Part shown: positions 1-64,000 of the stretch, in pieces
Layout of the letters: the number at the start of each line of letters is the position of its first letter
How positions within the stretch are numbered: position 1 is the stretch's first letter
Source: Suicoccus acidiformans
GTDB lineage: Bacteria > Bacillota > Bacilli > Lactobacillales > Aerococcaceae
Assembly: GCF_003546865.1 (NCBI RefSeq)
Contig: NZ_CP023434.1
Location: 1,550,001-1,614,000 of the forward strand
DNA length: 64,000 bases
Direction: 5' to 3'
The notes under the pieces: model-generated
The model's database searches: none
What the model was told of the DNA's origin: nothing
What the model saw: only the letters and a program-made list of their open reading frames with translations
Made by a program: the position numbers and the translations under genes

Positions 1-163
1 CCTGCTCATTTCAATCATTACCGATACCAACACCGCAAGCCTCAACTTCCACCAGAAACACGGCTTTACCCAAGCCGGCCACCTGCCGAAGGTGGGCTAT
101 CAATTCCAGCGATGGTATGGTACCTATTACTATATTAAGCCGCTTGAGCAGAATTCATTTTAA
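1..163 (+). CDS. GNAT acetyltransferase, C-terminal fragment
   Basis: The reading frame is open from base 2 to a TAA at 161-163 and gives 53 residues; the start lies outside the window. The segment LNFHQKHGF followed by VGYQFQRW is the usual C-terminal pattern of phosphinothricin N-acetyltransferase-like GNAT enzymes, where a helix is followed by GF and then a VGYKFGRW-like strand. These enzymes move an acetyl group from acetyl-CoA to a small amine. The substrate cannot be inferred from this tail. It runs toward the minus-strand genes that follow. Confidence 0.7.
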   Translation, partial: LLISIITDTNTASLNFHQKHGFTQAGHLPKVGYQFQRWYGTYYYIKPLEQNSF

Positions 164-204
164 TCTTTTCACGTATTGGGAGTCTTCAAATCCGCACTAG
201 CATA

Positions 205-245
205 AATAAACCGAGCTCACTGCTGCGTTTAGCAATGAGCTCGGT
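205..245 (-). terminator. Rho-independent terminator of the PNPOx-like gene
   Basis: A perfect 10-bp inverted repeat (ACCGAGCTCA at 210-219, TGAGCTCGGT at 236-245) has an inner TGCT/AGCA pair, so the hairpin is longer than the outer arms. Read on the minus strand it is followed by TTTATTTA. It sits 10 bases past the stop codon of the gene at 256-687. Confidence 0.85.
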
Positions 246-255
246 CTATTCTGCC

Positions 256-687
256 TTATTCCAGATCAAAGGAAAATTCTTCTGACACACGCTTTTGCAA
301 GTGTTGGTAAGTTCCCTTGCCTTTATAAACTTGGAAGGCTTGGGCACTCTTCTGGTCTTCTGCATCAGGATAAACATCGTTCACATACGGATTATCTTGA
401 AGAATTTCTTCTAAGCGGTCCTTGCCAATCTCACGAACTTGGCCTTCCACCCGAATGACTTGAATCCCCTTATCGTTATTTACCATACCCGTTATGGCAA
501 CTTCAGGCTTGTCTTGCAATTGAGCATAGAATTGAGTCTTCGGTGACGTCATAAAGAAGATTCCATTCTCATCCGCGACCCCCACATTGGCAATGCGTGA
601 ATGAGGATGACCGTCTTTATCTACCGTCGCAAAGACAGATGCACCGATTTCATCTTGGAGAATTTGCAAATAGTCTGTATAAGTCAT
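256..687 (-). CDS. Pyridoxamine 5'-phosphate oxidase-like FMN-binding protein
   Basis: A 143-residue single-domain protein of the PNPOx-like split-barrel fold. The N-terminal half has the typical strand pattern (SVFATVDKDGHPHSR, then FFMTSPKTQFYAQL) seen in small general-stress-type flavin-binding proteins of Firmicutes. Members bind FMN or F420-like flavins and reduce small molecules, but the substrate is usually unknown and I cannot assign one here. It is 34 bases downstream of ylxP and could be the last gene of the panT-coaBC-ylxP unit, closed by the terminator at 210-245. A purine-rich ribosome binding site (AGAGGGG) lies about 10 bases before the ATG. Confidence 0.8.
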   Translation of the reverse strand: MTYTDYLQILQDEIGASVFATVDKDGHPHSRIANVGVADENGIFFMTSPKTQFYAQLQDKPEVAITGMVNNDKGIQVIRVEGQVREIGKDRLEEILQDNPYVNDVYPDAEDQKSAQAFQVYKGKGTYQHLQKRVSEEFSFDLE

Positions 688-721
688 AGGTATTTGTCCC
701 CTCTTTTATAATAATTTTATT

Positions 722-1003
722 TCACTCGTTTATCCATTCAAGGGCAATAATTTCAACCGGATACATTGCTTCAATTTCAGCAATTAGCTGCTGTAAATGG
801 CGCTCGCCATGGGTATATCGATTGGTCACAAGACTAAAGCCCAAACCAGCCACATTTAATTGATTTAAAGCATCAATTTCCGCACTGCTCACCCCATATT
901 TCTGCCGCATCTTCTGCAGAATACTTTGCACAACGCGCCTTTTATCCTTCAAGGAAAAACTCTCAAACAAACGCAAACGTACATACACAGCCAGAACATA
1001 CAT
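722..1003 (-). CDS. ylxP: DUF503 family protein (YlxP-like)
   Basis: A 93-residue protein matching the DUF503/YlxP family: N-terminal strand MYVLAVYVRLRLFESFSLKDKR, then an RQKYGVSSAEIDALNQ segment. The family has a small alpha/beta fold, and in Bacillus the gene lies beside rbfA in the nusA-infB region. Its role is unknown; a link to ribosome assembly is only suggested by that synteny. Here it instead follows coaBC by 5 bases, so it is co-transcribed with coenzyme A genes. The length is normal for the family. Confidence 0.8.
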   Translation of the reverse strand: MYVLAVYVRLRLFESFSLKDKRRVVQSILQKMRQKYGVSSAEIDALNQLNVAGLGFSLVTNRYTHGERHLQQLIAEIEAMYPVEIIALEWINE

Positions 1004-1008
1004 CAGCC

Positions 1009-2229
1009 CTAAGCCCTCTCATCACAATCAGCAAAAAGGGTCTGGAATACTTCCAAAGCAACTACTTCTTTACGCATACGTGGCAAACTGATTTCTTGGT
1101 CTTGAGAAATTAATGTGACCTGATTTTCATCACTATTAAAGCCAATGCTTTGATCACTCACATCATTAGCAATAATCCAGTCAGCCCCTTTACGACGCAA
1201 TTTCGCCCGGGCATTATCAAGCACATCATCCGTTTCGGCAGCAAAGCCGATTAACACTTGGTCCAATGCTTTCTTAGCCCCGAGACTCGCTAGGATATCC
1301 GGGTTTTCCTCCAAGTCGATTTGCATGACTTGCGTATCTTGCTGGGACTTCTTAATCTTTGAACTGGCGATATTTTTAGCCCGGTAATCACTCACAGCCG
1401 CCGCCATAATCACAATATCCGCCTGCTCGAAATAGTGATGCATGCGCTCATGCAATTCCCGAGCACTTTGCACATACTCTACCTGTACCCCTGCAGGCTC
1501 TGTCAGAGCTTTTGTGGTTGAAACTAACGTTACGTCACCACCAAGCCAACTGGCTGCTTGGGCGAGAGCATAGCCCATTTTGCCAGAGGAGCGGTTTGAA
1601 ATATAGCGCACGGGGTCAATTGCTTCAACCGTCCCACCCGCTGAAATAAGGACTCTTTGGCCAGAGAGGACTTGCGGTAAGGTATGTCGGGCAACGAATG
1701 CGGTGACTTCTTCCATTAACGTATCATAATCCGGCAGTCGCCCGCGCCCTTCATAACCTTCAGCAAGGAAGCCCGTGGCCGGCTGAACAATGTGCTTTCC
1801 ATCGGCTTCTAGCTGAGCGATATTTCGCTGGGTAGCCGGATTATCATACATCTTAGTATTCATCGCCGGAAAAACAATCGTCGGAACATTGGTTGCCATC
1901 AGACAACTTGAGACAATATCATCGGCAATGCCATGAGCCATTTTGCCAAGGATATTCGCCGTGGCGGGTGCAACAATGGCGAAATCAGTCCAATCAGCAA
2001 GGTGGATATGTTGAACAACAGCAGGATCATCCTCATCGAAAGTATCTACTAGCACCTTATGCTTGGTTAAAGTCTGTAAGGTTAAGGGTGTGATAAATGC
2101 TTGAGCACTCTCAGTCATAGCTACCCGGACATCGCAGCCAGCTTTAATGAGCCGCCGCGCAAATTCCCCCATCTTATAACTAGCAATGCCGCCAGTGATG
2201 TACAGGGCAATCCGTTGATTTTCTAACAT
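1009..2229 (-). CDS. coaBC: Phosphopantothenoylcysteine decarboxylase/phosphopantothenate-cysteine ligase
   Basis: A 406-residue bifunctional enzyme of coenzyme A synthesis. The N-terminal flavoprotein domain (CoaC, about residues 1-180) decarboxylates 4'-phosphopantothenoylcysteine; the C-terminal domain (CoaB, about 185-400) makes that compound from 4'-phosphopantothenate, cysteine and CTP. Seen: ITGGIASYK near the N-terminus, catalytic His76 in HIHL, Asn124 in PAMNTKMY, and the CoaB segments SAGGTVEAIDPVR and ISNRSSGKMGYALA. The flap that normally reads ACG reads AEG here, with Glu157 in place of the cysteine. The ATG follows AAGGAGG. It lies 10 bases behind panT, which fits a pantothenate uptake and use operon. 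Confidence 0.93.
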   Translation of the reverse strand: MLENQRIALYITGGIASYKMGEFARRLIKAGCDVRVAMTESAQAFITPLTLQTLTKHKVLVDTFDEDDPAVVQHIHLADWTDFAIVAPATANILGKMAHGIADDIVSSCLMATNVPTIVFPAMNTKMYDNPATQRNIAQLEADGKHIVQPATGFLAEGYEGRGRLPDYDTLMEEVTAFVARHTLPQVLSGQRVLISAGGTVEAIDPVRYISNRSSGKMGYALAQAASWLGGDVTLVSTTKALTEPAGVQVEYVQSARELHERMHHYFEQADIVIMAAAVSDYRAKNIASSKIKKSQQDTQVMQIDLEENPDILASLGAKKALDQVLIGFAAETDDVLDNARAKLRRKGADWIIANDVSDQSIGFNSDENQVTLISQDQEISLPRMRKEVVALEVFQTLFADCDERA

Positions 2230-2239
2230 GCTAGCCTCC

Positions 2240-2854
2240 TTAAGCGTCTAAGAAATGTAAGTCATGCAATTTACTTAAAGGAATCAGAATCAGTGGTGTC
2301 AATAAAGCGCTAGCAATGGCTTCAGGAATTCCATTGCCTACAACTATTGCTGCCAGCACCGTCCATAAAGTATCGGAAGATGCGCCTCCAAAGAAAGAAA
2401 TCACATCATTGCCATGAACTAGAGCCATGGCCGATAAGAAGAAGACGGTATTTAAAAAAGCTCCCATAAAGCCACAAATTATGCCTATCCAACGCGTCTT
2501 CAAGCCACGCTTAATCAACAAGCTTGCCAAAAGCCCCACACAAAGCCCCATCAACACACGGGGTATTACACTAATTAGGGGGTTGGTGGCCGCTAAACGC
2601 TCTACCGGATTTCCCACGAGCCAAGCTCGGATTAAACTAGACAAACCAAAAGCCAAGCCCATTAGGGTACCCGACCTTATGCCGAGCCATACCGCTGCTA
2701 GCACAACCGTAATCGGTAGCAGAGTAATCGACAAAGGGCCAATCCGAATATACCCAAGAAACGGCACAACCGTTTGCAAGATGACTAGAGCAATAAATAA
2801 GGCTTCGTACACCAGGCGTTGGGTACGTTTATTTGAATAATCTTTCAAATTCAT
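2240..2854 (-). CDS. panT: ECF transporter S component, probably pantothenate-specific
   Basis: A 204-residue integral membrane protein with about six hydrophobic segments, starting after a short basic N-terminus (NLKDYSNKRTQRLVYEALF). The ALFIALVILQTVVP segment and the size are typical of substrate-binding (S) subunits of energy-coupling factor vitamin transporters, which work with a shared EcfAA'T module not present in this window. The direct position before coaBC is the reason for calling pantothenate as substrate; the fold alone does not show it. Ribosome binding site TTGAGGAA precedes the ATG, and an extended -10 promoter lies about 30 bases upstream. Confidence 0.82.
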   Translation of the reverse strand: MNLKDYSNKRTQRLVYEALFIALVILQTVVPFLGYIRIGPLSITLLPITVVLAAVWLGIRSGTLMGLAFGLSSLIRAWLVGNPVERLAATNPLISVIPRVLMGLCVGLLASLLIKRGLKTRWIGIICGFMGAFLNTVFFLSAMALVHGNDVISFFGGASSDTLWTVLAAIVVGNGIPEAIASALLTPLILIPLSKLHDLHFLDA

Positions 2855-2883
2855 TTCCTCAACTTTCCATCTATAACGTTTTC

Positions 2884-2892
2884 ATTATACCA
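2884..2892 (-). promoter_or_regulatory. Promoter of panT-coaBC-ylxP (extended -10)
   Basis: On the minus strand the sequence TGGTATAAT is a perfect extended -10 element. The -35 region is poor. Transcription would start near 2877, giving a leader of about 23 bases. The 200 bases further upstream (2893-3097) are AT-rich; I see only a weak 5-bp hairpin (GGCTG/CAGCC around 2980-2995) and no convincing gene. Confidence 0.6.
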
Positions 2893-3097
2893 CGATTCCT
2901 TGCATATGCCTATTATAACTACATTTCCCCGATAAATATACATTGCATTTAGCTATGCCTAAAAATGGTGGGGTCAGAGGCTGATTCACAGCCAAAACAA
3001 ATGGACTTGCTTTAAATTCCATATATTTTATACAGTAGGTTAAATAAAAACAAAAAGAACATATGAACATCCTTGTTATGTAGAGACTTACCCTATA

Positions 3098-3124
3098 AGA
3101 AAAACTAGCCCTCTGAGGCTAGTT
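3098..3124 (-). terminator. Terminator of the DUF2786 gene
   Basis: Inverted repeat AACTAGCC (3103-3110) / GGCTAGTT (3117-3124) with a six-base loop. On the minus strand it is followed by TTTTTC. It lies 7 bases after the stop codon of the gene at 3132-3827. Confidence 0.85.
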
Positions 3125-3131
3125 CCACACC

Positions 3132-3827
3132 TTATTGATCAAGGTACTTATTATTCAAACTAATTGTCGAACCGCGGTCATAGCCATCAGTATAGGCTGC
3201 TGATTCACGACTTAATTCCGGTTGTTGGAAAGGTAAACTCCCGCTAATTTCTTGCTTAAATTTATCCACCACATCTTGAGGGGTTTTGATGACTAGGGCA
3301 TATTGGTCATTCTCATTGACCATCTCTTGACGTTGACGCTCGTATTTATCATTTAAACCGTCCATAAAACCTTGATAGTATGACTTGCGCACAAAGCTAG
3401 CACTATTGTCATCTTCTGCTTGCTTTAAGTGTTCGCTCGCGTAGTGCTTCATGGCGTCTGCTGCTAAATGATACACTTCATAAGCCAGCTCCACATCTTC
3501 GGGATAGCCCATCAAGACGAGTTTGCGCTGGACGCTTTTTTGATGAGGGAGGCGGTTACTTTGGATATAGAACATAACCCGAAAGTTCTCCGCAATGATG
3601 CGGACGAGCACTTTCTCCCACCAGTATATGCGCTTATAAACTGATAGCGATTTAATGACAATTTCTTGTCTGCCTGTTTCAGATAATTCTTGCTGATCAA
3701 TTTTATATTTGAGCATTAATTTTTGAGCCATTAATAAGGCAGTTTGGCTCTCTTCATCATTGCCCCCATCTTCGGCTAGGGAAAGTAAGTTGCGAATTTT
3801 CTCTAGAATCTTATCATTTACAGACAT
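3132..3827 (-). CDS. DUF2786 domain protein
   Basis: A 231-residue soluble protein. Residues 5-45 (ILEKIRNLLSLAEDGGNDEE followed by SQTALLMAQKLMLKYKID) match the DUF2786 helical domain found in many bacteria and phages. The rest, with basic stretches such as RIYWWEKVLVRIIAENF and YYQGFMDGLNDKYE, is the common extended form of the family in Firmicutes. The function is unknown; no catalytic motif is visible to me. It is transcribed alone from its own extended -10 promoter and closed by a terminator. The ATG follows GGAGG by 7 bases. Confidence 0.75.
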   Translation of the reverse strand: MSVNDKILEKIRNLLSLAEDGGNDEESQTALLMAQKLMLKYKIDQQELSETGRQEIVIKSLSVYKRIYWWEKVLVRIIAENFRVMFYIQSNRLPHQKSVQRKLVLMGYPEDVELAYEVYHLAADAMKHYASEHLKQAEDDNSASFVRKSYYQGFMDGLNDKYERQRQEMVNENDQYALVIKTPQDVVDKFKQEISGSLPFQQPELSRESAAYTDGYDRGSTISLNNKYLDQ

Positions 3828-3859
3828 ACGATTACCTCCATCGTGTAAGCAATATACTG

Positions 3860-3868
3860 ATTATAACA
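3860..3868 (-). promoter_or_regulatory. Promoter of the DUF2786 gene (extended -10)
   Basis: TGTTATAAT on the minus strand is an extended -10 element, 33 bases before the ATG. No good -35 is seen. No terminator is visible between rluD and this point, so read-through from lspA-rluD is also likely. Confidence 0.5.
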
Positions 3869-3897
3869 TATATTTATGACAAGCGTAAATCTTTTGC

Positions 3898-4824
3898 CTA
3901 TGCTTTCAAAGTATTTAATAGGTCCAGGTAATTGGAAGGCAGCGGCGCCTCAAAGGACATCCATTCCTGTCGTGTGGGATGGATGAAATGCAATTCGCTT
4001 GCGTGTAAATATTGGCCCGTTTGAATCGATGCTAACTGACCGCCATAATTCGTCGCCCCACGACGGTATACTGCGTCACCGACAAGCGGATGACCGATAT
4101 ATTCCATGTGCACACGGATTTGATGAGTACGGCCTGTTTTAAGTTCTACTTCAAGTAAGGTCACTTCTTGAAAGCGCTCTAACACTTGAAATTGGGTCAA
4201 GGCCTCCTTGCCCTTGACATCAACTATCCAACGTAAGCGCTGGTGCGGGTCTCTTGCTAAAGGGGCATCTATAATCCCTGCCTGCTCCTGGACTTGGCCA
4301 AGAACAAGCGCTGTATAAGTCCGTCCCATCTGCCGGTCAAGCAATTGTTCGCTGAGAAATTGGTGACTCTGGCGATTTTTGGCAACGACGAGCAGACCGG
4401 TCGTATCCTTATCCAAACGGTGCACAATCCCTGGACGTATACTGCTGGCAAATTCTGTTTGGTGCTGGTCTAAGTAATGGACGAGGCCATTAGCCAAAGT
4501 GCCCTGCGGATGCCCTTTGGACGGATGGACAACCATGCCCTTGGGCTTATTAATAACGAGAACGTCCTCATCTTCATAAATAATATCTAAAGGAATGGCT
4601 TCAGCGACGACTTCTAAAGGTTCCTCAGCGACAATGATAACCTCAATAAGTTCATCGCCTTTTAGCTTGAACTTAGCCTTTTCCACCTGACCGTTTACTA
4701 GAATATGGCCCTCTTGAAGCAAACGCTGAATACTTGCCCGACTCAAATCCGCAATTTCCTCAGCGAGTACCTTATCCAAGCGTCCTGTCTGTCCATTAAG
4801 TTGAAGCGTAAGAACATCAGCCAC
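3898..4824 (-). CDS. rluD: RluA-family 23S rRNA pseudouridine synthase (RluD type)
   Basis: A 308-residue RluA-family enzyme. Residues 12-70 form an S4 RNA-binding domain (RLDKVLAEEIADLSRASIQRLL); the catalytic domain follows, with the signature HRLDKDTTG and catalytic Asp138, and the later RTHQIRVHM motif. The family isomerises uridines of large-subunit rRNA; the lspA-linked Firmicutes member is usually called RluD/YlyB. The start is a GTG 7 bases after AGGAGG and overlaps the lspA stop by one base (TAGTG), so the two are translationally coupled. The exact target uridines are inferred from the family. Confidence 0.9.
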   Translation of the reverse strand: MADVLTLQLNGQTGRLDKVLAEEIADLSRASIQRLLQEGHILVNGQVEKAKFKLKGDELIEVIIVAEEPLEVVAEAIPLDIIYEDEDVLVINKPKGMVVHPSKGHPQGTLANGLVHYLDQHQTEFASSIRPGIVHRLDKDTTGLLVVAKNRQSHQFLSEQLLDRQMGRTYTALVLGQVQEQAGIIDAPLARDPHQRLRWIVDVKGKEALTQFQVLERFQEVTLLEVELKTGRTHQIRVHMEYIGHPLVGDAVYRRGATNYGGQLASIQTGQYLHASELHFIHPTRQEWMSFEAPLPSNYLDLLNTLKA

Positions 4825-5279
4825 TAAATAACCTCCTCATCAATATCAAAAATAATAATCACAATGAATAATATAACGCCCACCGTAATCGCCATATCCG
4901 CCACGTTAAAGATCGGAAAGTCAATAAAAGTTAAGCGAAACATATCAACCACATAGCCTAAACGCAAGCGATCGATTAAGTTGCCAAGGGCCCCGCCAAT
5001 TATCAAACCATAGGCCAGAGCTGAAAGCGGATGAATACGATCCCGTCGCCAAATATAATAAAATAGGCACGCCAAAAATATGACAGTCACCAGCGATAAC
5101 CAGACCCTACCCTCTTCAAAAAGACCCCAGCTGGCTCCCGTATTTTGAACGTAGTAAAAATCGAATAAAGCCGGTATTCCTGGGCTCGAACTGTGTAGGG
5201 GGATACTTCGGACCGCCCAAACTTTCACAAGCTGATCACAAAGAACTGTCAGACTCGCGAAAACAATTACAATTAGCAT
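4824..5279 (-). CDS. lspA: Lipoprotein signal peptidase II
   Basis: A 151-residue membrane protease that removes the signal peptide of diacylglyceryl-modified prolipoproteins. Four hydrophobic segments are visible, with the conserved QNTGASWGLF block and the two catalytic aspartates in GNLIDR and FNVADM. I place the start at the ATG at 5279, five bases after GAGGTGA; a GTG three codons upstream overlaps that ribosome binding site. It overlaps rluD. The two lipoprotein genes transcribed divergently from it are likely substrates. Confidence 0.92.
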   Translation of the reverse strand: MLIVIVFASLTVLCDQLVKVWAVRSIPLHSSSPGIPALFDFYYVQNTGASWGLFEEGRVWLSLVTVIFLACLFYYIWRRDRIHPLSALAYGLIIGGALGNLIDRLRLGYVVDMFRLTFIDFPIFNVADMAITVGVILFIVIIIFDIDEEVI

Positions 5280-5306
5280 AGCACTCACCTCATTTTGTGG
5301 TATAAT

Positions 5307-5335
5307 TTGAAATAACTTAACTAGTATTATATACT
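5307..5335 (+). promoter_or_regulatory. Promoter of the ykyA-like gene
   Basis: TTGAAA (5307-5312), a 17-base spacer, and TATACT (5330-5335) give a near-consensus promoter starting about 23 bases before the ribosome binding site AAGGAG. A TATAAT facing the other way (5326-5331 on the minus strand, weak -35) probably serves lspA, so the two divergent promoters overlap. Confidence 0.65.
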
Positions 5336-5377
5336 ATTCGAAGTTATAAATAAATTTAAAGTTTTTAAGGAGATTTT

Positions 5378-6016
5378 ATGAGAAAATTAATTCCATTAAT
5401 CACAATGTCTCTCCTGGCACTTCTGCTGGTGGCTTGTGATAATTCATTGAATCGTGCCGACCGCACCATTACCCTTGTGCAAGATCACGTCAATGAAATT
5501 ATTAATGAACTAAACGAAATTCAACTACAAGAAGAGAATTTACAAGCTGATTTTGAAGAGACCCTTAATCAGTCGGAAGACTTATCTGCCTTTAAGAATA
5601 CGGAGAACAAAGTCTATCAGAATGTTCAAACGCGCCAAAGTCATTTGGAAAGATTGCAAGAGTTGACTGGGGAGTTAGGTAACTTAACTAAAGAATTCGA
5701 AACCATCCAACGACGCGAAACCTTACCAAATGATCAAGTGAACCAACTGCTCGAACGAATTAATCAGCTTAATACTGACATGTCTACATACGTATCAGAT
5801 TATCTTGCGAACCTGCAGATTGAACAGACGACTTATCAGTCGATTGCAAATGCTGAAACTGATTATAATGACTTTTTTGGAGTCTTTGATAACGTAAATA
5901 CTCTAGCCTCCACCAACCAAATGAATCTTGAGAAGGTTCTTGCACATTTTGAGTCAATTAACACACAATTAATTAACTTTAAAGTATTCATTGCCAATGC
6001 GCAAGAAAACCGTTAG
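5378..6016 (+). CDS. ykyA: YkyA-like lipoprotein
   Basis: A 212-residue secreted lipoprotein. The signal peptide (MRKLIPLITMSLLALLLVAC) ends in the lipobox LVAC, so Cys20 is the lipidated residue. The mature part is almost all alpha-helical, rich in Glu, Gln, Asn and Leu, and likely coiled coil. This matches the YkyA family of putative cell-wall-binding lipoproteins in Bacillus and Lactobacillales, whose function is unknown. AAGGAG lies 7 bases before the ATG. It is 18 bases upstream of the next lipoprotein gene and probably shares its transcript. Confidence 0.75.
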   Translation: MRKLIPLITMSLLALLLVACDNSLNRADRTITLVQDHVNEIINELNEIQLQEENLQADFEETLNQSEDLSAFKNTENKVYQNVQTRQSHLERLQELTGELGNLTKEFETIQRRETLPNDQVNQLLERINQLNTDMSTYVSDYLANLQIEQTTYQSIANAETDYNDFFGVFDNVNTLASTNQMNLEKVLAHFESINTQLINFKVFIANAQENR

Positions 6017-6034
6017 CGAGGAGTGTATCTTAAT

Positions 6035-7498
6035 ATGTCTTTTAACTTTTTTAATAATAAAGCAACTAAATTTATCCTTTTGATGAGTTTCTGTATCTGT
6101 TTAGTTGCTTGTCAGAATTTAAATACCTCGCCGGCAAATGATTCTTCCAGTCAAGAGGCCCAAGCGGATATCCCATTGCCGAAAGTGGAACCGAAGTATA
6201 GCCAGGAAGAAATTTCTGAATTTCAAAACCGGGTTGCAGCTGGTACTACTGCCCGCTATGAAGGGCTTGTTGTCGATCAGGGTGCTTTATTACATGAGCC
6301 AGATAAGATGCCCGCTTCCCTTTATTATGATAGCGGCATAAATATTCCTTACCCGAAAGACGGTGTGCGTGGTGTCTACTTAACCGCCGCCAATGTGGCA
6401 AATCCTGAATATTTCGACTATATTATCAAATATATCGAAGAAACTGAACTTAATACGGTGGTCATTGACTTTAAAGATGACTGGGGAAATATCACTCCAA
6501 CTTTCGAGACAGATAATGAACTCATCCAAGCAAATATGATGGGTGCAGTGAATATGCAAGAAATATTGAAGGTCTTAGAAGAAAAGCAAATTTATCCCAT
6601 TGCCCGGATTGTAACCTTTAAAGATAATCTTCTGTCCGATTTGCGTCCTGATTTATCTTTCGCAGATCCCGCCACAGGTGGTATTTGGCAAGATGCTGCC
6701 GGCAGTCAATTTATTAATCCCTTCCTTCAAGAAACGTGGGACTATAATTTAGAAATTGCTGCTGAAGCTGCCAAGATGGGCTTTAAGGAAATACAATTTG
6801 ACTATATTCGTTTCCCAGAAGGCTTCCAAGACTTTGCCGACGATTTAGAATATAATATGGCCGGTTACAGCCACTTGATCAGCGAAGATCCTGATTCTAG
6901 AGGTCAGGAACGCGTCGCAGCGATTAACGACTTCCTCGAATATGCTGATAATTACCTCGCTCCTTATGGGGTCGACATCAGTGCCGACATCTTCGGTTAT
7001 ACAGCGATTGCTGGCAATGCCCCAGATGTTCGCGGGATTGGTCAGAACTTCGCTAGCATGGCTGAACGGGTCGATACGGTTTCTTCCATGATCTATCCTT
7101 CTCACTGGGACTTCGGTTTCTTTGGACTCGATTATCCAGACCTATACCCTTATGAATTAATCAACCGCTATATGCAAGAAGAAGACTATGTGTTAGACCA
7201 AGTGGATAATCGTCCGAATACACGTCCTTGGTTGCAAGACTTTACCGCGTCTTACCTCGCTCCAGGTACATGGATAACATACGGACCAAACGAGGTGCAA
7301 GTTCAAATTAACGCCTTATACGAGAATGGGGTTCGGGAATATCTCCTATGGAATGCTGTTGGAGAATATACCGAAGGTGTTGATTACAGTCCAGATATTG
7401 AACCCATTACAGAGGAAGAGCGCCAGGCTCAACAAGCAGAAACAGAGTCCGCAAATATTGAGTCACTTGCCCAATATGAACTCGAATCTTCCGAATAA
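6035..7498 (+). CDS. Glycoside hydrolase-like lipoprotein (DUF4015)
   Basis: A 487-residue lipoprotein. The signal peptide ends in LVAC, giving a lipidated Cys near residue 26. After a variable acidic linker, the segment GVRGVYLTAANVANPEYFDY starts a putative TIM-barrel glycosidase domain of the DUF4015 type, with NTVVIDFKDDWG, FDYIRFPEG, ADIFGY and MIYPSHW along the barrel strands; the acidic residues in those motifs are candidate catalytic groups. The substrate is unknown, probably a cell-wall or exopolysaccharide sugar. The start is put at the ATG at 6035 because the upstream in-frame GTG (6023) directly abuts the AGGAG site. The C-terminus is Glu/Gln/Ser-rich. Confidence 0.82.
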   Translation: MSFNFFNNKATKFILLMSFCICLVACQNLNTSPANDSSSQEAQADIPLPKVEPKYSQEEISEFQNRVAAGTTARYEGLVVDQGALLHEPDKMPASLYYDSGINIPYPKDGVRGVYLTAANVANPEYFDYIIKYIEETELNTVVIDFKDDWGNITPTFETDNELIQANMMGAVNMQEILKVLEEKQIYPIARIVTFKDNLLSDLRPDLSFADPATGGIWQDAAGSQFINPFLQETWDYNLEIAAEAAKMGFKEIQFDYIRFPEGFQDFADDLEYNMAGYSHLISEDPDSRGQERVAAINDFLEYADNYLAPYGVDISADIFGYTAIAGNAPDVRGIGQNFASMAERVDTVSSMIYPSHWDFGFFGLDYPDLYPYELINRYMQEEDYVLDQVDNRPNTRPWLQDFTASYLAPGTWITYGPNEVQVQINALYENGVREYLLWNAVGEYTEGVDYSPDIEPITEEERQAQQAETESANIESLAQYELESSE

Positions 7499-7533
7499 GC
7501 TGATCCCAATGCCCAACCTGCTTATTAATAGAC

Positions 7534-7568
7534 AAAACAAGCCATCCTATGAAAGGATGGCTTGTTTT
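7534..7568. terminator. Bidirectional terminator
   Basis: A 15-bp perfect stem (arms 7534-7548 and 7554-7568, containing CAAGCCATCCT/AGGATGGCTTG) has a five-base loop, with A and T runs at its ends. It lies between the convergent glycosidase-like and addA genes and can stop both transcripts. Confidence 0.92.
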
Positions 7569-7575
7569 TGTGCCT

Positions 7576-10500
7576 TTATAAGCGAATGGTTTCAACCGGA
7601 ATTTGTTCTTTAAAATCTAGAAACACTAAATAGCTTTCACTTACCTCTTTTTGCTTGGCTGATTCTAAGGCAGCTTGATACAAGCTCAACTGAAAGCGGT
7701 ACTGTTCCGTTAAAATCTCAAGCTGCTCAGAACGGGTAGACCTTGCTCCTGATCGAAAGCGGTTCGTCTTATAGTCTAAGAGCAGAAGCGTCCCATCCTC
7801 TTTCTCAAAGTACATATCGATGACCCCATGCACCAGGAGCTGATTATCTTTCAGCGCCTCCACTTGCTCAGGCAAGACTGCCCGCTCAAACATCTTAGCA
7901 GCCGGCAACAAGTACGAGAAGGCCTTCTCCCGATGCAAATGCTGATGGCGATTAATCACTACCTGGCCTAAGTTCGACTCTAAGAAGGCAACAATCGACT
8001 CAAGGTTCAGAACTGCCCCTTCTTGGGCCGTAAGATGCCCTTCTGCTTGCATCCGTTCGTTTGCTTCTTGAAGTATCGCTAAATAATCTTGGGGAGATAC
8101 TCCTTTAAATAGGCCGAAATCTAAGGCTTGCATAAAGAAATGGTGGATGGTACCAATTTCAGCTGCATTCAGCTGGACTTTCGCTTCCTGCATAAATTTC
8201 GGTGGTTGGAAGGTATCGCCTGTATAGCGAATACTTTGAATGCTCGCGTCTGCTTCACTGACTTCCTGGGCTGCTGTCTGGCTAGGCCGACGATCCGTGT
8301 AGTAATCCAATTTCTCAATACGCGGTTCTTCATACATCCGTTTCAACTCGGATACCGACTGATAACTCGAGGTCCGGCTGGCAAGTTCATAAGGATAGGC
8401 CTGCTGCCAGCGGTAGGCTAAGTTTTGCACCTCAGCCGTCTGGTCGACCTCTTGGCGGAGGAGTTGCTGCTTAAACTGAGCCTGCCAAGCCTGGCGACGC
8501 TCCGTTTGACTGCCATCTATAATCGGTAGATTAGCTTCAAGTATCGCAGTGTCAACGAAGGTTATCGCCAATTCCTCTTGCTTGAAATCAGCATGAGATT
8601 TAGGATGAGCGTCATTTGCTAAAGCCATTGCACCTTGCAGCCAATCCAACCAACTCATACCTTTCTGACGTTCAGTCAAGGGGATAAGTAAGTCATCGCC
8701 TTCATACATTTGCTGGATTCTTCCTTGTTCTTCTTCCCAGTTTGTTTGATTTTTGATCGTTCCGACCATGAAGAGAATCTGCTCACAGCGCGTTAAGGCA
8801 ACATACAATTTACGCATCTCTTCCGCCTTAGCCTTATCCAACTCCACTTGCTTAATCGCCTGATGCGTCAAGGAATCAAAGCGCAAATACCGCCTAGCAT
8901 CATAATAGCTTGTGCCCAGACCGTAGTCTTTCGATGCGATGTAGCGTTTTTGGTTAATATCCTGCAGATTGAATTGCTTGCCCATATTCATGAGAAAGAC
9001 AACTGGAAACTCGAGACCCTTACTTGCATGCACCGTCATCAAGCGCACCGCACTATTATCCTCTTCCAAGAGCACCGGTTCAGCTAAGTCTTTGGACTGC
9101 TCCATGACTTCTTCAATGTAGTGAATAAAGCCTTGCAGGCCACTGAAGCGACTCAACGTGAAGGTCTTAGCTCGCTCATAGAAGGCGTGTAAATTCGCCT
9201 GCCGCTGGGTCCCATTACTCAAACCCGCCACATAATTCAAGAAATCCGTCTCTTCATAAATCGTCCAAATTAACTCCACCAACGGCCGTTCCTTGGCTAA
9301 AGCTCGCCAGTGATTTAATTGCTCGTGGAAGGTCTTTAATTTATCTTGAATCGCCTGGTAATCCGCCCGCTCATGCGTCGCTTGCATAAACTGAATGCTC
9401 GCCTCATAGAAAAGCCCGTCCTTATGAAAGATACGAATTTGACTCAAAGCCTCATCCGTTAATCCGACAAAATACGAGCGTAATATAGCGACATATGGAA
9501 TATCTTGCATCGGATTATCAATAATCTTCAATAAGGCTAGCAGCAATTGAATCTCATGACGTTGGAAGTAATTTTCGATTTTCTGAGACAGAATTGGAAT
9601 TTGATATTGTTCAAAAACCCGCTGCACCGTCAGAAAGGGCGACCGTGTCGAAGATAAGATAACAATATCTTTATATTCTATCGTCCGATAAAGATCCTTA
9701 GCCTTATCATAGACCTCCATCCCTTCAGCAATGCAGGCTTGAATTTTCTGGGCAATAATATGCGCTTCCTTCTCCAAAGAATCATCAAAAGGCTCCAAAG
9801 CACCCGTCTCATCATTTGCCAAATCTTCTTTCTGTCCCAAGAGCAATTGAACCGCTACTTGTGAATCCCCTTCTCTCGGCCCAATGCCAAAGTTACCAGT
9901 CTTCAAGCTTTCCAATTCGCCATAGGGCATCTCCCCGAATCTAGCGTCCATCAAGCGTTCGAACAAATAGTTCGTAAATTGTAAAATGGCATGGCGGGAG
10001 CGGTAGTTCTGATCTAAATTAATCAATTGACCGCCATCCCCCTGCTGGTAGGCTTGATAGCGTTCCAGAAATAAACTTGGCTCGGCCATGCGGAAGCGAT
10101 AAATAGACTGTTTCACATCACCGACCATGAAAAGATTGCCGGAGCCAGCCGCATATTCTTGAGAAAGCCAATTCAATATTTCCCCTTGTATTTCATTAAT
10201 ATCTTGATACTCATCCACTAAGACCTCTTGGAAAAGATCTTGATAGTAACGGGCTGCTTGACTGGCCTCACGTCGCTTCGTTTCAGGATTATAAGGAGCT
10301 AGAATATCTAAGGTCAAGTGCTCTAAATCATTATAATCAATTTGCCCTTGTGCTTGCTTATAGTCTCGAAGGGCTTCGCTAAAGGCTGCTACCAGCAGCT
10401 TGACATCTTCTAACTGTTCACTCAGCTTCGCTTCAATGACTGCAACACTTTCCCCGTCATAGGTGAAGTGCTTTTGAAAGAAACCATCTACTAATTCCTT

Positions 10501-11478
10501 CAACAAATCCCGATAGGTCTTTGCTACTTTTACCCATTCATAGTCCTCCGAATTCTTGCGATTACGAGGCCAGTTGCTAAATTTAATTTCCCTTGCCTGC
10601 TTTAATAATCCAGTTAAATCATTGGCCTTGTTTAAATGGTCGATATGTTCCAATAAGCCTTGATCACTTGCCAAGACGTCATGGTATCGCTCAATGGTTT
10701 CTTGGGAAGTTTGCTCAATAATGTTAGCTGTTTGCTCACAAAGACGCTGGGCGCTTGCCAACATCGTCGCTAAAGGCTGGCGAATACTTCGTTCATATAA
10801 GTCGCTGTCTTGGAAGTGAGCGAAATTTTTCTGGATGTGATTTAAATTAGCTAGCCATACTGCTGGTTCAGGTGTCGCTTGGGCAAATTGGTATAAAGCA
10901 AGCACCATGTCGTATAAAGTTTGATCATTTCGCACATCCCCATAAGAACGCAGTAAATCCATATAGGCCGCTCGTGAAAGCATCGGGTGCTCATCGCTAG
11001 CAATCTTCTCTGTCAAGTCTGCCCAAACTTCTTGGTACATGAGGGTCTTTTGCGTTTCATCACTGACTAATTGCAAACTCGGATCCAAATCAATTAAATA
11101 GAAATAACGCTGAATAACTTGCAGGCAGAAACTATGCAAGGTTCGTATGTGCGCTTCCGGCAAAGCATCTAATTGCTGAACATAATGACGTCTTTCTTCC
11201 GCGTCTCCTGCTTGATTCACGGCCTGCTTTAAGCGGGTTTCCATCCGCTCCTTCATTTCATTGGCCGCCAGTTCCGTAAAGGTGACCACTAATAATTCAT
11301 TGACATTAGCATAACCCTTGCGAATATGGGTTAAGACCCGTTCGATTAAGACCGTCGTCTTCCCTGAGCCAGCCGACGCAGCGACTAGAATATTATGCCC
11401 TCGCTCTTGGATCGCCTGCCACTGCGCATCATTAAAGCGGGCATTGCTTGGTTTTGGTTCAATCTGTGCTGTCATCAT
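7576..11478 (-). CDS. addA: ATP-dependent helicase/nuclease subunit A
   Basis: A 1300-residue UvrD/Rep-type helicase with a C-terminal RecB-type nuclease; with AddB it resects double-strand ends and loads recombination at Chi-like sites. Seen: Walker A ASAGSGKT at residues 34-41, Walker B-like DEYQD at 422-426, SRHAILQF-type motif IV region, motif VI LYVALTRC, and the nuclease core GVIDMYFE with DYK at 1235-1237. Its start overlaps the end of addB by 20 bases, the usual order. Streptococci and lactococci call this gene rexA. The size is normal. Confidence 0.96.
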   Translation of the reverse strand: MMTAQIEPKPSNARFNDAQWQAIQERGHNILVAASAGSGKTTVLIERVLTHIRKGYANVNELLVVTFTELAANEMKERMETRLKQAVNQAGDAEERRHYVQQLDALPEAHIRTLHSFCLQVIQRYFYLIDLDPSLQLVSDETQKTLMYQEVWADLTEKIASDEHPMLSRAAYMDLLRSYGDVRNDQTLYDMVLALYQFAQATPEPAVWLANLNHIQKNFAHFQDSDLYERSIRQPLATMLASAQRLCEQTANIIEQTSQETIERYHDVLASDQGLLEHIDHLNKANDLTGLLKQAREIKFSNWPRNRKNSEDYEWVKVAKTYRDLLKELVDGFFQKHFTYDGESVAVIEAKLSEQLEDVKLLVAAFSEALRDYKQAQGQIDYNDLEHLTLDILAPYNPETKRREASQAARYYQDLFQEVLVDEYQDINEIQGEILNWLSQEYAAGSGNLFMVGDVKQSIYRFRMAEPSLFLERYQAYQQGDGGQLINLDQNYRSRHAILQFTNYLFERLMDARFGEMPYGELESLKTGNFGIGPREGDSQVAVQLLLGQKEDLANDETGALEPFDDSLEKEAHIIAQKIQACIAEGMEVYDKAKDLYRTIEYKDIVILSSTRSPFLTVQRVFEQYQIPILSQKIENYFQRHEIQLLLALLKIIDNPMQDIPYVAILRSYFVGLTDEALSQIRIFHKDGLFYEASIQFMQATHERADYQAIQDKLKTFHEQLNHWRALAKERPLVELIWTIYEETDFLNYVAGLSNGTQRQANLHAFYERAKTFTLSRFSGLQGFIHYIEEVMEQSKDLAEPVLLEEDNSAVRLMTVHASKGLEFPVVFLMNMGKQFNLQDINQKRYIASKDYGLGTSYYDARRYLRFDSLTHQAIKQVELDKAKAEEMRKLYVALTRCEQILFMVGTIKNQTNWEEEQGRIQQMYEGDDLLIPLTERQKGMSWLDWLQGAMALANDAHPKSHADFKQEELAITFVDTAILEANLPIIDGSQTERRQAWQAQFKQQLLRQEVDQTAEVQNLAYRWQQAYPYELASRTSSYQSVSELKRMYEEPRIEKLDYYTDRRPSQTAAQEVSEADASIQSIRYTGDTFQPPKFMQEAKVQLNAAEIGTIHHFFMQALDFGLFKGVSPQDYLAILQEANERMQAEGHLTAQEGAVLNLESIVAFLESNLGQVVINRHQHLHREKAFSYLLPAAKMFERAVLPEQVEALKDNQLLVHGVIDMYFEKEDGTLLLLDYKTNRFRSGARSTRSEQLEILTEQYRFQLSLYQAALESAKQKEVSESYLVFLDFKEQIPVETIRL

Positions 11479-14400
11479 CTAACCCCTTTTCTTTTAAACG
11501 AGCGGCCATCTGCTCAATCACCTCTTGACTGTTGATGGTTTTATGGCGATATGCTTGGTAATGTTCCGTCCCATCAAAGCCTGTTATTACCCGGTAAGGC
11601 TGCTGCAAAGACCGTGTATATTGATTCTCATAGAATGGCCGCATCGCAATATGCCCTGCTTGAATCGCATCTCCAGCTTCTTGAATTAACATTTCGCCGT
11701 ATTTTAATAATATTTGCAAGGCTTCCTGATCATAATATTTGCTGTTTTTGCTGTAGACCCCATCTTTCTTCAACTGGACGGGATACAAGTCACTTGCCTT
11801 ACCCTCTTGAAGACTTGAGTCAATCGCCTGTAGGTTAGCCTCATCTACCGTCACAAAGCCTTGCAAAGCATACTGCTTACCCTGAACTAAATTCTGATTC
11901 GCATGCGTCTGAAGAACGGATAAATCCGTATCCTTGGCCCGTACGAAACCTTGGGTAATTCCTTGGTAGAAAGCACCTAAAGGTTGTGACTGGGGATAAT
12001 TGGCTAAGGCTACGCTTAAATACATTAAAACCTGCAAATCCAAGCCGTAATAAGCATCGATAGGTTGGAAATTCTTGCTCGATGACTTATAGTCAATCAC
12101 TTGAATATAAGATTCATCAGCCACTTGCACCCCGTCAATACGGTCAATCTTCCCACTTAGGTAGAGTTTGCCCCCCGATTGCAAGGGCAAGACCTTAGCT
12201 TTCAATTCCTTGGCTCCCAGGCCAAAGACTGCTTCCGTGTATAAGGGCTTAATATCCGTATGTCCAAACTGCTCATGAGTTGCATTCAACATATGGAAAA
12301 GCTGTTCTTCCAAGCGCTCTTTAAGAAGTTCTCGGCGGGCCTGACTTTGGAAACGCTGAAAATCTGCTGATTCACTCAAGGCTTGGCTCACTTGCTGGAA
12401 GACTTGCTGGTCCACAAGCAGCTTATTCTCCGCTGGCTCTTTATGAATGAGCGCTTGGATATAGCGGTCGAGGAATTCATGGAAGAAGTCCCCAGTCGTG
12501 GCATAATCGATTTGATAGGTTTCCCGCTCTTTGAGTCGCAAGCCATAAATGAGGAAATGACTATAGGGATCCTCGTAGAATTGCTCAATTTTAGAGACTG
12601 AGGCGTATATATTCTCTCCGAATAAAGCCCTAGCTGTCTCCGCTTGAATCCGCTCAGGCAATTCGTTGAAATGGAAAATCCCCGCTAATAATTCGCCAAA
12701 AGGACGGCCTTGCGTTGTCATCTTCCGGCTAGTTTGGAGCATTAAGCGTAATAAGGCCACTGTTTCCCCCGCCACTGGCTCCAGGGCTTGAAAAGACCAG
12801 CGTACATCCGCTAAGACGGGTGAAATAGCTGAAGGATAGTGACCCAAGTCACTGGAATGCTTCACTCCATCATGCAAGCGATGACTGGTAAAGGTGTATA
12901 CGGGAAAGTCACAGACTTGCAATAAACGCTGAATATCCGGAGCTACACGAACGGTCTGCTCACCAACTCGACTTGGATAGGAAATATAAATATACTCCGT
13001 TGCCTGCAAGAAAACTTGATACAGAAATAGGCGTTCTTGCTTATTCTGCTGAATACTCTGGCTCAGTAAATATTGGTGGGGCAAGAGATTAGCAGCAATG
13101 GTCTCCCAGTTAGCATCACTCAATAAGGATTGATCTTGATAATGCTTAGGCAGGGCAAATTCATGGGCCCCCAGCAGAAAGACAACTTTATAAGGCTTGA
13201 CTTGCGGACTTTCCACACTGGTAAAGGTCACTTGGTCTAAGGTAGGCGGAATAATATGGAAGGTGGCCCCTTGCAAGCCGGTTAATAACAATTCCGCAAA
13301 GGTCTGAAAGCTTACAGGTGCATCATGGCACAAGGTATCAAACTCGTCAAGAATCTGCATCAAAGTATTCCAAGCTTGTTCATGCTCCCGTGATTTAGCA
13401 ATATCCCCCGCTGCAATCGCCTCATCACGTAAGGCTTCCAACTTCTCAGGAATATGGTTACGCTCCAACAATTGATAGAACCAAAGACTGGCCTCCCGCC
13501 CCGTCCATTTCGCCTGAAAGCTATCCAACGGCTCTTTCAAATGCAGCAGCAAATGCCTACGATACCTATCCGCCAACTCCTCTAAACTTAAGGAAGTCGT
13601 CTCACCTTGCTGCGTTATATAAGCCGCTTCCCCTTTATCTAGATGCCATTTGAAGTTAAGGTCTGTCATGCGATAACCCGTATAATCATAGGCTAAGATT
13701 AGATTCTCAAAGATATCTATTTGATGATCGATTTCTTGAGGATGCTCCTCCAATTCAGTCAAGAGCGTCGGCGCTTGAAACAACTCCGAACGCAAGACTG
13801 CCATCATATCCTTATAACGCCAACGATATTGCTTCAAATGAAAGACCGCTTCAATCCAACAGACCAGCGGATGGTCCACCATCTCACGCACATTATCAAA
13901 GAAATAAGGAATCTCATTCATCGCAAAATATGGCTCCACAATCATCCCATAGGCATCCATATCCCGCGCTAAGACAAGGATATCCTGATAGCGATAACCC
14001 TTTTCCGTGACAAGGTGATGAATTTGATTGCTTACCCGGCGTAACTCATCTTGCATGGTCGCCACCTGCCACAGCTCATGCCTTGATGATTGTAGGCCGC
14101 TGGCTGCCACAGCTTCCGTCTGATTCAACAAACGTCTAAGCAACTGTCCCACTGCTAGCACATCCGGCTGATACGGATGTAAAGCTTGGTGAATATCCCA
14201 ATCAGGCTTAATCGGCAAACCTTCATAAGCGAATAATTGGTGAATTTGCTGGTAAGTCGACCGTGGTAAATCAATTAAAGGTTGCCAAGACGTCGCCTGG
14301 GCTTCTTGGTGACTTAAGGGCAGCAAGAGCCACACTTCCTCAAATTGCCGCACGAAACTCATCAGTAAGCGGTATTGCTGCGCATTGAAATAATAATGGT

Positions 14401-15040
14401 GATCAATGACAATGTAATGCTTTTGCTTAAATTGACTTCTTTCTACCGTGTCAATCAATTGCTCAAAAAGCTCGAAATTCTCCACATCATAGCGTTCGAG
14501 AGCTAGCAAGAAAGCGTCATACAGTAGCGTTAATTCATCTAAGCGCATCTGTTCTGAAAAATCCTGTTGAGCTGGCTTAGCTTGCTGGGATGCTTGTAAA
14601 CTCTCTTCTAAGGAAGCTGCATCAATATTTCCTTCATATAACTCATTGAATAGTTGCATCAACTTATCAATGAAACCCATATGCTCCATTTGACCTCGGT
14701 AAATCGTCAATTCATCTGCCTTCTCTTCCAGCACTTGCCGAATTAACATCCGCATGCCCACTTCTGAGATACGCTGTTTCTCTTCATTGGTCTTTGCCCC
14801 GAGAAACCAAGCCAGGCGACTAAAACTCGCCACTTGTATATCAATCATACTTGCCTGCTGGCTACCCCGGTATGCTTGAATCGTCTCGAGTAGAAATGCT
14901 TCCATATCAAACTTCAAATGCTCTGGGACGATATAATAAATCATTGCTTCCGGATCTTGTGCTTTAATTTCAAGCAAACGGTGGATAACTTGGGTTTTCT
15001 TATCCACCGATACATCTGAGAGAATAAACTGAAGTGCCAC
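11459..15040 (-). CDS. addB: ATP-dependent nuclease subunit B (RexB type)
   Basis: A 1193-residue partner of AddA. The N-terminal helicase-like part lacks a Walker A motif (it reads FILSDVSVDKKTQV), so it is probably an inactive helicase domain. The C-terminal RecB-type nuclease is intact with DRIDG and VIDYKSSSK (Asp983, Lys985). The four cysteines that hold an Fe-S cluster in Bacillus AddB are absent: the first position reads EDPYSHF (residue 824), and the C-terminal CxxC-type loop is RPFYENQYTRSLQQ. This is the RexB form known from streptococci and lactococci. It is the first gene of the addBA operon. Confidence 0.93.
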   Translation of the reverse strand: MALQFILSDVSVDKKTQVIHRLLEIKAQDPEAMIYYIVPEHLKFDMEAFLLETIQAYRGSQQASMIDIQVASFSRLAWFLGAKTNEEKQRISEVGMRMLIRQVLEEKADELTIYRGQMEHMGFIDKLMQLFNELYEGNIDAASLEESLQASQQAKPAQQDFSEQMRLDELTLLYDAFLLALERYDVENFELFEQLIDTVERSQFKQKHYIVIDHHYYFNAQQYRLLMSFVRQFEEVWLLLPLSHQEAQATSWQPLIDLPRSTYQQIHQLFAYEGLPIKPDWDIHQALHPYQPDVLAVGQLLRRLLNQTEAVAASGLQSSRHELWQVATMQDELRRVSNQIHHLVTEKGYRYQDILVLARDMDAYGMIVEPYFAMNEIPYFFDNVREMVDHPLVCWIEAVFHLKQYRWRYKDMMAVLRSELFQAPTLLTELEEHPQEIDHQIDIFENLILAYDYTGYRMTDLNFKWHLDKGEAAYITQQGETTSLSLEELADRYRRHLLLHLKEPLDSFQAKWTGREASLWFYQLLERNHIPEKLEALRDEAIAAGDIAKSREHEQAWNTLMQILDEFDTLCHDAPVSFQTFAELLLTGLQGATFHIIPPTLDQVTFTSVESPQVKPYKVVFLLGAHEFALPKHYQDQSLLSDANWETIAANLLPHQYLLSQSIQQNKQERLFLYQVFLQATEYIYISYPSRVGEQTVRVAPDIQRLLQVCDFPVYTFTSHRLHDGVKHSSDLGHYPSAISPVLADVRWSFQALEPVAGETVALLRLMLQTSRKMTTQGRPFGELLAGIFHFNELPERIQAETARALFGENIYASVSKIEQFYEDPYSHFLIYGLRLKERETYQIDYATTGDFFHEFLDRYIQALIHKEPAENKLLVDQQVFQQVSQALSESADFQRFQSQARRELLKERLEEQLFHMLNATHEQFGHTDIKPLYTEAVFGLGAKELKAKVLPLQSGGKLYLSGKIDRIDGVQVADESYIQVIDYKSSSKNFQPIDAYYGLDLQVLMYLSVALANYPQSQPLGAFYQGITQGFVRAKDTDLSVLQTHANQNLVQGKQYALQGFVTVDEANLQAIDSSLQEGKASDLYPVQLKKDGVYSKNSKYYDQEALQILLKYGEMLIQEAGDAIQAGHIAMRPFYENQYTRSLQQPYRVITGFDGTEHYQAYRHKTINSQEVIEQMAARLKEKGLDDDSTD

Positions 15041-15058
15041 GTGTCCCCTCCTTTTGAT

Positions 15059-15094
15059 AAAACGAAGCCAAGAGACTTCATCGATCCCTTGGCT
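15059..15094 (-). terminator. Probable terminator of the trmK-nif3-pepT-thioesterase unit
   Basis: Inverted repeat AGCCAAG (15066-15072) / CTTGGCT (15088-15094) with a 15-base loop; on the minus strand the stem is followed by TCGTTTTATC. The U-tract is broken, so some read-through into addB is likely. Confidence 0.55.
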
Positions 15095-15103
15095 AGTTCG
15101 GTG

Positions 15104-15469
15104 TTATAATTGCTTCATGAATTCATCTTGATTAACGATGGCTCGCTTATGCTCACCTTCGGCGACCAGCTTGTCACCCATATGGGCTTCCACTTTATAG
15201 GTCCGAATACTCTTATGCGTATCGCTTAAGCTTGCTGTAACGGTGATTTCTGAACCGACGGCAGAAGGTGCTAGATGTTTCATATGAATTTCAATACCGA
15301 CACTGGTATCAGAACCAGCTTCTTCACCTTGGCATAAGAGCCGTGCCACATATTCCATCCACGAAATTAAACGCGGGGTAGCCAGAACATCCAAGGTGCC
15401 CGAGCCGACTGCACGCGCTGTGTCTTCTTCTTGAATTGTAAAAGCTTGCGACAATTCTTTATCCATCAT
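15104..15469 (-). CDS. Hotdog-fold thioesterase (FlK-like)
   Basis: A 121-residue hotdog-fold protein. The pattern GSGTLDVLATPRLISWMEYVA followed by GIEIHMKHLAPSAVGSEITV is the signature of the fluoroacetyl-CoA thioesterase (FlK)-like subgroup, which hydrolyses acyl-CoA thioesters; the true substrate in lactic acid bacteria is unknown. The Thr, Glu and His of the FlK active site appear to have counterparts (TPRL, WMEY, MKHLAP). The ATG shares one base with the pepT stop (TAATG) and uses GGAGG inside pepT, so it is translationally coupled to pepT. Confidence 0.78.
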   Translation of the reverse strand: MMDKELSQAFTIQEEDTARAVGSGTLDVLATPRLISWMEYVARLLCQGEEAGSDTSVGIEIHMKHLAPSAVGSEITVTASLSDTHKSIRTYKVEAHMGDKLVAEGEHKRAIVNQDEFMKQL

Positions 15470-16713
15470 TACTTTGCCTCCTTAGCGACTAATTCCGCTA
15501 TTTTGATAATTGTTTCGGTTGCTTTGACCATTGATTCTACCGCGACAAATTCATAACGTCCATGCATATTCTCGCCACCAGCAAAGATATTCGGCGTTGG
15601 AATGCCCATAAAGCTAATCTTCGAGCCATCCGTACCACCACGAATCGGCTTAACAATCGGCTCCACACCCACTGCCTTCATTGCCCGTTCCGCTACTTCA
15701 ACCGGATACATATCTTGGGCAATAATCTCGCCCATATTGTAATACTGGTCTTCCATTCGCAGATTCACACGCTTCATATCCAGTCCTTGATTCATCCGCT
15801 CAACAACATGTATTAAATAAGCCTTCATCTCTTCAAAAATCTCACGCTCATGATGGCGAATAATTAAGGTCAAGTCGGCTTCATCGACATTACCCGACAC
15901 ATCCATCACTAAATAGAATCCTTGACGACCTTCCGTATGTTCTGGAACAGCATAAGCTGGTAAGGCAGCGATAAACTCATGCATCAATAGAATAGCATTG
16001 ACCATTTGATCCTTGGCCGTTCCTGGATGAATATTCTTCCCTTGGAACTGCACTGTGGCCTGAGCCGCGTTGAAACTCTCATATTCCAGTTCCCCTACCG
16101 GACCCCCATCTACCGTATAAGCGAAATCGGCCTGAAAAGCCTCCACATCGAAATGATCTGCCCCTCGTCCAATTTCCTCATCCGGACCAAAAGCGATCCT
16201 TATCTTACCATGCGGAATCTCTGGATGCTGCAGGAAATATTCCATTGCAGTGATAATCTCGGCAATACCGGCCTTATCGTCTGCTCCTAAGAGGGTGCTA
16301 CCATCCGTAGTAATTAACGTTTGCCCCATATAGTTCGCCAGTTGCGGGAATTCTTCAACCGTCAGTTGATACTTCCCAGCTTCATCCAAGGGAATCGCTT
16401 CACCGGCATAGTCTTCGTGAACCTGCGGATTAACATTCTCAGAATTAAAATCTGCCGTATCCACATGGGAAATAAAGCCAATCGTTGGCACATTGCCTTC
16501 AACATTCGCCGGTAAGGTAGCCGTTACAAAGGCGTTCTCTAAATTTAAATGGACCTCTTCCATACCAATATCTTCTAACTCAGAGACCAATACATTAAGC
16601 AAATCAAATTGCCGCTTCGTTGACGGAATCGTTTGACTCGCTTCATCAGAGCGCGTATTAATCTTAGCGTAACGTATTAAACGTTCCTTCGTTTGCTCGA
16701 AATGTTCCATCAT
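15469..16713 (-). CDS. pepT: Peptidase T (tripeptidase)
   Basis: A 414-residue M20-family zinc aminopeptidase that releases the N-terminal residue of tripeptides in the cytosol. Metal ligands and catalytic residues are visible: HVDTAD, LLGADDKAG, GPDEEIGRG (the general base Glu and a ligand), the VDGG segment, and the C-terminal GGENMHGRYEF histidine. IRGGTDGS is the family's substrate-binding loop. The size is standard. It lies 11 bases behind the nif3-type gene. Confidence 0.95.
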   Translation of the reverse strand: MMEHFEQTKERLIRYAKINTRSDEASQTIPSTKRQFDLLNVLVSELEDIGMEEVHLNLENAFVTATLPANVEGNVPTIGFISHVDTADFNSENVNPQVHEDYAGEAIPLDEAGKYQLTVEEFPQLANYMGQTLITTDGSTLLGADDKAGIAEIITAMEYFLQHPEIPHGKIRIAFGPDEEIGRGADHFDVEAFQADFAYTVDGGPVGELEYESFNAAQATVQFQGKNIHPGTAKDQMVNAILLMHEFIAALPAYAVPEHTEGRQGFYLVMDVSGNVDEADLTLIIRHHEREIFEEMKAYLIHVVERMNQGLDMKRVNLRMEDQYYNMGEIIAQDMYPVEVAERAMKAVGVEPIVKPIRGGTDGSKISFMGIPTPNIFAGGENMHGRYEFVAVESMVKATETIIKIAELVAKEAK

Positions 16714-16724
16714 ATCACTTCTTT

Positions 16725-17528
16725 CTATGCGAATTGAAAAGGATTCGTACTAACTTGACTCGGATAAATCGTTAAATGCCATTGCTGTTCCTGTGCCAGC
16801 TGGTCTAACTTCTGACTCATCCCTTCAACAAAAATATGCTCAATATAATGTCCGGCGTCTATCGTTAAGACACCACTTTCATAAGCGTCGTGGCCTTTAT
16901 GGTAAGTAATATCGCCCGTAATAAAGGCATCCGCACCGCTTGCTTGAACGAGTCTTTGTAAACTTGCGCCAGAACCACCAATAACAGCAATCTTCTGATA
17001 ACTTGCTTGAGGCTCTTTCTCTATGAAGAACAATTGTCCTAAGTTAAAGCTGTTTTTCACATGGGCTAATAACGCCTCTCGTGATAAAGCTTCTGGCAAT
17101 TGGCCAAGACGGCCCAGTTGAGGCTGTCCGGTATCCGTTAAGCCACCTAAGGATTCAATGTGTTCTAAGTTTAAGGCTTGAGCTAACCAATCATTCATTC
17201 CGTCCCAGGCGATATCGAAATTCGTATGCATGGCATATACATTCATCTCCGCCTTAATCAACTCAGCATACATCCGTATCTCAACATCACTTAAATCAAA
17301 ACGTTGAATGGGTGAGAAGATTGGTGGATGATGGACAATTAAGGTATCCACCCCTAAGGCTTTGGCTTCTTCAACTACCTCAGGACGCACATCCAAACTA
17401 ACTAAAACTTTCTGCACGGCTGCATCCGGATGGCCGAAATGTAAGCCGACTTGATCCCAGCTTTCTGCCAAGGCAAGAGGATACTGCGCCTCTAGAACAT
17501 CCATTACATCTTGAAATTTGACACTCAT
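16725..17528 (-). CDS. Nif3-like dinuclear metal-center protein
   Basis: A 267-residue NIF3/YqfO-type protein. The metal ligands are in VHHPPIF near residue 66, HTNFD near residue 100, and the C-terminal DAGHYIEHIFVEGM. It is the short form without the inserted PII-like domain found in Bacillus YqfO. The family is sometimes labelled GTP cyclohydrolase I type 2, but the real reaction is unresolved. It overlaps trmK by 4 bases, an order conserved in Firmicutes, which hints at a tRNA-related role. Confidence 0.88.
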   Translation of the reverse strand: MSVKFQDVMDVLEAQYPLALAESWDQVGLHFGHPDAAVQKVLVSLDVRPEVVEEAKALGVDTLIVHHPPIFSPIQRFDLSDVEIRMYAELIKAEMNVYAMHTNFDIAWDGMNDWLAQALNLEHIESLGGLTDTGQPQLGRLGQLPEALSREALLAHVKNSFNLGQLFFIEKEPQASYQKIAVIGGSGASLQRLVQASGADAFITGDITYHKGHDAYESGVLTIDAGHYIEHIFVEGMSQKLDQLAQEQQWHLTIYPSQVSTNPFQFA

Positions 17529-18238
17529 TTGCCTAATTCCTCCTCAATATAGGTTAATTGTTGTTGAATCTCTTGAAGTCTTTCCAGGTTCGGTTGCTTA
17601 GCTTGCTGCAAACTTGCCTGAACATAGCGTAAGGCTTGCGCTTCGTCCGCCCACATGAGCCGGAAGGCTTCGCCTTGCTTTTGTAATTGCTTCGGCCCCA
17701 TCAAACGCTCTTTATCACTTAAAGAAGCTACTTTGCCAGGACGCTCGACACAGGCAATAACTTCATAGAAATGCTTTCCCTCTTGCATTACCGCTTCGTC
17801 CAGAATTTCATAGCCTGCCTCATCCAACCACGTTCGCAAGGCATAATTCCCCACATTGGCCTGAAGTACTAAGGTATGCTCGACTTCAAGTCGCCCGACA
17901 CCAGCTTCTAAGATGTCCCGCATCAAACGTCCACCCATACCACAAATTGTTACGGTATTAATCCGGTCACTCGCTTCCACCACTGTCAAACCATCGCCTA
18001 GTCGAACAGAAATCTTATCTTCCAGGCCTTGGCTACTTACTTCTTCCTTGGCTGACGCTAAGGGTCCAGCAGCCACGTCGCCAGCAACTGCAAAAGTTAC
18101 TTCCCCTTCCAAGGCCAAGGCACACGGCAAATAGGCATGATCGGTTCCAATATCGGCAAGCCGGCACGGCTTAGCTGCATAACTCACTACAAAATCATAT
18201 ACTTGCGATAAACGTTTGGATAAATGCGTTGAATTCAT
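17525..18238 (-). CDS. trmK: tRNA (adenine(22)-N(1))-methyltransferase
   Basis: A 237-residue class I SAM methyltransferase. SAM-binding motifs ADIGTDHAYLPCALA and AGDVAAGPLASAKE and the catalytic-region TVTICGMGGRLMRDIL match TrmK, which methylates N1 of A22 in tRNA. A helical C-terminal domain (about 165-237) is present as in Bacillus TrmK. In Bacillus and streptococci trmK also lies close to rpoD and next to the Nif3 gene, as here. An extended -10 element (TGATACAAT on the minus strand near 18275) probably starts the trmK-nif3-pepT-thioesterase unit. Confidence 0.9.
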   Translation of the reverse strand: MNSTHLSKRLSQVYDFVVSYAAKPCRLADIGTDHAYLPCALALEGEVTFAVAGDVAAGPLASAKEEVSSQGLEDKISVRLGDGLTVVEASDRINTVTICGMGGRLMRDILEAGVGRLEVEHTLVLQANVGNYALRTWLDEAGYEILDEAVMQEGKHFYEVIACVERPGKVASLSDKERLMGPKQLQKQGEAFRLMWADEAQALRYVQASLQQAKQPNLERLQEIQQQLTYIEEELGK

Positions 18239-18364
18239 AAGGACCTACTTTCCATTTCTCTAGTCTCTCATATTGTATCATAAGGCAATTCCTAGCGCAC
18301 CTTTCAGCCTAGCAAAAGGCGTGCAATTCATGTAAGCAATCACTAACTCACCGCCTTTCACCCT

Positions 18365-18380
18365 ATTCAATTCGTTGAAT
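18365..18380. promoter_or_regulatory. Inverted repeat upstream of the MocR-type gene
   Basis: ATTCAA-TTCG-TTGAAT is a perfect 6-4-6 inverted repeat. It lies about 29 bases before a TGGTACCAT extended -10 (18406-18414) that probably drives the regulator gene. ACCAT also occurs twice as a direct repeat (18383 and 18410). A role as operator is an inference from its position only. Confidence 0.4.
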
Positions 18381-18462
18381 CACCATGTACTTTCCCTGTG
18401 AAATCTGGTACCATTGATTTATCCCTTTAACTACTTTGGAGGTAACCAGAAAGGAGCAACTT

Positions 18463-19854
18463 ATGCTTATTCCCTTAAATCCACACAGTTCGACCCCTTT
18501 ATATATTCAAGTTTACCAAGCACTTAAAGGTAGAATTTTAGACAATAGTCTGCCCTATGAAAGCAAATTACCGAGTAAGCGTCATTTCGCCCAGTTGAAT
18601 GGGATTAGCCAGAATACGGTCTTAAAGGCTTATGAACAACTGATGGACGAAGGGTATATTTATGCTCATGAGCGCCGTGGCTACTTCGTAAGTGATGTGA
18701 AACATCATTTCATCCTTGAGGCCAGCCCACCTGAAAATCAGCCTTTACCGGCAGAAACGAAAGCAGAGAGCGATTTACTCGACTTATCGCGCTCAAATCC
18801 TGACCCTGAGCTCTTTCCTTTTGACCAATTCCGCAAACTCTATCAGAAGCATCTGAACACCAAAGAAGCGAACTTACTCGGCGCAACGGATGCCCAAGGA
18901 CTCTTGAGCTTAAGGCAAGCCTTAGTCTCCTATTTGCAAGAAGCCCGAGGTGTGCCTGCAACAGCTCAGCAAATCGTTCTAGGCCCTAGCACGCAAGCCC
19001 TTTTGCAATTACTTTTACCTTTATTGGCTCATCAAGAAAGCATCGGCATCGAAAATCCTGGCTATCATCGTCTCAATCCACTCTTTAAGGAGTATGGTTT
19101 AACGCTTATTCCTCTGACCGTGCATGAAGATGGCATCGACCTTGCTGAAGTAATGTCCTACGCACCGGATTTACTCTTTCTCACTCCGAGCCACCAATTC
19201 CCCACGGGCAGCATTATGCCGATTGAGAAGCGCTTAGATTTACTTCATTGGGTCCAAACAAACCCTGAACGCTATATTATCGAAGATGACTATGATAGTG
19301 AATTTAAATATTCGGGCATTCCCGTCCCTGCCCTCGTAAGTCTCGACCAAGCCCAACGGGTCATTTATATGGGAAGTTTCTCCCGAAATCTTGCCCCTAG
19401 CTTGCGCTTATCATACATGGTCTTACCACCCAAACTCATTGAAGATTTCCAAGCACACTATCCCTACTTGGCCCCTTCCCTCAGTACGCTTGAGCAGTAT
19501 GTGCTTGCAGATTACATTCAATCCGGCAAATTGGAACGCCATTTAAATAAGGCGCGTAGCTTCTACAAGAAGAAACGGGATGCCCTTCTTCACACCATTC
19601 AACGTCTGGATCCTGAAGCCATCATTTCAGGTGACCAAGCTGGTCTACATATTCTCTTTCAGCCTAGTATAGCCTTTGACGAAGGACAAGTTCGGCAGAA
19701 AGCTCTAGCAAACGGCGTGAAATTAACCTTCTTAAGTGACTACCGCTTCCAAACAGAACGGCCAAGTCCCTCATACATCTTCCTCAGCTTCTCAGCAGTT
19801 GCCATGCATGAGATTGAACCTTTGATTGAACAGATATATCAATGGCTAGCATAA
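18463..19854 (+). CDS. MocR/GabR-type transcription regulator with altered PLP site
   Basis: A 463-residue fusion of a GntR-type winged helix (about residues 12-80; TPLYIQVYQALKGRIL, ISQNTVLKAYEQL) and a type I aminotransferase fold (about 110-460). Regulators of this kind bind PLP through a lysine and control PLP, GABA or amino acid genes. The domain keeps ENPGY, EDDYDSEFKY and the GSFS..LAPSLRLSYMVLP block of GabR-like proteins, but the lysine that should carry PLP is Arg308 (codon CGA at 19384-19386). The start is the ATG 6 bases after AAGGAG; an upstream TTG is less likely. It is divergent from trmK. The target genes are unknown. Confidence 0.85.
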   Translation: MLIPLNPHSSTPLYIQVYQALKGRILDNSLPYESKLPSKRHFAQLNGISQNTVLKAYEQLMDEGYIYAHERRGYFVSDVKHHFILEASPPENQPLPAETKAESDLLDLSRSNPDPELFPFDQFRKLYQKHLNTKEANLLGATDAQGLLSLRQALVSYLQEARGVPATAQQIVLGPSTQALLQLLLPLLAHQESIGIENPGYHRLNPLFKEYGLTLIPLTVHEDGIDLAEVMSYAPDLLFLTPSHQFPTGSIMPIEKRLDLLHWVQTNPERYIIEDDYDSEFKYSGIPVPALVSLDQAQRVIYMGSFSRNLAPSLRLSYMVLPPKLIEDFQAHYPYLAPSLSTLEQYVLADYIQSGKLERHLNKARSFYKKKRDALLHTIQRLDPEAIISGDQAGLHILFQPSIAFDEGQVRQKALANGVKLTFLSDYRFQTERPSPSYIFLSFSAVAMHEIEPLIEQIYQWLA

Positions 19855-19860
19855 ATGAAA

Positions 19861-19901
19861 AAACCACAGGGCCGAAGTCTAAGCTTACAGCTCTGTGGTT
19901 T
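19861..19901. terminator. Terminator between the MocR-type gene and rpoD
   Basis: Inverted repeat AAACCACAG (19861-19869) / CTGTGGTTT (19893-19901), extended inward by GGC/GCT. On the minus strand it is followed by TTTTTTCATTT, so it is strongest for the rpoD transcript; on the plus strand the U-tract is weak. Confidence 0.8.
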
Positions 19902-19907
19902 CATATC

Positions 19908-21026
<1,119 letters not shown>

Positions 21027-21040
21027 ATAAATAACGCCTC

Positions 21041-22876
21041 CTATTGCTTTATTTTGCGATTGAGTCGCATAATTTGCATCATTAAATCATTCATTTCCGT
21101 GTATTCTGCCGATTGCCTTGCCTGCTTAACCTTCTCCCGTAATTCCTCAATTTCCTGCTGGACGAAGGCCTTGTCGATAGCCTTCAGGCAATCCACCATC
21201 ACTTCTTCTTGGTAGCCTAGATTTTCCTGATCCCAAATGACTTCATTTAGAAATTGACGGCTCGACTCTTCCGTCATTCTATCGACGATGGCTGTCAAAG
21301 GCAAAGACAGCCCTTCATCATAGTATAACTCCTGTAAGGCAAAATATATTCTCTGCGCAGTGTCATGAAAGAGTACTAGCGCTCCGTCCATCTCCTCAAC
21401 AAATTTCCATGCCTCTTCATAGTAAATCAAATGAAATAATAATTGCTTCTCACTTTGAAAAGCCAGGCCCGAGCGAATATTCAAGCTCGTAGATGCCGGA
21501 GCTGGCGCTACAGGTGGCGGAGGGGGAGCGGCTTCACCGGGTGACTCCTGACGCCTTTGCTGGTTCAGTTGCTGTCGTTTGCGGGCAACTTGTTCTTCAA
21601 TCAGGTCTAAACTTACCGTATAGGCTTCAGCTAAGTCCTTCATCCGTAATTCTTGCTCAATTGGTGAATTTAGTTGCGCGATTAACTGGGTGACTTGTTC
21701 GATATATTGAGCTAATTCTTGGTCATTATGGAGATTATAGTGCGTTTTCAAGTACTCGACTTGAAAGTCAAAGGCTGACTGGGCCTCTTCGAGCAGGCGG
21801 TCAAAGGACGCCTTGCCCTTTTGCTTAAGCCATTCATCCGGGTCCAGTCCTTGGGGGATGCTTACGGACTTGGCTACTAATTGCGGACGCGGTAAGACTA
21901 AATCGAAAGCCCGCTTCGTCGCTTTCTGGCCGGCCTCATCACCGTCAAAGATGAAGTAAACCTCCCGGCTCAAACGCGTCAGACGGTCCAAATGTTCCTC
22001 AGTCAAGCTTGTACCCATGGTAGCAACGACATTCTCATAGCCAGCTTGATAGAGTGCCATAACGTCCATATAGCCCTCACAAATTAAGACTTGCTTGGTT
22101 CGGTTTATTTCGGGTCGGGCTAAGTCTAGGTTATAGAGTAGTTCCCCTTTCTGGAAGATGGGGGTTTCTGGGCTATTGAGGTATTTGGCCTGGGGAGACT
22201 GTTCAGCTTGAAACTGTCTGCCAGAAAAGGCCACTACCTGGCCCCGCTCATTTCTTAAGGGAATAATCAAGCGTCCGCAGAAGCGGTCGCGCCATTCTTG
22301 GTAATCATTCTGATAGAAAATTCCGCTGTCGATAAGTTCCTGATCGCTAAATTCATTCTGGCGTAAGTATTCCAACAGAACTTGTGAATTATCTGGCGCT
22401 AAGCCCAATTGAAAGGTATCCAACAGGGCTTCATCAAAGCCACGATTCAATAAATAATCGTAACCTGAGGCACCATTATTCGTCCCTGTTAAATAGTAAT
22501 GGTAGAAGTCCGCCACCTTATCGTGAAGTTCATACAGTCTCTGATGAGCAGGCTGAACTTTGGATCCTTGTTGGAGGTAGCGCTCATCGATTGGTATTTG
22601 ACTAAAGGCCGCAACTTTTGCGAAAGCTTCTGGAAAACTAATTCCTTCAATTTCCTCAATAAAGCTATAGACGTTCCCACCTCGCCCACAACTGAAGCAT
22701 TTATAAATTTGCTTAGGTTGCGAGACGGAAAAGGATGGGTTACGATCTTCATGGAAGGGACACGAAGCAATGTAATTCGCCCCGCGTTTGGTCAATGGAA
22801 CATATTGACTAATAACATCGACAATATCTGTATTCTCCCGAACTTGATTGATGAGTGTTTGTGGAATGAAAGCCAT
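21041..22876 (-). CDS. dnaG: DNA primase
   Basis: A 611-residue primase. The N-terminal CHC2 zinc finger has C-x2-H ... C-x2-C ligands ([11 protein letters not shown] and [10 protein letters not shown]). The TOPRIM core follows with [15 protein letters not shown] and the acidic [12 protein letters not shown] motif. A low-complexity proline/alanine stretch around residue 455 links to the helicase-binding C-terminal domain. It makes RNA primers for replication. It sits between engB and rpoD; the dnaG-rpoD pair is an old conserved arrangement. Confidence 0.97.
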
Positions 22877-22897
22877 AGCCTACTCCTTTCAAGTTCC

Positions 22898-23494
22898 TTA
22901 GTCTTCTTCGTCGAATACGTAAGCTTCAATAACTTCCCAAATATCTTCCTTACCTTCACCTGTTACCGAAGAGAATGGGAAAAGTGCATCGACCGTCGGC
23001 AAATCCAAAGCTTTCTCGTATAACTGGAAATGCCGATTCCACTGGTTGCGTTTTACTTTATCGACCTTCGTTAAGATAATGGCGTAAGGGATATCAGCTT
23101 CTTCCGCCAAGTCTTTCATTTGCTTATCCAAAGCCGTTGGCTCATGGCGAAAATCCATAAGTAGAAACAATAGCTCCAAATTCTCGCGTTGCAGGACATA
23201 TTGGCGTACCATCTGTTCAAATTGAACTCTTTGTGATTTAGATACGCGGGCATAACCATAACCAGGCACATCTACAAAGCGAAATTCCTGGTTAATATCA
23301 TAAAAGTTAAGCGTTTGTGTCTTACCAGGTTGACTCGATGTGCGGGCAAGCCCTTTGCGGTCAATCATCCGATTGATAAAAGATGATTTCCCTACGTTAG
23401 ATCGCCCTGCCAGAGCCACTTCGGGGACATCTGGAGCCGGATATTGCTTAGGCGATACCGCACTAATCATCATCTCAGCGTGATGTACATGCAT
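22898..23494 (-). CDS. engB: Ribosome biogenesis GTPase EngB/YsxC
   Basis: A 198-residue TRAFAC-class GTPase. G1 AGRSNVGKSSFIN, the family's G2/G3 region with SSQPGKTQTLNF and VDVPGYGYA, G4 ILTKVDK and G5 FSSVTGEG are clear. YsxC is needed for late assembly of the 50S subunit. The AAGGAGG site is 6 bases before the ATG. It is 18 bases behind clpX, as in Bacillus where ysxC follows the clpX-lon region. Confidence 0.95.
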   Translation of the reverse strand: MHVHHAEMMISAVSPKQYPAPDVPEVALAGRSNVGKSSFINRMIDRKGLARTSSQPGKTQTLNFYDINQEFRFVDVPGYGYARVSKSQRVQFEQMVRQYVLQRENLELLFLLMDFRHEPTALDKQMKDLAEEADIPYAIILTKVDKVKRNQWNRHFQLYEKALDLPTVDALFPFSSVTGEGKEDIWEVIEAYVFDEED

Positions 23495-23512
23495 CTAATC
23501 CCTCCTTATCGC

Positions 23513-24754
23513 TTAAGAAATTTTGCGGTTTTCTTCGTTATAATAACTTGGTTCTGATGTGCCAAGAACGTTCTCCTCGGTAATGACAATCTTAGCAATA
23601 TCATCACGGCTAGGCACCTCATACATCGCCTCAAGCATTACTGTCTCAAGAATCGAACGTAAGCCCCGGGCACCCGTATCACGTTCAAGGGCTAAGCGGG
23701 CTACCGCTCGAAGCGCGTCATCTTCGATTTCTAAAGCCACATCATCCATCGCGAACATCTTCTCGTATTGCTTCACTAAGGCATTCTTCGGCTCAGTTAG
23801 AATGCGAACTAAATCATCTTCCGTCAGCTTTTCTAAGGCTGCTGTCACAGGAATCCGGCCGATAAATTCAGGAATCAGACCGAATTTAAGCAAGTCTTCT
23901 GAAGTCACTTGCTGCATGATACTCTTCGATTCATCCAACTTGCCTTGAGAGGAACCGAAACCGATCACCTTGCTACCAAGACGTTCTTTAACAATTGTTT
24001 CGATACCGGCAAAGGCTCCACCCACAATAAAGAGAATCTGGCTTGTATCCATTTGAATGAAATCTTGGCCAGGATGCTTGCGTCCCCCTTTCGGCGGAAT
24101 ATTAGCAACGGTCCCTTCTAAAATCTTCAAGAGGGCTTGTTGAACACCTTCACCACTTACATCACGGGTAATCGATACATTCTCGCTTTTGCGTGAAATT
24201 TTGTCGATTTCATCCACATAAATAATGCCTTTTTCGGCTCGTTCAATATCATAATCAGCTGCCTGAGCGAGCTTTAAGAGAATATTCTCAACGTCCTCAC
24301 CTACATAACCCGCTTCGGTTAATGTCGTTGCATCGGCAATGGCAAAAGGCACATTCAAGATTTTGGCCAAGGTTTGGGCTAGGAAAGTTTTCCCTGAACC
24401 GGTTGGCCCGATAAGGGCAATGTTACTCTTCTGTAATTCGACACCATCTTCGCTTAGGGAATGTTGGGTCACACGTTTGTAGTGATTATAGACGGCAACG
24501 GCCAACGTCTTCTTCGCCTCATCTTGCCCAATGACATATTCATCGAGAATTGCAACAATTTCTCTTGGGGTTTTGATAGTAATTGGCAGATCGCTCGTCA
24601 TATGACGCATTTCTTCATCAATAATATTCTTGCACAATTCAACGCATTCATCACATATATATACCCCTGGTCCGGCAATGATTTTATTAACTTCGTCCTG
24701 AGATTTCCCACAGAAAGAACAGTGATATTCAATCATCTCGGGTTTTTTCGCCAC
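23513..24754 (-). CDS. clpX: ATP-dependent Clp protease ATP-binding subunit ClpX
   Basis: A 413-residue AAA+ unfoldase that feeds substrates to ClpP. The N-terminal zinc-binding domain is intact (HCSFCGKS ... [10 protein letters not shown]). Walker [13 protein letters not shown], Walker B YVDEIDKI, the pore loop GYVGED, sensor 2 GARGLR and the ClpP-docking IGF loop (KVIGFGSS) are present. The start is a GTG six bases after AGGAGGA; a longer frame would add 16 residues without a ribosome binding site. No CtsR or HrcA site is evident upstream. clpP is not in the window. Confidence 0.96.
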
Positions 24755-24777
24755 GTAAATTCCTCCTATAAAAACTG

Positions 24778-24831
24778 TGTAAAAAAGGGTTGCACGAGTC
24801 ACCCTTTAACGACCTGACTTTTGCAATCCCT
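24778..24831 (-). terminator. Terminator of tig (with an alternative hairpin)
   Basis: AAAGGGT (24784-24790) pairs with ACCCTTT (24801-24807), and on the minus strand the stem ends in a run of six T. A competing pairing, GGGTTGCA (24788-24795) with TGCAATCCC (24822-24830, one bulge), would break this hairpin. The gap separates tig from the clpX unit. Confidence 0.65.
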
Positions 24832-24855
24832 CTTTAACACTTCGTATTTTATTTA

Positions 24856-26142
24856 TTATGCATTTGCTTCAGCGGTATCAATAATGATATTCATCGCTTT
24901 CTTCATCTTGATATCTGATGATAACATATCTTCTGTTACAAAGCCACGAACTTGCTCAACTTCCATACCGTATTGCTTAGCAAGTGACTCGGCTTCTTCA
25001 TCGATATCTGCTTGCGAAACTTGGATGTCTTCTGCTTTAACAATGCTTTCCAAGACAAGGTTTGTCTTCGTACGCAATTCTGCTTCATCTTCAAATTGAT
25101 CGTGTAAGTCTTGTTCCGTTGTGCCTGTAATTTGGTAGTAGATTTCTGGTGAAATACCTTGACGGCTCAAGTTATTTAAGAAGTAATCCATTTGACGGTG
25201 AATTTCTTCATGAACCATTGAGTGTGGAATATCTCCGTCTACTTCGGCATTATCAACGGCTTGACGTAAGATAGCATCTTCGAATTGCTCTTGCGCTTGA
25301 GATTCTTTGCTTTCTTCTAGTTGCACACGAATCTTATTCTTTAATTCTTCGAAGGTTTCAACTTCGTCATCCACATCTTTAGCAAATTCATCATCTAATT
25401 CTGGTAATTCCTTCGCCTTCACTTCATGAACTTTAACTTTGAAGACTGCGTCTTTCCCTGCTAAATCTTCTGCGTGATATTCTTCTGGGAAAGTTACGTT
25501 AACATCTAATTCAACACCTGGCTCTTGGCCTACTAATTGCTCTTCAAAGCCTGGGATGAATGTGTTTGAACCAAGTTCTAATGAATGATTCTCAGCTTTA
25601 CCACCGTCAAAGGCTACATCATCAACGAAACCTTCGTAATCGATAACTACTGTGTCACCTTCTTCAGCTGCAGCTTCTTTAACAACTAATTCAGCTAGGG
25701 ACTGACGACGGCTTTCAATTGCCTCATTGACTTCCTCTTCGCTGACACTTGTGTCTTCTTTATCTGCTTTCAAGCCTTTATATTCACCTAAAGTGACTGA
25801 TGGTTTGAGGTCTACTTCGGCAACAAGTACCCAATCTTTCCCTTTATCCATAGATTGGATATCAATGGATGGTTGACCAACAATGTCTTGTCCAGATTCT
25901 TCTACTGCTGCTTGGTAAGCATCTGGCAATAAGTTATTCAATGTTTCTTCATAAAGCGCTTCTTCACCGTAGACATTATCAAAGATTTGGCGTGGAACTT
26001 TCCCTTTACGGAAACCTGGGACAGAGATATTCTTTTTAACACGCTTATATGTTTGGTCAAGTCCTTGCTTTACCGTTTCAGATGGAATTTCAAAAGTCAA
26101 AATACCTTTGTTATTCTCTTTTGCTTCAAAATTTACAGTCAT
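24856..26142 (-). CDS. tig: Trigger factor (peptidyl-prolyl isomerase chaperone)
   Basis: A 428-residue ribosome-bound chaperone. The N-terminal ribosome-docking signature is GFRKGKVPR (about residues 44-52). The FKBP-type PPIase domain (about 160-245) includes GDTVVIDYEGFVDD and FIPGFEEQLVGQEPG, and the C-terminal helical cradle follows. It has its own strong promoter and terminator. tig followed by clpX is a classic proteostasis order. Confidence 0.97.
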   Translation of the reverse strand: MTVNFEAKENNKGILTFEIPSETVKQGLDQTYKRVKKNISVPGFRKGKVPRQIFDNVYGEEALYEETLNNLLPDAYQAAVEESGQDIVGQPSIDIQSMDKGKDWVLVAEVDLKPSVTLGEYKGLKADKEDTSVSEEEVNEAIESRRQSLAELVVKEAAAEEGDTVVIDYEGFVDDVAFDGGKAENHSLELGSNTFIPGFEEQLVGQEPGVELDVNVTFPEEYHAEDLAGKDAVFKVKVHEVKAKELPELDDEFAKDVDDEVETFEELKNKIRVQLEESKESQAQEQFEDAILRQAVDNAEVDGDIPHSMVHEEIHRQMDYFLNNLSRQGISPEIYYQITGTTEQDLHDQFEDEAELRTKTNLVLESIVKAEDIQVSQADIDEEAESLAKQYGMEVEQVRGFVTEDMLSSDIKMKKAMNIIIDTAEANA

Positions 26143-26183
26143 TTATTTAACCTCCAACAAATGTATTCATTACATACCTTAAT

Positions 26184-26212
26184 ATTATAGCGAAAGCTTG
26201 CCTGTTTGTAAA
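26184..26212 (-). promoter_or_regulatory. Promoter of tig
   Basis: On the minus strand TTTACA (26207-26212), a 17-base spacer and TATAAT (26184-26189). It lies 42 bases before the tig start. Confidence 0.8.
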
Positions 26213-26367
26213 CACAAAAACATTGAATTATTCGCTCATTGGCACATTTAATGATAGTACTTGGATTATACTATACCCGCTTTATTTTTCAAAGTTTGTT
26301 TGCTATCGAGGTCAATAAAAGTTATGATACATACGATTCATAGAAATTTTTATTTTTGTAAATTTAT

Positions 26368-26408
26368 CACGATTAATTCAACTGTTTCACCGTTGAATCG
26401 TGTATAAT
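26368..26408 (+). promoter_or_regulatory. recU-pbp1A promoter with overlapping inverted repeat
   Basis: TATAAT at 26403-26408 is only 20 bases before the recU ATG, so the leader is about 14 bases and starts almost at the ribosome binding site. Immediately upstream, CACG-atta-ATTCAAC (26368-26382) and GTTGAAT-CGTG (26392-26402) form an inverted repeat with a nine-base centre that covers the -35 region and ends next to the -10. No good -35 is visible. Confidence 0.55.
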
Positions 26409-26428
26409 GTAGGATAGGAGTGAGTCAC

Positions 26429-27037
26429 ATGATTAATTATCCAAGCGGACAACAGCCGCCTGAACGTGCCAAAGCCCATCCTTTAGCTAAAACATCAGCC
26501 AAGCCCGTTAACTATGGAAGTCGGGGGATGACCTTAGAAGAGCAGATTAATCGAAGTAATCAATATTATTTATCGCACAATTTGGCTGTGATTCATAAGA
26601 AGCCCACACCTATTCAAGTTGTTAAAGTAAACTATCCCAAACGGAGCGCTGCCCGAATTACCGAAGCATACTACCGCCAAGCTTCAACAACGGATTATAA
26701 TGGTGTCTATCAAGGCTATTATATTGATTTCGAAGCGAAGGAAACCCGTAATAAAACGCGCTTTCCTTTGAGCAATCTCCCACTACACCAACAACAACAC
26801 ATGAAGCAATGCCAAGAACAAGGCGGCATTAGTTTTCTGCTGCTATCATTTCGCAGCCATCAGAAAATCTATCTTTTGCCTTTTAAAGCCTTTGAACGCT
26901 TTCAAGCAGAATCGAAGCAGCAAAGTTTACCTTATGAATTTGTTGAAGCGAACGGTTATCTTTGTCAAACAGGCTATCAGCCGATGATTGACTATTTAGC
27001 CGCGCTAGATTGCTATCTTGAAAGAGGTGAGCGTTGA
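26429..27037 (+). CDS. recU: Holliday junction resolvase RecU
   Basis: A 202-residue nuclease of the RecU family that cuts four-way junctions with RuvAB (both present later in this window). The active-site region is TDYNGVYQGYYIDFEAKET, with the D..ExK metal site, preceded by the basic KVNYPKRSAARITEAYY segment. The start is the ATG 8 bases after AGGAG; the GTG at 26420 overlaps that site. It shares TGATG with the next gene. recU beside a class A PBP is conserved in Firmicutes. Confidence 0.94.
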   Translation: MINYPSGQQPPERAKAHPLAKTSAKPVNYGSRGMTLEEQINRSNQYYLSHNLAVIHKKPTPIQVVKVNYPKRSAARITEAYYRQASTTDYNGVYQGYYIDFEAKETRNKTRFPLSNLPLHQQQHMKQCQEQGGISFLLLSFRSHQKIYLLPFKAFERFQAESKQQSLPYEFVEANGYLCQTGYQPMIDYLAALDCYLERGER

Positions 27038-29571
27038 TGTCAGAAAGGAAGTCACACATGGTAACAGGCAGTCGCGTTGAACGCAAGAAATATCAGAAAA
27101 GAAAACGTCCCAACCGCGGGCGTAAGTGGTTTAAACGGATTATTATTACAATTATCGCCCTCGCATTTATTTGTGTCCTTGGTGGAGCCGGTCTTTTCGG
27201 CTATTATGCAATGAATGCCCCAGATATTTCCGCTGAGGACTTGCGTGGTCAAGTCTCCAGCAAGATCTTCGATAAAGACGGCGAATTAATCAAAGAGCTC
27301 GGCGGACAAAATCGTGATTTAATGGCTGTCGGCGAAGTTCCCCAAGTTCTAAAAGAAGCCGTATTAGCCATTGAAGATGCACGGTTTTACCAGCACCATG
27401 GGGTTGACCCCATTCGTATTGTCGGTGCCTTAGTTGCGAACTTACGCGCCGGAGAAATTGAGCAAGGGGGGAGTACCATTACCCAACAACTTGTAAAGCT
27501 CTCGGTCTTCTCCACCGATTTTCAAGATCAAACCATTGAACGTAAGGCACAAGAAGCATGGTTATCCTTGCAAATCGAACAAGAATACTCCAAGGATGAA
27601 ATTCTAACCTTGTATTTGAATAAATTATTTTATTCAAATAATGTTTACGGCGCCAAGACTGCTTCCAAGCACTTTTTCGGGAAGCCCTTGGCTGAGATTA
27701 ATCTTGGCGAAGCAGCCTTACTAGCAGGAATTCCGCAAGCACCGTCTGAATATGATCCCTATAGCCATCCTGAAATCGCTCAAGAACGTCGTGACTTAGT
27801 GTTGGACGTGATGTATGAGCGCGACTTGATTAATGAACAGGAATTATCGCAAGCCAAAGCTATCCAAGTTGAGGATATGCTTGTACCGCTGAACGAAACA
27901 GGTATACAAGCAAATGACTTAGCTATTGATGCCTATTTAGACGTTGTCGCCCAAGAAGTCCAAGATAAATTAAATCTCAATATTTACACAGATGGCCTGG
28001 AAGTTTATACCAATATGGACTTCGCCGCCCAGAAACATCTTTATAATATTGTTAATGACGGAACTGTTCCCTTCCCGAACGATCAGATGCAGACCGCATC
28101 GTCCGTTATTGATGTGAATACAGGGCATTTAATTGCCGTTATCGGAGGACGCAAGCAAGAGGTTACCATGGGCTTAAACCGAGCTAATACACTTAATCGA
28201 AGTGTCGGCTCAACCATGAAGCCGCTCTCAGCTTACGGACCAGCGATTGAATACTTGAACTTTTCAACCGGTACCCTTGTTAAAGACGAACCGTACGAAT
28301 ACAGTAGCGGCGACCCAATCGAGAACTATGACTATGCTTTCAAAGGTGACCAAACCTTGCGTGAAGCCCTCGCCGGTTCGCGGAACATTCCAGCCTTGAA
28401 GATGCTCCAAGCAGTTGGCTTGGACAATGCTTACGCCTTCTTGCAGAAAATGGATATTCATATTCTCAATAATAATCAACGTGAACTCGTCGAAGCTAAT
28501 GCCATTGGTGGGGAGATGACGCCGATTCAACTGAGTGCGGCCTATGCTACGATTGCCAATTATGGCACGTACAATAAGCCTTCCGCCGTCCGGCAAGTCA
28601 TCACTTCCGCAGGTACTGTTGAAGATTTCCAAACGGAATCACGCGAAGCGATGAAAGATTCCACGGCCTATATGCTTATCGATATTCTCAAAGGCGTCCC
28701 GGGCAATTTCGCCTCCCGCTCAGATATTGAAGGCCTTCACCATGCTGGTAAGACCGGAACAACCAACTACACAGAAGACCAGTTAGCTCAACTGGACATT
28801 GATGCCAGTACCTATGCTGCCCCTGATGGTTGGTATGCGGGGATGACACCGCAATATGCAATTGCTTCTTGGGTAGGTTATGACAATCCGTTAGAACCTG
28901 GGCATTACTTAAGCTTAGCTGATACCGCCCTTTCACAAGATATTTACCGGGAAATGATGACCTTCCTGACCCGTAACGCGACAAGTCATGATTGGCAACA
29001 ACCTTCATCCGTCGTTGAAGTAGAAATTGAAAAGTACACCGATCCAATCATGTTACCTGGGCCAAGAACACCAGAGAATTTACGCTCAAATGAACTCTTT
29101 GTCAAAGGTCAAGAGCCTACGGAAATATCCATGACCTTCGGCCAAGACGTCCCTGCGCCAACTGGCTTTAATGCTTATTATGACGCTGCTAGTCACAGTA
29201 TCGTCATGAGTTGGAACCCGATGAGTGGTTCAGGACACTTTGAACTTTCAGTCAATGGTTCCATTATCTACACAGGTCCTGGCACAAGCTTTGTAATGCC
29301 TGCAGAAGATATTGGCACCTATACCCTACGACTCAGTTATGTAGAAGGGAATAATCGCTCGGATACCATGGTCATCACCTTGACCTTGACCGAGGAACTT
29401 TCTTCATCTTCTGAAGAAAGTTCCGAAGATGAAGAAGATTCTAGCGATGAATCCGCAACGAATCCAGATGGGACACCAGGGGACGATCCGGCACTCAATC
29501 CACCCGCTGAGCAGCAGCCAGGTGAAACGCCAACAGATCCCAACACATCCCCTACCGACCCAAGCCTGTAA
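27037..29571 (+). CDS. ponA: Class A penicillin-binding protein (PBP1A)
   Basis: An 844-residue bifunctional peptidoglycan synthase. A short basic cytoplasmic tail and one membrane span (about 35-60) precede a GT51 glycosyltransferase domain with EDARFYQHHG (catalytic Glu near 113) and QGGSTITQQLVK. The transpeptidase domain carries SxxK (STMK, Ser near 392), SRN near 449 and KTGT near 570. A fibronectin-like domain (about 700-780) and a Ser/Glu/Asp- then Pro-rich tail end the protein outside the cell. The ATG at 27037 overlaps the recU stop and follows GAGGTG; an ATG at 27058 is a possible alternative. Confidence 0.93.
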   Translation: MSERKSHMVTGSRVERKKYQKRKRPNRGRKWFKRIIITIIALAFICVLGGAGLFGYYAMNAPDISAEDLRGQVSSKIFDKDGELIKELGGQNRDLMAVGEVPQVLKEAVLAIEDARFYQHHGVDPIRIVGALVANLRAGEIEQGGSTITQQLVKLSVFSTDFQDQTIERKAQEAWLSLQIEQEYSKDEILTLYLNKLFYSNNVYGAKTASKHFFGKPLAEINLGEAALLAGIPQAPSEYDPYSHPEIAQERRDLVLDVMYERDLINEQELSQAKAIQVEDMLVPLNETGIQANDLAIDAYLDVVAQEVQDKLNLNIYTDGLEVYTNMDFAAQKHLYNIVNDGTVPFPNDQMQTASSVIDVNTGHLIAVIGGRKQEVTMGLNRANTLNRSVGSTMKPLSAYGPAIEYLNFSTGTLVKDEPYEYSSGDPIENYDYAFKGDQTLREALAGSRNIPALKMLQAVGLDNAYAFLQKMDIHILNNNQRELVEANAIGGEMTPIQLSAAYATIANYGTYNKPSAVRQVITSAGTVEDFQTESREAMKDSTAYMLIDILKGVPGNFASRSDIEGLHHAGKTGTTNYTEDQLAQLDIDASTYAAPDGWYAGMTPQYAIASWVGYDNPLEPGHYLSLADTALSQDIYREMMTFLTRNATSHDWQQPSSVVEVEIEKYTDPIMLPGPRTPENLRSNELFVKGQEPTEISMTFGQDVPAPTGFNAYYDAASHSIVMSWNPMSGSGHFELSVNGSIIYTGPGTSFVMPAEDIGTYTLRLSYVEGNNRSDTMVITLTLTEELSSSSEESSEDEEDSSDESATNPDGTPGDDPALNPPAEQQPGETPTDPNTSPTDPSL

Positions 29572-29600
29572 CTAACTGAAAATCTTGGCCACTAACATAG

Positions 29601-29640
29601 AAGATCCAAACTTTGCTTCCGAGCAAGGTTTGGATCTTTT
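29601..29640 (+). terminator. Terminator of recU-ponA
   Basis: A 17-bp stem (AAGATCCAAACTTTGCT / AGCAAGGTTTGGATCTT, one G-U pair) with a four-base loop, followed by TTTTCTT. It lies 30 bases after the ponA stop. Confidence 0.92.
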
Positions 29641-29875
29641 CTTATACTGTAAATTTCCCCTATTTTATACAACACAAGAAATAAAAAAATATTTTACTCC
29701 ATAATTCGGAAGCTTTTCCTGCAAGGACTTCTAACGCACTTAGGACTCTAGTTCAGCAAAGACCGCTTCGAAGAGGCCCATAGCAGACTCCAGCTCTTGC
29801 TAGGCAAGGAGCTTTCGCCTTTGCCTAACTATATCAACCTTTATCCCCCAATTTTAATTTCTTTAGAGACTTCCC
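29641..29875. other. Gene-free stretch between ponA and the SOS cassette
   Basis: These 235 bases lie in the only gap over 300 bases of the window. They hold no convincing gene. A 7-bp inverted repeat (TAGGCAA 29801-29807 / TTGCCTA 29821-29827) lacks a U-tract. A short minus-strand frame ending near 29740 (reading ...LESAMGLFEAVFAELES) is preceded by a stop and could be a gene remnant, but I cannot assign it. Confidence 0.5.
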
Positions 29876-29904
29876 TTGCCAAAATGAACAAATGTTCGTA
29901 TAAT
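29876..29904 (+). promoter_or_regulatory. SOS-regulated promoter of the Y-family polymerase operon
   Basis: TTGCCA (29876-29881), a 17-base spacer and TATAAT (29899-29904). The spacer contains TGAAC-AAAT-GTTCG (29885-29898), which differs by one base from the Gram-positive LexA/DinR box CGAAC-N4-GTTCG. A repressor bound there would block polymerase directly. The leader of about 115 bases to the first gene has no clear function. Confidence 0.85.
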
Positions 29905-30026
29905 GGATGTAGACACATTTTGATAAGGGTTGCTATTCCTATGGCCGTACCACCTTACATATGGCTTAATCGAAATGAAGAAGGTTGTTGCTATAGGAAA
30001 TGGCCTTAGAGAAAGGAGTTGATTGA

Positions 30027-31451
30027 ATGGGAATCATTCGCTATGATTTAGAACCTCATTCGGATATCGCTTTTATCGATATGAAATCCTTCTATGCGAG
30101 TGTAGAATGTGTCGCCAGAGAATGTCATCCGCTCACGACCTCTTTATGTGTCGTGAGCCGAACGGACCACGCCAATGGTCTTATTCTGGCTGCTTCCCCA
30201 ACGTTTAAGCAAGTTTTCGGCAAGGAGAATGTGGGGCGTACGTATGACTTGCCTTTCAATATCCATACCCGCCGCTTCAATTACTCTACAGCCAGGCGCT
30301 TGAACTTGCCAACGGATTCCAATTATGTGCGCTATATTGAAAGCTGGGCACGTAAAACCTTGATTGTTCCACCAAGGATGAGCTTATACATTGAAGAGAA
30401 TATGAAGATCCAAAAGATTCTAAACCGTTACGCCCCCAAAGAAGATATTATGCCCTATTCCATCGATGAGGCTTTTGTTGATTTAACCCATTCTCTAAAG
30501 CTTTTTGTTCCTAATCCAGAACTTTCACGGCGGAGTAAGTTGGACATCATCTCAGCTGCCATCCAACGGGATATTCAAGAAGAAACGGGGATTTATTCAA
30601 CCATTGGCATGAGCAATGCTAATCCGCTGCTGGCTAAGCTCGCCTTAGATAATGAGGCTAAGACGACGAATACTATGCGAGCCAACTGGTCCTATGAAGA
30701 CGTAGAAGCTAAAGTGTGGAACATTCCGGAGATGACTGATTTCTGGGGAATCGGCAAACGTACAGAGCGGCGTTTAAATCGCATGAATATCTTCTCCATC
30801 CGTGATTTAGCCCAGAGTGATCCTGATTTACTTAAGGCAAAGATGGGCGTCATTGGCCTACAACTTTGGTTTCATGCTAATGGTGTAGATGAAAGCAATG
30901 TTCGTGAGCCTTATCAGCCAAAGGCCAAAGGCCTGGGCAATTCACAAGTGCTACCTAAAGACTACCATAGGGCTAGCGATATCGAACTTGTGCTTATGGA
31001 AATGGCAGAACAAGTAGCGATTCGCTTGCGCCGCGCCAAGTACAATACAACATGTGTCAGCATTTATGTTGGCTTTGCTGACCAAGAAGAAAAGCGCTCC
31101 ATCCATGCTCAAATGGCTGTTGACCCTACACAGAGAACTCGGGTATTAAAAGAACATGTGCGCCAGCTCTTTCGGAAGCATTACCAGGGAGGCGCTGTTC
31201 GAAGTGTAGGCGTCCGTTACAGTCGCTTCGTTGATGAGAACTACGCCTTAATTTCCCTTTTCGAAGATATGGAAAGGGTTGACAAGGAAGAGCGCCTTGA
31301 GCAGACCATCGATCACATTCGTGAACGCTTTGGCTTCTTAGCCGTCCAGCCCGCGACCGTGCTCAATGAGAATTCCCGCAGTATTGCTCGTAGCAAGCTT
31401 ATTGGTGGCCATGCTGCGGGCGGAGCGGGTGGCTTGGATGGGTTAAATTAA
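30027..31451 (+). CDS. uvrX: Y-family DNA polymerase (UvrX/YqjW type)
   Basis: A 474-residue error-prone translesion polymerase of the UmuC/UvrX branch. The catalytic palm is visible as FIDMKSFYASVE (first Asp) and YSIDEAFVDL (Asp-Glu pair); the helix-hairpin-helix thumb is FWGIGKRTERRLNRMNI; the C-terminal little-finger domain follows and ends in ARSKLIGGHAAGGAGG. UvrX/YqjW homologs occur on chromosomes, prophages and conjugative plasmids. The SOS box in its promoter shows damage induction. It is coupled by TAATG to the yolD-like gene. A housekeeping dinB is not in the window. Confidence 0.92.
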   Translation: MGIIRYDLEPHSDIAFIDMKSFYASVECVARECHPLTTSLCVVSRTDHANGLILAASPTFKQVFGKENVGRTYDLPFNIHTRRFNYSTARRLNLPTDSNYVRYIESWARKTLIVPPRMSLYIEENMKIQKILNRYAPKEDIMPYSIDEAFVDLTHSLKLFVPNPELSRRSKLDIISAAIQRDIQEETGIYSTIGMSNANPLLAKLALDNEAKTTNTMRANWSYEDVEAKVWNIPEMTDFWGIGKRTERRLNRMNIFSIRDLAQSDPDLLKAKMGVIGLQLWFHANGVDESNVREPYQPKAKGLGNSQVLPKDYHRASDIELVLMEMAEQVAIRLRRAKYNTTCVSIYVGFADQEEKRSIHAQMAVDPTQRTRVLKEHVRQLFRKHYQGGAVRSVGVRYSRFVDENYALISLFEDMERVDKEERLEQTIDHIRERFGFLAVQPATVLNENSRSIARSKLIGGHAAGGAGGLDGLN

Positions 31452-31813
31452 TGGGCTCACGAGATTATTTACCTTACCGCTCAGCTCGCCAGTATCAAGA
31501 CCGTAAGATGGCTAAGTGGATGGGTTTCTTCCTCTCAGAGCATACCAGTGCCCTCCAACAGCCCATGCTCGAAGCGAGTGACGAAATTCATGCCCAAGCC
31601 CCCAGTGATAAATTGCTCCTCATTCATCAACTTTATGCCACAAATCTCACCGCCCAGTTCCAAATTCGCGACCAGTCAAACCTTAGCCACCTCATCGGGA
31701 AGGTCACCGACATACAGAATCATACGATTGGTATCGCCAGTTCTAAAGACTATCGCTTCGTCGCTTTTGAAGACATTCTCACGATTACTTTAGTAGAAAC
31801 GATTGATACTTAA
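31451..31813 (+). CDS. YolD-like protein
   Basis: A 120-residue protein. The N-terminal SARQYQDRKMAKWMGFFLSEHTSAL resembles the YolD-like motif (R..KW.P...PEH...L), and the rest is a small beta-rich domain (FQIRDQSNLSHLIGKVTDI, FVAFEDILTITL). YolD-like proteins regularly follow UvrX/YqjW-type polymerases, and comparative analysis has proposed that they act as accessory subunits, a functional counterpart of UmuD. It starts within the uvrX stop codon and has only a weak ribosome binding site, so translation probably depends on uvrX. Confidence 0.78.
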   Translation: MGSRDYLPYRSARQYQDRKMAKWMGFFLSEHTSALQQPMLEASDEIHAQAPSDKLLLIHQLYATNLTAQFQIRDQSNLSHLIGKVTDIQNHTIGIASSKDYRFVAFEDILTITLVETIDT

Positions 31814-31929
31814 TAAGGTACGCTGTGTTTAATGCTTAAGTATTTTATATTGAAGAGTATGCCTATGCTAGAAAGGAGTGAAGGCAAGCCCCACTGCCCT
31901 ATAACACGCCGCAGGCACTTGCCGTTGCC

Positions 31930-32244
31930 ATGAATTCTAAACAATCTCGTCGTAATAACGTTCAATTCGCTTACTTTAGTGAAAGTTACTTGCGCTTTGA
32001 AAAGGATTATTACACCTATTCCAAGCTTGAAGTTCCTTTAACCTTCTTTACCGAGGATATTCTGCATTCAATGGGAGAGACGCAAAGGAACTACTTTAAG
32101 CTTCCGGCCTACCAAGCCGTGGATAACCGCAACCATTATTTTATTTTCAACGTGAGCGCTCCCGACGCAAATAAGGAAATTCGCCTCTATGAATACGACC
32201 GCCATACTTGGTCCTATGAAGATGTCGGACGTAAGAAGAGCTAA
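31930..32244 (+). CDS. Small conserved-looking protein of the SOS cassette, function unknown
   Basis: A 104-residue protein rich in Tyr, Phe and charged residues (FAYFSESYLRFEKDYYTYSKL, FFTEDILHSMGETQRNYFKL). No membrane span, signal or catalytic motif is seen. It may belong to the DUF5960-type small proteins found near such polymerases in Lactobacillales, but I cannot verify this. It lies 116 bases after the yolD-like gene with no terminator between, so it should be SOS-induced with it. No ribosome binding site directly precedes the ATG; the nearest (AAGGAG, 31873-31878) is 51 bases away, with a predicted hairpin in between. A 24-codon frame (31859-31933) ends across its ATG. Confidence 0.65.
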   Translation: MNSKQSRRNNVQFAYFSESYLRFEKDYYTYSKLEVPLTFFTEDILHSMGETQRNYFKLPAYQAVDNRNHYFIFNVSAPDANKEIRLYEYDRHTWSYEDVGRKKS

Positions 32245-32267
32245 TGTCTCGTACCGAACTTCATTGT

Positions 32268-32316
32268 AAAAGCCCTAATATATAGCTTGGTTCTTCCGCT
32301 ATATATTAGGGCTTTT
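32268..32316. terminator. Bidirectional terminator
   Basis: A perfect 18-bp stem (32268-32285 / 32299-32316, beginning AAAAGCCCTAATATATAG) with a 13-base loop. A and T runs at both ends make it usable for the plus-strand SOS cassette and for minus-strand nth. Confidence 0.93.
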
Positions 32317-32320
32317 GGCC

Positions 32321-32953
32321 TTATTCATATTGAGCAACAACGTCTTCATAATCAATAAAACTCGCGCAGGCTTCACTGTGGGCTGTGCAGTAATACCGGC
32401 CGAAAAGCACCAGTAATTGATGGGCGTGCGACCACATCTTTTCAGGTAATTTCTCCATGAGGATATTCTCTACCTGCCTTGGTGTAGCATTCTCAGGAAC
32501 AATTTTCAGTCGTTTGGCTACCCTTTCTACGTGCGTATCCACCGCAATGGCTGGCTGATCGAAGGCCACACTCAAGACTACACTCGCCGTTTTGCGACCG
32601 ACACCGGGTAAAGATTCGAGTTCCTTGCGAGTGTGGGGAACTTCTCCATGAAAGTCGTAGGCAATTTTGCGGGCTGTACCACTGAGAAATTTAGCCTTAT
32701 TACGGAATAAACCGATACTTTGAATGTAAGGCTCAATTTCTGCTGGCTCCACCGCTGCCATGGCTTCAGCTGTAGGAAAGCGTTCAAATAGGGCAGGTGC
32801 TAGGGCATTTACTGCCTTGTCCGTTGTTTGCGCACTTAAGATGACCGCAATTAACAAATGGAATGGATCATCAAACTGCAATTCTGATGCAGCGTTTGGG
32901 ATGAGTTCATCCATACGGCGCAGGGCTTCTATCAATTCTTCACTTGTTAGCAT
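32321..32953 (-). CDS. nth: Endonuclease III without the usual Fe-S cluster
   Basis: A 210-residue HhH-GPD DNA glycosylase/AP lyase that removes oxidised pyrimidines. The HhH motif LPGVGRKTA holds the catalytic Lys121, and VDTHV holds Asp139. The C-terminal loop that should carry four cysteines (C-x6-C-x2-C-x5-C) has only Cys189 and Cys196; the next two positions are Phe199 and Val205, so a 4Fe-4S cluster is not expected. The length is normal, so this is substitution and not truncation. It is the last gene of the ypiA-to-nth operon. Confidence 0.93.
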   Translation of the reverse strand: MLTSEELIEALRRMDELIPNAASELQFDDPFHLLIAVILSAQTTDKAVNALAPALFERFPTAEAMAAVEPAEIEPYIQSIGLFRNKAKFLSGTARKIAYDFHGEVPHTRKELESLPGVGRKTASVVLSVAFDQPAIAVDTHVERVAKRLKIVPENATPRQVENILMEKLPEKMWSHAHQLLVLFGRYYCTAHSEACASFIDYEDVVAQYE

Positions 32954-32961
32954 ACGTCCTC

Positions 32962-33672
32962 CTAATCATGTGACCAGTTAATAATTGGAATATCCACATT
33001 CTGATACGCATCAGTCGTTTGGTTCGCTTGAAAACCACCTTGTCTACGCTGATTGCGTCGATTAATTTCTGCTTGCGCTTCTTGAACCGTGCGAATATTC
33101 CGCTTCTCCCAATTTAATAAAATTGTATCAATGTATTTCAGGCTAAGCGCTTGATGAATCACTGCTTCTTTCAAGGCAAGTAAGATGACCGCAATGTCAT
33201 ACTGGTCGTCTAAAAGCCACTGATTAATTTGCTCCAGCTCCATCTGCGTTAAGCTGCGACCGAACTCTTCTTCGAAATGTTGAATTAGTTCACTGCGCTG
33301 CTTATAATCAGGAGCATTCTTTTGAGTGGTGTCAGTCTTCCCGTGCTTATCTAAGGCATCTAACTGTTCAAAGAAGGGACGCAAGGAATAATGATCTCTT
33401 TGCTTGCCCGTTTCATCCGGCACCAATTCAATCGTCAGGTAATTTTTGCTCATCAAGCTATTTAAATGCTGAAAGACCGTTTCATGGGACCAGCCCAATT
33501 GACGGCCAATTCTTTGCATGTCATCCGCTACCATATTCTGACGGCTGGCACTTAGAATGTAGAGTAATAACAGTGCCTCATCACTCGACAAATCTAAACG
33601 GTAAAATTGCTGAAAAAAACGATTGGGAACGGCCGTAAAACCTTCTTTAAGCCAATCATAAATCTCTGTCAT
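32962..33672 (-). CDS. dnaD: DnaD-type replication initiation protein
   Basis: A 236-residue protein with an N-terminal winged helix (about 1-100, including LSSDEALLLLYILSA) and a C-terminal DnaD domain (about 130-205; HFEEEFGRSLTQMELEQIN, AVILLALKEAVI). DnaD helps load the replicative helicase at origins in Firmicutes. The start is set at the ATG at 33672 to match the family; a GGAG lies about 14 bases before it, which is long, and an upstream ATG at 33705 without a ribosome binding site is the alternative. dnaD-nth is the Bacillus order. Confidence 0.85.
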   Translation of the reverse strand: MTEIYDWLKEGFTAVPNRFFQQFYRLDLSSDEALLLLYILSASRQNMVADDMQRIGRQLGWSHETVFQHLNSLMSKNYLTIELVPDETGKQRDHYSLRPFFEQLDALDKHGKTDTTQKNAPDYKQRSELIQHFEEEFGRSLTQMELEQINQWLLDDQYDIAVILLALKEAVIHQALSLKYIDTILLNWEKRNIRTVQEAQAEINRRNQRRQGGFQANQTTDAYQNVDIPIINWSHD

Positions 33673-33694
33673 AAAGCCTATATCATCTCCTTCC

Positions 33695-33710
33695 TTGGCA
33701 TGCATGCCAA
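33695..33710. promoter_or_regulatory. Perfect 16-base palindrome upstream of dnaD
   Basis: TTGGCATGCATGCCAA is a perfect palindrome in the 57-base gap between ypmB and dnaD. It could be an operator or form an RNA hairpin just before the dnaD ribosome binding site. No known consensus is recognised. Confidence 0.45.
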
Positions 33711-33729
33711 TTAGAACGTATCTAGTTCC

Positions 33730-34209
33730 CTACAAATTCCCGATAGTCTGCACCCATTCCCCATTCTTAGCATTAATATAATAATAGGCCATACTTTGAT
33801 CCGGTGCCCGGAAAGTCACTTCCCATACAGGAAGCTCTTCCAGCAGTCCCAAACGGACATTGAGAAAGTCTTCAACGTCATTATAATTTTTGGCCAAAGA
33901 CAAGGCATCGGCTTCAGTAATTAATTCTGCATGGTCATAGTACGTCACTTCACCGCCTGCTTGAGCAATAATGGCATACATTTCTTTGCCAGAAGCATTG
34001 GTAAAGTCAAGGCTAAAGTAAGTGTCATTCGTGATTAGCCAATAGAAATTATTGACATTATCCACTTGATAGTCCGCTTCAATAATTGCGAGTGCCTCAG
34101 CTTCCGCTTGGCGAATACTTTGCTGCGATCTAGAGAAAATCAATAACAAAACAATTAATAATAGCAAAAAGAAGACAGTTAAATTTCGGACGGTTCTACT
34201 GCTCATCAT
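33730..34209 (-). CDS. ypmB: YpmB-like membrane-anchored protein
   Basis: A 159-residue protein with one N-terminal membrane segment (VRNLTVFFLLLLIVLLLIF) and an extracytoplasmic domain with two PepSY-like halves (WLITNDTYFSLDF..., PVWEVTFRAPDQSMAYYYINA). This is the YpmB/DUF5590 family, whose gene follows dinG in Bacillus and many lactobacilli. The function is unknown. It overlaps dinG by 4 bases. Confidence 0.82.
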   Translation of the reverse strand: MMSSRTVRNLTVFFLLLLIVLLLIFSRSQQSIRQAEAEALAIIEADYQVDNVNNFYWLITNDTYFSLDFTNASGKEMYAIIAQAGGEVTYYDHAELITEADALSLAKNYNDVEDFLNVRLGLLEELPVWEVTFRAPDQSMAYYYINAKNGEWVQTIGNL

Positions 34210-36782
34210 CTATCCCCCTGAGTATTTGTATAGTCAAAAGCTTGATCCGTACGAAAACTTGCCCACGCCTGCATGTCCTTGCGGAATCGGGTTGCATAAG
34301 CTTTCGTATAGACACGTTCATCAAACAAAAAGAAGTCCTCTGCTTGAAATGAGTAAAGTAATTGATTCAATAATTCTTTGAAATTCTGCATCATATTCGG
34401 CAATAGAATATCGTCGAACACTTCAAAAGTACGCTCCCCTGATGAGAGCTTCTGCATGGCCTGAACCAAAGGTTCATCCGGTGACTTAAACGGTAATTTC
34501 TGTAGCAAAACGCTCGTAGCTTGTTGGCGATAAGGCCACCAACTATTTTTGAAACTTGTCCGATGCAAGATGAGTATTTGCCGCTTCCCTTCCATCGAAC
34601 GCCGTCTCACCTTATTCAAGCTCCCCGATACACCTTGGGCTAGAATCGTATCATTAACGAGTAAGGTTTCGTGCCGTAATAAGGCTTGGTAAATCGTTTC
34701 GATGCTGGTTAAATTATTGCAAATAATAACAATCTGTTCCTGGAGCTGCTCCCGTTCATCATTAATGAATTGCGCCATCGCATTAGCATCATCCACTGGC
34801 GTTTGAAAGGCTTCCCCAATATAACTCAAAGGAACTTGAATGTCCAATGGCTGATGTGGGGCCGATTGATGTAGCCGTATAAAGTGCAGTTCATCTTTTT
34901 GGATTAAAGCGTCCACACCGCGTTGGCGTAAGAGATAACTGTCACCTAAGCTGATACATAAGATAGAATGCGGCTCCCGTAGCGTATTTAACTGAGTATC
35001 TTTAAAGATAAGTGGATTGCAATGCAAGCTTACCCGGTAAAACTGAGCATTCATATGTTCACCGGATACTTTCCAGAAATTCTTTGAAGGTAACGCTTGA
35101 ATTTGCTTGGCTAATTTCTGCCATAGGTGCAAATCGTCCAGTAAATCAGGGAGAAACTCCTGAATTTGATGAATGCGCCCCAGGCCATCAATTTCTTCAA
35201 AGAGGCGACTTAACATTGAAGCAAAGTCAGCGTGCAAATCAGCCTCCAAGGAAAGATATCGCTCATGGTAACCCCGATAAGCACTCTCCTTCGAGTAAGT
35301 TTCTTGCAAATATAAACCAGCCGTTTCTAGCAATTGATTTAAGCTATCCAACAGTCTATTTAAACGTCGACCAAGATTCGGAAGTTGTTGCTGAAAGGCA
35401 AGATCATTATAGTATTGATCTAAGTAACGCCGAATTTGCGTGAAGAATTGACTCAAGGGCAAGAGGACACTTTGCTGCTGTGTCATTGTATCGAACATCT
35501 CAGCCATATCATAAAGCATCACGACCCGGTCTTGAGCATACAATAAAGCCCGTTCCTCTTTCTGGCCAAAAGCGCCATAATCCCATTGATTCATTAGGAC
35601 AATCTTCTGTGACTGCACCCGGTCTAAAGCACGCTCATAGAAAGTATGGGGTCCGTTAAAATCACGGGCGTGGCAATACTTATCAAACATAAATTTAATT
35701 TGAATATCCGCATTTAATTCGGTAAAATCTCCCGTTTGCGTATGGGTCAACCAGACAATTGTACTGGCTAAGCTTATTTGTTCTGTTTGATTTAATTTGG
35801 TGAAATTTAACGCAAGCAACTGGTTAAAGGCTTGTAAATGCAAATAATTGCTAGGCTTTCTTATAATCAAGCCCTCTTCGGCAAAGACAGAGGCCGCTTC
35901 TCGGATTAAATGCTGCCATTGGAGCAGCTGATAATTATGTGGGACTACCAAAAGCACATTGCGGCCATCTTGCATCATTTGCCCAATGACCGCTTCGATA
36001 ACTTGAGGAGATAAAGGGAAATCACTCGGCTCAATCCATAAACGCGGCCACTTGTGAAAGGTCTCGATTAACCTATCTGCCAACACACCCGTTGAAGCCG
36101 CTAAAGGCGAAGGTGTTCGGCGCTTAATGGGTTCTTCGTGCTCTAAATAAATCTGGCAATCCCACCGATAGCACTCCGCTGCTTGAAAGAAATGCTCTGT
36201 CTCCCCAGGCAAAAGACGTACTAAAGGTGCTAAGTCACGTAATTTCTGATTCGAAAGTTTCAGCACTTCCCCGGCCAACTGATTAAGAATGACAGCTGTC
36301 ACGCGAGCATCTTCAATCGCATCATGGGCATCTTCAAAAGCAATGCCATAATACTTCGATAGCTCCAATAAATTAAAGCCAGAGGCGTGCCCGACGAGCA
36401 CTTTCGCCAGAATGACTGTATCCAAAGCTTGCGGCTTGAATTCATAGCCCGCTTTGGCAAAAGCTGCTTGCATAAAGGTTAAATCAAACTTTAAATTATG
36501 GGCCACAAAGAGGCAATCCTTTAAGCGTTCATACCATAAACTGGCGACACTTTCCCATTTAGGTGCTTGGTCAGCCTGTTCTTGCTCAATCCCCGTTAGC
36601 TTCTGAATGGTCAGTGGAATCGAACGTTCAGGATTCAGCAACATGGAGTATTCATGCTTTAATTGCCCATCCTCAATAATGCACGCCCCAATTTGAATAA
36701 TCTGGTCCCCTTGGTCGAAATGAGGTCCGGTCGTCTCCAAATCAACCACCGCAATTTTCAATTTTGCCGTATGATTGGTCAC
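34206..36782 (-). CDS. dinG: DinG-type protein: exonuclease with degenerate helicase domain
   Basis: An 858-residue protein of the Gram-positive DinG type. Residues 8-170 form a DnaQ-like 3'-5' exonuclease with all motifs: DLETTG (Asp14, Glu16), HNLKFD (Asp100) and HDAIED (His153, Asp158). The rest aligns in layout with the SF2 XPD-like helicase, and the late landmark LPFKSPDEPLVQA is recognisable, but motif I reads IEPSDFPLSPQ (about 250-260) where GTGTGKT is expected, the DEAH position reads YDMAEMF (about 424-430), and the GRLIRS position reads NQLLYS. ATP hydrolysis is therefore unlikely. The start is GTG. The gene lies between cca and ypmB. Confidence 0.88.
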   Translation of the reverse strand: MTNHTAKLKIAVVDLETTGPHFDQGDQIIQIGACIIEDGQLKHEYSMLLNPERSIPLTIQKLTGIEQEQADQAPKWESVASLWYERLKDCLFVAHNLKFDLTFMQAAFAKAGYEFKPQALDTVILAKVLVGHASGFNLLELSKYYGIAFEDAHDAIEDARVTAVILNQLAGEVLKLSNQKLRDLAPLVRLLPGETEHFFQAAECYRWDCQIYLEHEEPIKRRTPSPLAASTGVLADRLIETFHKWPRLWIEPSDFPLSPQVIEAVIGQMMQDGRNVLLVVPHNYQLLQWQHLIREAASVFAEEGLIIRKPSNYLHLQAFNQLLALNFTKLNQTEQISLASTIVWLTHTQTGDFTELNADIQIKFMFDKYCHARDFNGPHTFYERALDRVQSQKIVLMNQWDYGAFGQKEERALLYAQDRVVMLYDMAEMFDTMTQQQSVLLPLSQFFTQIRRYLDQYYNDLAFQQQLPNLGRRLNRLLDSLNQLLETAGLYLQETYSKESAYRGYHERYLSLEADLHADFASMLSRLFEEIDGLGRIHQIQEFLPDLLDDLHLWQKLAKQIQALPSKNFWKVSGEHMNAQFYRVSLHCNPLIFKDTQLNTLREPHSILCISLGDSYLLRQRGVDALIQKDELHFIRLHQSAPHQPLDIQVPLSYIGEAFQTPVDDANAMAQFINDEREQLQEQIVIICNNLTSIETIYQALLRHETLLVNDTILAQGVSGSLNKVRRRSMEGKRQILILHRTSFKNSWWPYRQQATSVLLQKLPFKSPDEPLVQAMQKLSSGERTFEVFDDILLPNMMQNFKELLNQLLYSFQAEDFFLFDERVYTKAYATRFRKDMQAWASFRTDQAFDYTNTQGDR

Positions 36783-36787
36783 AGCCT

Positions 36788-38002
36788 TCAGTCCCCTCTA
36801 ATGAAATGTGTGATGGCTTCAAGGTCATTGGGTAAATCCCCTTGAATAATAGCGCGTTCAATCCGCTCTAACCAGACGCCTATATCTTTCGTCCCCTTGG
36901 TAAGGCCAAGAATGTCCATTAAATCCTTGCCATTCACAACAATATCTTGGCGTTTCTGAATAGGTAGTTGCTGCCGCATAGTTGCTACATCTGGCAGCGG
37001 TAAGTTACGACAGGCAAACGTTTGATAAATTAAATCAACATACGCATCCGTATGGTGATAAGTGCTTTCTAAATCGAATTCCTGCTGGTCAAATTTCTCA
37101 ATGATTGTCAGCATTTCAGTGACGGCTGACATAAATTGCTTGCTAAAAGTCCATGTTCGCAATAACTGGCGTGCTTGGCTGCCTATTCTGAGCTCATATA
37201 GTAGAAACGCCCAGACTAAGGCCTCATCTCGCTCAATACCTGCCTCGATAAGGGGACTTAACCAAGTGGATAACTTAGCCAAAGCTTGCCCTATATCCGG
37301 CCGGTCAAAGCCAGGCAAATATTGATTGACACCACTTACTACTAGCAGATGGGCCGCTTGAGGAAAGGCTTCCCCTTGCAAATACTTAGACATCTCCACT
37401 CGAATACGCTCAATCGCAATCTGCTTCAATTGATGGGCATAGGCCTGAACGCCTTCATAGGTTGCTCCTTCAATTTCAAAGCCTAATTGGCTGGCGAAAC
37501 GCAAAGCACGCATCGTTCGTAAGCTATCTTCAGCGAAACGCTCCGCTGGATTACCTACCGCTCGAATATAGCCTTGTTCTAAGTCCGAAAGCCCTCCATG
37601 ATAGTCATAAATTACACCTTCAGAATCAGCCGCTAGAGCATTGATGGTGAAATCACGGCGCAAAGTATCCTCTTCTAAATTTCTAACAAAGGTTACCTCA
37701 TCCGGTCTACGAAAATCAGAATAAGTTCCTTCCGTACGAAAAGTCGTCACTTCGAAAGTCTCTCCATGATACACAACAATCATCGTACCATGCTCTTTGC
37801 CTAAATCAATCGTCGCATGAAATAAGGCTTCAATTTCGTCCGGGCGAGCACTTGACGCAATATCGACATCGTGAATCGGACGCTTTAAGAGCGTATCACG
37901 CACACAGCCCCCCACAAAATACGCCTCATAGCCGGCAGCTTCAATCCGCTCCATCACCGGTAAAGCTTCTTGAAACAATCTATGCTCTAAACTAATCAGC
38001 AT
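36788..38002 (-). CDS. cca: CCA tRNA nucleotidyltransferase
   Basis: A 404-residue class II nucleotidyltransferase that adds or repairs the 3' CCA end of tRNA. The head domain has FVGGCVRDTLL and the catalytic HDVDIA (DxD), then TFRTEGTYSDFRRPD; the neck has the DFTINALA and EDSLRTMRALRFASQLGF motifs. The helical body and tail complete it. It overlaps ypiB by 11 bases and is followed by dinG after 5 bases. Confidence 0.95.
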   Translation of the reverse strand: MLISLEHRLFQEALPVMERIEAAGYEAYFVGGCVRDTLLKRPIHDVDIASSARPDEIEALFHATIDLGKEHGTMIVVYHGETFEVTTFRTEGTYSDFRRPDEVTFVRNLEEDTLRRDFTINALAADSEGVIYDYHGGLSDLEQGYIRAVGNPAERFAEDSLRTMRALRFASQLGFEIEGATYEGVQAYAHQLKQIAIERIRVEMSKYLQGEAFPQAAHLLVVSGVNQYLPGFDRPDIGQALAKLSTWLSPLIEAGIERDEALVWAFLLYELRIGSQARQLLRTWTFSKQFMSAVTEMLTIIEKFDQQEFDLESTYHHTDAYVDLIYQTFACRNLPLPDVATMRQQLPIQKRQDIVVNGKDLMDILGLTKGTKDIGVWLERIERAIIQGDLPNDLEAITHFIRGD

Positions 38003-38540
38003 CCGTCTCTCCTTGTATTAACTCAATAAGCCGCAAGCAATACTCTGCCATCTCGAAATCATGCGTCTCCAAAGCCTGGTCTAAATCTATGCGCACTTGA
38101 CGTAATTTAGCCTTATAACTCACGTCATATAAGAGATCTTCCAATACCGCTGATTGATTGTCCCTTTCTGGTAAATAAGGATTCTCTTCAAAGACATCAT
38201 AGCGGTACAACATATCGTATAAATGCGGAATATTGAACTCCAAATAGAAGGTATGATTATCATAGCGCTGATTTAAACGCAAATCATGAAAAGCCTGTTC
38301 ACTCATAGTGTAGCTTAATTGATCTTTATAATAAACAAAAGGGACTGCCGAATTATCTTGATAGGAAATATAAATCCCCCGTGGTGCATACTTCGCTGCT
38401 TCCGAAAAGACTACCGATTTGAGAATATCATCCTTGGATAATAATACATTCAGTAAATAGGTCACCGAGGGATTCGCGTGTTCATAATTGTCTAAAAGCC
38501 AATGTAAGAAATCACGCTTACGATCATTATATGAAGCCAT
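37992..38540 (-). CDS. ypiB: YpiB family protein (UPF0302)
   Basis: A 182-residue protein of the UPF0302/YpiB family: KRDFLHWLLDNYEHANPSVTYLLNVLL at the N-terminus is the family hallmark, and a helical C-terminal IDEAL-like segment (about 150-180) is present. The role is not known; the neighbouring TPR gene (YpiA) is its regular partner. The length is typical. Confidence 0.85.
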   Translation of the reverse strand: MASYNDRKRDFLHWLLDNYEHANPSVTYLLNVLLSKDDILKSVVFSEAAKYAPRGIYISYQDNSAVPFVYYKDQLSYTMSEQAFHDLRLNQRYDNHTFYLEFNIPHLYDMLYRYDVFEENPYLPERDNQSAVLEDLLYDVSYKAKLRQVRIDLDQALETHDFEMAEYCLRLIELIQGETDAD

Positions 38541-38545
38541 GAAAC

Positions 38546-39847
38546 CTACTTCCTTTCTACTTCTTGAATCTTTTGGGCTAAGGGCTCTGTCTCATAATCT
38601 GTGCCGTTAAATTGTTCAAGCAAATCCTTAGCTTTTGCGACTTCTCCCTGCTGAATATAAAGTTCACCTAGCTCCAGAACTAACGAAGGCTCTGCTAGTA
38701 ATTCACTTAGGGCATATGCATAAGAATCTACAGCTTGCTCTGACCTTTGCGTTCCTTTATATAAACGTGCCAAAAGATATTGCAACTGACCCTCAGTCAA
38801 TTGCTCAGGGGCCACCTGGTGCAACAAACGTTCTGCTTGATTAGTATCACCTATCTGCCCTACCTGCCTTACATATAACTTCAAATACGAATACAATTGC
38901 TCAACATCTTCCATTAAGAGCAAATGATCTTCAAAGAGTGCCCCCAACTCAGGCGTAAACAAAGCAAATTCATCGGCAATATCAACCAAGGTCAATACTT
39001 CCGGCTCGTCCATAGGGAGCGTTCGCGTCAGCCAGGTAAGCTCTGTTTCTATGCCCGACAAGTTCTCAAGGGCTTGGTAAATTTCAAGACGCAAGAGATG
39101 GGCATCAACGTAATTTGGCTGCAAGGCAATACTTTGATCTACTTTGGCTTCAGCTAATAGATAATTCTCGGCCATAACGTAAACTTCGGCTGCTAAATAC
39201 AGAGCTTCTGCATCGTCTTGAGGATAAGCATCACTTTCCAGAATGTCATAAATAGCTGGGAAGTTGATTGTCTCTTGGGCAAGTAGATACTGAACCTGTA
39301 AGGTTTTGAATTCGGCTATATCCATCTCATCCGAAAAGTACGTCTCAATTGTATATAAGAAGGTTTCGACATCCTTGCTATTACCTAAGTCATGGTGAAT
39401 CTCAAGGGCTAACGCATAAGCCGGATAATAGCGTGGGTACGTGCGAATCAGCTGATTCAGTTCCTTCAAAGCAGCTCGCCCTTGGCCTTTGGCTTGATAT
39501 ATTTCTGCACTCAAGTAGCTCTTTGCTTGGTCTAAGGATGGACTTAAGCCTGCTGTAGGAATTTGTTGGAGCCATAGTAAGGCGGTATCCAGGGATTGAT
39601 ACTTATAATATAACTCTGCTAAAGCTAGTGCATATTCTGGTCTTTGCGTATGGTGATATAACTGAAGCCAAAGATACTCCCCTGCTTCAATATAGCCCCG
39701 TTGCAATAGTTGCAAGGCGACTTCATGAAGCGTTTGGTAGTCTTCATCGGTTAAGTCCTCTACTTCAACATACTCACGTAGAATATCGATTGCTTCCGTT
39801 TGATCTAAACTATAAGCCATCTGCCGCATAATTTCTTCCGCACGCAT
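38546..39847 (-). CDS. ypiA: Tetratricopeptide repeat protein (YpiA-like)
   Basis: A 433-residue soluble all-helical protein made of about ten TPR-like units (for example AEYLWLQLYHHTQRPEYALALAELYY-type helices, AQETINFPAIYDIL, YLLARLYKGTQRSEQAVDSY). It probably acts as a scaffold; no partner is known beyond co-occurrence with YpiB. The ATG at 39847 lies 10 bases after AAGGGAG; a TTG at 39856 is too close to that site. It starts the seven-gene operon ypiA-ypiB-cca-dinG-ypmB-dnaD-nth. Confidence 0.85.
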   Translation of the reverse strand: MRAEEIMRQMAYSLDQTEAIDILREYVEVEDLTDEDYQTLHEVALQLLQRGYIEAGEYLWLQLYHHTQRPEYALALAELYYKYQSLDTALLWLQQIPTAGLSPSLDQAKSYLSAEIYQAKGQGRAALKELNQLIRTYPRYYPAYALALEIHHDLGNSKDVETFLYTIETYFSDEMDIAEFKTLQVQYLLAQETINFPAIYDILESDAYPQDDAEALYLAAEVYVMAENYLLAEAKVDQSIALQPNYVDAHLLRLEIYQALENLSGIETELTWLTRTLPMDEPEVLTLVDIADEFALFTPELGALFEDHLLLMEDVEQLYSYLKLYVRQVGQIGDTNQAERLLHQVAPEQLTEGQLQYLLARLYKGTQRSEQAVDSYAYALSELLAEPSLVLELGELYIQQGEVAKAKDLLEQFNGTDYETEPLAQKIQEVERK

Positions 39848-39877
39848 CCAACCCAACTCCCTTCAAACCTGTCATAC

Positions 39878-39940
39878 ATTATATCTCTTGCATTGGAAAC
39901 ATCGTTAGCGTATTCCAATACCATAGTTTGTATTATACCA
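39878..39940 (-). promoter_or_regulatory. Promoter region of the ypiA operon
   Basis: An extended -10 TGGTATAAT (39932-39940) and a second TATAAT (39878-39883) both point to ypiA. Between them ATTGGAAAC (39892-39900) and GT-a-TTCCAAT (39910-39919) form an inverted repeat with a nine-base centre. Confidence 0.55.
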
Positions 39941-39969
39941 TTTCCCTATCATTCATTAAAGTTTTGCTC

Positions 39970-40018
39970 ATAGAAAATACCTCTATGCCAAGAGCATCGC
40001 TCTTACATAGAGGTATTT
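39970..40018 (-). terminator. Terminator of hup
   Basis: A long hairpin: AAATACCTCTATG (39975-39987) pairs with CATAGAGGTATTT (40006-40018), and the loop folds further as AAGAGC/GCTCTT. Minus-strand transcripts end in TTTTCT. It lies 19 bases after the hup stop. Confidence 0.85.
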
Positions 40019-40036
40019 CGGAATTAGATTAAAAGC

Positions 40037-40312
40037 TTATTTAACAGCTTCTTTTAAAGATTTACCTGCTTTGAAAGCTGGTACTTTAGTAGCTGGGATG
40101 TCGATTTCGTCACCAGTTTGTGGGTTGCGACCTTTACGTGCTGCACGCTCACGTACTTCAAATGTACCGAAACCGATAACTTGTACACGCTCACCGTCAG
40201 CTAAAGCTTCTTCGATTGTTTCGAAGACTGCTTCAACCGCTGAAGTTGCGTCTTTCTTAGTCAAGTTTGTTTTCTCTGCTACTCTTTCCACTAATTCTGC
40301 TTTGTTTGCCAT
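40037..40312 (-). CDS. hup: DNA-binding protein HU
   Basis: A 91-residue HU-type nucleoid protein. [22 protein letters not shown] starts the dimerisation helices, [25 protein letters not shown] is the DNA-binding arm with the conserved GFGTF and RNPQTG, and the C-terminal [14 protein letters not shown] is canonical. The ATG at 40312 follows AGGAGG; a longer frame upstream has no support. It has a strong promoter and its own terminator. Confidence 0.97.
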
Positions 40313-40331
40313 TTTGTCTAATCCTCCTAAT

Positions 40332-40420
40332 GAGTCAAATGACTCCATTGAAATTTGAAATAAAGCCCAATGCTTATTTCTTATTAAAGAATACCATATA
40401 AACAACGTTATTACAACGTT
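40332..40420 (-). promoter_or_regulatory. Promoter and leader of hup
   Basis: On the minus strand TTGTAA (40411-40416), a 17-base spacer and TATTCT with upstream TG (40388-40393). ACAACGTT occurs twice, 11 bases apart (40402-40409 and 40413-40420), covering the -35. In the leader GAGTCA-AA-TGACTC (40332-40345) is a 14-base inverted repeat just before the ribosome binding site. Confidence 0.7.
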
Positions 40421-40443
40421 TTTAGTGTCTTACCAGCAGTTTA

Positions 40444-41757
40444 TTACTGCCGTTCCCGTGGAATAATCTTCAGTGGTGTTCCATCGAAGTGGAAAGCTTG
40501 CCGTAGTTGGTTTTCCAAATAACGTTCATAGCTGAAATGCATTAATTCCACATCATTGACAAAGACCACAAACGTTGGTGGCCCCACTGCCACTTGGGTT
40601 GCATAATAAATCTTCAAACGGCGACCCTTATCGGTAGGGGTTGGATTCATCGCAACCGCATCACTAATAACATTGTTTAGGGTTGAGGATTGGATGCGAC
40701 GATTTTGATTGGCATGAATTTCCTTAAGTAAATCCGGCAATCGTTCTAGGCGTTGATGGGTCTTCGCACTGACGAAGAGAATCGGTGCAAAAGATAGGAA
40801 GCGGAATTCACTCCGAATATCTTGCGTAAACTCATCAAACACCTTCTCCTTATTCTCAACCGTATCCCATTTATTTACGAGGATAATAATGCCTTTACCG
40901 GATTCAAGGGCATAGCCGGCAACATGCTTGTCTTGTTCTCGAATACCCGTTTCAGCATCAAGCACCACACAGACAATATCACTGCGTTCTATTGCAGACA
41001 ATGACCGCATAACACTATATTTCTCCGTCTTCTCATAGACCTTGCCGCGCCGGCGTATTCCTGCTGTATCAATCATTGTGAACTCTTGGCCCGATTCATC
41101 AACAAAGCGTGTGTCCACTGCTTCCCTGGTCGTTCCTTCAATATTCGATACAATAACACGCTTCTCTTCTAAGAGCGCATTGACTAAACTAGACTTCCCG
41201 ACATTTGGACGCCCAATAAAGCTGAACTTGATGAGCTGTGAATCATCAACTTGCTCCGCTTCAGGAGGGAAGTGAGCAACAATCTCATCTAATAAATCCC
41301 CAAAACCGGTTCCATGTGCACCAGATACTGGAATAGGATCGCCAAGACCTAGGGCATAAAAGTCATATACCGTCTGTCTTTGCTCAGGATTGTCTGCTTT
41401 ATTCACCGCTAAAACCACTGGTTTCTTGGTCCGGTGTAAGTAACTAGCGATTGCTTCATCTTCCGTTGTGAGTCCTTCTTGGCTATTCACCATAAAGACT
41501 ATCACATCGGCTTCTTCCATGGCAATATCTGCTTGATAGCGGATTTGGGTCATCATCGGCTCATCAGTCATTTCAATTCCGCCAGTATCAATTAAGCGGT
41601 AATCACGTCCGAGCCATTTACCTGTGGCATAGATTCGGTCCCGAGTCACACCGGGTAAGTCTTCAACAATTGAAATACGTTCACCAACCAAGCGATTAAA
41701 CACGGTTGATTTGCCAACATTCGGTCGGCCTACTAATGCTACGACTGGTAACAACAT
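40444..41757 (-). CDS. der: Ribosome biogenesis GTPase Der (EngA)
   Basis: A 437-residue tandem GTPase. Two G domains are seen, each with G1 ([12 protein letters not shown] near residue 10 and [12 protein letters not shown] near 185), G3 (DTGGIE and DTAGIRRRG) and G4 (NKAD, NKWD). A C-terminal KH-like domain ends the protein. Der acts in 50S subunit assembly. The ATG at 41757 is 5 bases after AAGGAGG. It lies between rpsA and hup, the same order as in Bacillus. Confidence 0.97.
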
Positions 41758-41780
41758 ATCCACCTCCTTATTTCCCCTCT

Positions 41781-41819
41781 AAAAGAAAAGTAGACTGACT
41801 TATTCAGCCAGCCCACTTT
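41781..41819 (-). terminator. Terminator of rpsA
   Basis: Arms 41787-41800 and 41806-41819 with a five-base loop pair over 14 bp on the minus strand, three of them as G-U pairs that would be mismatches on the other strand, so the element is strand-specific. TTTTCTTTT follows. Confidence 0.8.
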
Positions 41820-41832
41820 CAATTAATCTATA

Positions 41833-43233
41833 TTATTCTTCATCAGTCTTGAACTGATTTAATGCGTCTCCAAGCAACTCTCCCATTGTGAAGGAAGTAT
41901 CTGTGCTTTCAAAGTCATTGCTTGCTTGTTGGTTATTTTGACGACGCGGACGATTATTGTTTGAAGAACGACGACGATTGTTGTTGCGTGACTCATTGCG
42001 ATTTGCTTGAGGTGCATCAGCTGGACGTTCTGGTGCTTCCAATAATTCTTTAATTGAAAGAGATAAGCGTTGTTCTTCTGGGTTTACGCTAAGAACTTTC
42101 ACTTGAATTTCTTGTCCTTCTTCTAAACGCTCATGAGGTGTAGCAATATGCTCATGGGCAATTTGTGAAATGTGAACAAGTCCTTCGACACCAGGGAATA
42201 CTTCGACGAAGGCACCAAAGCTCGTTAGACGTTTAACAGTACCATCTAAAACGGATCCTTCTGGAGCTTTCTCTTCGATGTTATCCCAAGGTCCTTCTAA
42301 AGTATCTTTGATAGATAATGAAACGCGACCTTCTTCTTCATCAACGGAAAGAACCTTAACTGTAACTGTTTCACCAGGCGTTAAGTAATCGCTTGGTTTA
42401 TCAACGTGTTCATGTGCAATACGGCTAATGTGAACTAAACCGTCAACCCCACCTAAGTCGATGAAGGCACCAAAGTTAACTAAACGAGCAACTGTACCTT
42501 CGATTACTGAACCTTCTTCTAATTCACCTAAACGCTCTGAACGTTTCTCTTCACGTTCTTTACGAGCAATTTCTTTGTGAGAAAGAATTAAGCGGTTTTC
42601 GCTTGGCTCAATTTCTATGATTGCAAACTCAAGTGTTTGACCAACGTATTGTGAGAAATCTTCTACGAAGTAATCTTCTACCATTGATGCTGGTACGAAG
42701 CCACGTACACCTGCGTCAACAACTAACCCACCTTTAACGACACTCTTAACAGGTGCTTCGATTGTTTCACCGTTCTCGAATTTCGTTTGAAGTTCTTCCC
42801 ATACTTTCTTAGCATCAACACGTCGTTTAGAAAGCAAGAAGTTTCCATTCTCTTTATCTTTGATTGGTTTCAATACAACCAATTCAATTTCGTCACCAAT
42901 ATTAACAACATCGGTTAATTCTTCAATTGGTGTAGCAGATAATTCGTTACGTGGAACAACACCTTCAAGACCGCCACTGTTGCGGATTGCTACGCGTACT
43001 TGATTGTCATCAAAAGCTAAGACATCAGCCATTACTGTGTCGCCAACTTTGATTTCATCAACGCTATCTAAAGCATCTTCCATTGTAACCATATCTTGAG
43101 CTGCGTCTTCAGTTTCTTCGGTTGGAATTTCTTCAACCACTTCTTCCACAGCACCCATATCTTGAGCAGCATCTTCTGCTACTTCTGTTGAAACTTCTTC
43201 ATTCAATTCTTCATTCTCTAAAAACTCTGACAT
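41833..43233 (-). CDS. rpsA: 30S ribosomal protein S1-like protein
   Basis: A 466-residue RNA-binding protein with four S1 domains (about residues 60-130, 147-222, 236-312 and 318-398); the last two carry the strong [16 protein letters not shown] and [17 protein letters not shown] signatures. It is the short, Gram-positive form, compared with six domains in E. coli S1. Residues 1-58 are very acidic with a repeated EDAAQDM, and residues 400-440 are Asn/Arg-rich ([17 protein letters not shown]). It helps bind mRNA to the ribosome. It follows cmk, as in many bacteria. Confidence 0.93.
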
Positions 43234-43274
43234 TTATCCGGTTCCTCCTAAGCGTTACCATATCTCTGGTTTAC

Positions 43275-43304
43275 ATTATAAACCAAGTATTACTATTATA
43301 TCAA
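43275..43304 (-). promoter_or_regulatory. Promoter of rpsA
   Basis: TTGATA (43299-43304), an 18-base spacer and TATAAT (43275-43280) on the minus strand. Two further TATAAT copies lie upstream (43295-43300, 43308-43313), and ATTATAA(A)CCAAGT is present twice as a direct repeat (43275-43288, 43308-43320). Confidence 0.65.
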
Positions 43305-43383
43305 ATTATTATAACCAAGTCTAGCTTATTTAGCTATTTCCCAGCGGGTTTTAAGATACATTCTGATTGTTTACTAATAGCAA

Positions 43384-44043
43384 TTATTGCCGAATTATGT
43401 TCAAAATATGTGCCACTGTCGCTTCAGTGGTCATATGACTGTTATCTAATTCTATTGCATCGCTAGCTTTACGAAGGGGACTCTCCGCTCGACTACTGTC
43501 ATAAGCATCCCGTTGAATAATACTCTCCAATAATGCTTCATAAGACTGATTACTTAAGCCCTTGGCCTGATTTTCAGCGAAGCGTCTCTCAGCCCGTATT
43601 TCAGGTGAAGCAGTGAGGTAGAATTTATAATCAGCTTCAGGCAAGACCACTGTACCAATATCCCGCCCATCCATAACGATTGATTGATTTAAAGCGAAAC
43701 GTTGTTGCATTGCCACAAGGGCTGCTCTAACTTCTTTAATAGCTGCTACTTCTGAAACAGCGTTCGTCACATCGTCCTGGCGTATTGCTTCCGTTACATC
43801 ATGACCATTTAAATAAACACGCTGACCTGATGGACTTGCTGCAAAGTCAATATCAATCCGCGCCAATACATCCTGAACTGCTTCAATATCACTCAAATCA
43901 ATCGCTTGCTCTTGTAAAGCTAACGTAACTGCCCGATACATCGCCCCGGTATCAAGGTAAATAATGTCTAAGGCCTCACTCAAGGCCTTTGCCAAAGTAC
44001 TCTTCCCTGAAGAAGCCGGACCGTCAATTGCAATATGTAACAC
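43384..44043 (-). CDS. cmk: Cytidylate kinase
   Basis: A 219-residue (d)CMP kinase. The P-loop is IDGPASSGKSTLAKALS at the N-terminus; YLDTGAMYRA, the DGRDIGTVVLP segment and the RRFAENQAKG lid region are all typical. The length matches the long (bacterial) form with an insert domain. The start is a GTG after GGAGGGATA. It lies between the LysM protein and rpsA. Confidence 0.95.
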   Translation of the reverse strand: MLHIAIDGPASSGKSTLAKALSEALDIIYLDTGAMYRAVTLALQEQAIDLSDIEAVQDVLARIDIDFAASPSGQRVYLNGHDVTEAIRQDDVTNAVSEVAAIKEVRAALVAMQQRFALNQSIVMDGRDIGTVVLPEADYKFYLTASPEIRAERRFAENQAKGLSNQSYEALLESIIQRDAYDSSRAESPLRKASDAIELDNSHMTTEATVAHILNIIRQ

Positions 44044-44060
44044 ACTATCCCTCCACTCTC

Positions 44061-44094
44061 AAATAAAAAACGAGACCATTCACCAATGGCCTCG
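44061..44094 (-). terminator. Terminator of the LysM protein gene
   Basis: Arms 44071-44079 (CGAGACCAT) and 44086-44094 pair fully on the minus strand with one G-U pair, followed by TTTTTTATTT. It lies 14 bases after the gene's stop, so cmk is probably read by leakage or a promoter not identified. Confidence 0.8.
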
Positions 44095-44107
44095 CTATAC
44101 TAAAATT

Positions 44108-44824
44108 CTACGGAATCTGAATTACTGCCCCTGGATGAATAGGCGTATCAATCGACGCACCGTTGGCTGCAGCAAGTGTATAGACATCTACGCCGTACAT
44201 TCTTGCAATCGCATACCATGATTCACCTGCAGAAACCGTATGCGTCGTTCCGGCTGTCGGAGCTGGCTCTTCATAGACAGGCTCTTGGGCAACTGCCGGA
44301 TCTTGGTAGACAGGTTCAGGCGGTGTAATTGAAGATTCTGGACGACTCATACTGCTGGACTCGTCTTCACTTTCTGATTCCCGACTAGAACTACTTACAG
44401 AACTTTCACTACTCGACTCTTCTGAAGAGGATTCTTCTGAAGTTGAACTTGCTTCTGAATTTCTTGAAATCATCACCTGCTCTGTTGTACGCTCAGCAAT
44501 CTCCTTATTATCCCGTTGAGCTGAAATTACACCCCACAGAATGAACGGCAATAATACTGTCAAAATCAAAGCAGCTAACAATACACGCGATAGCGTAGTC
44601 GCTTCTTTAGCTGGTTGATTCCGAGCAGAACGAGAATACTGGCGATTCTTAGGATTCTCATCTTGACCGAAACGTCGATTCCACGGGCGACGACTTTCTT
44701 CATCCGCCCGACTACCTGGCTCATCTAAGGACGGGTCGACTTCTTGCTCGTCTCTTACCTCAAAAGAGTCTTCCTGCTCCTCAAAGCGATCATCGTTAAA
44801 TTCATTTTCCTTGTCTTTTGGCAT
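44108..44824 (-). CDS. LysM-domain membrane-anchored surface protein (SAG1386/EF1546 type)
   Basis: A 238-residue type II membrane protein. Residues 1-75 are a charged cytoplasmic tail; a single span follows (about 80-100, LLAALILTVLLPFILWGVI); residues about 120-165 are a Ser/Glu-rich linker; and residues 192-238 are one LysM domain (TVSAGESWYAIARMYGVDVYTLAAANG) for peptidoglycan binding. The layout and the position before cmk match the SAG1386/EF1546 family of streptococci and enterococci. The role is not established, probably cell-wall related. A WalR-like box lies 131 bases upstream. Confidence 0.85.
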   Translation of the reverse strand: MPKDKENEFNDDRFEEQEDSFEVRDEQEVDPSLDEPGSRADEESRRPWNRRFGQDENPKNRQYSRSARNQPAKEATTLSRVLLAALILTVLLPFILWGVISAQRDNKEIAERTTEQVMISRNSEASSTSEESSSEESSSESSVSSSSRESESEDESSSMSRPESSITPPEPVYQDPAVAQEPVYEEPAPTAGTTHTVSAGESWYAIARMYGVDVYTLAAANGASIDTPIHPGAVIQIP

Positions 44825-44954
44825 CGATATCCTCCTACATACATATGTTCAGAAAACATATCATATTACACTTTCTTAGTTTACCACAAAGCTCGCAGAA
44901 ATACATTTTAGCATAGTAATTTTCTATAAAACTTCATCTATTTGAAAGATATTC

Positions 44955-44971
44955 GTAACACTTTGGTAACA
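44955..44971 (-). promoter_or_regulatory. Candidate WalR (YycF) box
   Basis: On the minus strand TGTTAC-CAAAG-TGTTAC matches the WalR consensus TGTWAH-N5-TGTWAH exactly. Downstream, an extended -10 TGCTAAAAT (44905-44913) with no good -35 could be the activated promoter of the LysM gene. An inverted repeat ATATGTT/AACATAT (44843-44861) lies in the leader. Confidence 0.55.
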
Positions 44972-45021
44972 TAGGTTCACTTTTTGGTACTTTTATTTGG
45001 TAATAAGATTTTGTTTCGCCC

Positions 45022-45621
45022 TTAAAGACTCGCCTGAATGTACTCTTCATAAAGTACATTGCGCTTGAAGAGTTGCGGATAGAACACTTTAATGACAAAG
45101 ACTTGGCCGACACTATTGATGAGTCCTTTAAGCAGATTAAAAGGCACTAAAATCAATAGTAAATAATCACGGATATTATCGATAGGGAAATGCAATACTT
45201 TGGTATAAAGTGGCACAGCAATGAAATAATTAAATAATAACATCACTACCGTGAGTGTCAGTGTAGAAACTACTCCCATCAGAAGATAACGCATCTTAGG
45301 GGCTAAGCTTTTCCCTTTGCTCAAGAAGAAGTGACTGGGAATAAATAATGCTAAAGAAGCCGCCATACTCATCATCATCCCAATGGGAATCCCCGCTTCG
45401 CCACCGAAAAATAAATAGTGCAAGAAATCTCGAATAAAGGCTACCGCCAATAAGCCAACAGGTCCTTTCACTAACATACCTACCAGCACCACTAAATCAC
45501 TGAAATCAAATTTCAAAAATTGGGCCGGTGGGAAGATGGGCAACTCGATTAACCTTAGTATAAAAGCCCAAGCCCCTAGAATTGCAAGTAATACCGTTGT
45601 CTTCGATTGACTTTTCGCCAT
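45022..45621 (-). CDS. ribU: ECF transporter S component, riboflavin-specific
   Basis: A 199-residue membrane protein with six hydrophobic segments and the RibU-type features of an aromatic/proline block (FPPAQFLKFDFSDLVVLVG) and GPVGLLAVAFIRDFLHYLFFGGEAG. RibU binds riboflavin outside and works with the shared EcfAA'T module. The substrate call is strongly supported by the FMN riboswitch directly upstream. AAAGGAGG precedes the ATG. No riboflavin synthesis genes are seen here, so uptake may be the main source. Confidence 0.93.
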   Translation of the reverse strand: MAKSQSKTTVLLAILGAWAFILRLIELPIFPPAQFLKFDFSDLVVLVGMLVKGPVGLLAVAFIRDFLHYLFFGGEAGIPIGMMMSMAASLALFIPSHFFLSKGKSLAPKMRYLLMGVVSTLTLTVVMLLFNYFIAVPLYTKVLHFPIDNIRDYLLLILVPFNLLKGLINSVGQVFVIKVFYPQLFKRNVLYEEYIQASL

Positions 45622-45642
45622 ATCGTCCGCCTCCTTTAAATA

Positions 45643-45674
45643 GAAAAAAACCGATCACCTTAGGGCAATCGGTT
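45643..45674 (-). terminator. Expression-platform terminator of the FMN riboswitch
   Basis: AACCGAT (45649-45655) pairs with ATCGGTT (45668-45674), and the minus-strand transcript then runs into seven T. It lies between the aptamer and the ribU ribosome binding site, so FMN binding should stop transcription. Confidence 0.88.
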
Positions 45675-45685
45675 CAAACACGTCA

Positions 45686-45794
45686 TTCTTCTCTCATCCA
45701 GACTTTACTGTCGGTATTGGAATTTCACCAATTCAGCGCTGAAGCGCTTGTGGACTTTACCACCGGTCGGGAATTACACCCTGCCCTGAAGAAT
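45686..45794 (-). ncRNA. FMN riboswitch (RFN element)
   Basis: The minus strand shows the conserved RFN segments in order: CTTCAGGGCAGGG at the 5' side, GTAATTCCCGACCGG, GGTAAAGTCC, a variable hairpin (AAGCGCTTCAGCGCTG), GGTGAAATTCC, ACCGACAGTAAAGTCTGG, and GATGAGAGAAGA at the 3' side. It senses FMN and controls ribU by the terminator that follows. Confidence 0.96.
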
Positions 45795-45808
45795 TTTTTA
45801 TTGTGTTT

Positions 45809-45837
45809 ACTATAGCATATAATTAAGCCGTTCACAA
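45809..45837 (-). promoter_or_regulatory. Promoter of the FMN riboswitch-ribU unit
   Basis: TTGTGA (45832-45837), a 17-base spacer and TATAGT (45809-45814) on the minus strand; the transcript would begin about 8 bases before the aptamer. The -35 is 14 bases past the rluB stop. Confidence 0.8.
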
Positions 45838-45850
45838 GCGCTAAGCTAAC

Positions 45851-46579
45851 TTATTTGATCGCGCTTTCAGCTTCTTTGCGAAGTTTATCAACTTCAAAGG
45901 CTGTTAATTCGCGCCACTGACCCGGTTGCAAGTTACCCAGATCAAGGAAACTGAAACGTTCGCGCTTCAAGGAGACGACTGTGCGCCCGACTGCTTCAAA
46001 CATTCGCTTAACTTGATGGTTCCACCCTTCACGAATGGTTAATTCCACCACACTCATTTGCTTACGGTCATTGGTAGATAGGACCCGCACTTTGGCTGGG
46101 GCCGTCCTTTGTTTATCGAGCATAACTCCCCGGCGTAAGTTTTGCATATCAGCCTCTGCTAAAAAACCATCGATTTTAGCAATGTAAGTTTTGTTGATTT
46201 TATAACGAGGGTGCATCATTAGATTCGCGAAATCCCCATCATTGGTCATCATTAATAAACCGGTCGTATCAAAGTCCAGGCGCCCAATTGGATAAATCCG
46301 TTCCGGAATGCCTTGGACATAATCTGTTACGACGGGGCGCTCTTTGTCGTCGCTAACGGCTGAAATCACATTTCTAGGTTTATAAAGGAGAATATAGCGA
46401 GGCTCTTCTTTATAAATAGGGACCCCATCTACTTCAATGGTATCCTCCCGTGAAACCTTCGTCCCCAGTTCCCGGACGACTTCCCCATTGACTTTTACCC
46501 GACCAGCTTGGATAATCTCTTCGCATTTGCGTCGACTAGCCACCCCGGCATGAGCCATAACTTTCTGTAATCTTTCCAC
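45851..46579 (-). CDS. rluB: 23S rRNA pseudouridine synthase RluB-type
   Basis: A 242-residue RsuA-family enzyme with an N-terminal S4 domain (ERLQKVMAHAGVASRRKCEEII) and a catalytic domain with PIGRLDFDTTGLLMMTNDG (catalytic Asp in RLDFDTTG). It modifies U2605-type positions of 23S rRNA, judging by the family. The GTG start overlaps the scpB stop (TAGTG) and follows GGAGGA. It ends the cvfB-to-rluB unit. Confidence 0.92.
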   Translation of the reverse strand: MERLQKVMAHAGVASRRKCEEIIQAGRVKVNGEVVRELGTKVSREDTIEVDGVPIYKEEPRYILLYKPRNVISAVSDDKERPVVTDYVQGIPERIYPIGRLDFDTTGLLMMTNDGDFANLMMHPRYKINKTYIAKIDGFLAEADMQNLRRGVMLDKQRTAPAKVRVLSTNDRKQMSVVELTIREGWNHQVKRMFEAVGRTVVSLKRERFSFLDLGNLQPGQWRELTAFEVDKLRKEAESAIK

Positions 46580-47184
46580 TAATCATCCTCCTCTTCTTGA
46601 TGGAAGTACTCAACATTCCATTCTTCAATGTCAAACAAACTCTCAGACGTTAATTCCGCATTGAGTGCAAGCGGTTCAATATCCGGAAGATCATTAAGAC
46701 TTTCCAAACCGAAATAATCCATAAAATACGGTGTTACCCCATAAAGGAGGGGGCGTCCAGGCGCTTCAACACGTCCTACTTCTTGAATTAAATCGCGCTG
46801 CATCAATTTCTGTAACATGCTTTGCGAGGAAACCCCGCGAATCTCATCGACGCTCAGACGCGTGATCGGTTGGCGGTAAGCTACAATGGCCAATGTTTCA
46901 ACAGCCGCCCGACTCAATTGCTGATTGACCGGTTGTTGGGCAAAGGCCTTCACATCTTCTTCAAGAAAGGCTTTCGTCACGAGGCGGTAACGCTGATTAT
47001 AATTTACCAATTCAATCGGAGAAGTTTCGTCCGTTTGCAAGGTAAGTTTTAACGCTTGTAAATTCTCCTGCACTTCCACCGATGGTACATTCAATACTTG
47101 GACGAGATCTGCTTCACTAACGCCTTCTTCGCCGGCTACGAATAAGATGCCTTTAATTCTAGTAAGTAATTGAATGGCTTGCAT
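46579..47184 (-). CDS. scpB: Segregation and condensation protein B
   Basis: A 201-residue kleisin-associated protein with two winged-helix domains: KGILFVAGEEGVSEADLVQVL near the N-terminus and AAVETLAIVAYRQPITRLSVDEIRGV near the middle. With ScpA and SMC it organises chromosomes. The ATG at 47184 is 6 bases after GAGG; the TTG at 47190 is less likely. It overlaps scpA by 26 bases. Confidence 0.95.
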   Translation of the reverse strand: MQAIQLLTRIKGILFVAGEEGVSEADLVQVLNVPSVEVQENLQALKLTLQTDETSPIELVNYNQRYRLVTKAFLEEDVKAFAQQPVNQQLSRAAVETLAIVAYRQPITRLSVDEIRGVSSQSMLQKLMQRDLIQEVGRVEAPGRPLLYGVTPYFMDYFGLESLNDLPDIEPLALNAELTSESLFDIEEWNVEYFHQEEEDD

Positions 47185-47938
47185 GCGCAACCTCGCTTCC
47201 TTTCAGTGTGATGGGACCGGTGGGTACTTCCTGCTGAAAGACAATCCACTGCTTACGAACTAATTCTAACATGGCAAGAAAGGCCGAAATAATTTGAGAC
47301 GGAGTTTCCTCCTCCACAAATTCTAAGAAGGCCACTTCTGTATGCGGATGCAGTTGGAAATAATTCTGCATACTTTCAATCTTCTCGTCCACTGTGACCG
47401 GATCCCCTTGAATTTCGCGTAATTTAGGTTCCCTGTCTTGGGCCCGTTTAAGGACATCTTCCATACTGATTGCTAAGTCTTCTACCGTATAAGCCCCCGC
47501 TTTAAGCTTGACTTCAGCTATATGAGCAGATAAATCAGCCAAAGGACGGTCATAGGCCCGTCCTCTGTCCGCTTCTTGCTTTTGTAATTGACTGGCAACG
47601 TCTTGAAATTGCTGGTACAACAACAACTGTTGCACTAAAGCAGCCCGCGGATCCTCACCTTCATACGGATCATCCAACTCATCATCCGGCTCAATTGGGA
47701 GGAGTAAGCGGCTTTTAATCTCAAGCAAGGTCGCAGCCATGACTAAGTAATCCCCGACCACATCCAATTGCACTTCTTGCATGGAATGAACATAAGCTAA
47801 ATATTGCTCCGTAATTTCAGTCATAGGGATGTCATTAATATCTACTTCTAACTTGCGAATTAAATGAAGCAGTAAGTCAAAAGGCCCCGTAAATACTTCT
47901 AATTCAAGATGCAATTCATCGGCAAATAGCTCACTCAT
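47159..47938 (-). CDS. scpA: Segregation and condensation protein A
   Basis: A 259-residue kleisin. The N-terminal ELEVFTGPFDLLLHLIRKLEVDINDIPM is the SMC-neck-binding signature; YLVMAATLLEIKSRLLLP follows; the C-terminal winged helix includes FLAMLELVRKQWI. It closes the SMC ring. The ATG at 47938 overlaps the ribT-like gene by 8 bases; an ATG at 47959 in the same frame lacks a ribosome binding site. Confidence 0.95.
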   Translation of the reverse strand: MSELFADELHLELEVFTGPFDLLLHLIRKLEVDINDIPMTEITEQYLAYVHSMQEVQLDVVGDYLVMAATLLEIKSRLLLPIEPDDELDDPYEGEDPRAALVQQLLLYQQFQDVASQLQKQEADRGRAYDRPLADLSAHIAEVKLKAGAYTVEDLAISMEDVLKRAQDREPKLREIQGDPVTVDEKIESMQNYFQLHPHTEVAFLEFVEEETPSQIISAFLAMLELVRKQWIVFQQEVPTGPITLKGSEVAHASHSITY

Positions 47939-48335
47939 CGCCAAGCCGGTCCTTTTCATAGCGCTGTGTCCATCCGGCTAGGTGATCACTCAACTGCATA
48001 TTACTCAAAATTTTAGCTTCTGGATAATAGGCCTTGAGTGCCTTAAACATTTCATAAGCCGATTCCTCATCTCTGAAAGAAGGCAAAAGGACATACTTCT
48101 GCAAATACAGTGTCGATTGGGGCAAATCTTCCCCGTCTTCTTTGTCAAGGATGATAAGGCCAATGAAATTATCGGCCCCCTCAGGCTTATAAAGTAAAAT
48201 CTGTGTCGTTTGAGACTCCTGATATGCTGTTAAATCTTGCTTCAGCACTTCAGTTGAAGGTACTTCTTCATCATAGGTATACGATAGGAGACCTAAAACG
48301 ATTTTCTCATGTTTGTTTTTAGAACTGACTAGCAT
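47931..48335 (-). CDS. ribT: RibT-like GNAT-fold protein
   Basis: A 134-residue protein. Its start (MLVSSKNKHEKIVLGLLSYT) and the LKQDLTAYQES segment resemble Bacillus RibT, a GNAT-type protein encoded at the end of the rib operon close to scpA. The acetyl-CoA-binding loop of active GNAT enzymes (R/QxxGxG/A) is not clear; the matching region reads PSFRDEESAYEMFKAL, so it may not be an acetyltransferase. The function is unknown. Here the rib genes are missing and only the ribT-scpA link remains. Confidence 0.75.
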   Translation of the reverse strand: MLVSSKNKHEKIVLGLLSYTYDEEVPSTEVLKQDLTAYQESQTTQILLYKPEGADNFIGLIILDKEDGEDLPQSTLYLQKYVLLPSFRDEESAYEMFKALKAYYPEAKILSNMQLSDHLAGWTQRYEKDRLGDE

Positions 48336-48356
48336 AATACCACCTTTCTGCCAGAA

Positions 48357-49157
48357 CTAAATCCGTTGAATCAGTTCCTGCATAAGTTGTTCAAATTTCG
48401 GTTTCACTTGCATAGAGACATTTACTACATCATCGTGAGCCTGGGTATCCTGCATCCCAGCAGCTTTATTGGTGATACATGAAATCCCAATGACTTCAAT
48501 ACCACAGTGCTTAGCTACGATTACTTCAGGCACCGTTGACATACCTACCGCATCGCCACCGATAATGCGAACCTGGCGAATCTCCGCAGGGGTCTCATAT
48601 GTCGGCCCTGTCATCCAAGTGTATACCCCTTCTTGCAAACGAAGGCCCACTGCTTCAGCTGCATCGCGAGCAATTTGACGACCTGAAACACTATAAGCTT
48701 CAGTCATATCTACAAATCTCGGCCCATGTGCATCGATATTGGCTCCAATGAGCGGATTTTGCCCCGTTAAATTGATATGATCCGTAATTAACATCAAATC
48801 TCCCGGTTCAAAGGCTTCATTCACCCCGCCAGCAGCGTTGGTGACAATTAGATTCTCAACCCCTAACTCCTTAAAGATTCGAATTGGATAAGTGACCGCG
48901 TCCAGCTGATACCCTTCATAATAATGGAAACGCCCTTGAAGTGCAATCACTTGCTTATCATGAATTTTCCCGTAGACTAACATCCCAGAATGACCTTCCA
49001 CCGTAGAGACAGGGAAGCCAGGAATTTCTTCATAAGGCACTCGAGTGGCATCTTCAATCTTATCTGCGAAATCGCCTAAACCTGAGCCAAGAATTAACGC
49101 AATCTTAGGCTCAATCATGCCCTTCCCTCGCAAAAAATTAACTGTTTCTGTATACAT
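48357..49157 (-). CDS. punA: Purine nucleoside phosphorylase (class I)
   Basis: A 266-residue trimeric-type phosphorylase that splits guanosine and inosine (and deoxy forms) with phosphate. The phosphate loop ILGSGLGDF, VEGHSGMLVYG, LQGRFHYYEGY, the VTNAAGGVN block with the base-binding Glu region (GPTYETPAEIR), and VGMSTVPEVIVAKHC with the CITNKAAG end are all canonical. It lies 10 bases behind deoB, so both steps of nucleoside salvage to pentose phosphate are in one operon. Confidence 0.96.
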   Translation of the reverse strand: MYTETVNFLRGKGMIEPKIALILGSGLGDFADKIEDATRVPYEEIPGFPVSTVEGHSGMLVYGKIHDKQVIALQGRFHYYEGYQLDAVTYPIRIFKELGVENLIVTNAAGGVNEAFEPGDLMLITDHINLTGQNPLIGANIDAHGPRFVDMTEAYSVSGRQIARDAAEAVGLRLQEGVYTWMTGPTYETPAEIRQVRIIGGDAVGMSTVPEVIVAKHCGIEVIGISCITNKAAGMQDTQAHDDVVNVSMQVKPKFEQLMQELIQRI

Positions 49158-49167
49158 AAGCTACTCC

Positions 49168-50340
49168 TTACTTCAATTGATCTAGAAATGATTGACCATG
49201 CTCCGTTTGCTTCACACCGAAATTATCTGCAATCGTTGCCGCAATATCTGCGAAGAATCCCTGTTCCAGTGCGCCGCTCGCCTCTAGTTGCGGACTATAA
49301 GCTAACAGGGGCACAAATTCACGGGTATGGTCCGTTCCATGGAAAGTTGGGTCATTGCCATGGTCAGCGGTGATGAGCAATAAGTCATCTGCCCGGAGGG
49401 CTGCATAAATTTCTGGCAACCGAGCATCAAAGTCTTCCAGAGCATCTCGATAACCTTCAGGATTGCGCCGATGACCGTATATGGCATCGAAATCTACTAA
49501 ATTCGTAAAGCTCAAGCCGTGAAAGTCTTGTGCCATCACCTTGAGTAATTGGTCGACACCATCCATATTGCTCTTTGTACGAACACCATGGGTAATACCT
49601 TGCTCGTTGAAAATATCCGAAATCTTTCCAATGGAGATAACATCATATCCTGCTTCTTTCAAATAATCTAAGGTCGTCTCCTCAAATGGACTCAAGGCAT
49701 AATCGTGGCGATTACTCGTCCGGATAAAATTCCCTGGTTCACCAACATAAGGCCTGGCAATAATCCGCCCAAGCATGTAAGGCTCTTCTAGGGTAATACT
49801 ACGTATATATTCACAAATATCGTATAGTTCTTCTAGCGGTATCACTGCTTCATGTGCTGCAATCTGCAAGACTGAATCCGCGGAAGTGTAGACAATCAAA
49901 TCGCCCGTTGCCATTTGATGAGCACCCCACTCATCAATAATTTCCGTTCCAGATGCCGGCTTATTGGCCACAACTTTGCGCCCGGAATACGCCTCAATTT
50001 GCTCAATCAATTCAGGGGGGAAGCCTTCAGGAAATACCCGAAAAGCTTGATCGATTCTCAATCCCATAATTTCCCAGTGGCCAGTCATCGTATCTTTACC
50101 TGCAGATAGTTCTTGTAGTTTAGTCCAGTAGCCCTTTGTCAACTCCTGTGACTCAATGCCGGCTAAAGGTTCAATATTTCCCAAGCCTAAGGCTTGCATA
50201 TGTGGTACATTTAAGCCGGCTACTTCAGCAATATGCCCTAAAGTATGGGCCCCCACATCGCCAAAAGCACTTGCATCGGGTGCTTCACCAATGCCTACTG
50301 AGTCTAATACAATTAAATGAATACGCGAAAATCTTGTCAT
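49168..50340 (-). CDS. deoB: Phosphopentomutase
   Basis: A 390-residue alkaline-phosphatase-fold mutase converting (deoxy)ribose 1-phosphate to the 5-phosphate. Metal ligands and the phosphorylated Thr are in [25 protein letters not shown] (Thr near 87), and the C-terminal [19 protein letters not shown]. It delivers the products of punA into central metabolism. It follows xerD by 14 bases. Confidence 0.97.
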
Positions 50341-50354
50341 TAGCGTCCTCCTTC

Positions 50355-51248
50355 TTATGCTCTAGGAAAGTTCTTGCGATAGACTTCTCTTAATCGATAG
50401 TTTGAAATATGAGTATAAATTTGTGTGGTAGAAATATCAGAATGACCCAGTAATTCTTGAACCATTCTTAAATCTGCTCCATTCTCCAATAAATGCGTGG
50501 CGAAAGAATGCCGTAAAGTATGAGGGGTAACATTGGCTTGAATTCCTGCTAACTCAACATATTTCTTCAAATTCTTCCAAATACCTTGCCGCGTAAAAGG
50601 GCCGCCTCGTCGGCTGAGGTAGACAGCATTGTGATCTTGGATGCCTGGTTTTTGCATAAGATAGCGGACTTCGTTTAAGTAACGGTCCAACCAGTATTGG
50701 GCCTCCTCACCTAAGGGAACGATTCGCTCTTTATTCCCCTTGCCGATTGTTTGTATAAAGCCTAATTCTAAGTGTAGTTCATCTAACTTTAAAGTGATCA
50801 GCTCACTTACCCGCAAGCCTGTTGCATACATCAATTCGAAAATCGAGCGATCGCGAATGCCTAGATTTGTCTCAATATCTGGAGCAGCCAACAAGGCATC
50901 AATTTCATCAGTTGATAAGGTATCTGGCAAATGCTTGCGCGCTTTCGGCTGTTCGAGCAATTGGGCGGGATTCTGTTCCAGCACACCTTCCAGCATTAAA
51001 TAGCGGAAGAATTGCTTTAAGCTTGATATGATGCGACTGGTAGTTGCACTCGCGTAGCCCTCATGCTTCAGTTCAACGAGGAAGAGCTGAATATCTTCGG
51101 TTTGAATATGGTCAATTTGCACCTTCGCTTTTGCTTTTAGAAACGCATTGAATTTCCTTAAGTCTCTGCGATAATTGACCACCGTATTCTCGCTATGACC
51201 TAAGTCAATACTGAGATACCTTAGGAAGTCTTCAATATATTCGTTCAC
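50355..51248 (-). CDS. xerD: Tyrosine recombinase XerD
   Basis: A 297-residue site-specific recombinase. The SAM-like N-terminal domain ([26 protein letters not shown]) and catalytic domain residues are present: Arg in ATGLRVSEL, Lys in [23 protein letters not shown] (His-Arg), [14 protein letters not shown] (His and the nucleophile Tyr). It resolves chromosome dimers at dif. A GTG start is used. The downstream order xerD-(deoB-punA)-ribT-scpAB-rluB matches other Lactobacillales. Confidence 0.95.
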
Positions 51249-51259
51249 ACATTCACCTA

Positions 51260-52123
51260 CTACTTTTGCAAGTAAAGGCCTTCTCCTTTGACTTGCTCTA
51301 TTAAACCTTGTTTCATTAAATTCCCAACCGCCCGCTTAAATTGCCCCTTACTAATTCCTAATAAGGCCTGAATATCAGCTGGTTTCGATTTATCGTGCAA
51401 AGGCAGGAAACCTGTTGGATCTTTTTCTAGAATACGTAAAATCATCGTTGCATCCCCTTCCAAGGCCTCATGTGCCCGAGGTCTTGTTGAAAGATTCAGC
51501 CTGCCATCTAAATGGGTATCGACTACCCGAGCTGCAAGTACCTCGCCTAAGCGCACCGGCACAAGCTGTTCGCTCTCATGCAAGAAACACTGATAGCCTT
51601 CCGTGCTGATTGCTAAGGCTCCGTCGCGAATTAGTTGGTAGACCGTGGCATGGATGTCTTGATTAGCGAGCCGAGCGGGCGCTTTACGGGTATAAGCACT
51701 GGCTTCTTCTTTCTTTGCCAAATTTGCCCAAAGCCGATTCTTGCGATCGGTTGAAAGCTGAACCAATAGACGGTCGCCGATTTGAGGCCACTCATCTTGA
51801 ATCAACGGCAATTCATCTAAAGAAACTGGCACATCTTTATTCACTAAGCCTATATCTAGGAAGGCACCCAAATCCCTTCGAACATCGACAACAACGCCCC
51901 AGCCAAAGGCGTCTAAGCGACTGTCAGGCAAAGTCACTTGGAAACACCACTGCTGGTTACGGTCCATATAGACCATCCCTTCAACCTGTTCGCCGATTGC
52001 TGGATATGGCTTGGTTAAGCCTTCCTTAGGTAAGGTAAGAATCTGATCTGAAATTTGCACATATAATGCTTCTGCCTGCTCATCGCGCACGACAGCTGTT
52101 TGTATATCCCCTTGCTTCATCAT
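51260..52123 (-). CDS. cvfB: S1-like RNA-binding virulence regulator CvfB
   Basis: A 287-residue protein of the CvfB/YitL family with three S1-like modules (for example GWGVVVDVRRDLGAFLDIGL) and a C-terminal winged helix (LLGISKGQFKRAVGNLMKQGLIE). Staphylococcal CvfB binds RNA and affects virulence gene expression; here a general RNA-binding role is assumed. An extended -10 promoter (TGGTACAAT) lies just upstream, so this gene probably starts the cvfB-to-rluB operon. Confidence 0.9.
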   Translation of the reverse strand: MMKQGDIQTAVVRDEQAEALYVQISDQILTLPKEGLTKPYPAIGEQVEGMVYMDRNQQWCFQVTLPDSRLDAFGWGVVVDVRRDLGAFLDIGLVNKDVPVSLDELPLIQDEWPQIGDRLLVQLSTDRKNRLWANLAKKEEASAYTRKAPARLANQDIHATVYQLIRDGALAISTEGYQCFLHESEQLVPVRLGEVLAARVVDTHLDGRLNLSTRPRAHEALEGDATMILRILEKDPTGFLPLHDKSKPADIQALLGISKGQFKRAVGNLMKQGLIEQVKGEGLYLQK

Positions 52124-52140
52124 GTCACCTCTTGTGTTTT

Positions 52141-52149
52141 ATTGTACCA
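52141..52149 (-). promoter_or_regulatory. Promoter of the cvfB-xerD operon (extended -10)
   Basis: TGGTACAAT on the minus strand, 18 bases before the cvfB ATG. No good -35 is present. Confidence 0.5.
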
Positions 52150-52177
52150 TAAGTCTGCAATTGCTTATAGCACTCTG

Positions 52178-52261
52178 AAAGAAAAAGCCGCATAGCTACA
52201 TGCTGACCTGACATTCTCTAGCTTAGAGACTTCCTGGCGTCCGCCTGTAACTATTCGGCTT
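52178..52261 (-). terminator. Structured terminator-like element after pyk
   Basis: AAGCCG-c-ATAG (52185-52195) pairs with CTAT-t-CGGCTT (52251-52261) around one mismatch and is followed on the minus strand by CTTTTTCTTT. The 55-base interior folds further: TCTCTA/TAGAGA (52215-52229) and GGC/GCC near 52235-52245. It probably ends pfkA-pyk transcripts but is unusually branched. Confidence 0.6.
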
Positions 52262-52286
52262 AACTTAAACTTTATTCATTTAGAAA

Positions 52287-54044
52287 TTAAATACTTACGG
52301 TAGCTCCACGATACACACGGCCACGACGTGCATCTACAGTTACCAATTCATTATTGGCGATTTTTTCGATAGCATCTTTAGCTGAAACGATGACTGGAAT
52401 ACCACGCTCTAAACCGACAATTGCCGCATGAGACGTCATTCCGCCTGTTTCAACAACGACTGCACCCGCACGTTTCAAAGCAGGCGTAAAGTTAGCATCA
52501 GAATATGGAATAACTAAGACAGAACCTACTGTGGTCCTTTCATTCGCTTCTTTTGCATCCTTAGCAATAACGGTTTTACCGATGTAGTTGGCATTGCCAA
52601 CGCCTTCACCTTTCGTTAAAAGCGTACCAATTTGCTTAATTTTCATCAAGTTCGTTGTACCTGATTCACCTACTGGTACCCCTGCTGTAATGATAATTAA
52701 ATCTCCCTCAGAAGCATTGCCCGTTCTTAAAGCAAGCTCTGTTGCAGAGTCTAACATTTCATCTGTTGAGCTTGGGACATCGATTGAGTAAGCTTGTACA
52801 CCCCATACTAAAGTCATCGCACCCATTGTCTCTTGGCTAAAGGTTGCCGCTAGAATATTTGCTTTCGGACGATATTTGGAAATCATTTGCGCTGTATGAC
52901 CAGATGAAGTTGCAGCTACGATTGTCTCGATGCCTAAATTCTTAGCTGTATGGCCAACTGCTTGTCCAATTGCTTCCGTTAAGTCTTGCTTGTCATAAGC
53001 TTTAAGGGTAATTGCATCTTGTCCGACAAGTGCTTCTTCCGTACGCAAGCAAATACTTGCCATGGTCTTAACTGCTTCTACTGGATAATCACCTGACGCT
53101 GTTTCACCTGAAAGCATAACCGCATCGGTTCCATCGAAGATAGCATTGGCAACGTCCCCAGCTTCCGCACGGGTTGGACGTGGGTTAACTTGCATAGAGT
53201 CCAACATTTGCGTTGCAGTAATAACGGGTTTACCTGCTTCATTACATTTGCGGATCATTTCTTTCTGGATAATTGGCACTTCGTTGGTTGGGATTTCTAC
53301 CCCTAAGTCTCCACGGGCAACCATAATACCATCAGAAATTTCGATAATTTCATCGAGATTATCGACACCCTCTTGGTTTTCAATTTTAGAAATAATACGG
53401 ATATGCATGGCATCCATATCTTCTAAAACTTCACGAATTTCCAAGACATCTTGGGCACGGCGTACGAAACTTGCCGCAATAAAGTTAATTCCTTGACGGA
53501 CACCAAAGCGGATATCATCCGCATCTTTCTCAGTAATACCTGGCAATTGTAGGGAAACGTTTGGCACGTTAACCCCTTTACGAGATTTGAGAATACCTGA
53601 GTTTAATACTTCCGTAATAATTTCTTGATTTTCAAAATCAATATCCGTGATTAATAAATCGATCAGGCCGTCATCTAAAAGAATATGGCCACCAATTTCC
53701 ACATCATTGATTAAGTTTTCATAGGTTACAGAGAAACGCTCAGCATTTCCGGTAACCTCTTTCATCGCTACACGTACAATAGACCCTTTCTCTAAAGGAA
53801 CGATGTCTGTTTCCATTAAGTGCGTACGAATTTCTGGCCCTTTCGTATCAAGTAGCATCCCAACAGATTTACCTGTTTCTTCACGGGCTTGCTTGAATTT
53901 ATTCATGCGTTCTAACTGTTCTTCATGCGTTCCATGAGAGAAGTTGAAACGAGCAACGTTCATTCCCTCTTCCATCAGTTGCTTGATTGTCTCTACAGAA
54001 TCTGTAGCAGGTCCTAACGTACAAACGATTTTAGTTTTTTTCAT
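52287..54044 (-). CDS. pyk: Pyruvate kinase
   Basis: A 585-residue glycolytic enzyme making pyruvate and ATP from phosphoenolpyruvate. KIVCTLGPATDS, NVARFNFSHGTHEE, DTKGPEIRTH, ARGDLGVEIP and MLSGETASGDYPVEAV are canonical. It carries the extra C-terminal domain (about 475-585) of Bacillus-type enzymes, related to the PEP-utilising phosphohistidine domain, with GGMTSHAAIVG. It follows pfkA by 18 bases. Confidence 0.97.
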   Translation of the reverse strand: MKKTKIVCTLGPATDSVETIKQLMEEGMNVARFNFSHGTHEEQLERMNKFKQAREETGKSVGMLLDTKGPEIRTHLMETDIVPLEKGSIVRVAMKEVTGNAERFSVTYENLINDVEIGGHILLDDGLIDLLITDIDFENQEIITEVLNSGILKSRKGVNVPNVSLQLPGITEKDADDIRFGVRQGINFIAASFVRRAQDVLEIREVLEDMDAMHIRIISKIENQEGVDNLDEIIEISDGIMVARGDLGVEIPTNEVPIIQKEMIRKCNEAGKPVITATQMLDSMQVNPRPTRAEAGDVANAIFDGTDAVMLSGETASGDYPVEAVKTMASICLRTEEALVGQDAITLKAYDKQDLTEAIGQAVGHTAKNLGIETIVAATSSGHTAQMISKYRPKANILAATFSQETMGAMTLVWGVQAYSIDVPSSTDEMLDSATELALRTGNASEGDLIIITAGVPVGESGTTNLMKIKQIGTLLTKGEGVGNANYIGKTVIAKDAKEANERTTVGSVLVIPYSDANFTPALKRAGAVVVETGGMTSHAAIVGLERGIPVIVSAKDAIEKIANNELVTVDARRGRVYRGATVSI

Positions 54045-54062
54045 TGCTTAGAGTCCCCTTTA

Positions 54063-55037
54063 TTATAAATCTCGATCCGTCAATTCTAAGTTCAGTTTAT
54101 ATAAATCTTCGCGGACTTTATGTTCATTCTTCTCAAGTGTCTCAACAATATCAAAGATTGATACACGTTCCTCGTTAATGCCGAGATAGACGCCCGCTTG
54201 TCCTTCAAGAAGCAAATCAACAGCTTTAGCACCCATTGACGTAGCAAAGACACGGTCACGAGCAGTTGGTGCACCACCACGTTGAATATGAGATAATGCA
54301 ACACCGCGCACACTTTGTTCAGGCACATGTTCTTTAAATTCTGCCACAAACTCATCCACCGCCATAGCACCTTCGGCAAGAATAATCAATGAGTAATCTT
54401 TCCCACTGCGACGGCCAGCACGAACAGTATAAGCCACTTGTTCCATATCAAAAGATTCTTCTGGAATAATAATCGCATCTGCTCCAGCTGCAACACCCGC
54501 CCAAATGGCAATGTCCCCTGCATGACGGCCCATAACCTCAATGACAAAGGTCCGCTCATGGGAAGCAGCTGTATCAGAAATCTTATCAATTGCATCCAAA
54601 GCAACTGTAACAGCAGAGTCAAAACCGATTGTATACTCCGTTCCTGGAATATCATTATCAATCGTTCCTGGAATACCGATAGCAGGGAAGCCAAGTTTCG
54701 TTAGTGATAAAGCACCTTGGAAAGAACCATCCCCACCAATGACGATTAAACCATCAATTTTCTGTTTCTTTAACTGCTCAATGGCTCGCTCTTGATTCTT
54801 TCTTTCCTTGAATTCTGGATAACGAGCGGAATGGAGCAATGTTCCACCTAGTTTAATTTGATGGTGAACATCATTAACGGTCAAAAGACGTAAGTCCCCT
54901 TCAACCAATCCTTGAAAGCCATGGTAAACCCCATATACTTCTAATCCGTGGTGCATCCCTTGGTTTAAGACAGCTCGAATAGCTGCATTCATCCCTGGGG
55001 CATCGCCACCACTCGTAAGAACTGCGATTCTTTTCAT
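54063..55037 (-). CDS. pfkA: ATP-dependent 6-phosphofructokinase
   Basis: A 324-residue enzyme of the bacterial PfkA type: TSGGDAPGMNAAIRAVL, GGDGSFQGA (ATP site), PGTIDNDIPGTEYTIGFDSAV with catalytic Asp, EVMGRHAGDIA and HIQRGGAPTARDR. It makes fructose 1,6-bisphosphate, the activator of many pyruvate kinases. pfkA-pyk forms one operon here, as in the lactococcal las operon but without ldh. Confidence 0.97.
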   Translation of the reverse strand: MKRIAVLTSGGDAPGMNAAIRAVLNQGMHHGLEVYGVYHGFQGLVEGDLRLLTVNDVHHQIKLGGTLLHSARYPEFKERKNQERAIEQLKKQKIDGLIVIGGDGSFQGALSLTKLGFPAIGIPGTIDNDIPGTEYTIGFDSAVTVALDAIDKISDTAASHERTFVIEVMGRHAGDIAIWAGVAAGADAIIIPEESFDMEQVAYTVRAGRRSGKDYSLIILAEGAMAVDEFVAEFKEHVPEQSVRGVALSHIQRGGAPTARDRVFATSMGAKAVDLLLEGQAGVYLGINEERVSIFDIVETLEKNEHKVREDLYKLNLELTDRDL

Positions 55038-55090
55038 TGATTGCCTCTCCTCAAATTTTAAATTAGCATCATGTTATGCTTCCAATTGCT

Positions 55091-55155
55091 ATTCTAGCAT
55101 TATTTTTATGTGAAGTCATATTATTCTGCAGTTTTTATTAATGAAATCGTTTTAT
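55091..55155 (-). promoter_or_regulatory. Promoter of pfkA-pyk with a cre-like site
   Basis: An extended -10 TGCTAGAAT (TAGAAT at 55091-55096) with ATGACT (55114-55119) at 17-base spacing. Upstream, ATGAAATCGTTTTAT (55141-55155) fits the catabolite-responsive element WTGNAANCGNWNNCW with one mismatch. The upstream position fits activation by CcpA. Confidence 0.5.
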
Positions 55156-55194
55156 GTGCGTTCTAGCCAAATATTTCATCTACTAGCACTTAAA

Positions 55195-55227
55195 CAAAAG
55201 GTCCCTTACCACTTGGCAAAGGGACTT
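55195..55227 (-). terminator. Terminator of dnaE
   Basis: GTCCCTT (55201-55207) pairs with AAGGGAC (55219-55225), extended by a G-U and an A-T pair; on the minus strand CTTTTGTTT follows. It is about 40 bases after the dnaE stop. Confidence 0.8.
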
Positions 55228-55266
55228 CACTGATTTAATAATACTGACTGTCTACGAGCAACTGTC

Positions 55267-58200
55267 CTACTGGAAGATAACATTCTCCTCGCCGAAGATT
55301 TGCTTAACTTCCTGCTGGACACGGCGGCTGTAACTAATTAAATAAGGCTTATCTAATAAGAAACTCTGCCTTTGGGCATCGACAAGAATAATTTGAGCTG
55401 GTCCTGGATTATCAAGGGCCAATTGCTTAATAGCATTCACTTGTACTTGAGCTTGTTCAATCGACTGGACGCGGATAAAGCAACGAACATTTGACGTATT
55501 ATTAGGTGCTTGATTCGCTGGCTGGCCTAGCCCTTCTAACAGTGTTTGGGCCCGCTCCATCTGCTCGACGACCAGTTGACGCTCCCCTCTTTGACTCTTC
55601 CCTAACTTACCACGAACGTGCACAATTTCTTGGTCTTTTAAAAGCTTGTGAACGCGTTGATACGTATTGGGGAAGATAACGGCGGAAATGTGGGCCAATT
55701 CACTGCTAAGTTGCATAAAGGCCATCGGTTCTTGACGCTTCGTTGTTATCCGCCGCACATCCTCAACTAAACCAATCACTTGGACTTTACTGCCATTTTT
55801 GAGTTGATTGAGTTGGTCCACCGAATATAAGGCTTTTTGGCTGGCAATAATTGCTTCATAGGCATCCAAAGGGTGACCGGCAGAGGAGAAGCCTAAGTGC
55901 TCACGCTCTTTCTCATAGAGTAGGTGTAAAGGCCACTCGGCTTGCAATTCAATCCGTGGTTCCAATTCTTCAAATAAACTCATGCTTTGCCCACTAAAGG
56001 TGAGACTTTGCAGTAAGTTAGGCAAATTGTAACTTAAGGTCGCTCGATTATAGCCAAAGCTATCAAAAGCCCCCACTTCAATTAGACTCTCTAGAAGCTC
56101 TTGCTCACGATATTTATCTGGCAAGCGCCTTAAAAAGCTTTGAAAATCTTGGTAAGGCCCCAGCAAATTGCGGTCATCTACAATATGCTTAGCTAAATCG
56201 CGCCGAACCCCTTTCACTTGCTCAAAGCCTAGACGAAGCGCTGTGCCATCAATCGACAAGCTCAATAAACTTCGATTAACATCAATGGGCAGTATTCTAC
56301 CTAAGCGCTTGCGCGCTTCCCGGAGATAGGTTAATAAGCTTGTATGAATCGAACGGCCACTGGCAATCACCGCCTGGTAAAACTCAAGGGGATAATGGGC
56401 TTTCAAATAAGCTAGCTGGTAAGCCAAAGTCGAATAGACGACTGCATGGGCTCGGTTAAAGCCATAATTGCTGAAAGCGTAAATATAATCATAGACTTCC
56501 TTAGCAATTTGTGCTTCATAGCCTCGCTCAGTAGCTCCTTGGATAAAGTGGCTGCGTTCTTGCGCCATTACATCCGCTTGCTTCTTGCTCATCGCCCGGC
56601 GCAACATGTCCGCTTCGCCCATGGTAAAGCCACCCATTCGCACTAGAATTTGCATCACTTGCTCTTGGTAGACAATAATGCCATAAGTATTCTTCAAGAT
56701 TGGCTCTAAATCGGGGTGGATATATTCAATGGCTTCCTGACCATGCTTACGGCGGATAAAATGTTGAATTTGCTGCATAGGTCCTGGTCGATACAAGGCA
56801 TTAACCGCTACAATATCTTCGAAACTTGTCGGTTTCAATTGCTTGAGAACATTCTGAATTCCTTCTGATTCAAATTGAAAGACCCCATTAGTGTCACCTG
56901 AACGAAATAGCCCTAAAGTTTGTGCATCATCCATCGGAATTTGATTAATGTCCAAGACTTCACCTTGGCGCCTTTGAATATTTCGTAAAATCCGGTCAAG
57001 AATAGACAAATTCTTCAAGCCTAGAAAATCCATCTTCAACAAACCGATAGCCTCCACATCATACATGGAGAATTGGGTCATGAGGCCGGCTTGAGGACGC
57101 TCGGTTACTGGGATAATCCGTTCAAGCGGTTCATCGTGAATTACAACAGCAGCCGCATGGGTCGACGTATGACGAGGCAAGCCCTCAATCGTCTGAGCAA
57201 TAGCATATGTCGTCCGATTCTCCGGCTGTTCAACTACAAGCCGGCGTAAATCAGCTGACTCCTGATAAGCCCTTTGCAAAGTCATGGCCTGGTTTTGATC
57301 CGTGGGAATCGCTCGGGACCACTGCTGCATCCTTTCTTTGGGTGCATCTAACACCCGCAAGGTATCCCGGACGGAAGCCTTGGCGCCGAAGGTTCCAAAG
57401 GTCGCAATTTGTGCGACTTGTTGATGGCCGTATTTCTGCTCGACATATTGAATGACCTGGTCCCGGCGGTCATCGGGAATATCAATATCTATATCCGGCA
57501 TCGTGTAACGTTCCGGATTCAAGAAGCGCTCAAACAGCAAGTCATATTCTAACGGATCTACCAGGGTAATTTGCAGAAGATAACTCACCAAGGAGCCTGC
57601 CGCCGAACCACGACCCGGTCCTACGCGAATCCCCGATGCTCGGGCATAGGCGATAATATCCCACACAATTAGGAAGTAATCACTAAAGCCCATGGTGGCG
57701 ATCGTATGAAGTTCATGCTCTAACCGCTCAATATAAGGAGCCTCCGTCGCTCGCCCGATTGCTTGAAGACGCTCTTGGGTAAGCCGCTTAAGGTAGGCAT
57801 CAGAATCTTCCCCTTTGGGACTTTGGAACTTCGGTAAATATTGCTGTTCTTCAGGAAATTCTAGATTAATTTGGGCAATCAAGTCTTGCGTATTATGCCA
57901 CAAATCTCCCAATTGATGCCGTTCATATAAAGCCTGCAACTCCTCAGGGGCATAAAGGTAAGATTCACCCTTATATTGAACAGTATCCAAGGAGATTGTC
58001 TCATTCTCCCGAATGGCTTCCAGAACCTCTAAAGCCCGGGCATCATCGGTCTCAAGCATATTCACCGGTTGAGCGATAACCGCTTGAATGCCCTGACGCT
58101 CCGCGAAATGCAAGACCGTCTCAACTTCGAGTGCATTATAAGGCGAAGCTTGAATACCGATATAAATATGCTCCTTAGGGACAAGGTCTTGCAGGTGCTG

Positions 58201-58638
58201 ATAGAAACGCTGAGCTACATCTGTCCGCTCATAAATTAGTGCTTGTTCCAATTCACTCGTTCGCCCGAGGCTAATCCATATTAAAGACGTACCGTTTCGC
58301 TGGATTACTTCCCAAATCTTACGGGTTTCCATCGACTCTTGACTCAGTAATTTGGAAATCACCATCAAGGCCTGATAGCCTGTGTAATCGGTTGCATAAA
58401 GCAAGAAAGAGAAAGTCTGGCTTTGGTCGAGTAAACCCGGCATGGTAATATGTAAGCCAATCATCGGCTTTACACCATGCTTTTGCGCTTGCTCATAGAA
58501 AGCATAAGCCCCATGCATCACTTGCTTATCCGCTAACCCAAGCCTTGAATATCCCAGCTCAGCCGCCTTGGCGACATACGCTTCAATTTCTAAAGTACTC
58601 GAAAGAAAGGTATACACACTTTGAACATTTAAATACAT
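55267..58638 (-). CDS. dnaE: DNA polymerase III alpha subunit (DnaE)
   Basis: A 1123-residue C-family polymerase of the Gram-positive DnaE type, which extends RNA primers before PolC takes over. A PHP domain (about 1-200) begins LNVQSVYTFLSSTLEIEAYV and lacks the metal-binding HxH, as is usual for this group. The catalytic palm includes GRGSAAGSLVSYLL and MPDIDIDIPDD (catalytic Asp pair); the thumb and fingers and a helix-hairpin-helix follow; an OB domain (about 975-1055) ends in the tail. The start is the ATG behind AGGAGGTGA; a longer frame adds 10 residues without support. The 178-base leader has a CACAAGC/GCTTGTG hairpin at 58659-58680. Confidence 0.95.
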   Translation of the reverse strand: MYLNVQSVYTFLSSTLEIEAYVAKAAELGYSRLGLADKQVMHGAYAFYEQAQKHGVKPMIGLHITMPGLLDQSQTFSFLLYATDYTGYQALMVISKLLSQESMETRKIWEVIQRNGTSLIWISLGRTSELEQALIYERTDVAQRFYQHLQDLVPKEHIYIGIQASPYNALEVETVLHFAERQGIQAVIAQPVNMLETDDARALEVLEAIRENETISLDTVQYKGESYLYAPEELQALYERHQLGDLWHNTQDLIAQINLEFPEEQQYLPKFQSPKGEDSDAYLKRLTQERLQAIGRATEAPYIERLEHELHTIATMGFSDYFLIVWDIIAYARASGIRVGPGRGSAAGSLVSYLLQITLVDPLEYDLLFERFLNPERYTMPDIDIDIPDDRRDQVIQYVEQKYGHQQVAQIATFGTFGAKASVRDTLRVLDAPKERMQQWSRAIPTDQNQAMTLQRAYQESADLRRLVVEQPENRTTYAIAQTIEGLPRHTSTHAAAVVIHDEPLERIIPVTERPQAGLMTQFSMYDVEAIGLLKMDFLGLKNLSILDRILRNIQRRQGEVLDINQIPMDDAQTLGLFRSGDTNGVFQFESEGIQNVLKQLKPTSFEDIVAVNALYRPGPMQQIQHFIRRKHGQEAIEYIHPDLEPILKNTYGIIVYQEQVMQILVRMGGFTMGEADMLRRAMSKKQADVMAQERSHFIQGATERGYEAQIAKEVYDYIYAFSNYGFNRAHAVVYSTLAYQLAYLKAHYPLEFYQAVIASGRSIHTSLLTYLREARKRLGRILPIDVNRSLLSLSIDGTALRLGFEQVKGVRRDLAKHIVDDRNLLGPYQDFQSFLRRLPDKYREQELLESLIEVGAFDSFGYNRATLSYNLPNLLQSLTFSGQSMSLFEELEPRIELQAEWPLHLLYEKEREHLGFSSAGHPLDAYEAIIASQKALYSVDQLNQLKNGSKVQVIGLVEDVRRITTKRQEPMAFMQLSSELAHISAVIFPNTYQRVHKLLKDQEIVHVRGKLGKSQRGERQLVVEQMERAQTLLEGLGQPANQAPNNTSNVRCFIRVQSIEQAQVQVNAIKQLALDNPGPAQIILVDAQRQSFLLDKPYLISYSRRVQQEVKQIFGEENVIFQ

Positions 58639-58816
58639 ACACTCACCTCCTAAGACCCCACAAGCCAATGCATGCTTGTGACATTACTTAAGCACTTGAA
58701 TTTGGTCAATCATTTAATGCCATTCTATCCAAAAATACCCGAGCACGTCCAGAGTATCCCTTACGAAAACAGTGTGAACGAAATCGGATATTTGAACCTT
58801 ATATGGTATTTCATAT

Positions 58817-59851
58817 TTAGAGAAGAAGCATGGCGTCACCAAAACTAAAGAAACGATACCGCTTTTCCACGGCATGAGCGTAGGCTGCTAACACGTGGTT
58901 CCGGTCATAAAAGGCACTGACCAGCATCATCAAAGTAGATTGTGGCAGGTGGAAATTGGTAATCAAGTGGTCAACAACTTGATATTCAAAACCCGGTGTG
59001 ATGAATATCTTGGTCCAGCCTGATTGGGGAAGCACTTCCCCATGATTTTCTTGGGCAATCGTCTCAAGTGTACGTACACTCGTCGTACCTACGGCTGTTA
59101 TTTTGCCACCATTGGCCTTGATGCGGTTAATACGCTCAGCGCTTTCCGCACTCAAGTGATAAAATTCGGCATGCATATCATGGTCTTCAATCCGGTCCAC
59201 CGAAACTGGCCGAAATGTTCCCAGCCCCACGTGCAAGGTTAAAGGAATCAACTCCACGCCTTTAGCTTTGGCCGCTTGAAGAAGCTCTTCGGTAAAGTGC
59301 AAGCCTGCTGTTGGAGCTGCCGCCGAACCATTCTCTTTCGCGTAAACAGTTTGATAGCGGTCCGGATCTTCTAGGCGCTCTTTAATATATGGTGGGAGAG
59401 GCATCTGGCCTAATTTCTCTAAATGTTCCAGAAAGACCCCTTCATAATAAAACTCAATAATACGTCCACCATGTTCTAAGGATTCTACGACTTCTGCTGT
59501 CAGTTCACCGTCGCCAAAGGAAATCTTCGTACCTACCTTGGCTCGTTTAGCTGGTTTAACTAGCGTCTCCCAGCGATTCCCTTGAGTATTATGGAGCAAC
59601 AAAATCTCTAAATGTCCCCCAGTATCAGGCTTTACGCCGAAAATTCGAGCCGGGATAACGCGGCTATGATTAACTACCAGGCCATCGCCAGCTTCCAAGT
59701 AATCCAAGATATGCTTAAAGTCTGTATCTTTAATCTTATCCGTCTCACGGTCGATGACCATTAGGCGAGAAGCACTCCGGTCAGCTAGCGGTGTTTGGGC
59801 AATTAAATCATCTGGTAACTCATAATTAAAATCTTGTGTCGTATAGGTCAT
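58817..59851 (-). CDS. queA: S-adenosylmethionine:tRNA ribosyltransferase-isomerase
   Basis: A 344-residue enzyme that transfers and isomerises the ribose of SAM onto 7-aminomethyl-7-deazaguanine in tRNA to give epoxyqueuosine. [18 protein letters not shown] at the start, [48 protein letters not shown] and [10 protein letters not shown] are canonical. The ATG follows the ruvB stop by one base (TAAGATG). ruvAB-queA is a common order. Confidence 0.96.
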
Positions 59852-59852
59852 C

Positions 59853-60860
59853 TTAACTCTTTCCATTCTGTTCAATTCCTAAATGCTCATAAGCTAAAGG
59901 CGTCAATACACGCCCTCTTTGCGTTCGTTTCATAAAACCGGTCTGAATAAGGTAAGGTTCATACATATCCGAAACCGTCTCCACATCCTCACTAATATTC
60001 ACGGCTAAGGCATTTAAGCCAACCGGTCCTCCTTGGTACATCTCATACATTGTCTGCAGTATGGTGCGATCGGTGTGATCTAAGCCGTAGTGATCAATCC
60101 CTAACATGGTCAAAGCCTGATCGGCCAATGCCCGACTAATATGACCACTAGCTTTCACTTGTGCAAAATCCCGCACCCGGCGCAAGAGCCGGTTAGCAAT
60201 CCTTGGCGTTCCGCGACTTCGCAAGGCAATCTCACTAGCTGCTTCCCCATCAATCTCAATGGCAAAAATTCGGGCACTCCGTTCAATGATTAACTTCAAA
60301 TCTTCCGGCTCATAATACTGCATATGTAAAACAATACCGAAGCGATCGCGCAGTGGCTGACTCAAACTGCCGGCCCGGGTAGTCGCCCCAATTAAGGTAA
60401 AGGGTGGTAATTCGAAATGAATGGGCTGACTCGTCTCACCTTGGCCAATAATAATATCCACATAATAGTCTTCCATAGCGGAGTAAAGAACTTCTTCAAT
60501 GACCCGCGGCAAACGATGAATCTCATCAATAAATAGAATATCCCCTGGCTCTAACTCATTTAACAAAGCCAACAAGTCCCCCGGACGCTCAATCGCTGGG
60601 CCACTCGTTGTATGAATATTTACAGCGAGTTCATTGGCAATTAACAAAGCCAAGGTGGTCTTCCCTAAGCCTGGTGGGCCGTATAGTAAGACATGGTCTA
60701 AAGCTTCTTTACGCAACTTTGCCGCCTCGATATAAATAGCCAATTCTTCTTTTAACGGACCTTGGCCAATGTATTCATTTAAATAGCGCGGACGCAAACT
60801 CAAGAGTTCCAAATCGTCGCGTTCCTCAGCAAAAGCTTCTCCAGACAGCTCTCTTCCCAT
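59853..60860 (-). CDS. ruvB: Holliday junction branch migration helicase RuvB
   Basis: A 335-residue AAA+ motor. [11 protein letters not shown], Walker [12 protein letters not shown], Walker [29 protein letters not shown] (sensor 1 and arginine finger region) and the winged-helix C-terminus are present. It drives branch migration with RuvA; cutting would be by RecU, encoded at 26429 of this window. Confidence 0.97.
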
Positions 60861-60871
60861 CTGACACCCTC

Positions 60872-61468
60872 CTACTTAATTAACTGTTTAAATGCGAAAC
60901 TTAAACCTTCTTGCGTTGTAGCAAAGCTTTCCTTCTCCAAAAGCGGTGCAACGCGTTTAATTTCACGCTGCGTATAGCCCAGGCCTGATAAAGCTTCTAA
61001 GATTTCATCTAACTGCTGCTGATCGTGCATCGCTGCATCTTCTTTCCCAGCAGAAGTATGGACTGCGAAACCATCCAATTTCCCTTCTAAATCTAGGATC
61101 ATCTGTTGGGCCGTCTTTTTGCCGACACCGGGAAATTTCATAAGATACTTACTATCACTCGAATGGACCGCCTGAATAAGCCCGTCATGATCATCGATCG
61201 CAAGAATCGCTAAGGCACTCTTTGGGCCAATTCCTGAAACTTTATTCAAGGTTTGAAAGAGTTGTAATTCCTTTTGATCTTTGAAGCCATAGAGCAATTG
61301 GCTATCTTCTCGGGTCACTAATTCAACATAAACGCGAACCGACTCCCTGACAAAGTCCTGCCAGCGGTAAGGATTCGCGACAAAGATGCGAAAGCCAATA
61401 CCACTGGCATTAAGGACAAGATACGTCGGCTCGAGTGTTTCTAATGTTCCTTCAATAAATTCATACAT
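60872..61468 (-). CDS. ruvA: Holliday junction DNA helicase subunit RuvA
   Basis: A 198-residue junction-binding protein. Domain I is an OB fold ([18 protein letters not shown]); domain II has two helix-hairpin-helix motifs ([16 protein letters not shown] and [16 protein letters not shown]); domain III (about 148-198, [16 protein letters not shown]) contacts RuvB. It is 11 bases before ruvB. Confidence 0.96.
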
Positions 61469-61473
61469 GAAGC

Positions 61474-61911
61474 TTACTCCACCAACGATTTATAAGCACC
61501 ATAGCCTGCTTCATCCATTTCTTCAAAAGGGATAAATTTCAAGGCCGCTGAATTAATGCAATAACGTAAGCCACCGGCTTCACGGGGTCCATCTGGGAAG
61601 ACATGGCCTAAATGTGAGTCAGCAGCGTCACTGCGTACCTCCGTACGAACCATGCCGAAACTGCGGTCCTCTTTCTCAACAATATTCTCCTGATGAATCG
61701 GTTGCGTGAAAGAAGGCCATCCACAGCCCGCATCATACTTCGTCGCACTAGAGAACAAAGGCTCCCCGCTTACAATATCGACATAAATCCCTTTCTCATA
61801 AAAATCATCATATTCCCCCGTAAAAGCACGCTCAGTTGCATCTTCCTGAGTGACTTGATATGACGTTTCAGATAGGTTGCGAATAACGTCTTTATATTCT
61901 TCCTTAGCCAT
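61474..61911 (-). CDS. msrB: Peptide-methionine (R)-S-oxide reductase
   Basis: A 145-residue methionine sulfoxide reductase [23 protein letters not shown] and the catalytic [11 protein letters not shown] cysteine are present; the CxxC zinc site of some members is absent, which is normal for the [15 protein letters not shown] subgroup. It repairs oxidised methionine. The ATG at 61911 follows AAAGGA; the longer upstream frame (to 61962) is not supported. It probably starts the msrB-ruvA-ruvB-queA unit, with an extended -10 (TGATATACT on the minus strand) near 62033. Confidence 0.9.
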
Positions 61912-62073
61912 CTGGCACCATCCTTTTCTCATACTCTTTCCATATCCAGGCCCTTGCTTCACTCACTTGTACAAAGCCCGGTAAGCAATGAAACATAGTG
62001 ATTCGCTCCATGCATCACAATACTTTAGTTTAGTATATCAAAAGCAAGCATCATCGGGTAGTCATTGGCTCGA

Positions 62074-63984
62074 TTAATAACTTCGCGCATGGCTAGCATG
62101 CGGATCTTGAATACGCTTAAATAGCTTCTCTAGCGTATTGCTTGTAAATTCCACAAAAACGGGACGCCCATGCGGGCAATGATACGGATCGTCCAAGCCA
62201 TCCATCGCTTGAATTAAATCAATAGCCTCTTCATTGCTTAGTCGGTGATTGGCCTTAATGGCTCCACGACAACTTTGCATAATAATCGCTGCTTCCTGGT
62301 ACTCACTCACCGTTAAATTCGGCTTTTCAACAACCATTTCCACCAAGTCTCGGACGACACCCTCTACTTCAGCCGCTTCAATCCAATTGGGATAGCTTTC
62401 CATTTGCATCGTCGTTGGCCCAAAGACTTCCAAATAGACACCTAAAGCGTGCAGAGCTTCAGTTCGTTCTTCAATTTGCAGCATTTCATCTGCCGTAAAA
62501 TTAAATAGCATCGGCATCAGTAACTGCTGCTGCTGAATCTCTGGCGTTTCTTTCATAAATTGTTCATAACGAATCCGCTCCTGGGCAGCATGTTGATCAA
62601 TTAAGTAAAAACCACGCTCCCCTTCAGCGACTAAATAGGTGCCATGAATTTGCCCGACATACCTTAAATCCGAAAAGGCCAGCTTTTGCTCTTGTTCTGT
62701 CTCAAGCACTGGTTGTGATACTTCCTGTGCTAAGGGATCCTGGCTCATAGTAGGCTCTGCTGCAAGCTCAATAGTATCCGGTTTCTCCTTTTGGAAGGCG
62801 TTTGTATGCTCTTCAATATAAGCCGGTTGCGTAGGTAGAGGATCTTGCTCAAAGGCTTCATACCTTTGGCTTTGACCTATCTCCGGCTCACTGGCTTTAG
62901 CTGTTAAGGGCAGACTGGCTTGTTCATAGAGAGGCTCTGCTTGCAAGTCAAAGCGTGGTCCAGAGACGTCTTCAACTTCCACGCTAGGTACAGGATTGCT
63001 TACCTCTAAAGCGTCAATAACGGCCTGCTTAATTAAGTCAGCTAACTCTTCTTCTTTACTCAGTCGGACCGTCTGCTTAGTGGGATGCACATTGACATCT
63101 AGGAGTCTCGCATCCAAGTTAATATCAATGACAGCAATCGGATACCGTCCGGTCATCAATTGCCGGCCATAGGCGCGAATCAGTGTTTCATTTAAGCCAT
63201 AATGCCTTACCGGCCGATGGTTAATCATTAGATGGATATATTGTTTACTTGTCCGCGTTAGCGTGGCAGGAGAGATAAAGCCTTCTATGCGGAAGTCATT
63301 ATCTTCCCCTTGGATAGCCAACAAATCCCGAGCAATCGCTGGTTGATAGACATTGGCAATAGCTTGGCGCAGGTCACCCCGGCCAGCCGTTTGGAAAATC
63401 GTCTCGCCATCGTTTTTGAGGATAAAGCGAATGTGGGGATAGCCTAGGGCAATATTCTGGACGAATTGAATGCTATGACGCAGTTCCGTCCGCAAGGACT
63501 TCAAATGTTTCAACCGGGCAGGGGTATTATAAAATAAGCTCTCAACGAGAATGGATGTGCCTGGCCTGGCAGCCGCCTTACCTTGATCGGTAATGGTAGA
63601 ACCTTCCACAACAATATAATGACTCGTCTCGTCTGCTGATCGTTTAGAAGTCAAGGTCACTTTCGCCACCGAACCAATACTCGCTAAGGCCTCACCGCGG
63701 AAGCCTAAGGTATGTATATTAAACAAGTCATGCACATCGTAAATTTTACTTGTAGCATGGGGTTGAAAGGCCATCTGTAAATCTTCCTCACTCATCCCTA
63801 AGCCGTCATCGGTCACCCGAATGGCTTGAATGCCTGCTTCTTTAAGTTCCACTTGGATCATCTGACTGCCCGCATCAATCGCATTCTCAACCAATTCCTT
63901 TACAACAGAAGCCGGACGTTCCACAACTTCCCCGGCTGCAATTTGATTAGCCAGTGCTTCTGGCATAATGCGTATTTGCCCCAT
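62074..63984 (-). CDS. mutL: DNA mismatch repair protein MutL (endonuclease type)
   Basis: A 636-residue mismatch repair factor. The GHKL ATPase domain (1-330) has ELVENAIDAGS, DDGLGM, GFRGEALASI and LDVNVHPTK. A low-complexity Glu/Pro/Gln linker (about 335-440) leads to the C-terminal dimer domain with the metal-dependent endonuclease motif DQHAAQERIRYE, then CRGAIKAN and CPHGRPVFVEF. This is the nicking form of bacteria without MutH. AGGAGG precedes the ATG at the window edge; mutS would be expected just outside. Confidence 0.96.
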   Translation of the reverse strand: MGQIRIMPEALANQIAAGEVVERPASVVKELVENAIDAGSQMIQVELKEAGIQAIRVTDDGLGMSEEDLQMAFQPHATSKIYDVHDLFNIHTLGFRGEALASIGSVAKVTLTSKRSADETSHYIVVEGSTITDQGKAAARPGTSILVESLFYNTPARLKHLKSLRTELRHSIQFVQNIALGYPHIRFILKNDGETIFQTAGRGDLRQAIANVYQPAIARDLLAIQGEDNDFRIEGFISPATLTRTSKQYIHLMINHRPVRHYGLNETLIRAYGRQLMTGRYPIAVIDINLDARLLDVNVHPTKQTVRLSKEEELADLIKQAVIDALEVSNPVPSVEVEDVSGPRFDLQAEPLYEQASLPLTAKASEPEIGQSQRYEAFEQDPLPTQPAYIEEHTNAFQKEKPDTIELAAEPTMSQDPLAQEVSQPVLETEQEQKLAFSDLRYVGQIHGTYLVAEGERGFYLIDQHAAQERIRYEQFMKETPEIQQQQLLMPMLFNFTADEMLQIEERTEALHALGVYLEVFGPTTMQMESYPNWIEAAEVEGVVRDLVEMVVEKPNLTVSEYQEAAIIMQSCRGAIKANHRLSNEEAIDLIQAMDGLDDPYHCPHGRPVFVEFTSNTLEKLFKRIQDPHASHARSY

Positions 63985-64000
63985 ACTAATCCTCCTTTCT

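Follow-up and report, generated by a model that had tools for sequence, protein, structure and literature searches.

A divergent DinG exonuclease of Suicoccus acidiformans whose helicase motor appears to be dead

The window analysed here, a stretch of 64,000 nucleotides of Suicoccus acidiformans DNA, encodes a DinG protein with a complete N-terminal exonuclease domain and a helicase body whose sequence has lost the ATP site, so that the motor is predicted to be dead. We infer that the protein probably acts as an ATP-independent 3'-5' exonuclease, in which the former motor serves as a passive, XPF-like strand grip. Motor loss recurs in relatives, and we lean slightly towards a recurrent class of ATP-independent, XPF-like clamp-exonucleases, in which at least four lineages of Bacilli have switched the motor off and kept the exonuclease and the MD2 grip. 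The locus contains the following genes:

34206–36782, minus strand: dinG, 858 aa, a DEDDh exonuclease fused to an XPD/DinG body predicted to be ATPase-dead (open reading frame, Pfam, TIGR01407, profile, and fold)
36788–38002, minus strand: cca (CCA-adding enzyme), the upstream neighbour, ending 5 bases before dinG
33730–34209, minus strand: tseB/ypmB-like gene, overlapping the dinG stop by 4 bases
32962–33705, minus strand: dnaD-like gene, following the tseB/ypmB-like gene

The dinG frame starts with GTG and runs for 858 codons with no internal stop, consistent with the initial annotation of a body kept without a frameshift, whose coordinates are correct to a few bases. The genes form a cca-dinG-tseB-dnaD block, and the location between cca and tseB/ypmB-dnaD is as in relatives. 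By tblastn, all 28 Walker-A-less loci that include flanking sequence (L003–L030) have cca upstream and tseB downstream of dinG; six other motor-dead family genomes, of genera g4, g5, and g21, fall outside this count. In B. subtilis, dinG sits in a comparable cca ... dinG-ypmA-ypmB ... dnaD region. The conserved synteny indicates that the window gene is dinG in its inherited place. A plasmid search returned no record covering 80% of the query. A pseudogene or frameshift is ruled out by the open frame, the synteny, and dN/dS in relatives.

Two open reading frames lie about 2.4 kb from dinG on the plus strand, at 30027–31451 and 31451–31813. By eye, we take the former to be a Y-family DNA polymerase of the UvrX/ImpB type and the latter a YolD-like partner. 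In B. subtilis, DinG reportedly shares a pathway with translesion polymerases.

The exonuclease domain and the positions of the helicase motifs are as follows:

36279–36755, minus strand: DEDDh exonuclease domain, residues 10–168, with D14, E16, D100, H153, and D158 all present (Pfam, alignment)
35991–36038, minus strand: motif I/Walker A position, residues 249–264, lost (alignment)
35493–35525, minus strand: motif II/DEAH position, residues 420–430, lost (alignment)
34527–34559, minus strand: motif V position, residues 742–752, lost (alignment)
34347–34385, minus strand: motif VI position, residues 800–812, lost (alignment)

Pfam yields only RNase_T and helicase C-terminal matches in the window protein. 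The RNase_T match covers residues 12–165 (1e-28). The five catalytic residues of the N-terminal DEDDh domain, as expected of an ExoDinG, are all found, in agreement with the complete exonuclease proposed initially. They are also present in every row of the main alignment, which comprises 99 proteins, 40 without Walker A (hereafter dead rows) and 59 with it; 23 of the rows come from outside the family and were hand-picked, including seven low scorers.

The helicase motifs are replaced throughout. The motif I position reads WIEPSDFPLSPQ, which contains IEPSDFPLSPQ, and the DEAH position reads LYDMAE. Motif V is KNSWW, compared with WEGxD, and motif VI is ELLNQLLYSF, with NQLLYS at its core. None of the signatures of an ATP-dependent DinG/XPD helicase, Walker A GxGK[ST], a DExH motif II, or a QxxGR motif VI, is found in the protein, and a scan of all 858 residues detects no GK[ST]. 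The alignment thus confirms the reported loss of motif I, the DEAH box, and motif VI, adds motif V to the list, and reveals no P-loop elsewhere. The helicase C-terminal match scores 17.8 bits, below the cut-off of 25.3. A second live XPD/DinG helicase is not detected in the window genome, where the single PF13307 match is the dead gene itself (20.1 bits). The same check spanned the 35 Walker-A-less genomes of the family. One of these (G022) has a second, partial PF13307 (Helicase_C_2) match in another frame, under the cut-off (C30:19056–19313; 20.5 bits), and in another motor-dead genome (G037) the sole match is partial and lies on a contig other than that of its dinG (C49:2210–2419).

The window protein scores 248.3 against TIGR01407, for which the NCBI curated cut-off is 547.7, and the case for orthology is therefore built on the synteny and the fold. 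A profile of 24 proteins, with the window protein first, matches S. aureus DinG (SaDinG; 8zef) over nearly the whole length (2.7e-136). An AlphaFold2 model has a mean pLDDT of 70 and a pTM of 0.58. Ten-residue pLDDT means are 86–97 over residues 11–170 and 62–91 over residues 661–840, but fall below 50 at residues 204–255 and 266–302. The best Foldseek matches of the model are 9ii8 and 8zef. VIA-align superimposes it on 8zef with a Z of 31.6 and an rmsd of 6.6 over 788 residues, and on E. coli DinG (6fws) with a Z of 19.3 and an rmsd of 9.2 over 569 residues. The structure prediction and superposition proposed initially hence give a full-length match to the SaDinG crystal structures. The model places a predicted XPD/DinG body fold behind the exonuclease, weakly in MD1; the fold is partly borrowed from intact DinGs, since nearly all of the 46 proteins in the underlying alignment are motor-intact. 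Taken with the locus, these features identify the protein as a divergent member of the ExoDinGs.

The body retains several residues equivalent to single-stranded DNA (ssDNA) contacts of SaDinG:

34488–34496, minus strand: LPF, residues 763–765, retained; F765 corresponds to SaDinG F804, an ssDNA contact (alignment, profile)
34416–34418, minus strand: F789, retained; corresponds to SaDinG F823, an ssDNA contact (alignment, profile)
34296–34322, minus strand: D821-E-R823...Y829, retained; R823 and Y829 correspond to SaDinG R858 and Y864, ssDNA contacts (alignment, profile)

In SaDinG, ssDNA is contacted by five residues of MD2, the second motor domain (K801, F804, F823, R858, and Y864), and alanine substitutions at these residues lead to loss of helicase activity (PMC12345164). 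The profile alignment equates them with K762, F765, F789, R823, and Y829 of the window protein. The equivalents of F804, F823, R858, and Y864 are kept in 38, 37, 37, and 38 of the 40 dead rows. They are invariant in all 29 rows of the core clade, to which the window protein belongs, and are kept in 73–82% of the 11 dead rows outside it. The K801 position is basic in 23 of 40 dead rows, compared with 56 of 59 rows with Walker A. The K336 position is basic in 19 of 40 dead rows and the K338 position mostly is not, and MD1 contacts are not specially retained in dead rows.

The ATP site has fared differently from the MD2 contacts. Twenty-three body positions are invariant in 56 intact proteins, a set without the cut frame of G010 and without G255 and G207, which have Walker A but neither motif II nor motif VI. 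Ten of these positions were assigned by the analyst to motifs I, II, V, and VI, and are kept in only 0–35% of the core clade (n = 29). The contrast of four of four contacts with none of ten ATP positions retained (Fisher p 0.001) is chiefly descriptive, because grouping by Walker A makes two of the ten losses automatic and the positions do not vary independently. Among the other nine, P764 and D821 are kept in 100% of the core clade, L763 in 97%, W344 in 90%, and G351 in 83%, while N398, Q716, L737, and P768 are kept in 10–48%. The initial idea that the body still works as a clamp gains specific support from the four of five SaDinG MD2 contacts that are invariant in the clade, although the retained MD2 residues may serve folding instead of strand binding. 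A W...TGD..EL stretch between motifs I and II (window 35712–35753, residues 344–357) is also discernible, with W344, G351, and E355 conserved in dead and intact proteins.

Motor loss is widespread among relatives. All 76 genomes of the family match the window protein, and each contributed a DinG frame. Of these, 35 genomes, and 17 of 21 genera, have no Walker A, which rules out a single-genome artefact. The genera that retain it are g3, g14, g17, and g19, and motif II has drifted in g3 and g14 (e.g. DECH, DEVQ). The suggested survey of motif I thus finds the loss common to most genera of the family and recurring outside it. At the level of the order, 246 of 295 genomes score above the TIGR01407 cut-off; only hand-picked low scorers were inspected, and 13 of 19 were aligned. 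The six unaligned are G080 (PolC-like matches only), the split or cut frames G246, G267, G271, and G282, and G308. Five of the seven aligned low scorers of other families, from three families, have no Walker A (G106, G288, G315, G272, and G079); G079 retains DE at motif II. The family of G106 and G288 (f3) contributes nine other proteins with 49–71% identity to named Enterococcus DinGs, and that of G315 and G272 (f9) contributes G083, with 58% identity to a Lactobacillus DinG. Two half-way forms, G207 and G255 (L127 and L126; family f9, genus g60), keep the GKT of Walker A and have lost motifs II and VI.

A further case is found in the Bacillaceae. The DinG of Sutcliffiella halmapala DSM 8723 (L157, 4474–7092, plus strand) has no motif I, II, or VI, but its exonuclease residues are intact and it retains LPF, F, DxR, and Y. 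This motor-dead protein stands among intact relatives. Across the class, 318 of 398 genomes score above the cut-off, a survey that by itself cannot separate a dead motor from an absent ExoDinG because the window protein's own score resembles that of a PolC match. A follow-up covered 24 hand-picked genomes, and 19 loci (L223–L241) were scanned with regular expressions. Most display the opposite pattern, with all three helicase motifs in 15 of 19 and the exonuclease start absent in 16 of 19; L224, L225, L239, and L240 each fail one helicase expression in this alignment-free scan.

The phylogeny indicates that the motor was lost independently more than once. A tree of 53 hand-picked rows (19 dead), computed with the motif columns removed, requires five changes, four of them forced by starred branches. 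A single clade of all dead rows, a group set by motif state prior to any tree, is rejected (p-AU 2.9e-9). A second tree, without Sutcliffiella, contains 79 of the 99 rows (19 were thinned and the 446-aa cut frame of G010 was dropped) and requires four changes, two of them forced. The 34 dead rows of the family form one clade in the 79-row tree (SH-aLRT 96) but not in the 53-row tree. The number of losses within the family is therefore unsure, as both trees are quick searches with long branches, which meet in the 53-row tree. The Enterococcaceae-like, Lactobacillaceae-like, and Bacillaceae losses appear as the clearer separate events.

The body of motor-dead relatives is under purifying selection about as strong as in intact DinGs. 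In close species pairs, Nei-Gojobori dN/dS of the body is 0.087–0.133 in six of seven Walker-A-less pairs, with dS saturated in one, and 0.084–0.211 in seven of nine intact pairs, with two saturated. The exonuclease values are 0.025–0.123 in the seven dead pairs and 0.039–0.152 in the nine intact pairs. Several of the dS estimates are above 1, and one genome is common to two of the seven dead pairs. The nearest tree row to the window protein is 32–33% identical, and with no close relative in the set, selection is gauged on other species and not on the window gene.

In the mechanism that we propose, the N-terminal DEDDh domain would need no ATP to trim ssDNA, RNA, or both from the 3' end. What was once the motor would be unable to bind or hydrolyse ATP by known chemistry, and MD2, by keeping its strand-gripping residues, would serve as a passive clamp, holding the substrate and offering its 3' end to the exonuclease. 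Deprived of a motor, the enzyme would halt at a stable duplex or degrade it only where breathing frees a strand. Its natural targets may include R-loop RNA or the 3' ends of pre-rRNA, which the literature lists among the substrates of the B. subtilis and Listeria enzymes. Published motor mutants of these enzymes retain the exonuclease. The Walker A mutant K290A of B. subtilis DinG loses its ssDNA-stimulated ATPase, but its degradation of ssDNA matches that of the enzyme without ATP, and its ssDNA binding is still tight (approximately 1.1 versus 0.7 nM in EDTA); toxicity of DinG overexpression requires the exonuclease and not ATP hydrolysis (PMC12525004). Listeria DinG, which acts on unprocessed rRNA, retains exonuclease activity when its DEAH box is broken by E465A (PMC12774634). 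A crystal of SaDinG with ssDNA and Ca holds seven bases on MD2 and four on the Exo domain (PMC12345164). In S. aureus, however, both DinG activities are reported as necessary for crosslink resistance (PMC12345164), and the nuclease alone may thus not do the job of DinG everywhere.

Other readings of the body have been considered. It might be a decaying, functionless relic in a gene heading towards a plain exonuclease, as suggested by the low body identity among dead proteins, lowest at residues 240–330 around the lost motif I (16% versus 31% in intact proteins), and by some short dead rows of 740–795 aa. We regard decay as improbable, however, given that body dN/dS matches that of intact DinGs, length and frame are kept in 35 of 35 dead family genomes, and the MD2 residues are invariant across the core clade. 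About as unlikely is a scaffold that binds proteins such as RecA, PolA, or ribosomal particles instead of a strand. RecA and PolA are interaction partners of B. subtilis DinG (PMC12525004), and its co-purifying proteins are mostly ribosomal (PMC3000357), but the strand contacts are the best-kept residues of the body, and Listeria DinG has no strong ribosome binding (PMC12774634).

Continued use of a nucleotide through an unrecognised, non-canonical site would fit the poorly modelled part of MD1. It is very unlikely, as GK[ST] is missing from the entire protein and four motifs are replaced together instead of one. A sequencing or assembly error, or a misaligned intact motif, is hardly credible: the window genome is a single contig and 99% complete, 34 other genomes of the family show the same loss, and the alignment puts all motifs in place in intact rows. 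The passive clamp-exonuclease remains our preferred reading. Sequence, synteny, fold match, and comparative data together favour an exonuclease with a pseudo-helicase body, as the initial annotation had proposed.

S. aureus DinG was at first reported to lack helicase activity. The earlier view of staphylococcal DinG as chiefly a nuclease has been superseded, as 5'-3' helicase activity is now reported (PMC12345164), and the window protein is therefore further removed from it than first thought. The window protein resembles the ExoDinGs of Bacillota (S. aureus 8zef/9ii8, B. subtilis, and Listeria) in its full-length DEDDh plus MD1/pFeS/Arch/MD2 architecture, its MD2 ssDNA contacts, and a neighbourhood similar to that in B. 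subtilis-like genomes. However, these members retain the ATP motifs, all of which the window protein has lost; B. subtilis DinG is an ssDNA-stimulated ATPase and S. aureus DinG has reported helicase activity. Lactobacillales ExoDinGs have no iron-sulphur cysteines according to the review PMC11981726, which defines ExoDinG and pExoDinG. Like pExoDinG, the window protein is a DinG minus one of two activities, but it is the mirror image, since in pExoDinG the exonuclease centre is incomplete and the ATPase site intact (PMC11981726), and the window protein shows the reverse.

Beyond DinG, XPF of XPF-ERCC1 likewise contains an SF2 helicase-like module without ATP residues, which binds and is still required for full nuclease activity (PMC7048804). 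The likeness is of mechanism and not of membership, as XPF is a different nuclease, an endonuclease, with another domain order. Utp25 is a eukaryotic ribosome-assembly factor that, unlike the window protein, is not known to carry an exonuclease fusion. It is reported as a pseudohelicase (PMC9539457). An ATPase-dead ExoDinG is not described in the consulted parts of the DinG review (PMC11981726), nor was a report found in a search of open-licence papers. The ATPase-dead form is a variant of the known ExoDinG kind and apparently unreported; its recurrence, and the split between a lost ATP site and a kept grip, may surprise specialists.

Whether Gram-positive DinG works mainly as a helicase or as a nuclease is disputed, with helicase activity reported for S. 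aureus in 2025, no robust unwinding in B. subtilis, and rRNA quality control in Listeria. Lineages that keep the nuclease without the motor chemistry would be natural separation-of-function experiments, and motor-dead DinGs would be ATP-free enzymes for asking what the body does for the exonuclease. The annotation 'DinG helicase' in these genera is no guarantee of unwinding. The repeated loss of the motor in relatives suggests that trimming, not unwinding, is the job worth keeping. If the recurrent class is real, the selected function of ExoDinG here would be the trimming of 3' ends (R-loop RNA, pre-rRNA, 3' flaps), and unwinding would be dispensable.
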